Origin: Methanosaeta sp. PtaB.Bin018
Lineage (GTDB): Archaea > Halobacteriota > Methanosarcinia > Methanotrichales > Methanotrichaceae
Assembly: GCA_002067755.1 (NCBI GenBank)
Contig: MVQH01000075.1
Coordinates: 1 to 55,480, forward strand
Direction: 5' to 3'
Length of the DNA stretch: 55,480 bases
Positions within the stretch are counted from its first letter, which is position 1. The number at the start of each line of letters is the position of its first letter. Position numbers and translations under genes: made by a program. Shown piece after piece: positions 1-55,480 of the stretch. The notes below the pieces were generated by a model, which worked only from the letters and a program-made list of their open reading frames with translations, was not told the origin of the DNA and made no database searches.

Positions 1-54
1 CTGCTGGGATAAGCCCTGTCATCGCATCACCCTTAAAATATAGGCAAGCACAGC

Positions 55-552
55 TTATATTTGTTCCGACATATACGACATCTGGATCTTTACGACCTCA
101 GTGGAATTTTTTGCTGCAGCATATTCTTGCAAGGGCTCATGGTTAAGCTCCAAAAAGACGTGTCCCCACTTGAATTTAGAGAGGATCTCCTGGGCTTGCT
201 CCTGCTCACCGAGGATGACCAATCCTGCTGCCAGGGCCTCCACAGTGGAGAGCTTGAAGGGCTTTCCATAGTTCACGGGGTTGGCCGCAACCAGGAATGG
301 CAGTGCTCTATCCTGAAGCCTGATGCTTGAGAAGATCTCCTCGGCATGGGCCCAGCTGCAGTCCAACGCTGCCAGGCCTCTAGCTCCTCTGTCCTCAGGC
401 GATAACGCTTTTTCCGAGAAGGGGCTGAGGACCACGAAAGGCTTTAACTGATTTTTATGCTTTGTGAGGCGCGCCAATCCGAAGCGGGCCAGCTTTCTGC
501 CTGAGCATTTCCGGGGATCGCACTGATCTGTGTGATAGATGAGCAGCTCCAT
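55..552 (-). CDS. tsr3: Tsr3-type 16S rRNA aminocarboxypropyltransferase
   Basis: Predicted to transfer the 3-amino-3-carboxypropyl group of S-adenosylmethionine to a hypermodified (N1-methyl)pseudouridine of small-subunit rRNA; a late ribosome-maturation step in the cytosol. The 165-aa product begins MELLIYHTDQCDPRKCSG and carries the family signature stretches CSWA, PFLVAANPVNYGKPFKLS and EALAAGLVILGE, which are diagnostic of the Tsr3/DUF367 family. The frame is open 20 codons further up to 612, but family members start at the IYHxDQ strand, so the ATG at 552 is preferred. It is divergent from valS, whose start is at 630, so the two promoters must sit within or beside each other's 5' ends. 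TrmY, a pseudouridine N1-methyltransferase acting on tRNA, is also in this window. Family assignment is firm; the exact modified position is inferred from family knowledge. Confidence 0.9.
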   Translation of the reverse strand: MELLIYHTDQCDPRKCSGRKLARFGLARLTKHKNQLKPFVVLSPFSEKALSPEDRGARGLAALDCSWAHAEEIFSSIRLQDRALPFLVAANPVNYGKPFKLSTVEALAAGLVILGEQEQAQEILSKFKWGHVFLELNHEPLQEYAAAKNSTEVVKIQMSYMSEQI

Positions 553-629
553 CGAGGATAGCCATTCACCGATAATCCTATTAACATTGTGTTCCACTCC
601 CAAAGCAGCCAATCGCAGGGAGCTTTCTG

Positions 630-3206
630 ATGAGCGAGGTCTCCAAGGAGTACAACTTCAAGCAAGTGGAAGAGAAATGGGTGGCGAGCTGGGACGATTC
701 CGTCTACTATTTCGACTGGGAGTCAAAAAAGCCGCAGTACATCATCGACACCCCTCCGCCCTATCCCACTGGAAATTTCCACATCGGCAATGCCCTAAAC
801 TGGTGCTACATCGATTTTGTTGCGCGCTACAAGCGCATGCGAGGCTACAATGTGATGTTTCCCCAGGGATGGGACTGCCACGGCCTGCCGACCGAGGTTA
901 AGGTGGAGGAGATTTATCACATCACCAAGAATCAGGTTCCGAGAGAGGAGTTCCGGAGGCTCTGTGAGAAGCTGACTGAGGAGGCCATCGAACGCTTCCA
1001 CAAGTCCATGGACAGATTGGGCCTGTCCATCGACTGGTCCAATGAGTACATCACAATGAAGCCAGAGTACTATGTGAAGACGCAACGCTCTTTTGTGCAG
1101 ATGTACCGGAATGGCCAGATCTATCGCGAGGATCACCCAGTCAACTGGTGTCCGCGCTGCGGGACTGCAATAGCCTTTGCCGAGGTGGAGTACGACTCCC
1201 GCACAACGACCCTTAATTACATGCGTTTTCCTGCTGATGAGGGCTTTGTGGAGATCGCCACCACCAGGCCCGAGCTTTTGGCGGCCTGCGTGGCAGTTGC
1301 CGTGAACCCTGAGGATGAACGCTACCGCAAATACATCGGCAAGACAGTGCGAGTCCCGCTCTTCGAGTATGATGTTCCTGTTCTGGCAGACCCAGTTGTG
1401 GACACCAAGTTCGGCACGGGCGTCGTGATGATCTGCACATTCGGAGACAAACAGGATGTGCGTTGGTGGATGGAGCATCATCTGCCATTGCGCCAGGCCA
1501 TAGACCGCAATGGCCTTCTGACCAAGATAGCTGGCCCGTATTCAGGCCTATCAGTGGATGAGACAAAGAAGAAGATCATCCAGGATATGAAAGACCGGGA
1601 GATAATCTTTCGGCAGGAGCCTCTGGAGCAGAACGTGGGGCTCTGCTGGAGGTGCAAGACGCCCATCGAGATCCTGTCCGAGCGGCAGTGGTTCGTGAAG
1701 ATCGACCCGGAGGAGGTCCGAAAGACAGCAGATGAGATTTTGTGGATACCGCCTCACATGCAGGTCCGCCTCAAGAACTGGGCGGACTCTGTGGAGTGGG
1801 ACTGGTGCATCTCCAGGCAGAGGATCTTCGCCACACCCATACCTGTCTGGTACTGCAAGAGCTGCGGAGAGGTGCTGGTGGCGAAAGAGGAGTGGCTCCC
1901 CCTGGACCCCACCCAAACGAAGCCACCTGTGAAGTGCAAGTGTGGCTGCGAAGAATTCGTTCCCGAGAAGGATGTCCTGGATACATGGATGGACAGCTCC
2001 ATCTCAGCACTCGCGGTTGCGGGCTGGCCTGACAGGAAGGATCTGCGCATGCCCACGCAGCTCCGACCGCAGGGGCACGACATCATTCGTACATGGGCAT
2101 TTTACACAATTTTGCGCTGCAAGTCGCTTTTGGGCATCAAGCCATGGGATGCGATCCTCATCAACGGCATGGCCCTTGGCGAGGATGGGCACAAGATGTC
2201 CAAGTCCCTGAACAACTTCATCCGCCCCGAAGAGGTCTTCGAGACAAATGGCGCAGATGCTCTGAGGCAGTGGGCAGCCATGGGCGGTAGCCCCGGAAAC
2301 GACATAATGTTCCAGTGGAAAGAGATCACAGCAGCAAGCCGTTTCCAGCAGAAGCTCTGGTCGATCTTTCGCTTCGCCCGCCCATTTATGGCCAAAACAG
2401 ACGGCAGGCCAGGGCAGGTGGACAGGTGGCTCCTTGGAGAGCTTGATCGGCTTGTTTTAGCAGCCACGAACTTCATGGACAATTTCCAGTTCGACGAGAC
2501 AATCAAAGCGATCAGGGCCTTCGCCTGGGAGACGCTGGCAGACAATTACATCGAGCTGATAAAGGCCCGGCTCTATGGACCTGACTGTGCTGAGAAGAGG
2601 GCAGCTCAAAATACGCTTTACACAGCCATTGAGACATTGAGCCGCCTCATGGCTCCCATCATGCCATTTCTGTCCGAGGAGATCTACCACTCACTGACGG
2701 GCGAGAGCGTTCATGTGCAGAGCTGGCCAAAGCCGCTGGGAGTGGCGGCAGATCCCGCAGGACTGGCAGTCAAGGAGATTGCGGCTGCTCTTCGCCGCTA
2801 TAAATCAGAGAAAGGAATGGCTCTGAACTCACCTCTGCCGGGAATAGTGGTGTACTCGGACCTGGGATTGGAGACAGTCGATCTGCGGGGCGTTGCCAAC
2901 TCCCCCGTGGAGAGCAGGATCGGGAAGCCTGAGGTAGAGATGAAGCCTGTTGCTGTGAAGCCCCAGATGAAGATCCTCGGCCCTATGTTCAAGGATAAGA
3001 GTCGAAAGATCATAAAAATCCTGAATTCCATGGATGTTGCAGAGGTTGCCCGGCAGAAAGCCTCCGGATGCATCAAGGTCGATGTGGACGGCGAGGCAAT
3101 CGATCTGCCACCTGCTGCAGTGGAGCTGGTTGTGGAGACCCTCTCAGCCGGTGAGGCGGTCGACGTCCTTGGGGTCGGCGATACAACTGTGCTGGTACGA
3201 AAATGA
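630..3206 (+). CDS. valS: Valyl-tRNA synthetase
   Basis: Class I aminoacyl-tRNA synthetase that charges tRNA-Val, with an editing domain that removes mischarged threonine. The 858-aa length is usual for the archaeal form. The HIGH-type signature appears as [11 protein letters not shown] (HIGN at residues 51-54) and the KMSKS loop is exact at residues 522-526 ([11 protein letters not shown]). The CP1 editing region ([17 protein letters not shown]) and paired Cys motifs (CPRCG, CWRCK, CKSCG, CKCGC) of zinc-binding insertions are visible. An AGGGAG ribosome-binding site precedes the ATG at 630. It is the first gene of a plus-strand run; its stop overlaps the start of the CYTH gene by 4 bases (ATGA), implying co-transcription and translational coupling. 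Confidence 0.98.
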
Positions 3207-3730
3207 TCGAGGTTGAGGTCAAGGCACGCGCCCGAGAAGATACAAAAGAGGCGATATTGGCCCTGGGAGCAGTCCCTATGGGCACAGAGGAGCATCATGA
3301 CCTCTATTTCAATTCTCCACAAAGAGACTTCAAGGAAACAGATGAGGCTTTGCGCATCAGAATCAAAGAGGATGGGGCGCGCCTGACCTACAAGGGCCCA
3401 AAGCTTGACAGCGAGACAAAGTCGCGCCTGGAATTGACAGCGGTGATCGACGACCCTCTCAAGATGCAGCAGATCCTGGAGTCCTTGGGCTTTGTGCTCT
3501 CAGGTACGGTCAAGAAGCGCAGGACCAAGTATCGCCTCGATGATGTGGTCTTTGCCATCGATGAAGTGGAAGGTTTGGGCTCCTTTCTGGAGGTCGAGGC
3601 CCGAGGTGAAGATGATGATTGGGCGGCCCAAAAGAGGCGGGTTCTCTCCCTTTTGAACAGGTTGGGCCTGGGCGAATCGATTCGCAGCTCTTATCTGGAG
3701 CTGCTGCAAGAAAGATCCAAATGCGAATGA
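3203..3730 (+). CDS. cyaB: CYTH-domain protein (CyaB-like adenylate cyclase / triphosphatase family)
   Basis: A 175-aa CYTH (CyaB-thiamine triphosphatase) tunnel-fold protein. The ExExK metal/phosphate signature is exact at the N-terminus (E3-V-E5-V-K7), followed by the alternating basic and acidic strands expected to line the triphosphate tunnel ([45 protein letters not shown]). Family members hydrolyse inorganic or organic triphosphates; in some bacteria CyaB makes cAMP, but archaeal copies are usually better described as triphosphatases of unknown substrate. The ATG overlaps the valS stop by 4 bases. Fold is certain; substrate is unknown and the symbol is only a family name. Confidence 0.85.
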
Positions 3731-3743
3731 GCGCCTAAAAATT

Positions 3744-4616
3744 ATGTCAGAAAGCTCGAGAGTCCAGATCCCTGTGGTCATCATGCTTCTATTCGTGATG
3801 GCAGTTCAGATCCTCGCACTGGCCATCACCCCTGCCATCTTGGCCAGCGGCAACAGAGTCTTTGAGGACCCGACATCGACATCAAATCCCATAATCTATG
3901 TGCTAATCATCCTGGCCTTCACAGCTCTTCTTCTCATTGCCATAAGGCTCAAGCAGAGCTGGATCATAAGCGGCTTCATACTTGTGTCAATTGCCGCCAG
4001 CATTTATTATGTCCTTGAGGCCTTCATGTCTCCTTTGATGGCGCTTGTGCCAACTCTAGCAGTAATGATCTTGATGCGCTACTATCCTGAGTGGTATGTC
4101 ATTGACGCCTTCGGCATCCTGGTCTGTGCAGGCATCAGCTCGCTCTTCGGTGTGAGCATGACCACGCTTCCTGCTCTGATACTATTGCTGGTACTGGCGG
4201 TCTACGATGCCATCTCTGTCTACAAGACCCGCCACATGATCTCTCTGGCGGAGGGCGTGATAAATATAAAGGCCCCTTTGCTCTTCGTAGTTCCCAGGAG
4301 CAGCCAATACAGCTTTCGCGAAGATCGCATTTCGATCTCAAAGGATGGTGAGAAGAGGGGCGCATATTTCCTGGGCCTTGGCGATGCCATAATTCCCACA
4401 ATACTTGTGATCTCTGCCAATTGGTCGCTCCCGGCCCCGGGATACTTCGGCATCAATCTTCCTGCATTCGGAGCAATGTTGGGAACATATCTTGGATTTT
4501 TATTCCTCATGACCACATCCCGAGGCAAGCCCCAGGCAGGACTTCCATTTCTTAACTCGGGGGTCATTCTGGGGTTTCTGATGGGGTGTGCAGCTGCGGG
4601 GATCTGGCCATTTTAG
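3744..4616 (+). CDS. Presenilin/signal-peptide-peptidase-like A22 membrane protease
   Basis: A 290-aa polytopic membrane protein, about nine hydrophobic segments, of the archaeal presenilin homologue (PSH, DUF1119) family of intramembrane aspartyl proteases. The two catalytic aspartates are visible: VYDAISVYKT (Y154-D155) and LGLGDAIIP (GLGD, D214). A GLPFLN segment near the C-terminus occupies the place of the PAL motif. Such enzymes cleave transmembrane helices, for example leftover signal peptides; the archaeal substrate is not known. The gene begins 13 bases after the CYTH stop, so it is probably in the valS operon. A run of seven T lies just after the stop (about 4623-4629) and could terminate transcription. 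Confidence 0.88.
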   Translation: MSESSRVQIPVVIMLLFVMAVQILALAITPAILASGNRVFEDPTSTSNPIIYVLIILAFTALLLIAIRLKQSWIISGFILVSIAASIYYVLEAFMSPLMALVPTLAVMILMRYYPEWYVIDAFGILVCAGISSLFGVSMTTLPALILLLVLAVYDAISVYKTRHMISLAEGVINIKAPLLFVVPRSSQYSFREDRISISKDGEKRGAYFLGLGDAIIPTILVISANWSLPAPGYFGINLPAFGAMLGTYLGFLFLMTTSRGKPQAGLPFLNSGVILGFLMGCAAAGIWPF

Positions 4617-4663
4617 CGACAGCTTTTTTTGCCATGTCATGCCTCATAAAAATATGAGGAATA

Positions 4664-4864
4664 ATGATGGTGGATGAGGACCTGGCAGTTCTTGAGCACT
4701 TCGTGCCCTTCTGTCCCAAATGCGGCAATGAGTGCGAGCATAAGGAGCTTCGGCGGGCCCTTGATGCAGATTGCTGGAAGAAGATCGTGGTAGAGACCAT
4801 CTACTACTGCAAGAGGTGCGATAACTACTGGAGCGAGGGGCTGGTAGAGAAAGGATACAAATGA
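4664..4864 (+). CDS. Small zinc-ribbon protein
   Basis: A 66-aa protein with two knuckles, CPKCG near residue 17 and CKRCD near residue 50, a standard zinc-ribbon spacing. No other domain is visible and the family is not recognised by name. A GAGG site lies ahead of tandem ATG codons at 4664 and 4667. Its TGA overlaps the start of the deacetylase-like gene (ATGA), so the two are likely translated together; a zinc ribbon cotranscribed with a deacylase could be an accessory or nucleic-acid-binding partner, but that is inference. Confidence 0.75.
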   Translation: MMVDEDLAVLEHFVPFCPKCGNECEHKELRRALDADCWKKIVVETIYYCKRCDNYWSEGLVEKGYK

Positions 4865-5988
4865 TCTACCTCTATTACACAGATCACTTCCGAAGCTATA
4901 ACTTTGGGCCTGAGCATCCTTTGAATCCGATAAGGCTCACGCTGGCATATAAGCTGATAGAGGATATGGGATTGCTCGACTGCCAAACAGAGCTGATCAG
5001 GCCAGGGCCCGCCAGCGAGGAGGATCTCCATCAAGTCCATACGCTGGAGTACATCGAATCTGTGAGGCTAGAGGAGCCTGACATGGCCTTTGGGCTGGGA
5101 AGCGATGATACGCCAGTCTTCCCGGGCATATTCGATGCATCGCGCTACATGGCAGGAGGAAGCATCGACGCTGCTAAGCGGATGCTGGTGGAGGATTGCA
5201 GCACATTCAACCTTGGCGGCGGCCTTCATCATGCTTTTCCGACCCAAGCCGCCGGCTTTTGCGTATTCAATGATGTTGCTCTGGCGATAAGCTTTCTCAA
5301 AAAGAAGTTCTCTTGCATCCTTTACCTGGACATAGACGGTCACCATGGCGACGGAGTGCAGCAGATCTTCTACGAAGACCAGGATGTTCTTACATTCTCG
5401 ATTCACGAATCTGGAAAGTATCTTTTCCCAGGAACGGGGTTCGTGGACGAGGCAGGTGCAGGGCAGGGACTGGGCTATGCAGTTAACATCCCCATGCCAA
5501 TGTACGCAGCCGACGAGGACTATCTGCGTGCCTTCGAATATGTGGTTCCCAGGCTCTTTGAATGGTTCTGTCCTGATGTGGTGGTGGCGCAGCTTGGCGT
5601 AGATACCCATTATTCAGATCCTCTGACAAGCCTGAATGTCACCCTTACTGGTTACACTCAGATGGTGCGTCGCATCGTTGAGCTGACACACAAATACGCA
5701 GAAGGCAGACTGATGGCTTTGGGCGGCGGGGGATACAATCTGGCAGTGGTTCCCGTGGCCTGGGCCAGCGTACTTCATCTCATGAGAGATGAGCCTCTGC
5801 CGGAATATCTTCCACCATACTGGGTGGAGCTGTTCTCAAACGTCGTGGGCTGCGAGCCTATGGCCCTCCCCGATATTGATATCAAGCCAGGGACAGAGAC
5901 CCGAAAAAGAATCTCTGCTGAGCTGTCCGAGACCCTTTCGGAATTGAAGAGGATTCATACTGCAATTCATCCCGGAAAATTCCTGTGA
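4861..5988 (+). CDS. Histone deacetylase / AcuC-family deacylase
   Basis: A 375-aa zinc-dependent arginase/deacetylase-fold protein. The active-site signatures are intact: GGGLHHAF (H123-H124, charge relay), YLDIDGHHGDGVQ (D159, H161-H162, metal and general base), HESGKYLFPGTG, QLGVDTHYSDPL and the terminal GGGYN. Family members remove acyl groups from lysines, polyamines or small molecules; in archaea targets may include Alba or acetyl-CoA synthetase, but which applies here is unknown. It overlaps the zinc-ribbon gene by 4 bases. Family certain, substrate open. Confidence 0.9.
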   Translation: MIYLYYTDHFRSYNFGPEHPLNPIRLTLAYKLIEDMGLLDCQTELIRPGPASEEDLHQVHTLEYIESVRLEEPDMAFGLGSDDTPVFPGIFDASRYMAGGSIDAAKRMLVEDCSTFNLGGGLHHAFPTQAAGFCVFNDVALAISFLKKKFSCILYLDIDGHHGDGVQQIFYEDQDVLTFSIHESGKYLFPGTGFVDEAGAGQGLGYAVNIPMPMYAADEDYLRAFEYVVPRLFEWFCPDVVVAQLGVDTHYSDPLTSLNVTLTGYTQMVRRIVELTHKYAEGRLMALGGGGYNLAVVPVAWASVLHLMRDEPLPEYLPPYWVELFSNVVGCEPMALPDIDIKPGTETRKRISAELSETLSELKRIHTAIHPGKFL

Positions 5989-6078
5989 CGGCCTCCACTC
6001 CAAAATATCAATACCATGCACTTTTAGGTGAGTGTGAAGAACATAAATATATCAGTTAATCGATATAGTTTCTCGGCA

Positions 6079-6759
6079 ATGACGACGAGATCTCTTAAGA
6101 TCTTAGCGCTGGCAGATCTCCACGATCGCACAGAGATGCTCGAGCCTCTCAGGAGCGTAGATGCCGATCTAATTGCGTTCTGCGGCGATCTTCACGACGG
6201 CAGCAGCCTGGAGACCGCCTGGCCAACTGCCAACGCCCTGGCAGGTCTTGGCAGGCCTGTGTTGATAGTTCCCGGCAATATGGATCACAAAGACGTTGCA
6301 ATAAAGCTATGGAGAGAGGCAGGATTCATAATGCTGCATCGTTCCACCTTCGAGCACGAGAACTGTGGTTTTCTGGGCATGGGGGGAATGGTGGCACGAA
6401 ACCCTCGGAGGTTGGGAGACGGTACACGATACTATCATCAGGATGAGGAGGTCTATCAAACTCTTGCCAAGGTTTTTCCAAAGATATCTAACAAAAAATT
6501 CAAGATAATTATAACCCACCAGCCGCCGCGAGGTGCACGAGATACACTGTACAATGGCGAGCGCAGCGGTTCGGTCAGCTTGCGCCGCTTCGTTGAGGAG
6601 TTTCAGCCAGATCTCTTGCTTTGCGGCCACATCCACGAGGACCGGGGCGAGGCCTGCATTGGCGGCACAAAGATCGTCAATGTGGGTGAGCTGCGTCGTG
6701 GATATGCGTCGATCATCAAGCTCGATGATGAGATTGCTGTGGAGTGGCTCGAACCGTAA
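6079..6759 (+). CDS. Calcineurin-like metallophosphoesterase
   Basis: A 226-aa two-metal phosphoesterase. Signature blocks in order: ALADLHDR (D-x-H), FCGDLHDG (GD), VPGNMDHK (GNxD, the position of GNHD), ITHQPPRG and LLCGHIHEDRG (GHxH). The open frame extends to a GTG at 6028, but the extra 17 residues are not domain-like and a TATA-like AT-rich box at about 6044-6052 lies inside them, at the right distance for a transcript that starts just before the ATG at 6079; a near-leaderless message from 6079 is therefore preferred. Substrate cannot be read from sequence. Confidence 0.85.
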   Translation: MTTRSLKILALADLHDRTEMLEPLRSVDADLIAFCGDLHDGSSLETAWPTANALAGLGRPVLIVPGNMDHKDVAIKLWREAGFIMLHRSTFEHENCGFLGMGGMVARNPRRLGDGTRYYHQDEEVYQTLAKVFPKISNKKFKIIITHQPPRGARDTLYNGERSGSVSLRRFVEEFQPDLLLCGHIHEDRGEACIGGTKIVNVGELRRGYASIIKLDDEIAVEWLEP

Positions 6760-6777
6760 GGTTGCCCTTGTAATTTT

Positions 6778-7593
6778 TTGGGGGGAATTTCTCTGGACGA
6801 AGAGCTGAGGATGGAGATAGGCAGACGATTGGAGACCCTGCGAGATCTGCAGAAGATCGTGCCTGAAGCGGGATTGACGCATCCAGAAGATGTAGCCGAG
6901 GAGATGAACGACCTGATATCGGAGGAGTTCGAGCCGTACTTCTCAGGAAATGCAGCCTTGCACCTCTCTGCTACATGTCAGCGGTGCGGTCGGTGCTGCA
7001 ATGAGGAGAGGACCATAGCGATATCCTTTGAGGATTGCCGCACGATTGCCGGCTACTTGGGCATAAGCCTTAAGAGGTTCATGATGAAGTATACAAGACC
7101 TCATGAGCTGGCGCGCAGTGTGGTTGGAAATGCCAGGATGGTGCGCAAGGAGAGGGACGGCTCCTGCCCATTTTACAACCCCGATCTTCCTGGCTGCGAG
7201 ATTCACCCTGTAAAGCCGCAGGTGTGCAGCGCTGCCTATTACCTCTCCAAGATGAATCTGCTCCTCTGCGAGGAGACGCGTAGATTCAGCACATTTGCTC
7301 AGTGCCCTTCCGATGTCGATCTGCGGGCCAGGATGAGAGACTTCATCATAAAACTTCGAAATGATCCAGAGGTCAAGAGCGAGCTTGCCAGGATCTTCCA
7401 GTCCTCCAAACCGGAGATTCGACTTTTCCATCAGCTTCTACGTTTGAAGGGATTTGATATCTACTTTGGTCGAGATAAAGCGATGCCTCTGGTCAAAATG
7501 CTGGGCCTGAAAAGGATGCCAGAGGATGAAGAACTGAGACCTGCGGCCTTTCTTTATGCTGCAGTCCTGCTGGAAGCCCAAGAGGCCTTCTGA
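6778..7593 (+). CDS. YkgJ-family cysteine-cluster protein
   Basis: A protein of up to 271 aa with the CxxCxxCC metal-binding cluster (CQRCGRCCNEE) and the downstream partner cysteines CPFYNP...GCEIHPVKPQVCSA that define the YkgJ / CxxCxxCC family (COG0727). These are thought to bind zinc or an iron-sulfur centre; function is unproven. The helical N- and C-terminal parts are unassigned. The longest frame starts at a TTG (6778) inside a run of G; an ATG at 6811 is an equally reasonable start. It follows the phosphoesterase by 18 bases and converges on the MBL gene. Confidence 0.8.
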   Translation: MGGISLDEELRMEIGRRLETLRDLQKIVPEAGLTHPEDVAEEMNDLISEEFEPYFSGNAALHLSATCQRCGRCCNEERTIAISFEDCRTIAGYLGISLKRFMMKYTRPHELARSVVGNARMVRKERDGSCPFYNPDLPGCEIHPVKPQVCSAAYYLSKMNLLLCEETRRFSTFAQCPSDVDLRARMRDFIIKLRNDPEVKSELARIFQSSKPEIRLFHQLLRLKGFDIYFGRDKAMPLVKMLGLKRMPEDEELRPAAFLYAAVLLEAQEAF

Positions 7594-7611
7594 CCATACG
7601 GGAGATAATTG

Positions 7612-8568
7612 TCAGCGAAAGATTTTTCCGATCGAGCCAAGCGATGCCGTCTGCATTCCACATTGATTCAAATAGTGTGCCATCATGTTGGCTCTCTTTC
7701 CTTCTGGATGGTAGACCAAAACCTCCTCTGGCGAGATGTGCTCTATCATCCTCATGAGCCCTCGGAAGTCCAGATGATCGCTCAATTGAATCGTTGGATA
7801 GGACGTGTCCCTCCTGCCGGTCAAAAAGTATTTGTTGTGGCCTCGCACATGAGGCAGGTTCCATGGTGTGACCACATTTGTACTGCCGCCGTTCACCTCC
7901 GTTAATGGGCCGGCAGCGTCCTTCATCAGCTCACGGGTCAGGATCAGGCTTTGCTCATCCATGCCGATCTCATCCCTGTAGCCCATGGCCCTCATCAGGG
8001 CGACAGCCCTCTGCGCTTTGCCAAAAGCATATGCACCGAAGCTTGCCCCAGATTCCAGAGCCTCAGAGAAGCCTGACAGGTCATCCTCAAAGATGCATGA
8101 GGGATCATAAGGGTCCCCGTAGTTGGCCTCTGCAACCAGAAAATCGCAGTGAGGCAATGAACTGTAATCTTTGACATCTCCGGTCACGAGGATGCTCTCG
8201 CCCGTCTCCGTCTTCCATGAGAAGGCAGTGGAGCCGATGGCGTGACCTGTGGGATGGGTCCTGATCTCAACGCCGTCCACCATGATGCTCTCGCCAACAG
8301 CGAAGGTGCGTCCAGCATACCTCCGGCCGTAGCGGATCTCCAGGGCACGCGCAGTCTCGACAGAGGCGATGGCCTTTGGCGAGAGCATTGCCGATCTTCC
8401 GAAATGGTCGCTGTGTGCATGAGTGATGAGATAAGCATCGGGCTGGATGCAGGACTTGGGCGAGCGGCTGGTGTCTATGGAGAAGAGATGGGAATCGAAG
8501 CGAATTGAGATATGAGGAGCGCAGCCCCCACGGCTGTTGATCCTCCTTATCGGCTCAAAGCAATCCAT
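7612..8568 (-). CDS. Metallo-beta-lactamase-fold hydrolase, RNase J/CPSF-like
   Basis: A 318-aa MBL-fold protein. The metal motif is HAHSDH near residue 51, with later ligands in HPTGHAIGS, LVTGDVKDY and EANYGDP, and the GAYAFGKAQRAVALMRAMGY segment resembles the SFGKAQ stretch of the archaeal mRNA 3'-end-processing/exonuclease (YSH1-like) group. It lacks a KH domain, so it is not a full archaeal CPSF1. A role as nuclease or small-molecule hydrolase cannot be separated from sequence. A G-rich stretch precedes the ATG at 8568. Thioredoxin lies just upstream on the same strand (19 bases), suggesting co-transcription. Confidence 0.8.
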   Translation of the reverse strand: MDCFEPIRRINSRGGCAPHISIRFDSHLFSIDTSRSPKSCIQPDAYLITHAHSDHFGRSAMLSPKAIASVETARALEIRYGRRYAGRTFAVGESIMVDGVEIRTHPTGHAIGSTAFSWKTETGESILVTGDVKDYSSLPHCDFLVAEANYGDPYDPSCIFEDDLSGFSEALESGASFGAYAFGKAQRAVALMRAMGYRDEIGMDEQSLILTRELMKDAAGPLTEVNGGSTNVVTPWNLPHVRGHNKYFLTGRRDTSYPTIQLSDHLDFRGLMRMIEHISPEEVLVYHPEGKRANMMAHYLNQCGMQTASLGSIGKIFR

Positions 8569-8586
8569 TCCCTCCCTGCCCCCCTT

Positions 8587-8859
8587 CTATCTCAGGGCTT
8601 CATCGATGGCCCTTGAGAGCTCTTCTTTAGAGGTGACGCCAATCCACTTTTTCAGTTCCACGCCATCCTTCTCCAGTATGAGCGTAGGCACAACGAAGAT
8701 CCCCTTCTCTGCAGCCAAATCCCCTTCCTTGTCCACATTTACCTTCCTGAACTCCGCCTTCTCCCCGAACTCCTTTGCAAGATCCTCAAAGATGGGGCCC
8801 TGCATCCTACAAGGTCCGCACCAGTCAGCATAAAAGTCCATTAGGACTATCTTAGCCAT
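8587..8859 (-). CDS. Thioredoxin
   Basis: A compact 90-aa thioredoxin with the classical redox-active WCGPC (residues 13-17), the cis-proline block VVPTLILEKDG and the C-terminal helix. It is shorter at the N-terminus than E. coli thioredoxin, as many methanogen thioredoxins are. It would reduce disulphides of cytosolic proteins, receiving electrons from a thioredoxin reductase not present here. A GAGGTGATC ribosome-binding site precedes the ATG. Confidence 0.93.
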   Translation of the reverse strand: MAKIVLMDFYADWCGPCRMQGPIFEDLAKEFGEKAEFRKVNVDKEGDLAAEKGIFVVPTLILEKDGVELKKWIGVTSKEELSRAIDEALR

Positions 8860-8882
8860 GGCTTCCGATCACCTCACAAATA

Positions 8883-9338
8883 TCAGATTATATCGAACTT
8901 CACACCTATCTTGAATATCTTTCCCGTTGGAAGGACCAGTAACTTGCGTCCTGTGCGGATGCGGATCTCTTGCAAGATCTCTTGTATCCGGTCCTCGTGT
9001 GCTGAGACAGTGAACCACAGGTTATAGCCGCTCTCGTTCGGCCTCAAGTAGTTATGTGAGACTTCGGGATATTCGCTCACCACTTGGGCTGCTTCATCTG
9101 CCTCTTCTACAGGCACCTGTAAAGCCGCCAGCATCCCTCCCATGCCGAATTTTCGCAGATCAAGGATAGGACCAATCCTTCGAACCAGGCCCTCCTTCTG
9201 CAGCGCAGAAAGCCGCACAATTACCTCATCCTCGCCAAGACCAAATGCATCTCCCAGATCACAAAATGGTCGAGAGGTCAGAGGCAAGCCCTCCTGCACA
9301 GCAGCCAGGAGCTTGAGATCGATCTCGTCCATTGTCAC
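8883..9338 (-). CDS. Siroheme decarboxylase subunit, Lrp/AsnC-like (AhbA/AhbB family)
   Basis: A 151-aa protein with an N-terminal helix-turn-helix and a ligand-binding half typical of NirD/NirG-type siroheme decarboxylases, e.g. LVRRIGPILDLRKFGM and SHNYLRPNESGYNLWFTV, where the His-Asn-Tyr-x-Arg stretch is the recognised active-site region. Two such subunits together convert siroheme to 12,18-didecarboxysiroheme in the alternative haem pathway. Only one is in the window, so AhbA cannot be told from AhbB. The GTG at 9338 overlaps the radical SAM stop (GTGA); an ATG at 9332 is the alternative start. Its operon partner supports a haem rather than regulatory role. Confidence 0.85.
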   Translation of the reverse strand: MTMDEIDLKLLAAVQEGLPLTSRPFCDLGDAFGLGEDEVIVRLSALQKEGLVRRIGPILDLRKFGMGGMLAALQVPVEEADEAAQVVSEYPEVSHNYLRPNESGYNLWFTVSAHEDRIQEILQEIRIRTGRKLLVLPTGKIFKIGVKFDII

Positions 9339-10294
9339 ACCGAAAGGTTGCAGAGCGGGTCAGGTCCCAGGAAATCCCCTGTCTTGGCATAGGCCCTGGC
9401 CCGGCACCCACCGCACATCCCGCTGTAGTCACAGGCACCACACCTTCCCTTGAGATCTCTTTCTCTGAGGGCCAGGAGCACTGGAGAGTTCTTCCATATC
9501 TCTATAAAATTTTTTTCCCTGATGCTCCCCACGCTAAGAGGTAGGTAGCCGCACGGGTAGACCTCGCCCCTTCTGGAGACGAAGGCGAAGCTTCTGCCTG
9601 CGAGACATCCTCCTGTGTGCCTGCCTGGCTGAGCCAGCCTGGCGAACTGCGGTGCGCAGGTGACCTGGACCTCCAGGCCCCTCCTCCCTCGCTCCGCATC
9701 TATGAGGAGGAGCAGCTCCTCTTGCCTCTCAGCTGAGATCAGATCATCGGGCTGGCCGCGACCTGTGGGTACCAGGAAGAAGAGATGAAGAGCCTTTGCG
9801 CCTTCAGCCTCTGCTAGGTCGAAGGCCCTGAGCACATCGGCCTCATTTCTCCTGGTGATCGTGAAATTGATCTGAAAATCCACCTTTGCGCGCAGACACT
9901 CGACCCCGCGCATGGCTGCTTGAAAGCTCCCTGGACCACGATTCAGATCATGCTTCTCTGCCGAGGCGCCATCAAGGCTTATGCTAACCCTTGAAATTCC
10001 CGCAGCAGCTATCTCATTCGCCGATTTTGGAGTGATCAAAGTCCCATTGGTTGCCAAAGAGACTCGCAGGCCCTGAGATACTGCATGCCTGGCCAGAAGA
10101 AGAATGTCAGGGCGAAGCATCGGCTCGCCCCCACTGAGAATGAGCATCGGCCTCAGGGGGGCGATGCTGTCGATGAATGAGACTGCCTCCGCTGTGCTGA
10201 GCTCATCGGGCTGGGGATTTGGGGAGGCAGAAGCGCGACAGTAGCTGCACGAGAGGTTGCAGGCAGCAGTCGTCTCCCAGGCTACGATCAACAT
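9335..10294 (-). CDS. Radical SAM haem-biosynthesis enzyme, AhbD-like
   Basis: A 319-aa radical SAM/SPASM protein. The cluster-binding CxxxCxxC is C12-C16-C19 (ACNLSCSYC); the glycine-rich SAM motif LSGGEPMLR follows, then LFFLVPTGRGQ and a C-terminal cysteine-rich SPASM region (CLAGRSF, CGYLPLS, GRCGACDYSGMCGGC, terminal C) for an auxiliary 4Fe-4S cluster. Sequence and linkage to a siroheme decarboxylase point to AhbD (Fe-coproporphyrin III to haem) or, less likely, AhbC. The organism would need haem for membrane cytochromes. The ATG at 10294 overlaps the asd stop (TGATG); a GTG one codon earlier is possible. Confidence 0.8.
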   Translation of the reverse strand: MLIVAWETTAACNLSCSYCRASASPNPQPDELSTAEAVSFIDSIAPLRPMLILSGGEPMLRPDILLLARHAVSQGLRVSLATNGTLITPKSANEIAAAGISRVSISLDGASAEKHDLNRGPGSFQAAMRGVECLRAKVDFQINFTITRRNEADVLRAFDLAEAEGAKALHLFFLVPTGRGQPDDLISAERQEELLLLIDAERGRRGLEVQVTCAPQFARLAQPGRHTGGCLAGRSFAFVSRRGEVYPCGYLPLSVGSIREKNFIEIWKNSPVLLALRERDLKGRCGACDYSGMCGGCRARAYAKTGDFLGPDPLCNLSV

Positions 10295-11322
10295 CACAGC
10301 AAGCCTTTCTTCACCAGCAACTCAGCATTGAGAATGCTGGCGCCCGCAGCTCCGCGAATTGTGTTATGGCCCATGCAGATGAACCTGATTCCTGACCTGA
10401 TCCTCCCAACTGACACGGACATGCCATTGCCCCTGCCGCGATCAAGCCTCGGCTGTGGCCTGTCGATCTCATCTTTGACTATCAGGGCCTTCTTTGGCGA
10501 GGTTGGCAGATCTCCCAGGCCGGGATCGAAGTCCAGCATAGCCTTCCTGACCTCCTCGGGAGTTGGGTCGTCCCTCATCGTAACCCAGACAGCTTCCGTG
10601 TGACCGTCCATGACAGGAACACGATGGCAGCTCGCGCTTACAGTAAAGTTTGCATTGACGATCTTCTCGCCATCGAAGCGACCCAGGATCTTCTGAGGCT
10701 CAGTCTCTACCTTCTCCTCCTCACCCCCAATGTACGGAATGACGTTTCCAAGGATTGCCATCGAAGGAACTCCTTCATAGCCTGCACCGCTCACGGCCTG
10801 CATGGAAGCTACGTGCACAGTTTTGATCCCGAACTTCATGAGCGGTTTTAGGGGCAAGGTGAACATGACAGTCGTGCAGTTTGGGTTGGTGGTGAGATAG
10901 CCATCCCAGCCTCGCCTCTCCCTTTGCACTTTTATCAGATCGATGTGCTCTTTATTGCACTCAGGTATCAAAAGAGGCACATCCTCTACCATGCGGTAGG
11001 AGCTTGTATTGCTGGCTACTGCACAGCCTGCCTCAGCAAATGCAGGCTCAATCGTTTGGGCATCTGCTGCAGGAAGTGCTGAGAAGACTATATCTGCATC
11101 GACCTCTCTAGGATCGACGTTTACTACGGTCATCTCTTTGATCTCTGCGGGCATTTCGCTCTCAAGCCGCCACTTGGCAGCCTCGCTGTACTTCTTGCCT
11201 GCGCTTCTTTCAGATGCGGCAAGACAAGTAAGCTCGAACCAAGGATGATCCTTCAGTCCTTCGATGAAACGCTGTCCAACTGCTCCAGTAGCGCCCAGAA
11301 CGCCTGCTTTGATCTTGGCCAT
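10294..11322 (-). CDS. asd: Aspartate-semialdehyde dehydrogenase
   Basis: NADPH-dependent reduction of aspartyl phosphate to aspartate semialdehyde, leading to lysine, threonine and methionine. The 342-aa protein shows the Rossmann [10 protein letters not shown] motif at residues 10-19, the catalytic cysteine in [11 protein letters not shown] (C149), and the [17 protein letters not shown] block with the catalytic histidine; these match the archaeal/fungal subfamily. The ATG at 11322 with AGGTGATT at proper spacing is chosen over the longer TTG frame at 11328. First gene of the asd-ahbD-like-ahbA/B-like unit. Confidence 0.95.
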
Positions 11323-11392
11323 TAACAATCACCTAAAGCTAACTTGGGGCTTAACGCTAGGGATGTATATATTTCTTCTCCGAAGAGGTGAA

Positions 11393-11962
11393 TTACTCGC
11401 TCAGGCAGGATTTAGCTCTTAACCTGTACCCCAGGGCAAACTCTTTATTGACATTTACCACCTCCTCATTGAAGTGCCTTAGGTTCTCTGGCACTTCACC
11501 AAGTGATTCGGCTTTCTCCGAAGTGTCTACAATGGCTCCGTGAGGCACAAACTTGCCGTCGGCGATTTTGACGCCTATGACAGCAGCGGCATGCCCAATG
11601 AAGCACTTCTTTCCAATGGTTGAAGCATGGATCACTGAGTTGAAGCCAACGAAGCTATCATCCCCAATCTTCAGGGGACCGTGAATTACGGCGCCGTGTG
11701 CAATGGAGACACGCCGTCCAAGCTCAATTGAGCTGCCCATCAGGCCGTGGAAGACTGCACAGTCCTGTATGTTGCACTCATCTCCAATGATGATCGGATG
11801 AGCCTCGTCGGCGCGAAGCGAGACAAATGGTCCGACATAAACATTTTCGCCTAGTCGCACATCGCCGATTAGCATCGCTGAGTCGTCTACGTATGCCGTC
11901 AAGGATACTGATGGCACTGATTCAGTGCTATTCCATGATGTTTTAACATTGGCTCTAAGCAT
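11393..11962 (-). CDS. Gamma-class carbonic anhydrase (CamH-like)
   Basis: A left-handed beta-helix (hexapeptide repeat) enzyme interconverting CO2 and bicarbonate. Zinc ligands are in place at H72 (AVFHGL), H89 (SIAHGA) and H94 (VIHGP), with the SLRADEAHP stretch that includes the catalytic-glutamate region of Cam (E53). The acidic loop that follows the first His in the prototype Cam is missing, which places it with the CamH branch. There is no signal peptide, so it is probably cytosolic. The frame stays open to 12181, but a TATA-like box on the minus strand at about 12037-12047 puts the transcript start near 12013, and family members begin like MLRANVKTSW, so 11962 is preferred (11992 possible). 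Confidence 0.87.
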   Translation of the reverse strand: MLRANVKTSWNSTESVPSVSLTAYVDDSAMLIGDVRLGENVYVGPFVSLRADEAHPIIIGDECNIQDCAVFHGLMGSSIELGRRVSIAHGAVIHGPLKIGDDSFVGFNSVIHASTIGKKCFIGHAAAVIGVKIADGKFVPHGAIVDTSEKAESLGEVPENLRHFNEEVVNVNKEFALGYRLRAKSCLSE

Positions 11963-12033
11963 AGCAGCACCACTTCTTTTGTTATTTGGCATTCTCCTTA
12001 AAAGAGATTGCCATCGACGATGATTTTCAAAAA

Positions 12034-12048
12034 TCCAAATTATATAAC
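12034..12048 (-). promoter_or_regulatory. TATA-like box of the carbonic anhydrase gene
   Basis: Read on the minus strand, TTATATAATTT lies about 45 bases before the ATG at 11992 and 75 before the ATG at 11962. Archaeal transcription starts about 25 bases after the box, near 12013. It decides the start of the gene: codons upstream of 12013 in the long open frame cannot be in the message from this promoter. Confidence 0.5.
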
Positions 12049-12181
12049 TGACGTTTTGCACTTTCAGCTCAATCCTTAAATGATTTTTGCATCCCCGACC
12101 CTGTAGTCTCAGAATTGTGATCTGCTTGCCTGTCGGATTGACGCCGACCTTGATCATCTTCTCACTTGATGTAGCCGACAA

Positions 12182-12544
12182 TCCGGATTAACATATCTCT
12201 CCTCAGACATTTTCCGCTGACCGAATATTTTTTATAAAATATACTTCCCATATGATCCTGAAAGGGAAGCGTAATGAAGATCACCTCAACCCAGATAGAT
12301 CATTTGGGGCTGGTAGCCGGAGTCTTCGACCGTCTCGGCATTGGAGAAGTTATAGACTCGCATCTTCCGAAATCCAGGCACCATAAAGTCCCTCATTCAG
12401 GTGCAACCAAGGTCACCCATGTGGATGAAAATGGACCTTTGCGAGAACCATTTTCATATCAATTGACAAATAAATAAAAGTTCTGACTGCTGGCAACAAG
12501 GCCAGCAGAATGTATGAGCTGATTGATCTCTCAAACCCAGACGT
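12182..12544. other. Intergenic stretch with transposase remnant and hairpin
   Basis: Between the carbonic anhydrase upstream region and the end of the binding-protein gene. Contents: a spaced inverted repeat CTTCCC...GGGAAG just before the transposase stub, the stub itself, and the CTGCTGGC/GCCAGCAG hairpin at about 12486-12507, which could act as a terminator-like structure for convergent transcription. No intact gene seen. Confidence 0.5.
12274..12477 (+). pseudogene. Truncated transposase, DUF4277 / IS1634-like N-terminus
   Basis: The first ~43 residues (MKITSTQIDHLGLVAGVFDR, then LGIGEVIDSHLPKSRHHK) are the characteristic N-terminus of DUF4277-containing IS1634-type transposases, which are normally several hundred residues long. 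After PHS the family sequence is lost and the frame runs through unrelated codons to a stop at 12477, so at least 90% of the gene, including the DDE catalytic core, is missing. No terminal repeats were found. It is a dead remnant; the break near 12403 is probably a deletion or recombination joint. An 8-bp perfect hairpin (CTGCTGGC-N6-GCCAGCAG) lies just after it. Confidence 0.75.
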
Positions 12545-13672
12545 TCACGTTGTCCCTAACTGGGGGTAATAGAATATACGCCCTTCAGGATATTTAAGCC
12601 CTATACGTTGCAGATACTCTTTATAAACAGACTCGGGGTCTAGGTCTACCTCAGGATGGATTACTTTTGCCAGATAGGTGAGCCCTACTATTTGATCTGG
12701 ACCTGCCATGAAGTCCCAGTTGAAAATGTAGACCTTGCCGTTTTTCACCGCAGGCACTGTAGCTGCAGCTGGTCGGTCCATGATCTCTTGGAGGGCCTTC
12801 TCAAGCTTGACTGCCTCCTCGGAGGGTGGCGCTTCCCATCCCAATGCCTTAGCATCTGATGCCGAAGCCTGCCGTTTTATTATGATCTCTGGCTTCTGTG
12901 AGACAATATACTCCCAGTCAACCACTGGGTATCCTTCTGTGCGCCCGCTGAATATATTAAATGCGTTAACCGTTTTAACCATCTGTCCAGCTCCAGAAGT
13001 TGGCCCCATGCCGCTTAGATCGTTGCCCTTAGCATTCCATTCCACATATATCTTGGGCATCGATGTCCCTTTCACTGCCTCCTTTATGTCGGAAGCCTTC
13101 TCGTTGTACCAGTTTATGTATTCCTTAGCCTCTGCCTCCTTGTTCAATATGACTCCCAGCTTCTCCAGCTCCACCGTCATATTTTCTGGGTAGAAGAAAT
13201 CCAGGCCAACGAAGGTTATGTTCTTGAACGGAGCCAAAGCCTTTTCATGGGCTTCGATTCCATAGGCTTTGCCTGGGTAACTGTAGCCTATAAAGATTAT
13301 ATCTGGAACTATTGTATCACTGCTCCCTTTTGCGATTTCCGCAATCAATTCATAATCAAGCTTGTTGAATGTGCCCACTGACTGTATGCCTTTAAGCATA
13401 GGGAAGTAGTAGCTTGCTTTCTGTTTTACTGTATCCGATACAGCCACTATCTTGTCGCCCTCGCCAAGCATGATTATGGCCTCAGCAGCATCTCCGTTAT
13501 TTACTATTATTCTCTGCACAGGATTTTGGATAGTTACCTTCCTGCCTGCAGAATCCACAATCGTTTTGGGGTAATCTGAACCAGAGCTGTCCGATGCCAG
13601 GGCGGTGATGATAACGACCAGCGAAAGAAACAGCGCCAGCATCGACCAAACCAAAAACTTATTCAGTCTCAT
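12545..13672 (-). CDS. ABC transporter substrate-binding protein, Fe-siderophore/cobalamin type
   Basis: A 375-aa exported class III binding protein. An N-terminal signal/anchor (MRLNKFLVWSMLALFLSLVV, cleavage near ALAS) is followed by the BtuF/FepB-like fold: VDSAGRKVTIQNPVQRIIV, EAIIMLGEGDKIVAVSD, a long linking helix (ENMTVELEKLGVILNKEAEA), EGYPVVDWEYIVSQKPEIII and VYIFNWDFMAGP. There is no lipobox cysteine. It would capture an iron chelate or corrinoid outside the membrane. No permease or ATPase gene is adjacent, so it is an orphan here. Start at 13672 chosen because a signal peptide begins there and GGAGGG precedes it; the frame is open to 13735. Confidence 0.85.
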   Translation of the reverse strand: MRLNKFLVWSMLALFLSLVVIITALASDSSGSDYPKTIVDSAGRKVTIQNPVQRIIVNNGDAAEAIIMLGEGDKIVAVSDTVKQKASYYFPMLKGIQSVGTFNKLDYELIAEIAKGSSDTIVPDIIFIGYSYPGKAYGIEAHEKALAPFKNITFVGLDFFYPENMTVELEKLGVILNKEAEAKEYINWYNEKASDIKEAVKGTSMPKIYVEWNAKGNDLSGMGPTSGAGQMVKTVNAFNIFSGRTEGYPVVDWEYIVSQKPEIIIKRQASASDAKALGWEAPPSEEAVKLEKALQEIMDRPAAATVPAVKNGKVYIFNWDFMAGPDQIVGLTYLAKVIHPEVDLDPESVYKEYLQRIGLKYPEGRIFYYPQLGTT

Positions 13673-14104
13673 CTCCTTATCCCTCCCATAGTCGTTCAAG
13701 TCCTTAGAGTTATTATTTTTAGACTTGTCTTTCAATCTTTATCATATAATATACTATCTATTCGTAATATTCTTAATAAATTTTTTAATTATTTTGATAT
13801 AAAATATGATGGCGGAGTGGGTCTCTCCGAGTGAACGACGAGTTAAAATTAGCGTTATCAGGATGCTGATTTAATCGATGATCCTCGGGTGGATGGTGTC
13901 CGTATGATCGCTCTCCACAAGAGATTACCAAAAACTCCAACCCATTTTTGGATCACGACCCCCCTTTTCTGTTTCTGCCGGATAATCCAATGGATCCTGC
14001 ATTGGCCTAAAGTTTCATAACCAGTGTTACGGGTCCGTACCTAAAAATTATTGCCTTCAGATGAGGCATATGCAAATCCTACAATGATCGACGGCGTCCT
14101 TCTC
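13673..14104. other. Non-coding stretch upstream of the binding-protein gene
   Basis: 432 bases with no supportable gene. The part next to the binding-protein gene (about 13735-13810) is very AT-rich and holds several TATA-like runs on the minus strand that would serve that gene. The rest is of mixed composition with no repeat, RNA gene or recognisable remnant that I can see. Confidence 0.5.
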
Positions 14105-14959
14105 TCAGAGCAGCTCTTCGAGCCTTCTCCAAAGCCCATGTATCGCTTCGGCAGCCGGTCCGCCCAGCTCCACCACAGGCTTTGAATGGACCATAGCATC
14201 GACCACACTCGAATCAAACGGTATCTTTCCTGCGACAGCCGCTCCTCGCTCCAGGCAGAGGTCCTCGATGTGCTGCGCAGCCACAAGGTTGAGGTCATGC
14301 TTGTTTATGCAGACCTGTGCCTTGATCCCGAAATGCTCCGACACCTTCAGCACTCTATCCAGGTCATGCTCTCCTGAGATCGTCGGCTCTGTCACAACCA
14401 GGGCTAAGTCGACGCCCGTCAATGAGGCGATCACAGGGCAGCCGATGCCTGGAGAGCCGTCGATCAGCACGAGCTCCCTTTTCTGGAATGCAGCCAGGTC
14501 GCGAGCCATCTCTCTTACCATGGACACCAACTTTCCTGACGCCTCCTCTCCAGGAAACAGCTCGGCATGCACCATCGGGCCGAACCTCGTATTGGAGATG
14601 TATGCATGCCCTGAGAGCCTGTCTATCATAACTACAGCCTCGGATGGGCAGACCAGCTTGCATACGCCACAGCCCTCGCAGAGTGCAGGGTCGACCTGGA
14701 AGTCATGCACAGCTTCGAAGCGGCAGTGATCTGTACAAGAGCCGCACTTAGTGCACTTCGACTCGTCGATGAATGCTCTTTTCATGCCGAAAAATTCGCG
14801 TCGCTCCTGGATGGTCGGCTGGAGGATGAGGTGCAGATCGGGCGCATCAACATCGCAGTCGGCGACCACCGCCCGTCCGCAGGCCAGGGCAGCCAGGGAC
14901 GCCACCAGTGATGTTTTGCCTGTGCCGCCTTTGCCGCTCACTACTGCCATCTGCTTCAT
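14105..14959 (-). CDS. MinD/Mrp-type P-loop ATPase with inserted ferredoxin domain (copy A)
   Basis: A 284-aa protein of the NBP35/Mrp-MinD group. Deviant Walker A GKGGTGKTS at residues 9-17, switch DCDVDAPD, then an inserted two-cluster ferredoxin module (CTKCGSCTDHC and CEGCGVCKLVC), then VLIDGSPGIGCPV and LVVTEPTISGEHDLDRVL of the ATPase. This domain order is typical of archaeal and anaerobe pairs found with DUF5320/DUF134 genes and suspected of iron-sulfur or metal-cofactor handling. It is 4 bases overlapped with copy B, to which it is a diverged paralogue, so the pair probably forms a heterodimer. Biochemical role unknown. Confidence 0.85.
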   Translation of the reverse strand: MKQMAVVSGKGGTGKTSLVASLAALACGRAVVADCDVDAPDLHLILQPTIQERREFFGMKRAFIDESKCTKCGSCTDHCRFEAVHDFQVDPALCEGCGVCKLVCPSEAVVMIDRLSGHAYISNTRFGPMVHAELFPGEEASGKLVSMVREMARDLAAFQKRELVLIDGSPGIGCPVIASLTGVDLALVVTEPTISGEHDLDRVLKVSEHFGIKAQVCINKHDLNLVAAQHIEDLCLERGAAVAGKIPFDSSVVDAMVHSKPVVELGGPAAEAIHGLWRRLEELL

Positions 14960-15831
14960 GCTATCTGCTCCTCAATCTTTTCGGCCAAGGCTGCAAAGCG
15001 CTCTTTCCATTCTGGCATGTGCTCCACAAAAATGATGCCGCGCGAGTAGAGCTCCGCTATCGTTCTGCTGAACGGAATCTCCATGAGAAGAGACACCTTC
15101 TGCTTCTCCAGATATTCGTATACCTTTCTATCTCCGATGCCACTCTTATTGACCAGTACCCCTTGAGGAATCTTCATCATTTCCAGCGTTCTTAAGGCCA
15201 GATTCAGATCGTAGAGGCCAAAGGGCGTGCTCTCTGTGACCAGTAGACAGAAGTCCGTCCCTCGCACAGATTCCACCATAGAGCATGAGGTTCCGGGCGG
15301 GCAGTCCACTATCACCACATCTCCCTTTGCCTCATCCTTCACGCTTCGGATGAGCGGCACCGTCCTGGCTTCTCCAGGCTTCAGATCTCCCCAGACGATC
15401 TCCAGACAGCCGCTTTCAGCCCGGAAGACCTCGCCCACCGAGCGGCGTCCTTCGGAGATTGCGTTCATGGGACAGACCAATGCGCAGGCGCCACAGCCAT
15501 GACAGAGCTCCTGAAAGACCAAAACCTTCTGGGGAAGCACAGCCATGGCATGAAATGCACAGTTATCCGAGCACAGGCCACAGTGAGTGCATATCCTCTC
15601 ATCAACGATGGGCACCGGCACCTCACACTCCTTTTTCCCAAGTGGCTGCTTATTTGGAAAGAAAAGATGGACATTGGGCTCCTCAACGTCACAATCGGCG
15701 ATCACTGCCCCCCTATCGGCTAATGATACAGCCAGGCTCGTTGCGACAAGGGTCTTGCCGGTGCCACCCTTCCCGCTAGCTATGGATATCTTAAGTGACT
15801 TTGATCCAGATAAATTTGGGCAGCGGTTCAT
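14956..15831 (-). CDS. MinD/Mrp-type P-loop ATPase with inserted ferredoxin domain (copy B)
   Basis: A 291-aa paralogue of the following gene with the same order: SGKGGTGKTLVATSLA, DCDVEEPNVHL, ferredoxin insertion (CTHCGLCSDNC and CHGCGACALVC), VIVDCPPGTSCSM and LLVTESTPFGLYDLNLAL. The CPPGTSCS region carries two cysteines in the switch II neighbourhood. It overlaps the DUF5320 gene upstream (stop/start at 15828-15831) and the partner ATPase downstream by 4 bases, so the three genes are one operon. Likely role, by family, in moving Fe-S or metal clusters; not proven. Confidence 0.85.
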   Translation of the reverse strand: MNRCPNLSGSKSLKISIASGKGGTGKTLVATSLAVSLADRGAVIADCDVEEPNVHLFFPNKQPLGKKECEVPVPIVDERICTHCGLCSDNCAFHAMAVLPQKVLVFQELCHGCGACALVCPMNAISEGRRSVGEVFRAESGCLEIVWGDLKPGEARTVPLIRSVKDEAKGDVVIVDCPPGTSCSMVESVRGTDFCLLVTESTPFGLYDLNLALRTLEMMKIPQGVLVNKSGIGDRKVYEYLEKQKVSLLMEIPFSRTIAELYSRGIIFVEHMPEWKERFAALAEKIEEQIA

Positions 15832-16085
15832 GCTCTGGACCGCAGCCTCTCAATTTGATCTCTTATAGACTTCAGGTCTTCCTCCAGGCTTCTCGCCACG
15901 GCCTCGAGATAGCTCCTCTCCTCTTCAGGCGTAGGCTGACGAAATGGCTCATAAGCATAGCCAAAGCCCCTACCGTAGCCGAAGCCCTTACCATAAGCCC
16001 TGCGACACCAGGGATTGATATATCCAGCAGCTCTATTCATCCTGGAACCCATCCACCAGGGTCCTGTGCAGTCACCCCAAGGCAT
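15828..16085 (-). CDS. DUF5320 family small protein
   Basis: An 85-aa protein starting MPWGDCTGPWWMGSRMNRAA, the usual Gly/Trp/Met-rich start of DUF5320 proteins, followed by an aromatic-glycine tract (GKGFGYGRGFGYAYEPF) and a C-terminal charged helix likely to form a coiled coil. Function unknown; the family almost always sits beside MinD-type ferredoxin ATPases and dinitrogenase-iron-molybdenum-cofactor (NifX-like) proteins. First gene of the ATPase operon, divergent from the DUF134 gene. Confidence 0.8.
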   Translation of the reverse strand: MPWGDCTGPWWMGSRMNRAAGYINPWCRRAYGKGFGYGRGFGYAYEPFRQPTPEEERSYLEAVARSLEEDLKSIRDQIERLRSRA

Positions 16086-16229
16086 TTATTTTCACCTCTT
16101 CTTGAACAGTCTCGATCCTTCTTAAAGACGATCCAGTCTTGCTGGTCGAGTAATAGTAACTTATGAGACAATATACTTAAACTTTTCTGTTAGATAAGAT
16201 TGAAATACGACTTTTGCATAGCTACTGTT

Positions 16230-16694
16230 ATGTGTCCTTGCAGAGGAAGACGGAGGGGTAGGCGATGGATATCAGAGGTTCCTCAGGTCAGGTGCTTTGT
16301 GGCAGAAGGCGCAAAGGAGGCGGAGGCAGTCTCTATAACTCTAGAGGAGCTTGAGGCTGTGCGCCTGGTGGACCTGCTGGATCTGGACCAAGAGGAGGCG
16401 GCATTTTACATGGGTGTCTCGCGCAAGGCGTTCTGGAATGACCTGATGGGCGCCAGGAAAAAGATCGCTTCTGCCCTGGTCTACGGGACGGGCATTCGGA
16501 TTGAGGGAGGTAGCTTTATTTTGCGGAGCACTGATGGAGACAGCGGCGTTGCAGCCGATGCACGCCGGCAGGAGCTGGAGCTGATGGAACGGGAACTGGC
16601 GCTTCTGCGATCCAGGCTTGAACACCTCGGAGCAAGAGTGGCATCTCTCAAAGGCCCGCAAAGGGCCGATCCTCAGCCTGAGTGGGATCATTGA
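16230..16694 (+). CDS. DUF134 helix-turn-helix protein
   Basis: A 154-aa DUF134 protein: basic start MCPCRGRRRGRRWISE, then EAVSITLEELEAVRLVDLLDLDQEEAAFYMGVSRKAFWNDL, a sigma-like helix-turn-helix, and a C-terminal coiled-coil (LELMERELALLRSRLEHL). A TATA-like AATATACTTAAA at about 16170-16181 predicts transcription from near 16200, giving a short leader before the ATG at 16230; a TTG at 16200 is less likely. Divergent from DUF5320 and the ATPase pair, and so a candidate regulator of them. Target inferred only from position. Confidence 0.8.
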   Translation: MCPCRGRRRGRRWISEVPQVRCFVAEGAKEAEAVSITLEELEAVRLVDLLDLDQEEAAFYMGVSRKAFWNDLMGARKKIASALVYGTGIRIEGGSFILRSTDGDSGVAADARRQELELMERELALLRSRLEHLGARVASLKGPQRADPQPEWDH

Positions 16695-16768
16695 ATAGGA
16701 CCCCCTGCACTTGTTATATTACGACATGATTTGGCTGTCCATAAACAGAGCAGCACAGAGATGTGACG

Positions 16769-17155
16769 CTACCATGGTACTACATAGATGACTCCATCTC
16801 TGTCTTGTCCTTTTAAAAGCTCGCAATGTCTCATGATAGCAATCTGGTTTTGCAGCTCATTGGGCGAGACCTTGAGCTCTTTAACCATCTCTGCAGGTGT
16901 GGCTCCATTTCTGGAAACAATGAACTCGTAGATCTTCTTCTGTAAATCGGTCAGACCATCTGTGCCTTCCTGGCCGGCTCTACTTCGTAAGACCTTCTTC
17001 GAATGAACGCCCCATGGGTCACAGGCTTTGATCTTTTGATGTTTATCTAAATAGCATTCTTCACATATGAGCTGATCTGCTTCTTGAAACATCCCTTCCT
17101 TTTGGAATTCCTGACCGCAGTTCGAGCATTTTACAAGGTTTTTCTCTTCTGCCAT
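16769..17155 (-). CDS. Zinc-ribbon plus winged-helix protein
   Basis: A 128-aa protein with an N-terminal zinc finger (CSNCG at ~10 and CEEC at ~33) and a C-terminal winged helix (LTDLQKKIYEFIVSRNGATP then AEMVKELKVSPNELQNQIAI). It looks like a small archaeal DNA-binding regulator or transcription-associated factor; no specific family recognised. GAGGTGA precedes the ATG at 17155. A MITE-like element ends only about 20 bases upstream of the start codon, so its promoter must lie in or beyond that element. Confidence 0.78.
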   Translation of the reverse strand: MAEEKNLVKCSNCGQEFQKEGMFQEADQLICEECYLDKHQKIKACDPWGVHSKKVLRSRAGQEGTDGLTDLQKKIYEFIVSRNGATPAEMVKELKVSPNELQNQIAIMRHCELLKGQDRDGVIYVVPW

Positions 17156-17174
17156 TCAACCCTTCACCTCGTTG

Positions 17175-17182
17175 TCATTTTT
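17175..17182 (+). repeat. Target-site duplication, left, of MITE copy 1
   Basis: TCATTTTT immediately left of the element; repeated exactly at 17334-17341. Confidence 0.85.
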
Positions 17183-17333
17183 GGCTCTTCGCTAAATTGT
17201 GTGGGTGAGATCGGGCATAAAATATCTCCTCTGTGCCTCTGTGGTTCAGTTAGCGAATCACGTTTCAGTACAGAGTCACGAAGACACAGAGATTTTGCGA
17301 TTCAAGTTCACCCATACTAAATAGCGAGGAGCC
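17183..17333 (+). mobile_element. MITE-like non-autonomous element, copy 1 (151 bp)
   Basis: A 151-bp element bounded by imperfect ~26-bp terminal inverted repeats (GGCTCTTCGCTAAATT... at the left, GGCTCCTCGCTATTTA... when the right end is read in reverse) and flanked by a perfect 8-bp duplication TCATTTTT (17175-17182 and 17334-17341). It has no gene. Inside, TTCGCTAA/TTAGCGAA and CTCTGTG/CACAGAG pairs let the strand fold on itself. It differs from copy 2 only by lacking one 8-base TCTCTGTG unit. GGCTCTT ends with 8-bp target duplications resemble ISL3-family insertion sequences, so an ISL3-type transposase elsewhere is the likely driver (inference). Confidence 0.88.
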
Positions 17334-17341
17334 TCATTTTT
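17334..17341 (+). repeat. Target-site duplication, right, of MITE copy 1
   Basis: TCATTTTT, identical to 17175-17182. Confidence 0.85.
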
Positions 17342-17400
17342 TATCGGCTGCAGCCGCGTGCATTGGCTGCCGCGTCCCTGTTTTAGCCTAGATATCCTTA

Positions 17401-17730
17401 TCAGATCTTCAACTCATCAAGTATCTTTAGAACAACTACTGATCCGTAGGCAGCACCAGGCCCTCCTGCCATCAATATGGCAGCACCAGTCGCCTCCAGG
17501 ATCTCCTGACGGCTGGCCCCCAGTTTCACTGCCATTGGCACATGATTCCACAGGCAGTACTCGCACTTGAGGGCAACGGCGACGGCTACCAATATAAGTT
17601 CCTTGGTTTTTGTGTCCAGTGCCCCCTCCTTGGTGACTTCATCGTGTAGCAGCTTCAATGCCTTCGTCACTTCTGGCATTTCCTTTTCCAATGCAGCCAT
17701 TCTTTCTTGCATATCTATTCTCTGATTCAT
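17401..17730 (-). CDS. Carboxymuconolactone decarboxylase / AhpD-like protein
   Basis: A 109-aa all-helical CMD-family protein with the redox-type signature CEYCLWNHVPMAVKLGASRQEILE (Cys-x-x-Cys followed by His four residues later), as in AhpD-like peroxidase-reducing proteins. It may act in thiol-dependent peroxide or alkyl-hydroperoxide defence; substrate not determined. ATG at 17730 preferred over the TTG at 17748, which adds only six residues. Monocistronic, with the MITE downstream. Confidence 0.85.
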   Translation of the reverse strand: MNQRIDMQERMAALEKEMPEVTKALKLLHDEVTKEGALDTKTKELILVAVAVALKCEYCLWNHVPMAVKLGASRQEILEATGAAILMAGGPGAAYGSVVVLKILDELKI

Positions 17731-18384
17731 ACTATCGCCCAATTGCAACGATGTAATCAGTTTTTGCCAAGGTCTTCTCGAAGATCATATCATGAATCAG
17801 AATTTCATTGTCGCTTATGGCATGTATATTCTCAGCCTGCACAAAATCTCATCGGCTACTTTCATAGTCTCAACCCATTCTCTAGCAGACGCGCCATGGC
17901 AGACTTGCCTGGGCGCTTCATAGGTATGGCTAGAGGCAAAGTAGACTGGCTTTCGAATAACTTTAGTGGAATTAAATCATATTTACTAATAAATCTTTTG
18001 CTTAACATCACATCATCCTTCTTCCCGGAGCTTCTTTTAGGTCGCAGCGAACGCTTTTTTTTAAAGCTCATTCTCGGGATGTGCTTGCCCTGGCAGCCTC
18101 TCCTGCTCGGCAATCCTGGCCTCGTACTTGCATCGGTTGCCATTTGCCGCTGAACGCTCTCCCAGGATTCTCGGCCAATTCATCTCACCATCGAGAAGGG
18201 AGGTTGGGATGGATGCAGTGCTCGCGGGCAACTTAGGCCAGCTGCCTGCCGGACTCAAGCTCGGACACTGCAGATATCTTGAACTCTTAAGGTCGTAGCG
18301 CAGCCTCATTTTTGCCGTATGCTTCCCACCATGAGTCGGCATTGTTTAACCGGCTGTCCATTCGGTGGGGGGTTCACAGCAAAA
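17731..18384. other. Gene-poor stretch between CMD gene and MITE copy 2
   Basis: About 650 bases with only short overlapping frames in both directions, none with a recognisable domain, good ribosome-binding site or family-like start. The right edge (about 18372-18384) is the original 3' end of trmY before the MITE inserted. It may hold decayed sequence; nothing else identified. Confidence 0.45.
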
Positions 18385-18392
18385 AATTTGTA
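18385..18392 (+). repeat. Target-site duplication, left, of MITE copy 2
   Basis: AATTTGTA immediately left of the element; repeated exactly at 18552-18559, inside trmY. Confidence 0.85.
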
Positions 18393-18551
18393 GGCTCTTC
18401 GCTAAATTGTGTGGGTGAGATCGGGCATAAAATATCTCCTCTGTGCCTCTGTGTCTCTGTGGTTCAGTTAGCGAATCACGTTTCAGTACAGAGTCACGAA
18501 GACACAGAGATTTTGCGATTCAAGTTCACCCATACTAAATAGCGAGGAGCC
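18393..18551 (+). mobile_element. MITE-like non-autonomous element, copy 2 (159 bp)
   Basis: Same element and same orientation as copy 1, 159 bp because the TCTCTGTG unit is present in an extra copy; otherwise base-for-base identical as far as I can align by eye. Perfect 8-bp flanking duplication AATTTGTA (18385-18392, 18552-18559). Its right inverted repeat overlaps the 3' end of trmY and supplies that gene's present stop codon. Near identity of the two copies implies recent transposition. Confidence 0.88.
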
Positions 18552-19137
18552 AATTTGTATCCATCATCCAATTCATAAGAACTATGCAGTGATCAGCATG
18601 CAGGCTGACAGGCCCAATGGAGACCACCACTGCTCCAGCCTGCTCGATCACAGTCCACTCTTTGGGCGCAATGCCCATGTGGTCACCGAGGATGAATGCC
18701 ACATCTCCGGAAATGTCGCAGCCCGCAACGCTGCGAATATCCGCACCATCCTCTCGCAAGCACAGCATCCTCGCGCCCTTCAGGTCCGCAAGAACGTTTG
18801 CAAGCCCTCCAGTCCGAACGAATATGCCGGACGTGGACGATGCCCAATCAGGCGTGGCAGACACTGCAAGTGCTTTTTTTAGCAATGCAGCCGTTGTGCG
18901 CTCATCAGGGTTCAGGTGGCGCAATGTCTCGCCATCAAGCCGTACCGTCTTTGGGATCTCGCCGCCCAGGAGCACGAGGTAGACGCAGACATCTTTTCGT
19001 ATGCCATGAGAGAGGACGAAGGCCGCCGTAACGCAGCGGCAGAGGATGTCGAGCCGTCCTGATGTGCCGGGGATGTCCTCTAAAGAGAACATGGGCGTGG
19101 TTGTGGCCTTGTTTCCGATGATGACGAAATTGCGCAT
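18535..19137 (-). CDS. trmY: tRNA (pseudouridine(54)-N1)-methyltransferase TrmY, 3' end altered by a MITE
   Basis: SPOUT-fold SAM-dependent methyltransferase that makes N1-methylpseudouridine at tRNA position 54 in archaea. The 200-aa protein starts MRNFVIIGNKATTTPMFSLE, the standard TrmY start, and carries ILGDHMGI and SIGPVSLHADHCIVLMN, the SPOUT knot and SAM-binding C-terminal region. The frame extends to 19290 but family starts support 19137. The last residues after MDTN (WLLAI, then TAG) are encoded by the inverted repeat of MITE copy 2. Joining the bases across the element and removing one target duplication restores MDTNFLL followed by TGA. The catalytic core is untouched, so it is probably still active. 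Confidence 0.9.
   Translation of the reverse strand: MRNFVIIGNKATTTPMFSLEDIPGTSGRLDILCRCVTAAFVLSHGIRKDVCVYLVLLGGEIPKTVRLDGETLRHLNPDERTTAALLKKALAVSATPDWASSTSGIFVRTGGLANVLADLKGARMLCLREDGADIRSVAGCDISGDVAFILGDHMGIAPKEWTVIEQAGAVVVSIGPVSLHADHCIVLMNWMMDTNWLLAI
18552..18559 (+). repeat. Target-site duplication, right, of MITE copy 2
   Basis: AATTTGTA, identical to 18385-18392; on the minus strand it encodes part of the TrmY tail (Asp-Thr-Asn). Confidence 0.85.
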
Positions 19138-19293
19138 GCTCAGATGAGAACGGAGATGAGATACAAGCCACTTTCGATCCATGTGTGTCATGCGCCAGTC
19201 GCGTGCGATCCTGTGAAGTCCTTGCAGTCCTGCAGCGTCCCGAAAAGAATAATAACCCATAGATGGATTTATGCCCATCAACCGGAGCATAAA

Positions 19294-19938
19294 ATGATTC
19301 GTTTCGTTTCCCTGGATATGGATGGCACCTTGGTCAACTCCAGATTCGTGGAGAAGGTCTGGATGGAGGGCATTCCCCGCCTGTATGCGGAGAGGTCAGG
19401 GCTGGACTTTGCTGCCGCAAAGGAGTACGTGGTCGGCGAGTACATGAAGATCGGCAGCGACCATCTGGAGTGGTATGACCTGCGATACTGGATAGATAAA
19501 TTCGAATTGAATATCGGCAGAGATGAGCTCTTGGAGCTTTACGAGGACGAGATCGAGACATATCCAGAGGTCCAGGAGGCACTGGATATCCTGGCAGAAA
19601 GCTACAATCTCGTTGTGACCTCAAATGCTGCTCGCGAGTTCATCGACATAGAGCTAGACGGCCTCTCCGATTACTTTTGCGAGACATTTTCGGCTACCAG
19701 CGACTTTCGGGAGGTGAAGAAATCGCCCCTGCTTTACAGCGCTGTCTGCGCAGCTCTGGGCGCCAAGCCCTTCGAGGTGATGCACATAGGCGATCATTAC
19801 AACTACGATTATGAGTCACCTCTGCAGGCAGGTCTTGATGCGCTCTTCCTGGACCGCAAAAGCATGAGATCTGGCAGCGAGGTTGTGGGCGACCTTCGGG
19901 AAGCCGTAGAGCTGATATGCAACTTGCGAGTGAGATAA
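19294..19938 (+). CDS. HAD-superfamily hydrolase
   Basis: A 214-aa haloacid-dehalogenase-type phosphatase. Motif I is LDMDGTLVNS at residues 6-15, motif II VVTSNAA, motif III lysine in VKKSPLLY, and motif IV HIGDHYNYDYESPLQAG. The helical cap between motif I and II is of the small C1 type. Likely a phosphatase of small metabolites (phosphoglycolate-like), substrate unknown. Starts at the ATG at 19294 with GGAG ten bases upstream; upstream in-frame codons to 19144 lie in the trmY region on the other strand. Followed after 13 bases by pyrF. Confidence 0.85.
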   Translation: MIRFVSLDMDGTLVNSRFVEKVWMEGIPRLYAERSGLDFAAAKEYVVGEYMKIGSDHLEWYDLRYWIDKFELNIGRDELLELYEDEIETYPEVQEALDILAESYNLVVTSNAAREFIDIELDGLSDYFCETFSATSDFREVKKSPLLYSAVCAALGAKPFEVMHIGDHYNYDYESPLQAGLDALFLDRKSMRSGSEVVGDLREAVELICNLRVR

Positions 19939-19951
19939 AAGTGACGATCTC

Positions 19952-20599
19952 ATGAAGAAAGACACTCAGCTGATCCTGGCGCTTGATGTGAGATCAAGGG
20001 CCAGAGCCATATCGCTGGCAAGAGGGCTGATAGATTATTTCGATGCAATTAAAATTGGATATCCGCTCATCCTCGCTTCAGGCCTCAGCATCGTGAAAGA
20101 GATCTCTGCCATCTCTCCTGTTATCGCAGATCTGAAGATCGCCGACACTCCCAATACCAATCGCCTCATCTGCGAGGAAGCGCTTGGCGCTGGAGCTTGC
20201 GGCATAATCGCCCATGCCTTCCCGGGATTGGACTCTTTGCAGGCCTGTGCCAAGAGTGCAGCGGACTGGGGCGCCGACATTTTCGTGGTCACTGAGATGA
20301 GCCATCCTGGAGCGGAGCTGTTCATGGCGCCACTTGCTGAGCGGCTGGCCAGGCTGGCTGTGGATGTGAACGCCTCAGGGGTAGTCGCACCGGCCACGCG
20401 ACCAGAGAGGATCAAGCAGATCCGTTCGATCATTGGAAGGAGGATCATCATCTCGCCAGGAGTGGGCGCGCAGGGCGGCTCAGCTTCGCAGGCACTTTTG
20501 GCTGGTGCAGACTTCCTGATCCTTGGAAGATCAGTATACGAGGCAGAAGACCCTGAAGCCTCTGCAAAGGGCGTGCTAAAGGAGATCGATCAGCTCTAG
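19952..20599 (+). CDS. pyrF: Orotidine 5'-phosphate decarboxylase
   Basis: Final step of UMP synthesis: decarboxylation of OMP. The 215-aa TIM-barrel protein shows ILALDV at the start, K in DAIKIGYPL, the catalytic tetrad segment ADLKIADTPNTN (D-x-K-x-x-D), HAFPG, VTEMSHPGA and the phosphate-binding end SPGVGAQGG...LILGRSVYEA. Length is normal for the archaeal type. Its TAG stop shares the palindromic CTAG with the stop of the convergent response-regulator gene. Confidence 0.95.
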   Translation: MKKDTQLILALDVRSRARAISLARGLIDYFDAIKIGYPLILASGLSIVKEISAISPVIADLKIADTPNTNRLICEEALGAGACGIIAHAFPGLDSLQACAKSAADWGADIFVVTEMSHPGAELFMAPLAERLARLAVDVNASGVVAPATRPERIKQIRSIIGRRIIISPGVGAQGGSASQALLAGADFLILGRSVYEAEDPEASAKGVLKEIDQL

Positions 20600-20991
20600 G
20601 AGGTGGCTTTAAAAACCTCGCCCATGTTGCGCTCGATGGCAGCGTCAAGCTCCTCAGCCTTCACGGGTTTGTTGAGGAAATCATCTGCTCCAACCTCATA
20701 GCAGAGATCGCGACAGATCTCCGGATCAAAGGCCGTTACGACTATTATCTTTGGACCCTGAGGCCAGCGTTTACGAATGACCTTCGTGGCCTCAATGCCA
20801 TCCATCTCTGGCATCTGGATATCCATAAGCACCAAATCGTAAGGATGGTCCTCCAAGGCTAAAAGGACCTCATGGCCGTTGTTGGCAGTATCTGCCCGAT
20901 AGCCAAGCTTCTTGAGGATTATCAACGCAGTCATCCGATTGACAGGGTTGTCCTCAGCAAGAAGGATATTCAATTTAGATCTGGTGGGCAT
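20596..20991 (-). CDS. Single-domain response regulator (CheY-like receiver)
   Basis: A 131-aa stand-alone receiver. Acidic pocket LLAEDNP (E-D), phospho-acceptor aspartate in LVLMDIQMPEMDG, Thr in IIVVTAF and Lys in LNKPVKAEEL are all present, so it should be phosphorylatable. No output domain and no kinase next to it. It may act as a phosphate shuttle or sink or bind a partner protein. GAGG sits just before the ATG. Confidence 0.9.
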   Translation of the reverse strand: MPTRSKLNILLAEDNPVNRMTALIILKKLGYRADTANNGHEVLLALEDHPYDLVLMDIQMPEMDGIEATKVIRKRWPQGPKIIVVTAFDPEICRDLCYEVGADDFLNKPVKAEELDAAIERNMGEVFKATS

Positions 20992-21224
20992 TGTCCTCGT
21001 CTGTACATTGCCCCTCCATGTATAAGAATTTTTCTTTAGTAATTAATTTGGCAAAAGAGATTTAATTATTTCTAAAAGCATGCGATGCCTATTTTAGAGC
21101 GACAGCACGGCAGTTTATGAAACTAATAAAACATAACTTATAATTAATTTAAATTTGCCAGGCGCATCTGTACCAAAGCTTTGACCCATGGGCAAAATTA
21201 TTTCCCTCGAATGGCCCAAAGCTG

Positions 21225-21716
21225 ATGAAGATGAAAGGTCAAACAATCCAGTCAGTTCAAACTCAGGAGATAGAAGAGAGTTTTTTCCAGACCCCTACCT
21301 TCCAGGCCTTGACCATCGGCGTTCCCTTCTGCGTCTTCAAACTGCTCTTCGGTTTGCTCTGTGTCCGCATCGGCGGAGAGCAGGGTTCACATCTCCTGGA
21401 GTTTTTTGGCTGGCTGGTCATAGTCTGGGCCTTTGCGGATCTGCTCATGAACCTGGCAAGGGTCGTATTTCATCTGGCCGGACGCGCCTCGCCCATCGAG
21501 TACTGCACTGTAGCACAGGCCGGACAGCTCATCAGGCGGCCGGGGTTATTTTTGGCTGTCGACACATTCATCTCCTTCTCCATAATCTGCCTAGTACTCT
21601 GGTCCGGCTGGATCGCTCGCCTTTCCAGGGAAGAATCATATATCTGGTATGCAGCAACTACATTAAATCTGATCAGCATATCCATCGTAAATATCTGGCT
21701 GGAATTGAGGAGATAA
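21225..21716 (+). CDS. Four-helix membrane protein of unknown function
   Basis: A 163-aa protein with about four hydrophobic segments (around IGVPFCVFKLLFGLL, FFGWLVIVWAFADLLMN, FISFSIICLVLWSGW and ATTLNLISISIVNIWL). No family recognised. Its stop overlaps the CDF transporter start by one base (TAATG), so the two are translationally coupled and it may be an accessory subunit. A TATA-like run at about 21133-21160 serves the pair. Start is uncertain: 21225 is the first ATG in this frame; an ATG at 21188 in another frame has an equally plausible beginning. Confidence 0.7.
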   Translation: MKMKGQTIQSVQTQEIEESFFQTPTFQALTIGVPFCVFKLLFGLLCVRIGGEQGSHLLEFFGWLVIVWAFADLLMNLARVVFHLAGRASPIEYCTVAQAGQLIRRPGLFLAVDTFISFSIICLVLWSGWIARLSREESYIWYAATTLNLISISIVNIWLELRR

Positions 21717-22723
21717 TGCGCCAAAAAATGGAATCTAGCGCCGCAAATATCAATAAGCGAAAGTCGGAGGTGGCTCTGTTATCGGTCATTTCAAATACAG
21801 CGCTGGTCATTCTCAAGATAACAACAGGCCTGATGATCGGCTCAGTGTCTGTCATCTCCGAAGCAGTTCACTCCGGCGTGGACCTGCTTGCCGCTCTGAT
21901 TGCCTTCTTGGCGGTCAAAGTGGCAGGCAAGCCAGCGGATGAGAATCACCATTTTGGCCACAATAAAGTCGAGAACATCTCAGGCGTTGTCGAGGCCTTG
22001 CTCATATTCCTGGCAGCAGGATGGATCCTCTTCGAGGCTTACAAGAGGCTCATGGACCCTGAACAGATTGACAGTCCGGGATGGGGCGTGGCAGTTATGC
22101 TGATCTCCTCTGGTGCAAACATCTTCGTCTCTCAGAGGCTATTTTGCGTTGGCAAGGAGACTGATTCTGTGGCATTGCAGGCCGATGCGTGGCACTTGCG
22201 CACTGACATTTACACATCTTCGGGCGTCATGGCAGGCTTGGCAATCATCTGGATTGGAGAGCTGCTGTTTCCGAGAGCCGATCTTCACTGGGTAGATCCG
22301 CTGGTGGCAATTGGGGTCGCGCTCCTGATCCTCAAAGCTGCTTGGAGGCTGACGATGGAGTCCGCTAAAGACCTGATGGACGTGAGCCTGCCAGAGGACG
22401 AAGAGGAATGCATTCGCAAGTATATCACAGTATTTGCGCCCACTGTGAGAGGTTTTCACAGGCTTCGGACCCGCAAAGCGGGATCGAGCCGTTTCGTGGA
22501 GTTTCATGTGCGAGTAGATCCTACAATGTCGGTGGACGAGTCGCATCGCATCTCCGATATGATCGCCGACGCCATCAAACTACAATACCCTGGAACGACG
22601 GTAACTGTTCACATCGAGCCGTGCAATTGTGCTCTGGCTCATGAGGATACCTGTGGCTGTCTCCTAAGCCAGGATGAGAGGAAAGCAGTTTTAAAAAAAG
22701 CCTCGAATCTGAGCAGCGAATGA
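21716..22723 (+). CDS. Cation diffusion facilitator (CDF) transporter
   Basis: A 335-aa zinc/iron/manganese-type efflux antiporter of the plasma membrane. Six membrane helices; the metal site motifs SEAVHSGVD (HxxxD, helix II region) and DAWHLRTDIY (HxxxD, helix V) are present, with HHFGHNKVE between helices, and a cytoplasmic C-terminal domain with further metal ligands (VEFHVRVD, HIEPCNC...CGC). The His-rather-than-Asp pattern in helix II suggests zinc-type selectivity, uncertain. GAGGAG precedes the ATG at 21716. The same frame is open back to 21188, but those codons read through the membrane protein gene in another frame and lack family similarity. Confidence 0.9.
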   Translation: MRQKMESSAANINKRKSEVALLSVISNTALVILKITTGLMIGSVSVISEAVHSGVDLLAALIAFLAVKVAGKPADENHHFGHNKVENISGVVEALLIFLAAGWILFEAYKRLMDPEQIDSPGWGVAVMLISSGANIFVSQRLFCVGKETDSVALQADAWHLRTDIYTSSGVMAGLAIIWIGELLFPRADLHWVDPLVAIGVALLILKAAWRLTMESAKDLMDVSLPEDEEECIRKYITVFAPTVRGFHRLRTRKAGSSRFVEFHVRVDPTMSVDESHRISDMIADAIKLQYPGTTVTVHIEPCNCALAHEDTCGCLLSQDERKAVLKKASNLSSE

Positions 22724-22790
22724 TCTCATACTTCAAACGGTAAAAATTTTAGGGAGAAAGGTTTATTCGCTCACAGGTTGAGGTGGCACC

Positions 22791-23855
22791 ATGGACTTAG
22801 GCCGACGCTTTGAGGTCGCTGCGGGAGCGTTCATCTTCCTGGCCTTGCTCATCACCATTTATTTGACAAAAGATTTCCTGTCCACGATCCTTCTCAGCGT
22901 CGTTTTGGTCTTCCTGCTGAGGCCCCTTTATGCAGTCTTCTACAGGTTCACAAGGCACGGACAGGTCTCGAGTCTATTCTCCTTGTTGATAATGTTCATC
23001 CTCATCCTGGCCGTATTGGTGAGCCTCACAACTGTGCTTCTGGTTGAGATATCAAACCTCGAGGCTTCTGGTGTCATATCGGATATTCGATTCACAGATA
23101 TTGCCAAAGACCTCGATCTCTGGCTACAAAGCGTGCTTCCAGGTTGGTTTTATCAATATTCGAGCAGCGTTGCCAGCCAGTATGTGAATGAGATCGGAGA
23201 CATTCCATCGACCATAGCAGCATGGTTGCTTCCCGTTGTGGAAAAAGAGCTGGCAAGTTTTGCAGCCAACCTGCCAGCGATATTCGCCCAATCTATCGTG
23301 GTGATATTCTTCACATACTACATCCTCATCGACGGCAAGAATTTTGTCGCCAGCGCTGTGGATCTAGTTCCCAAGACCAGGAGGAGCATAGTTCGATATT
23401 TTCTCTGTGAGCTGAACGATATTTATACCACTCTTTTCACAGTCTATTTCACCACATCTATGCTGAGTGGCGTCCTGGCCGCCATCGGATTTTCATTTCT
23501 GGGCGTTCCCTATCCATTTGTGATGGGAACAATCGTTGCAGTCTTTACCCTCATACCATTGCTCGGCCCACCCTTTGTATTCGTCCCCATGGCATTGTAT
23601 TACCTACTGATTGGAGATGTGGTAACTGGCCTGATAGTGCTGGTATTCGGAGTCGTTGTTTTGATGGTAATACCCGAAAATGTAATCAGACCTCATCTGG
23701 CAATGAGGAGCGCCAGGATCCATCCCATCGTTACAGTGCTGGCTTACACAGCACCGCTCTTTATGCTGGGCATCATCGGCGTGATCGTTGGCCCAACTCT
23801 CTATGGATTTCTTCTGGCTGCCTACAGGTCTGTGGTCCACTATAAGGAGATTTGA
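22791..23855 (+). CDS. AI-2E family transporter (UPF0118)
   Basis: A 354-aa integral membrane protein with about seven helices in the AI-2E/UPF0118 pattern: two N-terminal helices, a periplasmic-side loop (about residues 85-160), then the conserved MGTIVAVFTLIPLLGPPFVFVP block and the C-terminal GIIGVIVGPTLYGFL. Family members export autoinducer-2, act in Na+/H+ exchange or have unknown cargo. GAGGTGG precedes the ATG. Confidence 0.85.
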   Translation: MDLGRRFEVAAGAFIFLALLITIYLTKDFLSTILLSVVLVFLLRPLYAVFYRFTRHGQVSSLFSLLIMFILILAVLVSLTTVLLVEISNLEASGVISDIRFTDIAKDLDLWLQSVLPGWFYQYSSSVASQYVNEIGDIPSTIAAWLLPVVEKELASFAANLPAIFAQSIVVIFFTYYILIDGKNFVASAVDLVPKTRRSIVRYFLCELNDIYTTLFTVYFTTSMLSGVLAAIGFSFLGVPYPFVMGTIVAVFTLIPLLGPPFVFVPMALYYLLIGDVVTGLIVLVFGVVVLMVIPENVIRPHLAMRSARIHPIVTVLAYTAPLFMLGIIGVIVGPTLYGFLLAAYRSVVHYKEI

Positions 23856-23950
23856 AGGGCTATTAAAAAAAGAAGTTAGCGGCAGACCATGGAAAGCTTT
23901 ATCTCTTTTTATAGGCCACTTATCTAGTCCAGTTTCATGGAGCTTTGAAG

Positions 23951-25243
23951 ATGGGTTTAGAGATGGGTTCAGAAAGATATGGTGCAAAACAGATCGCAGA
24001 GCTGCTGCTAACTGCTGATATATACAATCGTAAGGAGAGTCTCACTGAGGATGATTTGCCTCCAAAAATCCGCAAACATTATTTCGATGTAGAGACCAAG
24101 AGCGTCAAAAGGCCGATATATGTAACCAGTTCAGACGTCCAGAAGATTTATGGCATCGAGAATGTCAAGGCGACAATAAAGGATCTATCCTTCGTGGCCT
24201 ATGAGGAGTTCGGATCCCAATTGAGGCTGACGGTCTTCGATGTGGCAGCGAAGTGGTTCGCCAACCAAAAGGACATGGCAGCGATCAGATCTAACCCGAC
24301 TTTAGCCTTTTTTTATGAGAATTACGACTCCATGAACGTGAGCTATGCCGAGGCCAAGAACGGCAACAGACCACTTTACTCTGACCGAGAGTGGATCGAC
24401 GCCAGGATAAAAGAAATTTGCAAAGATCAAAAGGAAGCAGAGGATCTTCTCAAGCTCGCGTACATCAGGGCCCCTGAAGATATCAGAGACAGCATCTCAG
24501 ACCTGGTTCTAACCGATGAGCAGAAAGTGGAGATCGAAAAGACCGGCAAAGCCCTGCAAAATCGGGAATACCTCCAGCAGATCGGGCTTTATGAGATTGG
24601 AAAGCTTCTATTCATCGGCCCGCCTGGAACTGGCAAGACCTCCACAGCCAGAGCTTTATCCAGTTGGTTCTCCTTGCCAATGGTGGAGGTCAGGCTCTCG
24701 ATGATCACCAGCCAGTATTTGGGTGAGACCTCCAAGAACATCGACAAGGTATTCGATCTGGCCAAGAGGCTCAGCCCGTGCATACTACTCATAGATGAGT
24801 TCGACTTCGTGGCCAAGACCAGAACATCAGACGAGCACGGGGCTATCAAGAGAGCAGTCAACACCCTTCTCAAGGCCATCGATGAGATCAGCCTTGTCGA
24901 GCACGGAGTTCTTCTATTGGCTGCAACCAATCATCCGCAGCTTCTGGACTATGCTGCCTGGAGGAGGTTCGATAAGGTGTTGAATTTCCCCTTGCCTGAT
25001 GCAGAGATGAGGCGCAGGATCCTGGACAAGGTGCTCTCCCTCATAGACGCAGACGTGGACACCTATGAGCTGGCTGAGCTGACGGATGGGTACTCCGGCT
25101 CAGACCTTAGATTGGTCGTCAGAGAAGCTGTCCTGAATGCGCTTCTGGAGGACAGAAGGAAGCTGAGCCAGGACGATCTTTTGAGCTCCATCGAAGAGTT
25201 TGGTCGCAGGATCTCCGAGTACAAGGGGAGCATTGCGACATGA
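23951..25243 (+). CDS. AAA+ ATPase with unassigned N-terminal domain
   Basis: A 430-aa protein. Residues 1 to ~190 are an unassigned domain of mixed helix and strand; residues ~195-430 are a classical AAA module: Walker A GPPGTGKT at ~223-230, Walker B ILLIDEFD, sensor-1 LLAATNHP, arginine-finger region AAWRRFDKVLNFPLPD and the small helical domain with GYSGSDLRLVVREA. This resembles the Cdc48/FtsH/proteasome-ATPase clade but with only one ring and no protease or membrane segment, suggesting a substrate-remodelling role. GGAG lies nine bases before the ATG at 23951. Overlaps the next gene by 4 bases (ATGA). Confidence 0.85.
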   Translation: MGLEMGSERYGAKQIAELLLTADIYNRKESLTEDDLPPKIRKHYFDVETKSVKRPIYVTSSDVQKIYGIENVKATIKDLSFVAYEEFGSQLRLTVFDVAAKWFANQKDMAAIRSNPTLAFFYENYDSMNVSYAEAKNGNRPLYSDREWIDARIKEICKDQKEAEDLLKLAYIRAPEDIRDSISDLVLTDEQKVEIEKTGKALQNREYLQQIGLYEIGKLLFIGPPGTGKTSTARALSSWFSLPMVEVRLSMITSQYLGETSKNIDKVFDLAKRLSPCILLIDEFDFVAKTRTSDEHGAIKRAVNTLLKAIDEISLVEHGVLLLAATNHPQLLDYAAWRRFDKVLNFPLPDAEMRRRILDKVLSLIDADVDTYELAELTDGYSGSDLRLVVREAVLNALLEDRRKLSQDDLLSSIEEFGRRISEYKGSIAT

Positions 25244-25983
25244 AGGTCACGCTTCTTGGCACAGGCGACGCTATCGGCACGCCCAAGATCGGCTGCAAAT
25301 GTCCAGCGTGCATGGATGCGTTGAGAGGAGGACGAAGCAGAAGGTTGAGGTTCTCAGTTCTCCTGGAGTCAGACGATGACGAGGGCAAGGTGCTTGTCGA
25401 CACGAGCCCGGATCTGCGCTGGCAGCTTTTGAAGAAGGACATATCCCATGTGGATGGGGTGATCTGGACTCATGCTCACTATGATCATTATGCGGGCTTC
25501 GGGGACTTTCATAGGGTGCAAAGCCATGTGGACGTTTATGCTTTGAAAAACACCATGGACTATATCCTCAATTATCTTTACTTCCTCAATCCCGTGCGCC
25601 ATGACGTATGCGCCTATGAGCCATTTGAGATCGCAGGAATGCAGTTCACGCTCTTCAATGTGAACCATCCACCAACGGAGACAACTGGAGTTGTCGTCTG
25701 CAACGGGAAGAAGAAGCTGGTGATCACCAGCGATACGAACCTGGAAATACCCGAAAGGAGCCTTGAGCTTATGAAGAACGCCGACCTGTTGTTGGCAGAC
25801 GCGATCATGCCCCCGGGCTACAACATTCCCAAGCACATGAATGCCGAGGAGGCCGTTGCATTGGCCAGCCGCCTGGGGGCTAGGGATCTGAAGCTCACTC
25901 ATCTCGCTCACCTTTATCCGCCACACGAGATCGCCCTCAAGAAATGGCCTTTGGGCCACGACATGATGGAGATCGTCTTGTGA
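25240..25983 (+). CDS. PhnP-like metallo-beta-lactamase-fold phosphodiesterase
   Basis: A 247-aa MBL-fold protein of the PhnP/PqqB-type branch: LLGTGDAIGTPKIGCKCPAC (Cys-rich turn as in PhnP's structural zinc site), VDTSPDLRWQLL, the metal motif THAHYDHYAGFGD, VNHPPTETTG, TSDTNLEIP and LTHLAHLYPPHE. PhnP acts on cyclic ribose phosphates; this archaeal copy has no phosphonate genes nearby, so the substrate may be another cyclic phosphodiester. Translationally coupled to the AAA+ gene. Confidence 0.83.
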   Translation: MKVTLLGTGDAIGTPKIGCKCPACMDALRGGRSRRLRFSVLLESDDDEGKVLVDTSPDLRWQLLKKDISHVDGVIWTHAHYDHYAGFGDFHRVQSHVDVYALKNTMDYILNYLYFLNPVRHDVCAYEPFEIAGMQFTLFNVNHPPTETTGVVVCNGKKKLVITSDTNLEIPERSLELMKNADLLLADAIMPPGYNIPKHMNAEEAVALASRLGARDLKLTHLAHLYPPHEIALKKWPLGHDMMEIVL

Positions 25984-26005
25984 GATGCTCTCGTGAGAGA
26001 TTTGT

Positions 26006-26746
26006 TCAAGTCGAAGAAGGACACCACCTTTCCATGCCAAGAAGATACGCTACTCCCGCAATTGTAGTTCCAAAAAATACAACTCTTCTTCTGTGACGCG
26101 AGGCCATCTCCAGCAGGTCGCCGATGGTGCCGTTGACAATCGTGGATCCAGTTATCAAAATGAGCTGGCAGCGCTCGAAGATATCAGACGAATCCATGCC
26201 ATCCAAGACCTTTACGCCGCAGCGCGCAGATCCCGCTTCTGCCAGATCAGAGACCATCACTTTTTCAGGGCCTAGTGACCTCACCAAGGCTTCCAGAAGC
26301 GCAGGCTGCATTCCTATGAGCCCGACGGCGTCGGCATGCTGCTCTGCTATCCACGAGGCCATGCGATCAGCGCATCTCTTCGGCCCTTCGTCCTTGCAGT
26401 GCACAGTCTTATCGATCAGGCCACGGTATCTGAGGGTGGCATTGATGGTCGAGACCAAAACTGCGCGCTCGAAGCTTCCGGCGAGAGGCATACTCAGCGC
26501 ATCTCTCAAAGTTCCCCTGAAACTCCCTTTAGCTGAGGTAAATGCCTGCCCGGCTGCGCCTTTGTACACGGCCTGCATCAGAACCTCCCGTCCCCTTAGA
26601 ATGGGAAAGTCATCTCGCCCTGGATCTCCAATGGCATCCCTGGGACTCAAAGGCAGGCTCACTACCACCTCGCAGTTCAAATCCTCGAGATTCAGTTCTG
26701 CACAAAATCGCCTCTTTGCCTCTTGCAGCAGATCCATCTTGACCAT
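26006..26746 (-). CDS. DUF364-type putative metal-chelation protein
   Basis: A 246-aa protein whose C-terminal half (VGLIGMQPALLEALVRSLGP, SDLAEAG, ERCQLILITGSTIVNGTIGD, RVVFFGTTIAGVAYLLGM) matches the Rossmann-like DUF364 domain, often labelled putative heavy-metal chelation. The N-terminal half (DDFPILRGREVLMQAVYKGA, GQAFTSAKG) matches the companion DUF4213-like portion. It follows modC by 7 bases with its own GAGG site, so it belongs to the molybdate-transport operon and likely handles molybdenum or regulates transport. Function is not proven. Confidence 0.75.
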   Translation of the reverse strand: MVKMDLLQEAKRRFCAELNLEDLNCEVVVSLPLSPRDAIGDPGRDDFPILRGREVLMQAVYKGAAGQAFTSAKGSFRGTLRDALSMPLAGSFERAVLVSTINATLRYRGLIDKTVHCKDEGPKRCADRMASWIAEQHADAVGLIGMQPALLEALVRSLGPEKVMVSDLAEAGSARCGVKVLDGMDSSDIFERCQLILITGSTIVNGTIGDLLEMASRHRRRVVFFGTTIAGVAYLLGMERWCPSST

Positions 26747-26753
26747 ACAGGCC

Positions 26754-27506
26754 TCAATTCATCTCTCTATTCTTCTCTTTCAACTCGATCCTCTCGCCGT
26801 TCTCCTCTCGCCCAAATGGCATTTGGGCACCCCAGCTCATCGCCTCATCAGGTCCTCCTGTTAGCGCTATCTTGCCGCTCTCAAGGAGGCAGGCACGATC
26901 GCCGATGCAAGCCACATCCCGAAGGTCGTGAGTAACTATGATGCTTGGGACTTGGCAGGCATGAATCTTCTCTCTCAGATCCCGTCTCATGGCCGCTTGG
27001 CATCGAACATCCAGCGCAGACAGCGGCTCGTCCAATAAAAGAAGATCCGGCTCGATGATCAATGCCCGCGCCAGGGCTACACGCTGCTTTTGGCCTCCGG
27101 ATATATCAATGGCTTTGGCTTTCCTGATATCCCACAGTCCAGCTTCGTCGAGATGCTCCTTCACCAACAGCTCGATCTCGCGGCGTGAGAGCCCGCGAGC
27201 TCTAAGCCCGAAGGCCACGTTGTCGTAGACGCTCATGTGTGGGAATAGGGCATAGCTCTGAAAGACATACCCGATATTCCTCTCCTCGGGGATCATATTT
27301 TCCTTCAGCTCTGAATCGAAGAGCGTCCTGCCGCCCAAAGCAATCCTCCCAAAATCTGGAGATTGCAGCCCGGCGATGAGGTTTAAGAGTGTGGTCTTGC
27401 CGCAGCCGTTGTCTCCCACGAGCATGAGGATCTCTCCTTCGGCTATGCGGAGCTTAACCTGCAGATCGAAGTCTCGCAGCCTCTTCTTAACATCAATTTC
27501 TAACAT
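26754..27506 (-). CDS. modC: Molybdate/tungstate ABC transporter ATP-binding protein
   Basis: A 250-aa ABC ATPase: Walker A GDNGCGKTTLL, Q-loop VFQSYALFP, signature ISGGQKQRVALARAL, Walker B LLLLDEPLSALD, H-loop VTHD. It lacks the C-terminal TOBE regulatory domain of bacterial ModC. It powers oxyanion uptake with the adjacent permease. The 5' end overlaps modB by about 14-20 bases; ATG at 27506 or 27512 could start it. Confidence 0.9.
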   Translation of the reverse strand: MLEIDVKKRLRDFDLQVKLRIAEGEILMLVGDNGCGKTTLLNLIAGLQSPDFGRIALGGRTLFDSELKENMIPEERNIGYVFQSYALFPHMSVYDNVAFGLRARGLSRREIELLVKEHLDEAGLWDIRKAKAIDISGGQKQRVALARALIIEPDLLLLDEPLSALDVRCQAAMRRDLREKIHACQVPSIIVTHDLRDVACIGDRACLLESGKIALTGGPDEAMSWGAQMPFGREENGERIELKEKNREMN

Positions 27507-28380
27507 TTTCATACATCCGGCGGGTGAGGGTCTTCACAATTACAATGACCAGGAAGGATATGATCACAAGGATCAAAGCCAGGCACAGCGCCACATCCAG
27601 GTCCCCTTGCATGGCTGTGTAAATGGCGAGCGGCATGGTCTGCGTTCGCCTCTGGAAATTTCCGGCGAACATAATCGTTGCCCCAAACTCTCCCAGGGAG
27701 CGGGCGAAGGCCATGATGGCACCGGAGACAAGGCCGTTGAAAGCAATTGGCAGTATCACATGAAAGAATGTATAGATCCGAGATGCTCCCAGTGTACGCG
27801 CTGCGTTCTCCATAGAGATGTCCACATCTTCAAAGCTCGTCCTTGCCTGGCGGATGTAGAAGGGCGATGAGACGAAGATCTGGGCTACGATCACCGCCAG
27901 GGTGGTGAAGGCTATGCTTATCCCAAGTCCATCCAGATAATGCCCTAAGATGCCCATTCTGCCAAAAGCCATGAGCAAGGCAATGCCCGCTACGGCAGGT
28001 GGCATGATCACTGGAAGGTCGATGAGCGAGTCTGCTATCTCCTTTCCAGGATAGCGGAATTTGGCGTTGATGTAGGCCAGCGGCGTTCCCAGTAGAACCA
28101 CAGTCACTGTGGTAAAGGCGGAGGTGGATAGGCTGAGCCTCAGGGCGTCCACCACCATTGGGTCATGCAGCGTCTGGACTACTGTGTCCAGGGGATTTTT
28201 GAGTAAGAGAGATGCCACTGGGAGGGCTATGAAGCCCATTGTCAGGAGCATGAGCAAGGCAAGCCCTGCCTTTAAAGCCTTGCTCCTCCATGACCCCCTC
28301 AATCTCGGGCTCTGGATGATTACTCTGCACGAGCCGCCTGCATCAGTACCAAACCGGTTCGAAATAATCTCTCCGATCAT
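27493..28380 (-). CDS. modB: Molybdate/tungstate ABC transporter permease
   Basis: A 295-aa permease with about six membrane helices and the binding-protein-dependent transport signature (EAA-like motif around ENAARTLGASRIYTFFHVILP). Conserved ModB/WtpB stretches include LGTPLAYINAKFRYPGKE, DLPVIMPPAVAGIALL and RSLGEFGATIMFAGN. It overlaps the upstream modA by 4 bases (ATGA) and the downstream modC, so the three are a coupled transporter operon. Confidence 0.92.
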   Translation of the reverse strand: MIGEIISNRFGTDAGGSCRVIIQSPRLRGSWRSKALKAGLALLMLLTMGFIALPVASLLLKNPLDTVVQTLHDPMVVDALRLSLSTSAFTTVTVVLLGTPLAYINAKFRYPGKEIADSLIDLPVIMPPAVAGIALLMAFGRMGILGHYLDGLGISIAFTTLAVIVAQIFVSSPFYIRQARTSFEDVDISMENAARTLGASRIYTFFHVILPIAFNGLVSGAIMAFARSLGEFGATIMFAGNFQRRTQTMPLAIYTAMQGDLDVALCLALILVIISFLVIVIVKTLTRRMYENVRN

Positions 28381-29171
28381 TTCTCGGCCACAGGGATGAA
28401 TCCATATCTGTCTAGAACGGCTTGGCCCTTCTCAGACATCAATACCTCGATGAAGGCTCTGGCCTCCTGAGGGTATTTGGACTGAGATAGCACGCCCACA
28501 GGGAAATCGCCCTCTACGTTGTACCTGTCAGGAATAAGTATCCTGGTGACCTTTCCCACCATCTGAGGGCTGACGTCGGAATTGAAAGCAAATCCAGCAT
28601 CGGCTTCGCCCATAGCAACCTTGGAGACGATGCGGTTTACTGTGGTCTCCTGGGAGACTACATTGGCCAGGACCGCCTCCTTGTACCCAGGGCCATATTC
28701 CGGGTCCATAGCAAGCTTGTCCAGAACCATGAGTGCATAATCGCCTGCAGGAAGATCTTTGGTCCCCATCAAGATCTTGACGCCCGGCACAGCCAGGTCC
28801 TTTAATCCCGTAATGTTGGCTGGGTTGTCATTGGGCACGATTATTGCTACTTTGTTCCTGGCGAAGACCTTGACTGTGCTATTATCGATAAAGCCTTCGG
28901 ACATCAGCGCATTCATATGCTTGAGATTTGCCGATACCAGGATGTCGGCATAAGCCCCTTGCTCAATCTGGGCGCGCAGAGCAGGCACACCATCGAAGTT
29001 GAATTTGACGCTCACATTGCTGCTGTTCTCGTATATCTCGCCAATCTCACTCAGCGCTCCTGTAAGGCCGGCACCGCAAAAGACTGTCAGCTCTTCAGGA
29101 TCCGCGCCAAAGGCCGTAGAGATCGCAGCGAACAGGACAAATATCAAGAGGATTTTGCATTTCTCTATCAT
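28377..29171 (-). CDS. ModA-like oxyanion-binding protein, copy 1 (ligand positions changed)
   Basis: A 264-aa exported binding protein: signal peptide MIEKCKILLIFVLFAAISTA, then the ModA fold (ELTVFCGAGLTGALSEIGEI, FNFDGVPALRAQIEQGAYAD, GEADAGFAFNSDV, FPVGVLSQSKYP). It is translationally coupled to modB. Compared with its neighbour copy 2 and with known ModA, the two serines that hydrogen-bond the oxyanion are replaced (AASLT to GAGLT; DGSQALR to DGVPALR) and the ligand-region tyrosine is phenylalanine (GFAYVSD to GFAFNSD). Affinity or specificity is therefore in question. Start chosen at 29171 because of the signal peptide and an upstream AAAGGAGAG; the frame is open to 29222. Confidence 0.85.
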   Translation of the reverse strand: MIEKCKILLIFVLFAAISTAFGADPEELTVFCGAGLTGALSEIGEIYENSSNVSVKFNFDGVPALRAQIEQGAYADILVSANLKHMNALMSEGFIDNSTVKVFARNKVAIIVPNDNPANITGLKDLAVPGVKILMGTKDLPAGDYALMVLDKLAMDPEYGPGYKEAVLANVVSQETTVNRIVSKVAMGEADAGFAFNSDVSPQMVGKVTRILIPDRYNVEGDFPVGVLSQSKYPQEARAFIEVLMSEKGQAVLDRYGFIPVAEK

Positions 29172-29280
29172 GAATAATGACTCTCCTTTGAGTAGTTTGT
29201 GGCTCCCGTAAGTTATTTCCATGCGTTATTTTCTCCCTGGTGAAAGCTGACCCTTCACATTTCACCACAGAGCCACGAGT

Positions 29281-30126
29281 TCAGGCGGCAGATGCCCGCG
29301 CTCCAGTCGAGCTGGACGATGCCGACAGCTTACCGGAATCGGCCACAGGATAAAAGCCGTATCTCTCCAGGACTGCACATCCCCTATCTGACCGCACCAG
29401 ATCGATGAACTCTTGGGACTGAACTGGATACTTGCAGTCTTTCAGCAATCCAATGGGATATTGGGCGATGATGTTGTACCTATCCGGGATTTCGATCTTG
29501 TCGACCTTTGAGGCCAGGTCCTCTGTGACATCGGACACATAGGCAAAGCCAGCATCCGCCTCACCCAAAGCAACCTTTGTAACCACATAATTGACAGTGG
29601 TCTCCTGTGAGATGATGTTGGCCATGACCTTCTCCTTATAATCAGGACCAAATGCAGAATCATTTGCAAGCTTGCCTAAGATCTGCAGGGCATAGTCGCC
29701 CACAGGAACATCCTTGGTGCCGATGACGATCTTGACCCCGGGTTTTGCCAGGTCACTGAGATTTGATATCTTGGCGGGGTTCGCCTTGGGAATTATCAAA
29801 GCGATCTTGTTCTCTGAGAAGACTGAAACGCTGCTGTTGTTCATCAATCCCTGCTGCTCCAATGCGGTCATATGTTTCTTGTTTGCCGAGGCAAAAACAT
29901 CTGCGTATGCCCCGTTCTCTATTTGCGTTCGCAATGCCTGTGAGCCATCGAAGTTAAATGCCACATGCAGGCCCGTCTCATCCTCGTAGATCTGTCCGAT
30001 CTCGCCAAAAGCGCCTGTCAAAGATGCGGCAGCGAAGACCACAAGCTCTTTTGGCTCCTCGGCGATGCCCACAGATGCAACCATCACCAGTGCTGCAAGC
30101 AGTGCGATATGTATTCTGCTATTCAT
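29281..30126 (-). CDS. modA: Molybdate-binding protein ModA, copy 2
   Basis: A 281-aa exported oxyanion-binding protein: signal peptide MNSRIHIALLAALVMVASVG, then VVFAAASLTGAFGEIGQI, FDGSQALRTQIENGAYADVFAS, GEADAGFAYVSDV and PIGLLKDCKYP, keeping the serine and tyrosine positions expected for molybdate or tungstate. A Ser/Ala-rich tail (SASSSSTGARASAA) ends the protein. It has its own upstream region with a perfect palindrome and lies between nifN and copy 1, about 110 bases from the latter. Probably the main molybdate receptor of the permease. Confidence 0.9.
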   Translation of the reverse strand: MNSRIHIALLAALVMVASVGIAEEPKELVVFAAASLTGAFGEIGQIYEDETGLHVAFNFDGSQALRTQIENGAYADVFASANKKHMTALEQQGLMNNSSVSVFSENKIALIIPKANPAKISNLSDLAKPGVKIVIGTKDVPVGDYALQILGKLANDSAFGPDYKEKVMANIISQETTVNYVVTKVALGEADAGFAYVSDVTEDLASKVDKIEIPDRYNIIAQYPIGLLKDCKYPVQSQEFIDLVRSDRGCAVLERYGFYPVADSGKLSASSSSTGARASAA

Positions 30127-30156
30127 CGATGTCCTATCCCTCCAGACGATCCTTAT

Positions 30157-30174
30157 GTAAACACTTATGTTTAC
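30157..30174. promoter_or_regulatory. Perfect palindrome upstream of modA, candidate operator
   Basis: GTAAACACTTATGTTTAC: 7-bp arms around a CTTA centre, 31 bases before the modA start and inside the 115-base gap between nifN and modA. Position and symmetry fit a dimeric regulator site (for example a molybdate- or tungstate-responsive repressor), but no regulator is assigned and no second copy was found. Confidence 0.5.
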
Positions 30175-30241
30175 TATTACGAAATAAGTTAACTACTCTG
30201 TTGAACTTAATGCTTTTAATGCTTGCGCCTCGTGCCATCTC

Positions 30242-31558
30242 TCATGCATATCTCCTCTCCTTGGACTCGATGAGGGAGTTGGCCATACACTCTACCAGAC
30301 GCATGCTTCCCTCATACCCCAGCAGGAGCTGGTGGGATGCTCCGAAGCGATCATGATTTGGAAGTCCAACCCGCAGGAGTGGTATCTTTGTTTTTCTGGC
30401 GGTCTGCCGCCCTGTGAATGGCCCTACCATCAGCTCGATGTCCCTGGCCATGATCTCCTCGGCGATCTCGGAAAAGTCTGCTCCAGTTATTATTCTGGAA
30501 CTGGGAACCATTTGCAGGGCAGCTTCGGCAAATGCACGATTGATGGCACCAGTGGCGATGATCTGCGGCCTCATGCCAAGCTCCGTCATCAGCCGGGCTA
30601 TGCCCAGGACCATCTCAGTGTCTCCGAAGACTGCAGTCCTGGCTTCGGCCACGACCTTATGAGCATCGACCATTGTGTCCAGCAGCCTTCCACGCTCTCG
30701 CTCGTAGTATTCGGGCATTGGGTCTCCTGTCAGCTCCTCTAGGCTGGCAGCCAGGCGGTCGCAAAGATCGAGACCAATGGGCAGAGGAAGCGGCCTGTGT
30801 GGTATCTCGAACTCCTTCTCCAGAAAGTATCCCGCTCCGGGCTCTTGCACCAATCCCCCGATGGTGACAGTCGCCTTTGAGCTCGCCAAATCTCTGATAT
30901 CATCAAGGGGCGTCCCTCCAGCGGGGATGCGGGGCAAGTGTTCATTGAGAGGCGCATCGAATGTCTCAGATATGTCCGGCAGAAGGATGTAGTCAAAACC
31001 CCAGCAGTCCAGCAGCTTTTTAAGATAGCGAACATCCTCTGGCGAGACAATGGAGCCCACTAGGATGTTTATCCGCCCACTGGGCTTTGATTTTCGGACC
31101 ATGGTCTGCACCAGGCTCTTCAATGCGACCCTGTAGCCAACCTCGTGCGACGCTGCATAAGATGGCGTTGAGACGGGTATGAACGTCACGTCCCTAGCCA
31201 GCGGCTCCTCCTCCTGAAACTCACTTATGATCTGAGGGACATCATCTCCGATGGTCTCAGCAAGACATGTTGTGGCTATGCCGATGGCCTTGGGACGGTA
31301 GCCCAAGATAACATTCCGAAGGCCCTGCTTGAGGTTGGCAGCCCCACCGTAAACGGCCCCCTTCTCACTCAACGCTGACGAGGCAATGTCCACAGGCTCG
31401 CGAAAATGGTGGGCAAGGTAAAGGCGCATGTAGGTGCTGCATCCTTGTGAACCGTGAAAAAGCGTCATGCAGCTTTCGACTCCCCGGAACACAAGCACGC
31501 AGCCCATGGGCATGCACATGGAACAGGGGTTAACCCTGGCAAGTCTCTTTGATGGCAT
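30242..31558 (-). CDS. nifN: Nitrogenase cofactor scaffold subunit NifN
   Basis: A 438-aa NifN that pairs with NifE to form the scaffold on which the NifB precursor is converted to FeMo-cofactor. NifK-like cysteine pattern is retained: NPCSMCMPMGCV near the N-terminus, FHGSQGCSTYMR and ATTCLAETIGDDV. Later family blocks (VTFIPVSTPSYAASHEVGYR, LPDISETFDAPLNEHLP, AVFGDTEMVLGIARL) are present. Its start lies 28 bases inside the end of nifE, and GGGAGTCGGGG precedes the ATG. Last gene of the nif run before modA. Confidence 0.92.
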   Translation of the reverse strand: MPSKRLARVNPCSMCMPMGCVLVFRGVESCMTLFHGSQGCSTYMRLYLAHHFREPVDIASSALSEKGAVYGGAANLKQGLRNVILGYRPKAIGIATTCLAETIGDDVPQIISEFQEEEPLARDVTFIPVSTPSYAASHEVGYRVALKSLVQTMVRKSKPSGRINILVGSIVSPEDVRYLKKLLDCWGFDYILLPDISETFDAPLNEHLPRIPAGGTPLDDIRDLASSKATVTIGGLVQEPGAGYFLEKEFEIPHRPLPLPIGLDLCDRLAASLEELTGDPMPEYYERERGRLLDTMVDAHKVVAEARTAVFGDTEMVLGIARLMTELGMRPQIIATGAINRAFAEAALQMVPSSRIITGADFSEIAEEIMARDIELMVGPFTGRQTARKTKIPLLRVGLPNHDRFGASHQLLLGYEGSMRLVECMANSLIESKERRYA

Positions 31559-32948
31559 CCCCGACTCCCATGTCCACTGTCAAATCCGATCGACTGTTGA
31601 TGGGGCTCTGTCTCTTTACCGAAAGTCGCCAGACGGGGCTGTTGATGGTGATATCGATCTCACGGGCGAAATTTGCCATTCCTTGAAATCCTTCGAAGTT
31701 GATGGTTCGATCGTGGTTGAAGTCGCAGAAAGCTATCCCCAGTTTGTAGGCCAGGAAGCGCTCTTTGACGCCTGCCACCAGCAGGTCTGCGCTCTGTTTT
31801 AGGAGAAGCTCTTTCAGCTCCAGAGGATTGGCATCGTCGATTATCAGCGTGCCGTCTTTTACGATGTATCCGATTCTCTGATAATCATCTCGATCTCCTG
31901 TCTGCGTTCCTATTATCACTACATCCATCCCCAGCTCCTGGAAGGCCCGGACCAAAGAGATTGCCTTGGCAGCGCCGCCCATGTAGATGGCAGCCTTCTT
32001 GCCGCTGACGCGCGACCGGTGGCATTCGATCTGGGGCATGACGCGCGCCGTCTCACGAAGGATGATTTGCTCTGCCTTCTCTTTCAGCTGCCGAGATTCG
32101 AAGAAATCCGCCGTCGTTCGCAAGGCAGATGCCATCTCTCTCAGGCCGAAGAAGCTGATCCGTCTGTAAGGTATGCCGTACCTCTCTTCCATCTTCTTGG
32201 CAAGATAGGTCATGGAGCCGCTGCACTGCACTAAATTGAGCTTGGCAGTATGGGCCCGTTGGATATCGGCGACTCTTGCGTCGCCTGTCAGCGTAGCCAC
32301 AACATCGATTCCCATCTCCTCGAGGAGTGGCATGACATGCCAGACATCTCCTGCTACATTATACTCCCCGAGGAGGTTGACGCTGTAGCGGCTTTTGGGC
32401 GTATAATCGCAAGTTCCAATCAGCCCAAGGAGAGAGTTGCAAGCAGCTTTGTAGCCCTCATTTTTGTTTCCACGAAATCCCTCGGACTTGACCGGCACGA
32501 CAGGTATTCCCAGTTCCATGGCTGCCCTTTTGCAGATCGTCTCAATGTCGTCTCCTATGATTCCCACGATGCATGTGGAGTAGACGAAGATAGCCTGCGG
32601 ATGGAACCTGTCCGCCAGCTCCCGCAAAGCTGCTGCCAGCTTCCTTTCGCCTCCGAAGACAACATCCAGCTCCTTCATATCTGTGGAAAAGCTGTTGCGG
32701 TAGAGGTCGGACCCGGATGAGGCAGCACCACGAATGTCCCAGGTGTAAGCAGCACAACCGATGGGCCCGTGAACCAGATGCAATGCATCTGTGAGCGGAT
32801 TTAGCACCACCCTTGCCCCAGAATACACGCAGGCCCTCTGGCTCACGACTCCAGCAAGGCTGTCGTTGTTGCAGGAGATGGGAAGGCAATCGTCGCCCTT
32901 CTGCTGAATGTGCCCCTCTCTGCCTTCGAAGATCTTGATTGTGCTCAT
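31530..32948 (-). CDS. nifE: Nitrogenase cofactor scaffold subunit NifE
   Basis: A 472-aa NifE. Like NifD it carries RACVYSGARVVLNPL, HGPIGCAAYTWDIRG and STCIVGIIGDDIE, which bind the interface 4Fe-4S cluster, and LVQCSGSMTYLAKKMEERYG with the cysteine equivalent to the cofactor-ligand site; the family lacks the NifD His ligand. It overlaps nifN and lies 9 bases after nifK. Together with NifN it hosts cofactor maturation; NifB, needed upstream in the pathway, is not encoded in this window. Confidence 0.93.
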   Translation of the reverse strand: MSTIKIFEGREGHIQQKGDDCLPISCNNDSLAGVVSQRACVYSGARVVLNPLTDALHLVHGPIGCAAYTWDIRGAASSGSDLYRNSFSTDMKELDVVFGGERKLAAALRELADRFHPQAIFVYSTCIVGIIGDDIETICKRAAMELGIPVVPVKSEGFRGNKNEGYKAACNSLLGLIGTCDYTPKSRYSVNLLGEYNVAGDVWHVMPLLEEMGIDVVATLTGDARVADIQRAHTAKLNLVQCSGSMTYLAKKMEERYGIPYRRISFFGLREMASALRTTADFFESRQLKEKAEQIILRETARVMPQIECHRSRVSGKKAAIYMGGAAKAISLVRAFQELGMDVVIIGTQTGDRDDYQRIGYIVKDGTLIIDDANPLELKELLLKQSADLLVAGVKERFLAYKLGIAFCDFNHDRTINFEGFQGMANFAREIDITINSPVWRLSVKRQSPINSRSDLTVDMGVGDAIKETCQG

Positions 32949-32957
32949 GTCGATTAC

Positions 32958-34316
32958 CTACAGGACCAGCTCGAGATGGGCATCGTCCGAGTCTCTGTCC
33001 CTTCTCTCCAGGAAGGCGTTGCCGATCATCTCCACCAGGCGGGCAGCCCCAGCATAGCCGATGATCGGGAAGTTGTGCAAATTGGCCCTATCGGTGATTG
33101 GGAAGCCTACCCGCACCAGCGGGATGTCCTCAGCCCTGGCTATAAATTTGCCATAGCTATTGCCTATCAGCATGTCCACGGGCCTGTTCTTGATCTTCTG
33201 GTGCAGTAGAAATGTGTCGCCCAAGAGGGCTTCGCAGCCTGGCGAGGCGTTATGAACCTCCTCGGCAAACTTTTTGTCCGGAGTGCCTGTCAAAGCGAAG
33301 ACTGGATCCATGCCCATCTCCTCGGCCAGGCTCACCAACCCTATGACGGTATCCGGATCTCCGAAGACTGCCAGTTTTTTGCCATGAAAGTGAGGATGGG
33401 CATCTGTCATCATGTCTACCAACCTGCCTCGCTCGTACTCTATCTCCTTGGGGATTGGCACTCCCATCAGACTGGAGACGTTCATCACAAAAGCATCTGT
33501 ATTGCGAATGCCTATCGGCATGGGGCCTATTACGCTTGGGATCTTGAACTTGCCCGTTAATACCAAGGCGCCCGATGCTCCGGCAGTCCTGCCCAGAGCT
33601 ATGGTGGCACGAGAGTTGCCAGCATCCACCAGATCTGCGATCGTCGTTCCGCCTGGGGGATACAGCCCACCTGATTCCGGTGTCAGAGGCGCATCAAAGA
33701 CGTCCGTGGTATCGGGGAAGACGATATGGGGAACGCCCATGATCTTCAGAATCCTCTTGATCTCTCGGATGTCTCCAGGTTCCACGAATCCGGGTATGAT
33801 GTTCAGTTTTCCGTTGGGCTCTCCCTTGCGGGCAAAGCTCTGGGCAATGGATTTGACTGCATTGTCGTAACCTGTTATATGCGACCCTACGTAGCTGGGC
33901 GTATTTGTGAGGACCACGCGCACTTTGGGATCGAAGAACTCCTCCTCTTTGATCTCTTCCATGAAAGCTGATATGTCGTCGCCTATGGTCTCTGCAGAAC
34001 AGGTCGTATTGATGGCGAGAACATCGGGATGATAGATGCTCATGACGTTGCCGACAGCCTCCTTGAGGTTGTCTCTACCACCGAAGACCACTGAGTCCTC
34101 AGTGAATGAGGAGGTTGCCGCAAGCGTCGGCTCGCGGTAGTGGCGGGCAAGCACCATGCGCAGATATGAGGAGCAGCCCTGCGAGCCGTGTGTGATGGGC
34201 ATGCAGTTGTGGATGCCTTTATAAGCCAGAACGGCTCCAATGGGCTGGCAGATCTTGGCTGGGTTTATGACAAGCGTCTCGCGCGCGGAAATCTCTTTTG
34301 GTGTGTAGTCAAGCAT
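32958..34316 (-). CDS. nifK: Nitrogenase molybdenum-iron protein beta chain
   Basis: A 452-aa NifK. P-cluster cysteines are in NPAKICQPIGAVLAYKG, THGSQGCSSYLRMVLARHYR and NTTCSAETIGDDISA; other family blocks include VVFGGRDNLKEAVGN and NTPSYVGSHITGYDNA. It lacks the ~50-residue N-terminal extension of the proteobacterial beta chain, as methanogen and clostridial forms do. The start overlaps the nifD stop by 8 bases. Forms the alpha2beta2 component with NifD. Confidence 0.96.
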   Translation of the reverse strand: MLDYTPKEISARETLVINPAKICQPIGAVLAYKGIHNCMPITHGSQGCSSYLRMVLARHYREPTLAATSSFTEDSVVFGGRDNLKEAVGNVMSIYHPDVLAINTTCSAETIGDDISAFMEEIKEEEFFDPKVRVVLTNTPSYVGSHITGYDNAVKSIAQSFARKGEPNGKLNIIPGFVEPGDIREIKRILKIMGVPHIVFPDTTDVFDAPLTPESGGLYPPGGTTIADLVDAGNSRATIALGRTAGASGALVLTGKFKIPSVIGPMPIGIRNTDAFVMNVSSLMGVPIPKEIEYERGRLVDMMTDAHPHFHGKKLAVFGDPDTVIGLVSLAEEMGMDPVFALTGTPDKKFAEEVHNASPGCEALLGDTFLLHQKIKNRPVDMLIGNSYGKFIARAEDIPLVRVGFPITDRANLHNFPIIGYAGAARLVEMIGNAFLERRDRDSDDAHLELVL

Positions 34317-35934
34317 TGCTGTTCTGCCTCCAGGGCAAATTTATGAATTTCCAGGTAGGACTGTTCACAGACATGTCGATGTCTTTGGCAAACTGCACAA
34401 ATCCATAAAATCCAGTGTACGGCCCGCTGTAGTCGTAAGAGTGCATCTGTCTGGAGGGGATGTGCATCTTCTGGAAGACGTACTTGTCTTTTATGCCCGA
34501 GCAGAAGATATCTATCCCCAGGTCCTTCACCAGCCTCTCGCACTCATAGTGGCTGTAGTCGTCGATCATGACCTGGCCATCCTTCATGTGAGGCAGAAGG
34601 CCCTCATAATCCATGAGCCTTGGAATCCTCTCCTTCTTCTTTTGAATGATGGCATCGTCATAAGGCGAGATGACATTTGGATCGCGCTCATAATGGATAT
34701 CCTCCAGGACTTTAGAGCGGCCTGTATGAACGATGCTAAAGAGGACTTTTCGGCCTTCGTAATCGTCCCTGTGGGCGAACTCGTAGCCAGCCACTACCAC
34801 ATCCATCCCCAGCGTCTCGAACATATTCTTGAAGTGATGGGCGCGTGAGCCGCCGACAAGGAGCATGACTCTCTTTCCTGCCAGCCTTTTTCTGTACATA
34901 TCTATGACCGGCTGAATTCGTGCCATCTCCTCGGCGATCACAGACTCCGTCTTTTTGGTCAGATCAGGGTCATCGAAGAACGCTGCCATATCTCGCAAGG
35001 TCTTGATCGTGTCCTCCACGCCCAGGTAGTTGACTTTCAGCCATGGAACGCCGTATTTTTCCTCCATCATGCGGTTGGTGTAGTTGATGGAGCGGTGACA
35101 GAGCAGGATGTTCAGCTTGGCCCGATGAGCCTTGGCGATATCATGAAAGGATGCGTCGCCTGTGAAGGGGCTGACGATGCGGTAGCCGATTCTCTCCAGG
35201 AGCTCCTTGACCACCCAGTAGTCTCCGCCGATGTTGTACTCTCCGAAGACATTGATATCGAAGGGCCCAGGGTTCTCCAGCTCTTCTGTGCCTACTAGAT
35301 GCTCCATCAGCGAATTGGAGGCTATGTGGTGGCCCGCAGACTGGCTGACTCCACGATAGCCCTCACATCTGACTGGGATCACCTTGATCTTCAGATCCTC
35401 CTCTGCTTTCTTGCAGACAGATTCGATATCGTCGCCGATGAGGCCAATTGGACAAGTGCAGAAGACAGAGATGCACTCTGGCTTGAAGATGGAATAAGCT
35501 TCTCGGATGGCTGCAGCCAACTTCTTTTCTGCACCAAAGACGATGTCGGTCTCCTTGACGTCTGTGCTCAGGCAGTAGCCAGCAAAGCAATCTCTGCCCT
35601 CTTCCACACTCATGAGATTGCGACGCGTACCCCATGTGAAGTATGCACAGCCGATGGGACCGTGTGTGATATGCAAGATATCCTTGATCGGCCCTAAAAC
35701 CACTCCTTTGGAGCCAGCATAGGCGCAGCCGCGGTTGGTCAGAATGCCTGGGACTGCCCTATCGTTTGCCTCGATCTTCTGCTCGACCTCGCAGGCATCT
35801 TTGACGACGACATGTTTGCTTCTGATTTTGGCAGTCTTCTTGGGAAGCCCCTGAAGCATATCCTCGACTGCCTTATTGCTGCCGCCAATGGTTATGGGAT
35901 CTCTCTTGGCCCGGCGGATGATATCTTGGCTCAT
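34309..35934 (-). CDS. nifD: Nitrogenase molybdenum-iron protein alpha chain
   Basis: A 541-aa NifD, the N2-reducing subunit. P-cluster cysteines C70 (NRGCAYAG), C96 (HGPIGCAYFTWG) and C159/C161 (FCTCPIGLIGDDIE); FeMo-cofactor ligands C279 (NILLCHRSINY) and H498 (RQMHSYDYSGPY). The spacing between the two ligands is about 50 residues longer than in Azotobacter, from an insertion around residues 395-450 as in clostridial and methanogen NifD. No anfG/vnfG gene follows, so a molybdenum enzyme is expected. Start overlaps the nifI2 stop (ATGA). Confidence 0.97.
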   Translation of the reverse strand: MSQDIIRRAKRDPITIGGSNKAVEDMLQGLPKKTAKIRSKHVVVKDACEVEQKIEANDRAVPGILTNRGCAYAGSKGVVLGPIKDILHITHGPIGCAYFTWGTRRNLMSVEEGRDCFAGYCLSTDVKETDIVFGAEKKLAAAIREAYSIFKPECISVFCTCPIGLIGDDIESVCKKAEEDLKIKVIPVRCEGYRGVSQSAGHHIASNSLMEHLVGTEELENPGPFDINVFGEYNIGGDYWVVKELLERIGYRIVSPFTGDASFHDIAKAHRAKLNILLCHRSINYTNRMMEEKYGVPWLKVNYLGVEDTIKTLRDMAAFFDDPDLTKKTESVIAEEMARIQPVIDMYRKRLAGKRVMLLVGGSRAHHFKNMFETLGMDVVVAGYEFAHRDDYEGRKVLFSIVHTGRSKVLEDIHYERDPNVISPYDDAIIQKKKERIPRLMDYEGLLPHMKDGQVMIDDYSHYECERLVKDLGIDIFCSGIKDKYVFQKMHIPSRQMHSYDYSGPYTGFYGFVQFAKDIDMSVNSPTWKFINLPWRQNSNA

Positions 35935-36287
35935 GATATGGCAACACTCCCACGTTCACCGGTCCTTATTCTGATCGATTCTTCCACAGGGCAGACGAAG
36001 ATTCGGCCGTCACCATAGTTGCCTGTGCGATTGACCTTGCCGATCACGGCCACCACAGCTGGCACGAACTCGTCTTCCACCATGATTGAGATCATCCTCT
36101 TGGGAATGTATCTCATGCCCTTCTGATCCGACTCAGGGAGCTCTGAAGGGTGCTGGATTATGAGGCCCTTCTGCTTTCCACGGCCAGTGACCTTGTAGGC
36201 GGTGATGGATGGGATGCCTATGATCTCCAGGGCGTTCTTGGTAGCCTCCATCTTGTTCATCTGAATGATGGCCAGAACTTCTTTCAT
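35931..36287 (-). CDS. nifI2: Nitrogenase PII-like regulator NifI2
   Basis: A 118-aa GlnB-family protein. With NifI1 it binds the MoFe protein and blocks nitrogenase when ammonium rises; 2-oxoglutarate and ATP release the block. PII blocks: MKEVLAIIQMNKMEATKNAL at the start, GRGKQKGL before the T-loop, MISIMVEDEFVPAVVAVIGK and GDGRIFVCPVEESIRIRTGE at the end. The T-loop is longer than in NifI1 and ends in an RYIPKRM stretch, as expected for NifI2. Placed between nifI1 and nifD, the standard archaeal arrangement. Confidence 0.93.
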   Translation of the reverse strand: MKEVLAIIQMNKMEATKNALEIIGIPSITAYKVTGRGKQKGLIIQHPSELPESDQKGMRYIPKRMISIMVEDEFVPAVVAVIGKVNRTGNYGDGRIFVCPVEESIRIRTGERGSVAIS

Positions 36288-36288
36288 T

Positions 36289-37905
<1,617 letters not shown>

Positions 37906-38397
37906 TTAGATGTTCTCTCCCTGATATTTTCCTGCGTAAACGCTCTCTGCGTCCTTGCCCAATGAAAGGAACACAAGCTGCATCAACCTGGCATCCTTCT
38001 TCAGCCTCAGACCATTGGGGTTGTGGACCACAAGAAGACTCTGGCTGCGACCGCGGTAGCCAGGATCCCATAGCGCAGTCTCAAGCGACGCCCCGCTGCG
38101 CAAAAGGGTGGAGCGCGGGCGGGCCAGGGCGGCCATGTCCCTCGGAATGGTCACGATCTCGTTGAATGTCACGAGATATGCCCCCTGCTCAAGATCTGCC
38201 CAGCCTGATTCATCGAAGTTTATCTGCTCGGTCTCGGGCAGCATCCGCTCCCTGTTATCGAAGGCCACTGCCCCAGCAGCTGCGAAGCGCTCGATCTTTT
38301 GCAGCGACAGCTCCACGCCGCACATCTGGGTCTGTGTCTTGGGATCGATCATGGATTCAACAAAGCAGCGCGCCTCGCGCCCTGTAAGGATTGTCAT
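37906..38397 (-). CDS. dut: dUTPase / dCTP deaminase-family nucleotide hydrolase
   Basis: A 163-aa trimeric dUTPase-fold protein that lowers dUTP and makes dUMP. Visible motifs: MCGVELSLQKIERF (motif 1-like, V-D-L variant), ALARPRSTLLRSGASLETALWDPGYRGR (motifs 2 and 3, with P-R-S and D-P-G-Y-x-G) and LVVHNPNGLRLKKDARLMQLVFL (motif 4 region). The family's bifunctional dCTP deaminase members share this fold, so deaminase activity is not excluded. The ATG at 38397 with AAGGTGAT is preferred over the open frame to 38454. Confidence 0.87.
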   Translation of the reverse strand: MTILTGREARCFVESMIDPKTQTQMCGVELSLQKIERFAAAGAVAFDNRERMLPETEQINFDESGWADLEQGAYLVTFNEIVTIPRDMAALARPRSTLLRSGASLETALWDPGYRGRSQSLLVVHNPNGLRLKKDARLMQLVFLSLGKDAESVYAGKYQGENI

Positions 38398-38527
38398 GCT
38401 AAAATCACCTTCAATTCCTGATTTTTTAAACTCTCTTGCCCAGGCCAAAAACATTGCGCACTTCGAAGCTGAGGCCTTGAGTAAGCTCTATTAACCATTA
38501 ACCTCTATTTTCTATGGGTGCTCAAGG

Positions 38528-39292
38528 ATGTTCGATTTCCTGTTCCTGCCCTTTGCTCTCGTGATATTTCTGCTTTTATTAGCCGTCCCCATCATCTTCA
38601 TCTATCTCTTTTTACGCCTCTCTGAGGCGGCCTTTGAGATGGTGGGCATCGACCACTGGCACGCCTCGCTGGCTGTCTTTGGCTCAGTTCTTGGCAGTCT
38701 GGTGGACATTCCCTTAACTAGCGGCACAGTCTCTGCATATCCTGCGTGGTACTCGACATTTCTTGGCCTGTACCCAGGAAATATTCCGACAATTTTTCAC
38801 CCCGTTCACATCGCAGTCAACCTGGGCGGATGCATCATTCCTCTGGTCGTCTCCGCGCATCTCCTGCTACGCGGCCAGGCCTCCTTTGGCAAGGCGATGA
38901 TCGGCGTCGGAGCTGTTGCAGCAGTGACATATTATGCGGCCGAGGCAGTTCCAGGCGAGGGCATACTGCTTCCTTTCTGGCTGTCTCCTCTTCTTGCCGC
39001 GATTTGTGGCCTGGCACTGGCTGGAGGCTACCGCAGGGCTCCGCCTCTGGCCTACATCAGCGGCACAACTGGTACATTGCTGGGAGCAGACCTCATGAGC
39101 TTGATGACGCCCGGAGTTCTGCCAGCCCTCTCGCCTGTCTCTCTTCACCAGACAAAACCGCTAGTGCTATCCATCGGAGGGGCGGGGGTGTTTGATGGCA
39201 TATTCCTGACGGGCATCATCGCAGTGCTATTTGCAGCAGGCATTGTCTGCCTCTTGCGTGGCTCCTGCGGGGGAGCGCAGACGGCCACATGA
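38528..39292 (+). CDS. DUF1614 membrane protein
   Basis: A 254-aa protein with seven or eight hydrophobic segments. Conserved DUF1614 features are HPVHIAVNLGGCIIPL, AAVTYYAAEAVPGEGILLP and TGTLLGADLMSL followed by SIGGAGVFDGIFLTGI; these polar residues within membrane spans suggest a transporter or intramembrane enzyme, but no function is known. Begins at the ATG at 38528, preceded by AAGGATG. Divergent from the dUTPase gene. Confidence 0.82.
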   Translation: MFDFLFLPFALVIFLLLLAVPIIFIYLFLRLSEAAFEMVGIDHWHASLAVFGSVLGSLVDIPLTSGTVSAYPAWYSTFLGLYPGNIPTIFHPVHIAVNLGGCIIPLVVSAHLLLRGQASFGKAMIGVGAVAAVTYYAAEAVPGEGILLPFWLSPLLAAICGLALAGGYRRAPPLAYISGTTGTLLGADLMSLMTPGVLPALSPVSLHQTKPLVLSIGGAGVFDGIFLTGIIAVLFAAGIVCLLRGSCGGAQTAT

Positions 39293-39313
39293 GACAAATC
39301 AAATTCCAAATCA

Positions 39314-39556
39314 TCAAATTCCAAATCCAAGAAAATGGAGCAATATCACCAAAAAAGCGCCCAGAACTCCCCCGATGCCGCAGATCAACACGACCAGCCA
39401 GCTGTAGCCAATGCCAAGCCCAGCCACGGCGTTGGCTAAAAAAAGAATCACCAGCCCCACAATCGCATTTATGATGAAATCCTTGATGGATCTCAAGATC
39501 AAGAGCGCACCGAATAATATTACTATTAATAATAATGCGAGCCCCGCCTCGATCAT
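39314..39556 (-). CDS. BofA-like small membrane protein
   Basis: An 80-aa protein almost wholly hydrophobic, about three segments, resembling the pro-sigma-K processing inhibitor BofA family: FIINAIVGLVILFLANAVAG then GLGIGYSWLVVLICGIGGVL and GAFLVILLHFLG. In Bacillus BofA restrains the SpoIVFB intramembrane protease; archaeal homologues have no sporulation role and may control a site-2-type protease or be structural. Convergent with DUF1614, downstream of the symporter fusion. Confidence 0.75.
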   Translation of the reverse strand: MIEAGLALLLIVILFGALLILRSIKDFIINAIVGLVILFLANAVAGLGIGYSWLVVLICGIGGVLGAFLVILLHFLGFGI

Positions 39557-39623
39557 GGCTTTTAATTAGGGCACACCAACTATTAAAACGTCTCTCTTGC
39601 CCTTGCTCTCGTGCGAGCGCATA

Positions 39624-42600
39624 TCAGATCCTGAGCGGTTCCAGCTCGCTCGCCAGACGATGCAGTTCTTTGGTGTCCAGGGAGAGCGGATCGATGTGCA
39701 CCAGCATTATTGCGCTCTTCAGGGCGATCTCGTCCCTCTGAGACTGAACGAACCTGAGCACAGTCTCATAGTTGCTCTGGGTGATGAGATATCCCAAGCC
39801 TTCAAGAAGTACGAGAGGATAGTTGGCTTCATTCAAGAAATCGGAGATTATACTGCTCATGCGCGGGAAGTTCGTCGGGTCTACTGTCCTGTATCCTGGC
39901 TCGCTCTTTTGCGTCAGCCAGACGACTGTTTTCACTGGCACATTGTACCTCTCGTCCAGGGTCTCGGGATTGTACCTGCTTATGCATAAGCCCTCCATTC
40001 CGTGGCTCACCAGCTCGCTGAAGAGCTCCAGGCTCTTTTGCGGCTTTTCTTCCTCAATGACGTAAGTGGTTCCTGGAAGGAGGGCAACCTCAAAAGGGCT
40101 TCTGCCATAGCTCCTCATGAGCTCGGCCAGAGCATCGGTGAGATCGAAGGCAGGATCATGCTTTTTGATGATCCTGGCCAGCTTTCTGACTGCCGTAAAA
40201 AATCCGTGTCTGCTCAGGACCAACTTGGAGTCGATCTTCAATCCCAGATCCGAGGGCACCGCACCCATCATATCAGGCTCACAGGCTGCCGCGGATCCAT
40301 TATCATATGTGCGCTCTGCTCTTTCAAAGAAGCTTCGCGATGATATCAGCTCATTGGCTTCCCGAACGACCTCATCTCTCTTCTCGATGCTGAGACGAGA
40401 GAGCATTGCCTCGGAGAAGACCCTGAACAGATAGGCAGAGAGGGGCCCAACATTGAATAGCAGCTCTTTTACTTCGTTTATGCTATCGGGCATGCTGATA
40501 TGGATATACTCAGGCCTCTCCACAAGGATCAAGCGGGTCTTTCTGCCCAATAACTCCATCTGATAGACGAAATCCAGCAATTCCCTCTCAGGAACTCGTC
40601 CCTCATTCTCCTCCACCAGTTGCTCTATGCTGTCTATTAGCACTATGCTGTTTTTACTGCTCTCCACAAACGACTTTATGGTCATGAACAGAAGCGGCAA
40701 ATTTCGTGGAGAGATATAACGATCGCTGCCCTTCTCATCGCTCAACTTGATGATGGGCGTCTCCTTGAAGCCCCATCGCCTTCGCACCTCATCAGGGCTA
40801 TGGTGTGTGATGCACAGCCCTTCCACTCCATGCAATACCAGGTCTGTGAAGACCTCGTAGGCCTTCTCGGGCACGACATAGATCTTTCCCATCTCCAAAT
40901 CATAGGTTGGCAGCGTTGCCCTTGCCTCTTCCATCACAGGCTTCACAGGGACTTGATCTTCTACGATCATCCTGGTGGCCGAGGGTCCCACAGAGCCCGT
41001 GAGCGTCTTCTCGAAATTCCTCCAAAGCTCCATGAGCTGTCTTGCTTCTATCTTGTCCCTGGTAGTGCCAAGGCGCGAGAGGTCAGCATCGACCTGTTGC
41101 CTTGCCCTCAGGTCGCCAACATAGCGCGCTAAAGTGGCCTCCAGCTCTTCCACAGTTCCCATGCGGATTATTCCTTTTTCGATCCTCTTAGCTTCGGCTT
41201 TTTCTTGAAAAACGTCCACGAAACAGTTTGTGATGGTATCCTCTTCAGGGCTTGGCTTGGACATCAATGACACAATTGTGTAGAGGCTGCAGTTGACAAG
41301 CAAGGTCCAGAATACTGAGTTGGTCCAGATATCCAGATCGAGGCCGAAAAGATTTGTGGGCTTGAGGAGGGCTATGCCGAATGGCCCCTTCAGGACCAGA
41401 TCTTCGAGCATGCCGCCACTTGCCAATGTGGGAATCAAGGCTGTGTATGTCCAGAGCAGGAAACCTGATACCAATCCTGCCATGGCCCCTTCCCTGCTGC
41501 CTTTCTTCCAATAAAGGCCGCCCAGAGCTGCTGGTGCAAGCTGGCTGGCAGCCAGAAACGATACGATTCCAATATCTGCCAGTATCTGATAAGCCACGGC
41601 GTGCGAGTAGAGGTAGCCCAGCAGCACCACGAGAAGGATGTTCAAGCGCCTAGCGTTCAGGAGCGTCCTCGCCAGGTTCCTGCCATCTCCGATGCGACTT
41701 AAGAGATAGGGCATCTCCAGGTCGTTGAGCAGCATAGTGCCTACAGCGACCGATTCAACCAGAATCATGGCAGTGGCAGCAGACGTTCCGCCGATGAAGA
41801 CGAACAGCGCAAGCCAGTCCAGGCCATGGCTATATGGTATGTTTATTATGAAGGCGTCCTCGAGCCCTGGTGTTTTGAGAAGCAATCCGCCCCAGGCTAT
41901 GGCAGGGACGAAGAGGTTGATCAGCAATAGATAAAGCGGGAAGAGCCACATCGCCTTTTTGAGATGCGTCTCTTCTGAGTTCTCCACTACCATAACGTGA
42001 AACTGTCTGGGCAAAAATAGGATGGCAAAGAATGAGATCAGCGTCAAGGAGAACCAGATCTGGTAATCCACGTCCAGAAGGCCTGCGTAATTCTGGCTTC
42101 CCAGCGCCAGCCGGCCCATCCCTTCCATTATGTCTCCGTATCCTGCAAAGATGCCATAGGCGACGTAGATGCCAACAGCCAAAAACGCCACGATCTTCAC
42201 CAAAGATTCGAAGGCTACAACAGCGACCAGGCCCTCATGGCGCTCCATGGGATCGAGATGGCGTGCGCCAAAGATTGTAGCAAAGGCTCCCAAGAGCAGG
42301 GCCACCACCAGCTTGCTCTCCACTGGGTATCCCAGGAATATGTGAGGGCCGCTCAGGATTTCGAGCGAGGTGGAGATGGCTATGAGCTGCAGTGCAACGT
42401 AAGGCGTGACCATGATCAAACAGAGAACGGCGACTACAGCTCCAATTGCATAGCTTCTGCCGTATCGGAAGGATATGAAGTCGCTGACGGATGTTAGACG
42501 GTACTCCTTCGAGACCCTTATCATCTTGCGAATAACGATCCAGCCCAAAGTCATGGCAAGCACTGGCCCAAGGTAAATGGGAAGAAATTCAAGCCCTGTA

Positions 42601-42791
42601 GATGCCGCCCTTCCAATGGAGCCATAGAATGTCCAGGCGGAGACGTAAACGCATAATGAGAGGGCGTAAACATAAGGGTTGCTGACGATGCTTTTGCCCA
42701 GGTGCTTCTGTCGGTCGGCATACTGAGCTATGCCGAAGAGCAAAAGCAGGTAGAGCACCATGATCATCAGGGCAACATGAGATCCTATCAT
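39624..42791 (-). CDS. SSS-type symporter fused to two DUF835 domains
   Basis: A 1055-aa protein. Residues ~1-500 are a sodium:solute symporter (PutP/CbrA-like) core with about 13 membrane helices (e.g. YVSAWTFYGSIGRAASTGLE, FLPIYLGPVLAMTLG, IGGTSAATAMILVESVAVGT). Residues ~510-620 form a helical linker with FEKTLTGSVGPSATRMIVED, like the STAC region that joins such transporters to kinases. Residues ~622-770 and ~904-1053 are two DUF835 domains (GKIYVVPEKAYEVFTDLVLHG and GTTYVIEEEKPQKSLELFSE). There is no kinase core. By analogy with CbrA it may sense a solute through transport and signal via DUF835, an archaeal P-loop-like domain of unknown activity. Overlaps its small partner gene by 4 bases. 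Confidence 0.85.
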   Translation of the reverse strand: MIGSHVALMIMVLYLLLLFGIAQYADRQKHLGKSIVSNPYVYALSLCVYVSAWTFYGSIGRAASTGLEFLPIYLGPVLAMTLGWIVIRKMIRVSKEYRLTSVSDFISFRYGRSYAIGAVVAVLCLIMVTPYVALQLIAISTSLEILSGPHIFLGYPVESKLVVALLLGAFATIFGARHLDPMERHEGLVAVVAFESLVKIVAFLAVGIYVAYGIFAGYGDIMEGMGRLALGSQNYAGLLDVDYQIWFSLTLISFFAILFLPRQFHVMVVENSEETHLKKAMWLFPLYLLLINLFVPAIAWGGLLLKTPGLEDAFIINIPYSHGLDWLALFVFIGGTSAATAMILVESVAVGTMLLNDLEMPYLLSRIGDGRNLARTLLNARRLNILLVVLLGYLYSHAVAYQILADIGIVSFLAASQLAPAALGGLYWKKGSREGAMAGLVSGFLLWTYTALIPTLASGGMLEDLVLKGPFGIALLKPTNLFGLDLDIWTNSVFWTLLVNCSLYTIVSLMSKPSPEEDTITNCFVDVFQEKAEAKRIEKGIIRMGTVEELEATLARYVGDLRARQQVDADLSRLGTTRDKIEARQLMELWRNFEKTLTGSVGPSATRMIVEDQVPVKPVMEEARATLPTYDLEMGKIYVVPEKAYEVFTDLVLHGVEGLCITHHSPDEVRRRWGFKETPIIKLSDEKGSDRYISPRNLPLLFMTIKSFVESSKNSIVLIDSIEQLVEENEGRVPERELLDFVYQMELLGRKTRLILVERPEYIHISMPDSINEVKELLFNVGPLSAYLFRVFSEAMLSRLSIEKRDEVVREANELISSRSFFERAERTYDNGSAAACEPDMMGAVPSDLGLKIDSKLVLSRHGFFTAVRKLARIIKKHDPAFDLTDALAELMRSYGRSPFEVALLPGTTYVIEEEKPQKSLELFSELVSHGMEGLCISRYNPETLDERYNVPVKTVVWLTQKSEPGYRTVDPTNFPRMSSIISDFLNEANYPLVLLEGLGYLITQSNYETVLRFVQSQRDEIALKSAIMLVHIDPLSLDTKELHRLASELEPLRI

Positions 42792-42997
42792 CCGGAATGC
42801 CTCCGCTCAAAGAGATACAGCATCACGGTTATCATCAGCCAGATGAGAGCGACGTATAACAATACTATAGGCATGCCCCAGATAATGGATCTTCCAGCCA
42901 TTGTGAGCATGGGCCAGTTGAGCAGCGTCCACCCTAAAAGGAATAGAAATACCCAGAATTCATCCTGTCCGAGGAGGTCCTTTCGGGAGAGTGCCAT
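42788..42997 (-). CDS. Small two-helix membrane partner of the symporter fusion
   Basis: A 69-aa protein (MALSRKDLLGQDEFWVFLFL...) with two hydrophobic helices and a basic end (YLFERRHSG). Its TGA overlaps the start of the symporter-DUF835 gene (ATGA). Size, topology and position mimic small accessory subunits found with SSS-type symporters. The ATG at 42997 is chosen over a TTG at 43012. Role inferred from context only. Confidence 0.75.
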   Translation of the reverse strand: MALSRKDLLGQDEFWVFLFLLGWTLLNWPMLTMAGRSIIWGMPIVLLYVALIWLMITVMLYLFERRHSG

Positions 42998-43126
42998 GGC
43001 TACAAAACCCAAAGATTATATCTACTCCAAATCTTATTGTATTTGTCTTTATTCATAGGCCCTTCAGTTTTCAAAGATCAGACTGCTTTTATATCAGGAA
43101 TTCATTCTCGGTTGGCGTGAGACGAC

Positions 43127-44431
43127 TTGATCCTTAGAACTCATTATTCTGGAGATATAACACCGGAATTGGATGGACGTGAGGTGGTGCTCGCAGGCTT
43201 TGTCCATGAGACTCGCGACCTGGGCGGCATCGCTTTCCTGGTGCTGCGGGACAGAAAAGGACTGGCACAGATAACTCTTGTCAAAAAAATGGTAGGCAAG
43301 GAGATGTTCAAGAGCGTTCGCACCATCAGCAGGGAGAGCGTGGTTCAGGTGCGCGGCCAGGTCAAAGCAGAGCCCAAGGCACCACGTGGATTTGAGATAC
43401 TCCCCACCGACGTCAGGGTGTTGAGTGCTGCCCAGGTGCCACTGCCCCTGGACCCCACTGAGAAGGTGGAATGCGAGCTGGACACGAGGCTCGACGCCAG
43501 GTTTATGGACATACGCAGGCCGTGCGTCCTGGCTGCATTCGAGATTGAGAGTGCAGTCCTGCGCAGCCTGAGGGATTATTTCTATGGACAGAAAATTACT
43601 GAGGTCTTTACGCCCAAGATAGTCGCCGCAGCTACAGAAGGCGGAACTGACCTATTCCCCATCAGCTACTTCGAGAAGGAGGCTTTCCTCAACCAGAGCC
43701 CTCAGCTTTACAAACAGATGCTCATGGGAGCCGGCATGGACAGGGTCTTCGAGATAGGGCCGATATTTCGCGCAGAGGAGCACGACACTCGCCGTCATCT
43801 GAACGAGGCCATCTCAATAGACGTTGAGATCAGCTTTGCCGACGACAAAGAGGTCATGAGCATCCTTGAGGGCGCTGTGGTCGAGGCCTACAGGTACGTG
43901 GCCGAGAACTGCAGCTATCAGTTGGAGGTCATGGGCCTGGATCTGCAAGTTCCAAAGGCTCCATTTCGCAGGATAACTTACACAGAGGCGCTTGAGATGG
44001 CCAGCGAGAGAGCTGGCGTCAAGATGCAATGGGGAGATGACCTGGACACTGAGACCGAGCGGTTCCTGGGCGAGACCATCGGGGAGCATTACTTCTTGAC
44101 GGACTGGCCATCTTCCATAAAGCCATACTACACGCTGCCTTATGAGGACAAGCCAGAGATCTGCAGGGGATTTGATCTGATGCATCCGCGCATGGAACTG
44201 GCCAGCGGGGCTCAGAGGGTTCATGACTACAGCCTCCTGGTGGAGAGGATAGTGGAGAAAGGGCTGGACCCCGATGGCTTCGAGTTCTACCTCAAGGCCT
44301 TCAGGTACGGCATGCCGCCCCACGCAGGCTGGGGCCTTGGCTTGAGCCGATTGGTCATGACCATGCTGAAGCTTGAGAACATCCGGGACGCAGTAATCTT
44401 CCCACGCGACCGAAGGCGTCTGGTGCCATAG
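43127..44431 (+). CDS. aspS: Aspartyl-tRNA synthetase (archaeal type)
   Basis: Class IIb synthetase, 434 aa, the short archaeal form without the bacterial GAD domain. N-terminal OB-fold anticodon domain ([20 protein letters not shown]), motif 1 region ([11 protein letters not shown]), the aspartate-site [11 protein letters not shown], motif 2 [19 protein letters not shown] and motif 3 [14 protein letters not shown]. Whether it also charges tRNA-Asn cannot be read securely from the sequence. It starts with TTG at 43127, preceded by GGCGTGAG; no suitable ATG is near the conserved RTHYSGDI start. Confidence 0.96.
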
Positions 44432-44682
44432 AGGCGCAACAGCCCGGGCCTCGAACAAACGTTCTCCAATTTTCCCTATCAAATAAAATTTTCTCCTATC
44501 AAATAAAAAATAATTTTTTACTGTTTGGACCTTTAATCGCCCTCTCTTTAATCGACTTTTAAGTGATTATTACTGCCTGTCATCATCTTGCTTTGATTTT
44601 TGAATGAAAAAATATATATTCTTTGTCTACAAATTTGTTATCAAGTCATTTGAAGATCAAATTTAAAAAGGGAGACAGATTC
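44432..44682. promoter_or_regulatory. AT-rich terminator and promoter region
   Basis: About 250 bases. A directly repeated CTATCAAATAAAA unit at 44478-44507 is followed by AATTTTTTAC, a T-run that may terminate aspS. A long AT run AAAAAATATATATTC at about 44608-44622 is a good TATA candidate for the secreted-protein gene. No gene seen. Confidence 0.45.
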
Positions 44683-45795
44683 ATGAAAGGAAGGGAGTTG
44701 AATGCCAAAAGAGAAATTGCCGTGGCAGTCACAGGTTTGCTCCTGTTGCTGTTATCGTTCTTTGGCAATTCGGTTGGACAGCTACAATCGGCTGATGAGA
44801 ACGGCACTGTCGAGAGCTCAAATGGATTGGTTGGTGACGAGCCAGGAGTCGCGATCCTCTCGGAGCCTTCCGGAATCATCACGACAGGAAGGCCGACTTA
44901 TGTCTGGTCGGAGGTTGCAGGCACCGAATTTTATTGCCTGGTGGTTGAAGACGACTCAGGAGACGTCGTTGTTAATCTATGTTATGATGCTTCAGACCTG
45001 GTCTTGAACGAAGACTCAAAGTTGAGTGTGACTCCTCCAGTGACCCTTATGGCTGGCAGCTATAGCTGGAGAATTAGGACCTGTAATTGTGGTGAGAGGC
45101 AATGGAGTGATCCAATGTCCTTCACGGTCTGCACTTCCACCACATTGCCTGGCAGGGCGACCTTGATCTCTCCAAAGAATACCATTGGCACCAGCACTCC
45201 GACCTTTAGCTGGAACTGTGTGGCAGGAGCCACACGCTACCGCCTGAAGGTAGCAAGTGTCTCTGATCTGTCCCACCCAACTATCACCGACTGGTATGAC
45301 GCATCTGATGTAGCTTCGCAGAAGGGCTGTTCAGTAACACTGGACGGCGCACTTGACCCTGGAAACTATAGATGGTGGGTTCAAACCGGGAACTGCGTCG
45401 GCGATGGTCCATGGTCCAGCTATTTGAGCTTTAAAATAACCTCAGAAGTTCCAGGAAAGGTTACTACCATATCGCCCAGGGGCCTCGTCTCTACGCGAAA
45501 ACCTAATTTTATATGGGGCGCATTATCGACTGCTACTGAGTACCACTTGCAGGTGCAAAACGATGCAGAAATAGTCCTCGATGAATGGTATCCTGCTGAG
45601 GACATAACATCTGGCAGCAGATGCGCAGTGCCCTCGCCCTCGATCCTTTCCGACGACGACATCGTGTATTACTGGCGAGTGCAGGCATCTAACGACGCTG
45701 GACCTGGCCCCTGGAGCAGCCTAAAATACTTCGAAGTAGTGTGCAAAAAAAGCACAAGGAGGGAGCAGGTGCCATCCTCTCAGCTCCCAGGTTAG
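44683..45795 (+). CDS. Secreted protein with three fibronectin-III-like repeats
   Basis: A 370-aa exported protein: positively charged start MKGRELNAKREIAVAVTG, hydrophobic core LLLLLLSFFG (signal peptide or anchor), a Ser/Glu spacer, then three repeats of ~95 residues (about 54-145, 150-250, 255-355). Each repeat has SPxGxIxTxxPTFxW, YxLxV, WYDASDV-like, YxWxVQTxN and GPWSSxxSFxV, a beta-sandwich of FN3 type. Repeats 1 and 2 carry extra cysteines that may form disulphides. Likely cell-surface or sheath-associated; ligand unknown. GGGAGA precedes the ATG at 44683; the frame is open to 44623. Confidence 0.8.
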   Translation: MKGRELNAKREIAVAVTGLLLLLLSFFGNSVGQLQSADENGTVESSNGLVGDEPGVAILSEPSGIITTGRPTYVWSEVAGTEFYCLVVEDDSGDVVVNLCYDASDLVLNEDSKLSVTPPVTLMAGSYSWRIRTCNCGERQWSDPMSFTVCTSTTLPGRATLISPKNTIGTSTPTFSWNCVAGATRYRLKVASVSDLSHPTITDWYDASDVASQKGCSVTLDGALDPGNYRWWVQTGNCVGDGPWSSYLSFKITSEVPGKVTTISPRGLVSTRKPNFIWGALSTATEYHLQVQNDAEIVLDEWYPAEDITSGSRCAVPSPSILSDDDIVYYWRVQASNDAGPGPWSSLKYFEVVCKKSTRREQVPSSQLPG

Positions 45796-45874
45796 ATAAA
45801 AAATGGGAATTTAGTGGAGAGATCTGGAATAGGAGGTTTAGGCAAAAGTCTGTTCTCCAGGAGGAGGGAAAGAA

Positions 45875-46042
45875 ATGAGACTTCGACTTTTGCCAACCAT
45901 AATATACGGCGATTGTCGGTATTTAAGGTTTTTGCCTCTTGAACAAATTGAGAGAACCTATGAGAAAATTGGCGATAAGCTGGCAAAGATATTGTGGGCA
46001 GGCCCTTTGAAGATGAGATGGTCGGCCTGCGCGAGCGCCTGA
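45875..46042 (+). CDS. Candidate short protein, 55 aa
   Basis: A short open frame beginning MRLRLLPTIIYGDCRYLRFL and ending before MC1 on the other strand. What speaks for it is an unusually strong ribosome-binding site, GGAGGAGGG, six bases before the ATG. The sequence has a helical segment (LEQIERTYEKIGDKLAKIL). No family recognised and no known partner; may be a chance frame. Confidence 0.35.
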   Translation: MRLRLLPTIIYGDCRYLRFLPLEQIERTYEKIGDKLAKILWAGPLKMRWSACASA

Positions 46043-46056
46043 GAATGATTGCGATC

Positions 46057-46329
46057 TCAGACCTCGTCCAGCTTCTCTATGCCCACCTTCTTCACTTTAG
46101 GCTTCCAGATCTTGTCTGGCATCCAGGCAGGCGCTCCCGCTGGCTTGTCCACCTGCATCCGCGTTCCCTCGAAGACGTGTACCTTCTTTGTGCCGCGTTC
46201 GCGGAGCTTTATATCAGTATAACCCCGGTTTGCTGCCTTCAGAGCAGCCTGTCTTGGTGATTTTCCTGTAAAGACTCCTATTTCGTTGCCCTGTGCATCC
46301 CTCAGGGCGAAGTTTCTCATCTCAGACAT
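46057..46329 (-). CDS. Chromosomal protein MC1
   Basis: A 90-aa monomeric architectural DNA-binding protein that bends DNA sharply, found in Methanosarcinales relatives and haloarchaea. Sequence is typical: RNFALRDAQGNEIGVFTGKS, PRQAALKAANRGYTDIKLRE, RGTKKVHVFEGTRMQVDKP and the C-terminal arm PAWMPDKIWKPKVKKVGIEK. Strong site GGAGGG lies 6 bases before the ATG. A useful lineage marker for the window. Confidence 0.95.
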   Translation of the reverse strand: MSEMRNFALRDAQGNEIGVFTGKSPRQAALKAANRGYTDIKLRERGTKKVHVFEGTRMQVDKPAGAPAWMPDKIWKPKVKKVGIEKLDEV

Positions 46330-46404
46330 ATTTTCCCTCCTTCGTGAATATGAATATGCCTAGCTGGATCGGTATATTAATTTAATCCAAATTCAGTCGG
46401 TCTC

Positions 46405-47823
46405 CTAGCTCTCACCCACCATCTGTGCTCTTGAGGTCTGTCCGCTTACCAGGCTCCCGCCGACGTAGGCCACTGTTCCGCAGATGAGGCCTACGAAGAC
46501 TGGATGGATGAGCTGATCGCCATAGAAGTTCCAGACAACCACAGAGAAGAAAGATGCCAGCAGGCTGGCGATGAAGCCTGTGGAAGTGCCTCGTTGCCAG
46601 AACAGGCCGAAGATGAGCGGAACGAATACGCAGCAAGCGATCACACCCATGCTGACGGATACCAGAGGCACTATCTGCTGAGGAACGTTGATCGCAGATA
46701 CTGCTGCTGCCAGAAGGATGATCACTCCCACTGTGCGCGTCAAGAGCAGTATGCTTTTGTCAGATATCTCGGGCCTCAGGTAACGCAGGATATCGGACGT
46801 GAGAGATGTCGTAGTGACAAGAACGATGGCACTCATGGTGGACAAGGCAGCTGAGATCGCTGCCAGAAGTATGATGCTGTCGAAGCCAGCCGGGAGGAGA
46901 GTTGTTGCCAGGAAGGGCACAAGCCCGTCCGGGTTCTTCAGGAATGGCGCGATCTGCTCTGAGCTCAGGGCTCCATAGGCCAAAATGCCCAGAGAAAATA
47001 CGCAGACAGCGTAGATGGCAATGGACAGCGGCCCAAAGACGCCTGCGAAGCGAACAACTCTCCTGTCCCTTGCCGCGAATATCATTATCAGTAGGTCTGG
47101 CAGGGCGAGCAGGCCAAGGCTGATGGAGAATGCCATTCCAAGGGTCTTTTGCCACGGAACATTGAGGCCATTCATGCTCAGCACTGCGGCAGGAATATTA
47201 TCCCAGATCTGCATCCCGCCTGCATGTGAAAAGAGGCTGCCGTAGAGGAACATGGATCCGAATAGCATGAGGATCCCCTGGATGAAGCCTATCCAGATTA
47301 TTGCTGGCAGGCCGCCGATTGCGTAGTAGACTGCCACGATCAGGACGGCAATGATCAGCCCCTGCAGGTAAGTGACTCCTATCAGTCCCTGAAAGAGGGC
47401 AGCGCATCCCTTGAAGATGGGAACCAGATAGACAGCGTACAAAAGGAGCATTATCGCTGCTAAAATGACCTTGCCCGTGGGCGAGCTGTACCTCTTTTCA
47501 AGCAGTTGCGGCACAGTCTTGGCGTCGTACTGCTTTGCCATGGCCCAGATCCTTCCAGCCATGAGCCAAGCAAGGCACGCGAAGGCCACATGCAGGAAAG
47601 CGCAAAAGACCACCCATGGCATTCCTGCCACGAGGCCGTAGCCGCCACCGCCCAGGAACGATGCTGCGCTGAAATAAGCAGCGGTGAAGGCAATTCCGAT
47701 GACAGCTGGATAGGCTATGTTCCTGTCGGACAGGACGAAGCCCGAGAATGTCCCCTGGCGGAGCTTTAGCGAGAGTATGACTATGACCGCCACGTAGGCG
47801 ATGAGCAGAAGTTGATTGATCAT
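46405..47823 (-). CDS. Sodium:solute symporter (SSS family), possibly monocarboxylate/acetate
   Basis: A 472-aa symporter with about 13 membrane helices: SDRNIAYPAVIGIAFTAAYF, SAASFLGGGGYG, YAIGGLPAIIWIGFIQGILM, and the sodium-site helix AAISAALSTMSAIVLVTTTS. The SAASFLGGGGYG and GGLPA motifs resemble the ActP/MctC monocarboxylate and pantothenate branches. In an acetate-fermenting methanogen acetate uptake is a reasonable guess but is not shown by sequence. Start at 47823 has an AAGGAGG site; the longer frame to 47877 runs inside the upstream gene. Overlaps the tiny upstream gene by 4 bases. Confidence 0.85.
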   Translation of the reverse strand: MINQLLLIAYVAVIVILSLKLRQGTFSGFVLSDRNIAYPAVIGIAFTAAYFSAASFLGGGGYGLVAGMPWVVFCAFLHVAFACLAWLMAGRIWAMAKQYDAKTVPQLLEKRYSSPTGKVILAAIMLLLYAVYLVPIFKGCAALFQGLIGVTYLQGLIIAVLIVAVYYAIGGLPAIIWIGFIQGILMLFGSMFLYGSLFSHAGGMQIWDNIPAAVLSMNGLNVPWQKTLGMAFSISLGLLALPDLLIMIFAARDRRVVRFAGVFGPLSIAIYAVCVFSLGILAYGALSSEQIAPFLKNPDGLVPFLATTLLPAGFDSIILLAAISAALSTMSAIVLVTTTSLTSDILRYLRPEISDKSILLLTRTVGVIILLAAAVSAINVPQQIVPLVSVSMGVIACCVFVPLIFGLFWQRGTSTGFIASLLASFFSVVVWNFYGDQLIHPVFVGLICGTVAYVGGSLVSGQTSRAQMVGES

Positions 47824-47912
47824 TGTGCCTCCTTCAGCAATATGAAGAGGGTTATTGAGAGCATGGCCAGAATGCAAACCAATAATGCCAGGTATGGCGC
47901 GGGCATGATCAT
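47820..47912 (-). CDS. Symporter small accessory protein (single helix, 30 aa)
   Basis: A 30-aa peptide, MIMPAPYLALLVCILAMLSI followed by TLFILLKEAQ: one hydrophobic helix and a short charged tail. Its TGA overlaps the symporter ATG (ATGA), and GGAG lies about 11 bases before the ATG at 47912. Small accessory proteins of this type are linked to SSS symporters in archaea. A longer frame to 48077 has no membrane or family features in its extension. Confidence 0.65.
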   Translation of the reverse strand: MIMPAPYLALLVCILAMLSITLFILLKEAQ

Positions 47913-48139
47913 ATTATTATCATTCTCCAATTTAGTACTATGATGTACAACTGTGGTCAGCGAAGTGAATCTTGATTTAAAAAACTTTCCCTTATGAATT
48001 ATGCCATCCATGACCACAAGGATTATAAAGCCAAAATTGGATCGCCTGATGTGTCTTTGATGCATAGGATTGTGCATAAACGATCAACAAAGATCGTCAA
48101 ATTCTCGCCAAATCATCATCCGAGCAAAGGAGGACGGCG

Positions 48140-49888
48140 TTGAGATATCTGATGTCCGGCAACGAGGCCATAGCCCGTGGGGCCTACGAGGCTGGTGTGA
48201 CTGTTGGCACGGGATATCCTGGTACTCCCTCAACTGAGATCCTGGAGAACCTGGCAAAGTACAGGCCAAAAGTGTATTGCGAGTGGTCTCCAAATGAGAA
48301 GGTGGCCTTTGAGGTGGCGGCGGGGGCTGCTCTGTCAGGCGCAAGGGCCATCGTCACAATGAAGCATGTGGGTCTGAATGTGGCTGCAGACCCGCTCATG
48401 ACACTGAGCTACATCGGTGTGGAGGGTGGGTTTGTGGCCTGCGTCGCAGACGATCCTGGAATGCACTCCTCGCAAAACGAGCAGGACACCCGCAACTATG
48501 CCCGTTTCGCCAAGATTCCACTCTTTGAGCCTGCAGACAGCCAGGAGGCAAAGGATTTTTTGAAGATGGCCATCCAGGTCTCTGAGCAGTTCAAGACCCC
48601 CGTTATCCTCCGCTCCACAACCAGGGTCAGCCACTCTCGCAGCCTCGTGGTGCATGAGGAGCGCACAGTCGAAGGGAGGGTTGGCTTCGTGAAAAATCCA
48701 CCCCGCTTCGTTCCGATACCTGTATGGGGCAGGCCAATGCGCCAGAGGGTTGAGGAACGATTGCTGCACCAAAAAAAGCTATCGGAGAGCTCTCCTGCCA
48801 ATCGCATCGAATGGCGCGACAGAGCTCTTGGCATCATAACATCCTCCATCGCCTACCATTACGCCAGAGAGGTCTGGCCAAAAGCATCATTCTTGAAGCT
48901 GGGATTCCCTTTTCCATTTCCCGATGCCCTCATTTACGAGTTCGCCTCAGGCGTCGATAGCATCCTGGTTGTGGAGGAGCTGGACGACTTCCTCGAGCAG
49001 CATGTCAGGGCTCTTGGGATCAGATGTCAGGGAAGAGAGGTCGTCCCAGGGATAATGGAGCTCTCAGTCGACCGACTGCAGGCTGCACGGGCGAAGCTTG
49101 AGGGAAGGGCTGCCCCTCTTGAAAAGCCAGTCGCTTTTTCAGATAAGATTCCGCCACGTCCACCGGTCCTCTGTCCAGGCTGCCCTCACCGTGGCGTCTT
49201 TTATGCACTTGGAAAGCACGATGTAGTTGTGACCGGTGACATCGGATGCTACAGCCTTGGCGCCTTCAAGCCCCTCGACAGGATGGACACAATCCTGTGC
49301 ATGGGCGCAGGAATCTCAATGGCGCACGGGATGCAGATCGCAGGAGAGCCCAGAAAGGTCGTGGGTGTGGTAGGAGACTCCACTTTCTTTCATTCAGGAA
49401 TAACCGGGCTTCTGGATATCTCCTACAACATGGGCACCTCGACGATAGTCGTGCTTGACAACCGCACCACCGCCATGACCGGACACCAGGATCATCCAGG
49501 CACCGGACGTACCTTAATGGGTGATGCCACAGTGGCGATCTCCATAGAGGATATCGGCAGAGCATGTGGCTTCAAGCGCGTCTTTAAAGCCGATCCTTAC
49601 AGCCTGAAGAACGCCATGCAGGTCATATCAGATGAGCTGGCTGCAGACGAGCCATCTTTAATCGTCTTTTCAGCGCCTTGCCCATTGCGCGAGAGAAGAC
49701 GGGTGGGAGTTGTGAGGAAGATTCAAACAGATGTGTGCAAAGGCTGTAAACTTTGTTTGGGCATTGGCTGTCCGGCGATAGAGGGTGGAGGGGAGATGCC
49801 GAAGATCAACGAGATCCTCTGCGCAGGTTGCGGCCTTTGCGAGCAGGTCTGCCCCACTGGAGCCATAGTTGCTGGAGGGAGGGCATGA
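48140..49888 (+). CDS. iorA: Indolepyruvate ferredoxin oxidoreductase, alpha subunit
   Basis: TPP- and ferredoxin-dependent enzyme converting aryl pyruvates (indolepyruvate, phenylpyruvate) and CoA to aryl-acetyl-CoA and CO2; in methanogens also run in reverse for aromatic amino acid synthesis. 582 aa: pyrimidine-binding part (GTGYPGTPSTEI, EWSPNEKVAFEVAAGAALSG, MKHVGLNVAADPLM), TPP/Mg part (CPGCPHRGVFYAL, GDIGCYSLGAFKPLD, VVGDSTFFHSG) and a C-terminal two-cluster ferredoxin (CKGCKLCLGIGC, CAGCGLCEQVCPTGAI). TTG start at 48140 with AAAGGAGG at ideal spacing. Followed directly by iorB. Confidence 0.96.
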   Translation: MRYLMSGNEAIARGAYEAGVTVGTGYPGTPSTEILENLAKYRPKVYCEWSPNEKVAFEVAAGAALSGARAIVTMKHVGLNVAADPLMTLSYIGVEGGFVACVADDPGMHSSQNEQDTRNYARFAKIPLFEPADSQEAKDFLKMAIQVSEQFKTPVILRSTTRVSHSRSLVVHEERTVEGRVGFVKNPPRFVPIPVWGRPMRQRVEERLLHQKKLSESSPANRIEWRDRALGIITSSIAYHYAREVWPKASFLKLGFPFPFPDALIYEFASGVDSILVVEELDDFLEQHVRALGIRCQGREVVPGIMELSVDRLQAARAKLEGRAAPLEKPVAFSDKIPPRPPVLCPGCPHRGVFYALGKHDVVVTGDIGCYSLGAFKPLDRMDTILCMGAGISMAHGMQIAGEPRKVVGVVGDSTFFHSGITGLLDISYNMGTSTIVVLDNRTTAMTGHQDHPGTGRTLMGDATVAISIEDIGRACGFKRVFKADPYSLKNAMQVISDELAADEPSLIVFSAPCPLRERRRVGVVRKIQTDVCKGCKLCLGIGCPAIEGGGEMPKINEILCAGCGLCEQVCPTGAIVAGGRA

Positions 49889-50470
49889 ATGGAGAATGAG
49901 ACTCAGAGCGTAGTCCTAGTGGGCGTGGGTGGCCAGGGTATATTGCTGGCCAGCGAGATCCTTGCCCAGGCTGCCATGCAGGCAGGATACGACGTCAAGA
50001 CAAACGAGGTGCATGGCATGGCCCAGCGAGGCGGCTCTGTCATGGCCCAGATCCGCTACGGAACTAAGGTATACAGCCCTCTTGTGCCCAAGAACAGCGC
50101 CCAGATACTGGCTGCTTTAGAGCAGGTGGAGGCACTGAGGTTCGCAGATTATCTGGCGCCCGGTGGCCTGGCAGCAGTCAGCGCACAGGCCATAACTCCT
50201 GTAACAGTCTCATCGGGCACCGCCAGGTATCCGGATAACGTTGAAGAGATGCTGAAAGTGGTGTTTCCCAGGCTCGTGTACTTCGACGCAGCACAAAAGG
50301 CGAAAGAGATCGGAGACATTCGAGCCGCAAACATAGTTTTACTGGGCGTCGTCTCCCGCGGACTGGACCTGCCCCCTGATGCCTGGCAGAAGGCCATAGC
50401 CCTGTGTGTCCCAGAGAAATTCAAAGATCTCAATCTGAAAGCTTTTGATGTGGGAAGGAACTTCGTATGA
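49889..50470 (+). CDS. iorB: Indolepyruvate ferredoxin oxidoreductase, beta subunit
   Basis: A 193-aa gamma-domain-like subunit: VVLVGVGGQGILLASEILAQ, NEVHGMAQRGGSVMAQIRYG, VPKNSAQILAALEQVEALRF. It completes the IorA active site. It starts the very next base after the iorA stop, and its TGA overlaps the paaK start (ATGA), so iorA-iorB-paaK form one unit. Confidence 0.95.
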   Translation: MENETQSVVLVGVGGQGILLASEILAQAAMQAGYDVKTNEVHGMAQRGGSVMAQIRYGTKVYSPLVPKNSAQILAALEQVEALRFADYLAPGGLAAVSAQAITPVTVSSGTARYPDNVEEMLKVVFPRLVYFDAAQKAKEIGDIRAANIVLLGVVSRGLDLPPDAWQKAIALCVPEKFKDLNLKAFDVGRNFV

Positions 50471-51744
50471 TAGGCAACTTTCACAATGCTAGGATGGAGA
50501 CTGCATCTAGAGAAGAGATTCATGCATTGCAGTCGAAGCGTCTGAGGGCCATCGTCAAACACGTTTACCAGTCGAACGCAATTTACAGAAAGCTTCTGGA
50601 CGATCACGGCGTCGCGCCAGATGACATCCGGACAGCCGAAGATGTGGTCAAGCTGCCCATGACAAACAAAGATCTATTGCGCACGAGCTACCCCATGAAG
50701 CTTGCTTGCGTTCCGCGCGACCAGATAGTGGAGATGCACATGTCCAGCGGCTCCACTGGCACGCCCGTGGTCATGCCCTATACCCGCAATGATCTGGATC
50801 AGTGGGCGGAGTGCATGGCCCGCTGCTACCGCATGTCCGGGGCAAGGCCTGGAGATGCCACACAGATAACTCCACTTTTCGGACTTTTCAATGGCGGCTT
50901 TGGGATGTATCATGGCGCACGTGCGGCTGGCCTGTTCGTCATTCCAGCAGGACCAGGAAATACCGCCAGGCAGATTCGTCTGGCCAAGGATCTCAAGACC
51001 CGCGTCTTCACAGCTGTGGTGAGCTACGGCGTTCGGCTCATGGAGGTCTTGCAGGAGCAAAAAGAGACGCTACCCGACCTTGAAATAGGCATCTTTGGTG
51101 CTGAGGCATTCTCAGAATCCATGAAGAAGAAGTTATCCCAGGGCCTTGACATAGAGGTCTTCGACATCTACGGCATGACTGAATCTGGTGGTGTTGGGAC
51201 TTTGGGCATGGACTGCACAGCTCATGACGGCATCCATGTCTGGGAGGATCAGTACATCCTGGAGATCATCGATCCGGATACTGGTGAGGCTGTAGACGAG
51301 GGCGAGCAGGGCGAGCTTGTATTCACAGCACTCACCCGCGAGGCCCTGCCAATGATCCGCTTTTGCACAGCCGACCTGACCAGAATAGTCTCCAAAGATG
51401 TCTGTGACTGTGGCCGAACGCATCTGAGGATTGCGCCAATCATAGGTCGACGCGATGACATGCTGATCGTAAAGGGGGTTAACTTCTTCCCAAAGCAGAT
51501 CGAGCAGACGCTACTGGGAATCCCTGGCATCGGCAACAACTACCAGATCATCGTGGAAGAGATCGATGGCGTCAATGACGTGCGGGTCAACGTTGAGGCA
51601 GAGCCTGGAGTCACCGGCTACATGGTGGAGAAGGCCCTCAAGGAAGCGCTGGGATTCAGCCCCAAGGGAGACGTCTTTCCAATCGGACACCTGCCGCGGC
51701 AGGACGGCAAGGCGCAGCGGGTCTTCCACCGGAAAATTGTTTGA
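50467..51744 (+). CDS. paaK: Phenylacetate-CoA ligase
   Basis: ATP-dependent activation of phenylacetate (or indoleacetate) to its CoA thioester. The 425-aa protein has the adenylate-forming motifs SSGSTGTPVVMPYT (A3), DIYGMTESGGVG (A5), LTREALPMIRFCTADL and GRRDDMLIVKGVNFFPKQIE (A7-A8), and the PaaK C-terminal cap. Coupled to iorAB, it lets aryl acids be scavenged, activated and carboxylated to aromatic amino acid precursors, or the reverse with ATP gain; direction is inferred. Confidence 0.93.
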   Translation: MIGNFHNARMETASREEIHALQSKRLRAIVKHVYQSNAIYRKLLDDHGVAPDDIRTAEDVVKLPMTNKDLLRTSYPMKLACVPRDQIVEMHMSSGSTGTPVVMPYTRNDLDQWAECMARCYRMSGARPGDATQITPLFGLFNGGFGMYHGARAAGLFVIPAGPGNTARQIRLAKDLKTRVFTAVVSYGVRLMEVLQEQKETLPDLEIGIFGAEAFSESMKKKLSQGLDIEVFDIYGMTESGGVGTLGMDCTAHDGIHVWEDQYILEIIDPDTGEAVDEGEQGELVFTALTREALPMIRFCTADLTRIVSKDVCDCGRTHLRIAPIIGRRDDMLIVKGVNFFPKQIEQTLLGIPGIGNNYQIIVEEIDGVNDVRVNVEAEPGVTGYMVEKALKEALGFSPKGDVFPIGHLPRQDGKAQRVFHRKIV

Positions 51745-51747
51745 GCG

Positions 51748-52596
51748 CTACAAGAATAAGAGACTGCCCAACCTGCTAAGCTGCACAAAGTATCTCTTGA
51801 TTATCTCTTTATTTTCTGGAGGAAGGCTCTCGATATAGAGTTCTGATGGAACGGCTGCCGCCTCTCCTGCCAGAGACTGCTGGAAAGCGCGCTCTTTAGG
51901 CTCTGTCTTCCTCGAAAGGGAGCCTGCACCTACGCCCGGATAAAGCGATAGCTCCAGCTTATTTTCATTTAGAACTGCCAATGAAGGTTTGCCGTAGATG
52001 TTCCCAGTTAGATTGGTTCCCGACTCGTGCGTTGGCTCTTCACTCTCCTGAGGGCCGAATACTTTATCCTTCAGATCGGAAAGGGATTGAAGATCGGCAG
52101 GGGTTATGTCCGCACTGATCTGGCTGTGGGCGATGAAGATAGTGATGCCTGATAGTAATACTGCAACGATGATTCTGGAGCCTATCTGTTTGCGGTTGAG
52201 CATCTGGGAAGGCTTGATTTTTTCGAGACTTGCCTTGAGATCTTCGGCCAGGCTTTGCATTGGCAGAGACTGAGCGTTGCGATTGTCATAAGCAGTCTTG
52301 GTTTTCTCAGAGAGTTCTGGCCCTAGAAGCAAAAAAGGATCATGTCCTTTGCGCCTTTTGATGAGAGTCGCGCCCGCGATTCCCAGGATCACGGAAAGAA
52401 TGGCGGGCGACGCTGCTAGTGGGAGATAGTCCTCCCAGTAGAAGTTCATAAAGGCTGGTAGCCCGAGAATCTCAGCTATGGCATAAGAGGCAATCGATAT
52501 TATAACCGCATTGAGAGACCACACGGCATGCTCATACCGTCGGTATGCCTCCATCAGCCTGTTCAAGGGATCAAGAAACCCGTAGGGCCTGCTCAC
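51748..52596 (-). CDS. Membrane protein of unknown function
   Basis: A 282-aa protein, family not recognised. Two helices near the N-terminus (AVIISIASYAIAEILGLP; LAASPAILSVILGIAGATLI), a cytoplasmic-looking linker with a KRRKGHDPFLLLGPELSEKT block, a third helix (IIVAVLLSGITIFIAHSQI), and a long extracytoplasmic C-terminal part with NLTGNIYGKPSLAVLNENKL and a LPPENKEIIKRYF segment near the end. The KGHDPFLLLGPELSEK block looks conserved-family-like. Convergent with paaK, three bases apart. Confidence 0.7.
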   Translation of the reverse strand: MSRPYGFLDPLNRLMEAYRRYEHAVWSLNAVIISIASYAIAEILGLPAFMNFYWEDYLPLAASPAILSVILGIAGATLIKRRKGHDPFLLLGPELSEKTKTAYDNRNAQSLPMQSLAEDLKASLEKIKPSQMLNRKQIGSRIIVAVLLSGITIFIAHSQISADITPADLQSLSDLKDKVFGPQESEEPTHESGTNLTGNIYGKPSLAVLNENKLELSLYPGVGAGSLSRKTEPKERAFQQSLAGEAAAVPSELYIESLPPENKEIIKRYFVQLSRLGSLLFL

Positions 52597-52733
52597 AATA
52601 TTTATTCAGAAGGTCTAAATAAATAGTTTCCGGGATAAAGGATTTGCTGGCTGAAAAGAGTTTATACCAATAGGTTTATTCAAGAGAATGCGTTGTGAGG
52701 ATTGCTCTACGCTGATGAAGACTCAATTGTTAA

Positions 52734-54794
52734 ATGGCATACATGACAGGCGTCGTTGGATTAGGTCTTAAGCTCCTGGCTCTTTTGGTAGCCTTCGCTC
52801 TGGTTCCTATGGCAATCATGGGAATCATGTCTCTGGCAGAGATGAACCGGGCATCGATAGACGTGCAAAATAATATTTCAAGTCTCAGCACCTCCTTGAA
52901 CCGCTCAGCGCTCACAGTCGCGCCGAATGATGCCGACCAGGTGCAGCTTGCTATTGCCAAATCACGCCAGTATAATGAGTTTTTCAGGCGCATAGCCTCT
53001 GAAAACGAGTTGATCGCCAGCTATGCAGCCATGAGCGACCAGAATGAAAGTTGCAAGGCACCTCCAGGGATATGGGTTGCTCCTTCAGGCTCCAACCAGA
53101 CTGCATCTGCCAAAAGAGAGGTGACCATCAGATCGCTATGCTCTCCTGCAAGGATAATGCAGAACCTTCTGAGCGCAGAGCAGTCAGTATCTCTCTCGTA
53201 TATTGGCACTGAAGATGGTGTGTTGCTCACCTGGCCATATAGCAATGAGACCATCAGCAATACAGCTTTGTTCGGCTACAAAGATATGCAATATTATTCT
53301 CAGGCAAAGATCGCCAAGAAGACCATCTGGACTGGGCCTTATGTCAATGACTTGGGCCAGACGACGATCACCATTACGACTCCGATCTATCGGGCAGGTG
53401 AGTTTGCCGGCATCGTGGGAATGGATGTCTCTCTGGAATCCATCAATGCAGATCTATCTTCCATGAAGGGCAGAGGATATCCATTCGTTATAGATAGCTC
53501 GGGCAGAATCGTTTTGCAGCCCAGTGCCAAGCCTGATGGATCTCTTAAGGAGCTCTTCGCATCCGATAACCTCACAGAGGCGAACAGTCCGGATGCAAAA
53601 AGGCTTGCACAAAAGATGATAAAAGGGAACTTTGGATCGATCGTGGTAGGGCTCAAAGATGCAGACGGATATGTGGCATTCTCGCCGATAACTACCATCG
53701 GCTGGAGCTTTGGCATAGCTTATCCGGCTGAAGAGATGAGCCTGCCCGCAAGGTTCATCGATGCTGGGATCAAGAACGTTGCAAAGAGCACAACTCGAGG
53801 CTTGAATGACGCTCGCAACAGAACACAACTCTATGCACAAATTATCTTCGTGCTGACTGCAGCAATAGTCCTTGTATTCGGATTTTTTTTGAGCCGCAGG
53901 ATCAATGGCCAGATAGATTCTCTGGCGAGTGCTGCAGAGAGACTCTCCCGTGGCGAGTTCGACTTCGAGGTCAAGGTATCGGGAGATATGGAGCCTTTGG
54001 GCGAGGCCTTCAATAAGATGGCTCACGGCCTCAAGAGCTATGCCGCTCAACTTGAAGGAGAGGCTGAGGAGAGGGGCGGATCAGGGAAGGAGTCTGCATT
54101 TTTGACTGGAATCAAGCGCAATCTTGTGCCTGCAACGATGCCGGAAAAAGATGGATATGAGATACTTGCCCTCTACAACCCTTCGGAGAAGAATGGTTTT
54201 GACATTTACGATGTTGCGGAAGCTAATGATAAAATCGCACTGGCTATGGCTGGTGTAGAGGGAGACGGTGTGCAGGCTGCCATGCTCGCTGTCATGTCGC
54301 GAACCCTAATTCGCGCAGCGTCCGATAAATTGGATCCTTCAAAAGCAATTGCAGACATCAACTCACAGATAATTCAACATGCTCACGGGATGAGCCTTGC
54401 ATGCTTTTACGCCCTGCTCGACCCCGTGAACCATACTATGGAGTATGTTAATGCTGGCTTTAATCCACCTTTTATAGTTGATCGCGGTGGAATGGTTGAC
54501 ACTCTTGGCGGAGGAGGCATAGCATTAGGCATGCTCGACAGAATGGATCTACAAAAGGAGCGAATACCCATCCAGCCTGGCGACGTGATGGTCATGTACT
54601 CAAATGGCGTTGTTGAGACTGAAAACATCTACAGGAAGCACTTTGGCGTTGAGCGGCTGATAAATCTGGTCATAAGCAATAGAGAATATCCCGCATCGAA
54701 GATCCTTTCTGCCGTACATAAAGAGCTCAAAGAATACTCCAAGAACCAATCAGCACAATCTGATGTTACAATCGTGATAATCAAGCGAAGCTGA
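52734..54794 (+). CDS. Cache-HAMP-SpoIIE/PP2C phosphatase
   Basis: A 686-aa membrane receptor phosphatase. N-terminal helix (~6-30), an extracytoplasmic double-Cache sensor (~35-350; TIWTGPYVNDLGQTTITIT, PIYRAGEFAGIVGMDVSLES, GWSFGIAYPAEEM), second helix (IIFVLTAAIVLVFGFFLSRR, ~365-385), HAMP (RINGQIDSLASAAERLSRGE) and a C-terminal SpoIIE-type PP2C domain (YDVAEANDKIALAMAGVEGDG with the metal aspartates partly changed, LACFYALLDPVNHTMEYVNA, GDVMVMYSNGVVETEN). It would dephosphorylate an anti-sigma-antagonist-like or other Ser-phosphorylated partner in response to a ligand. The usual D-x-x-G-x-G metal loop reads EGDGVQAA, so activity needs testing. Starts at ATG 52734 (52743 possible). Confidence 0.86.
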   Translation: MAYMTGVVGLGLKLLALLVAFALVPMAIMGIMSLAEMNRASIDVQNNISSLSTSLNRSALTVAPNDADQVQLAIAKSRQYNEFFRRIASENELIASYAAMSDQNESCKAPPGIWVAPSGSNQTASAKREVTIRSLCSPARIMQNLLSAEQSVSLSYIGTEDGVLLTWPYSNETISNTALFGYKDMQYYSQAKIAKKTIWTGPYVNDLGQTTITITTPIYRAGEFAGIVGMDVSLESINADLSSMKGRGYPFVIDSSGRIVLQPSAKPDGSLKELFASDNLTEANSPDAKRLAQKMIKGNFGSIVVGLKDADGYVAFSPITTIGWSFGIAYPAEEMSLPARFIDAGIKNVAKSTTRGLNDARNRTQLYAQIIFVLTAAIVLVFGFFLSRRINGQIDSLASAAERLSRGEFDFEVKVSGDMEPLGEAFNKMAHGLKSYAAQLEGEAEERGGSGKESAFLTGIKRNLVPATMPEKDGYEILALYNPSEKNGFDIYDVAEANDKIALAMAGVEGDGVQAAMLAVMSRTLIRAASDKLDPSKAIADINSQIIQHAHGMSLACFYALLDPVNHTMEYVNAGFNPPFIVDRGGMVDTLGGGGIALGMLDRMDLQKERIPIQPGDVMVMYSNGVVETENIYRKHFGVERLINLVISNREYPASKILSAVHKELKEYSKNQSAQSDVTIVIIKRS

Positions 54795-55221
54795 GCCTTT
54801 CCTGCAGTGCGTTATCTTTAAATACCATTATCTAGTAGGGGGAAAGGCCGATGTGGTGGGATCCGAAGCTATTTGCCTCGTAGATCACAAGCATGAGATG
54901 CGATGGGCCAAACCATCAAATATGGAATCTCGACCATCATCGTTGCCAAAAGGCCTTTGCTATGGACTCTCTTTGCGAATTCTATGGAGTCCGCGAAGAT
55001 GCTTGCTGAGAGGCAAGCCTTAAATAGTAGTAATGCATATAGCAATGGGCCGCTTTGGCGTCGCAACAATAAGGCTACGACCCTGATTCAGTGATGGGCC
55101 GGGTTCCACGTTGCGATAAAATATGTGTGGAGACACGAGACCGTCGTGTCTGACATTGGTCTTATGGCGACTCAGCCAATTCCGACTGGTTTGAGGGTCA
55201 GATACTTCCTAGAAGACGCGA
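54795..55221 (+). promoter_or_regulatory. rRNA operon promoter and 16S leader
   Basis: 427 bases with no gene. Two TATA-like boxes: CTTTAAATACC at 54816-54826 and CCTTAAATAG at 55018-55027, the second about 200 bases before 16S, giving a transcript start near 55050. Downstream a perfect 8-bp hairpin (AGACACGA-N5-TCGTGTCT, 55131-55151) lies in the leader. One arm of the 16S processing stem should lie between the hairpin and 55221; its other arm is beyond the window. Confidence 0.6.
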
Positions 55222-55480
55222 ATTCTGGTTGATCCTGCCAGAGGTTACTGCTATCGAGGTTCGACTAAGCCATGCGAGTCGAATGCCGCAAGGCATGGCG
55301 TACTGCTCAGTAACACGTGGACAACCTACCCTTAGGACTGGGATAACCCCGGGAAACTGGGAATAATCCCCGATAGTCCTCGAAGGCTGGAATGCATCGA
55401 GGGCGAAAGCTCCGGCGCCTAAGGATGGGTCTGCGGCCTATCAGGTAGTAGTGGGTGTAGCGTACCTACTAGCCTACGAC
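55222..55480 (+). rRNA. 16S rRNA, 5' part
   Basis: ATTCTGGTTGATCCTGCCAG is the archaeal 16S 5' end, followed by CTATCGAGGTTCGACTAAGC, CAGTAACACGTGGACAACCT, GGGATAACCCCGGGAAACTG and GGATGGGTCTGCGGCCTATC. It continues past the window edge; only the first 259 bases are here. Confidence 0.97.

Follow-up and report, generated by a model that had tools for sequence, protein, structure and literature searches.

Two short elements in the window, by which we mean the whole stretch of 55,480 nucleotides analysed here from Methanosaeta sp. PtaB.Bin018, are copies of a single MITE that, judging by its ends and duplications, an ISL3-family DDE transposase very probably mobilises in trans. The copies lie in the same orientation at 17183-17333 (151 bp) and 18393-18551 (159 bp). 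They have the typical features of ISL3-family MITEs: at 151-159 bp they are shorter than 500 bp, and they are non-coding, multi-copy and bounded by inverted ends. The features of both copies, together with a gene that runs into the second, are as follows.

17183..17333, plus strand: MITE copy 1, 151 bp, minus one 8-bp word (TCTCTGTG)
17175..17182, no strand: target duplication TCATTTTT to the left of copy 1, from the sequence
17334..17341, no strand: target duplication TCATTTTT to the right of copy 1, present once in the empty site of the same-genus genome G014
17183..17208, plus strand: copy 1, left terminal inverted repeat of ISL3 type, GGCTCTTCGCTAAATTGTGTGGGTGA
17308..17333, minus strand: right terminal inverted repeat of copy 1, GGCTCCTCGCTATTTAGTATGGGTGA
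17229..17248, plus strand: core of copy 1, hairpin arm with two CTCTGTG words and GTTCA
17270..17291, plus strand: core of copy 1, facing hairpin arm, ACAGAG T CACGAAG A CACAGAG
18393..18551, plus strand: MITE copy 2, 159 bp; further full copies in the genome are identical to it
18385..18392, no strand: target duplication AATTTGTA to the left of copy 2, from the sequence
18552..18559, no strand: target duplication AATTTGTA to the right of copy 2, found once on contig C90, in the trmY paralogue that is free of the MITE
18393..18418, plus strand: left terminal inverted repeat of copy 2, from end comparison
18526..18551, minus strand: right terminal inverted repeat of copy 2, from end comparison
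18439..18466, plus strand: core of copy 2, hairpin arm with three quasi-tandem CTCTGTG words and GTTCA
18488..18509, plus strand: core of copy 2, facing hairpin arm, from sequence and folding
18535..19290, minus strand: trmY-like gene (PF04013), its final codons and stop inside the end of MITE copy 2

The terminal inverted repeats are 26 bp long and match at 21/26 positions, and neither copy has any transposase coding between its ends. The sole difference between the two copies is one 8-bp unit, which is precisely one word from the quasi-tandem core array, most likely lost or gained by slippage. The initial annotation had already described two same-orientation copies of these lengths and positions that differ by eight bases, with imperfect repeats of about 26 bp, perfect but differing 8-bp target duplications (TCATTTTT and AATTTGTA) and no encoded transposase, and all of this holds. 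A dispersed repeat of ~358 bp (18020-18377) ends a few bases to the left of copy 2; more copies of it occur both elsewhere in this genome and throughout the genus, including several in genome G004 at ~69% identity.

The number of matches to the element in the whole genome (2.2 Mb, 104 contigs) is 33, which is far beyond chance. Fourteen of these are recent full copies at ≥98% identity, counting the copy in the window that lacks 8 bp. Their target duplications all differ in sequence and are perfect (8/8) in 13 of the 14, with 7/8 in the remaining one; the absence of duplications from other copies, raised earlier as grounds for doubting mobility, is not what is seen. A fifteenth copy, split over contigs C59 and C7, could be rebuilt from the overlapping contig ends and carries CTATTTCA on both outer flanks. 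In older copies (80-88% identity), the duplications have decayed to 4-5 of 8 positions. Taken together, the 16 listed duplications (15 MITE copies and the parent IS described below) are 80% A+T, versus 48% for the window. The site of copy 1 is found empty in G014, whose sequence matches the locus at 90% identity, without the element and with a single target, TTATTTTT. For copy 2, the comparison is with a trmY-like paralogue on contig C90 that is free of the MITE and ~93% identical from the target AATTTGTA onward. This trmY-like gene is duplicated in the genome: its second copy (C90:11595-12184, 93% DNA identity) resides on the contig of the parent ISL3 element, and the copy in the window has its stop codon supplied by MITE copy 2.

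The empty site in G014 also bears on an alternative in which the element would not be mobile DNA but a regulatory hairpin or a conserved gene for a structured RNA. Both strands do fold far better than shuffled sequences (z -6.8 and -6.3), but the fold is symmetric on the two strands, as with any long inverted repeat, and there is no Rfam match at E≤1. Furthermore, copies sit at different locations with a new duplication at each, and the orthologous site in G014 is empty. A structured RNA conserved in place, which had been named as a possible refutation, is therefore rejected, and we regard an immobile RNA as exceedingly unlikely.

The mobile reading gains a candidate enzyme from contig C90, where a 1303-bp ISL3 element (8682-9984) encodes an intact transposase of 406 aa with Zn-ribbon, HTH and DDE domains (PF01610, 2.8e-74; NCBIfam transpos_ISL3, 3.6e-100). 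It is the only full ISL3 transposase in the genome, and only one full copy of the parent element is assembled. Aligned in the correct orientation, the two parent ends agree with the MITE ends at 22/28 and 24/28 positions and deviate at 4-6 of 28, while the best match inside the IS reaches 16/28. The parent has a perfect duplication of its own, with GAAAAGGA on both sides, and is the kind of ISL3 element that had been predicted to lie elsewhere in the genome. The same prediction had left room for an IS1595-family transposase as the enzyme that moves the MITE. The length of the duplications, 8 bp, fits such a transposase, and only that does; PF12762 has no match in the genome, which does contain an ISL3 element whose ends and duplication length agree with those of the MITE. 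With its transposase family absent from the genome, an IS1595 parent is largely refuted and, in our estimate, extremely improbable. In the ISL3 reading, the transposase would bind the shared ends of ~27 bp (GGCTCYTCGCT...GTGGGT) and would cut and join the MITE in the same way as its own element, the mobility of the MITE being something we infer from sequence.

A second ISL3-ended MITE subfamily is present in the same genome, with a length of ~200 bp, duplications ACAAAATA and TTTTTTTT and a CACAGAG core, at these two places.

L300 271-470 (contig C95): second ISL3-ended MITE subfamily, ~200 bp
L298 216-416 (contig C24): second ISL3-ended MITE subfamily, ~200 bp

ISL3 elements of ~1.3 kb with similar ends also occur in relatives, flanked by perfect duplications in G004 and G021, by a 7/8 duplication in G006 and by none in G025. 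Related MITEs with their own duplications are found in G004 and G035. The latter genome, which is 99% complete, holds ~10 such MITEs, most with perfect duplications; no relative of the ISL3 transposase was detected in it, so for G035 one has to suppose that a different enzyme is at work or that the parent has been lost. Several elements in the relatives G010 and G020 have a core of the same CACAGAG kind as the MITE in the window. Genome G011, in which no relative of the ISL3 transposase was found, contains a hairpin-free family of ISL3-ended MITEs of 191 bp (L383-L388); five copies have perfect duplications, and the core holds no CACAGAG words. The MITEs of G011 show that the hairpin is dispensable for mobility and that the MITE core is cargo.

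What is this cargo? While the MITE reading of the initial annotation is borne out, the nature of the core, a foreign repeat found across phyla, was overlooked. The ~100 bp between the MITE ends fold into a long hairpin, one arm of which reads CTCTGTG C CTCTGTG T CTCTGTG GTTCA and faces a partly decayed partner arm. The core of such MITEs typically, but not obligatorily, arises by internal deletion of an IS. Here, the best blastn match of the core to the IS (E 0.63) is not significant, and the core as a remnant of the parent ISL3 element was rejected. The reverse complement of the copy-2 arm instead shares TGAACCACAGAGACACAGAGGCACAGAGG, 29 nt, with two bacterial loci (L343 and L316), an identity that extends one base beyond the arm. 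Each of these loci has a gene of the little-studied GxxExxY family (PF13366/TIGR04256) between such word arrays. By its words, the MITE core is thus of the same sequence class as the arrays that bracket GxxExxY genes in numerous bacteria and a few archaea, and the MITE, we infer, took up a non-autonomous fragment of a repeat system linked to these genes. In the most likely history, ISL3 ends would have captured a CACAGAG hairpin, or would have been invaded by one, and ISL3 would then have spread the hairpin as cargo.

The words of the core are widespread. A scan that took one genome for each species yielded at least 120 stretches with the exact 20-mer CTCTGTGCCTCTGTGGTTCA, where our own arithmetic gives a chance expectation of ~0.5 in 257 Gb (two strands, uniform base composition). 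Hosts among the matches listed include Planctomycetota, Sorangium, Chloroflexi, cyanobacteria, Proteobacteria, Verrucomicrobia and Spirochaetes, besides others. Among these same listed matches are at least six GxxExxY genes, the distance to the motif being 22-40 bp for four of them and 231 bp for one. Within the genus, a degenerate form (CTCTGTGNCTCTGTGGT) occurs at up to 74 places per genome, versus none for a reversed control pattern. The printed repeat words appear in no paper of the open-access literature searched, and a paper in it that names GxxExxY does not discuss repeats.

GxxExxY is encoded in 33/40 genomes chosen for holding the motif and in 3/14 well-known control genomes. The survey of the genes drew on genomes holding the motif, with plasmid and viral records as a set selected independently of it. 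Most GxxExxY genes are bracketed by inverted arrays (L313-L382, L408-L411) of a word that varies by locus (CACAGAG, CGCAAAG, CGCCAAG, CACGAAA, CGCAGAT, CACGGATT, CGCTAAT and others). In their 150-bp flanks, 57 of 74 genes lie above the 99th percentile of 3570 control windows, compared with 3/268 displaced windows at the same loci and ~1% of controls (Mann-Whitney p ~3e-34 against control windows and ~3e-27 against displaced windows). Among the plasmid and viral records, 7/13 genes exceed the same threshold, though two of the seven have identical flanks and therefore represent one lineage. Viral relatives of GxxExxY on two IMG/VR contigs (L406, L407) have inverted arrays of an AT-rich word, TACTTAAAATT, on either side. 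The type of word tracks the protein subfamily (Mantel r=0.44, p≤0.0005, 61 loci; the maximum of 2000 permutations is 0.19), a correlation between protein identity and word similarity to which shared descent could contribute. One GxxExxY gene is annotated between fabD and fabG on a Sphingomonas plasmid, and others were located within carA-carB, gatA-gatB and trpD-trpC by reading the flanking proteins. The genes of these four pairs are normally adjacent, and GxxExxY genes often lie inside operons.

Pfam places GxxExxY in the PD-(D/E)XK superfamily. The conserved residues D63, E73-x-K75 and Q87 (numbering of protein A2) would fit an active nuclease of this kind; a search by sequence with the GxxExxY profile returned no solved structure. 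Arrays point outward around the gene in most bacterial loci; those of the MITE, and of relatives including G010, point inward, as they also do around the gene at L320. Given these associations, the CACAGAG core could be the true mobile unit, moved by GxxExxY-type proteins, with the ISL3 ends being secondary. This would agree with the same words bracketing GxxExxY genes in many phyla and with hairpins in relatives that lack recognised ISL3 ends. In the source genome, however, the unit that bears duplications is bounded by ISL3 ends and no GxxExxY gene is present, and the hairpin-free ISL3 MITEs of G011 have spread with perfect duplications, which leaves this very unlikely. A link within the genus between CACAGAG copy number and the presence of GxxExxY is likewise unconvincing, the copy-rich G010 and G020 lacking the gene just as the source genome does; it was therefore probably ISL3, and not GxxExxY, that spread the hairpins within the genus. 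At the wider scale, we tentatively suggest that GxxExxY and its inverted quasi-tandem arrays may form a widespread mobile system, of which the CACAGAG hairpins seen across phyla would be non-autonomous products and the MITE core one such product, taking a second ride on ISL3 ends within this archaeal genus. From the associations analysed here, we regard this as possible, though slightly less probable than its converse.

Elements of the ISL3 MITE kind are known from two other hosts. In Microcystis aeruginosa PCC 7806, a 187-nt ISL3-type MITE (PMC11448079) has ends that start with GGCTCTTCG, 8-nt duplications and a stem-loop, and the host genome also encodes an ISL3 transposase whose element has matching ends. 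It differs in its cyanobacterial host, and the part of that paper describing it, on which the comparison draws, does not mention a CACAGAG core. Methanosarcina acetivorans harbours a MITE related to ISMac21 (179 bp, 6 copies; PMC3852290) that is likewise archaeal, ISL3-derived and of similar length, with tabulated repeats of 22 and 7 bp; it belongs to a different host genus and is likened here by description. The element in the window thus belongs to an already known kind, and adds another case of the published pattern with unusually complete proofs: a parent IS, an empty site and many duplications. The core is the more important part, as it links the GxxExxY family to a large class of dispersed and unexplained repeats found in environmental genomes. 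That GxxExxY proteins might recognise and spread these repeats is a concrete hypothesis, testable by DNA-binding and cleavage assays.

A further analogy is with REP/REPIN repeats, short inverted repeats that flank the gene of a RAYT (Y1 HUH) transposase, have dispersed copies without the gene and are of a type that follows the protein subfamily. The GxxExxY arrays appear similar in placing inverted repeats around one small nuclease-like gene, in their dispersed gene-less copies and in a repeat type that tracks the subfamily. Unlike RAYT, GxxExxY falls by Pfam in the PD-(D/E)XK superfamily and not among HUH proteins, and its arrays consist of quasi-tandem words.
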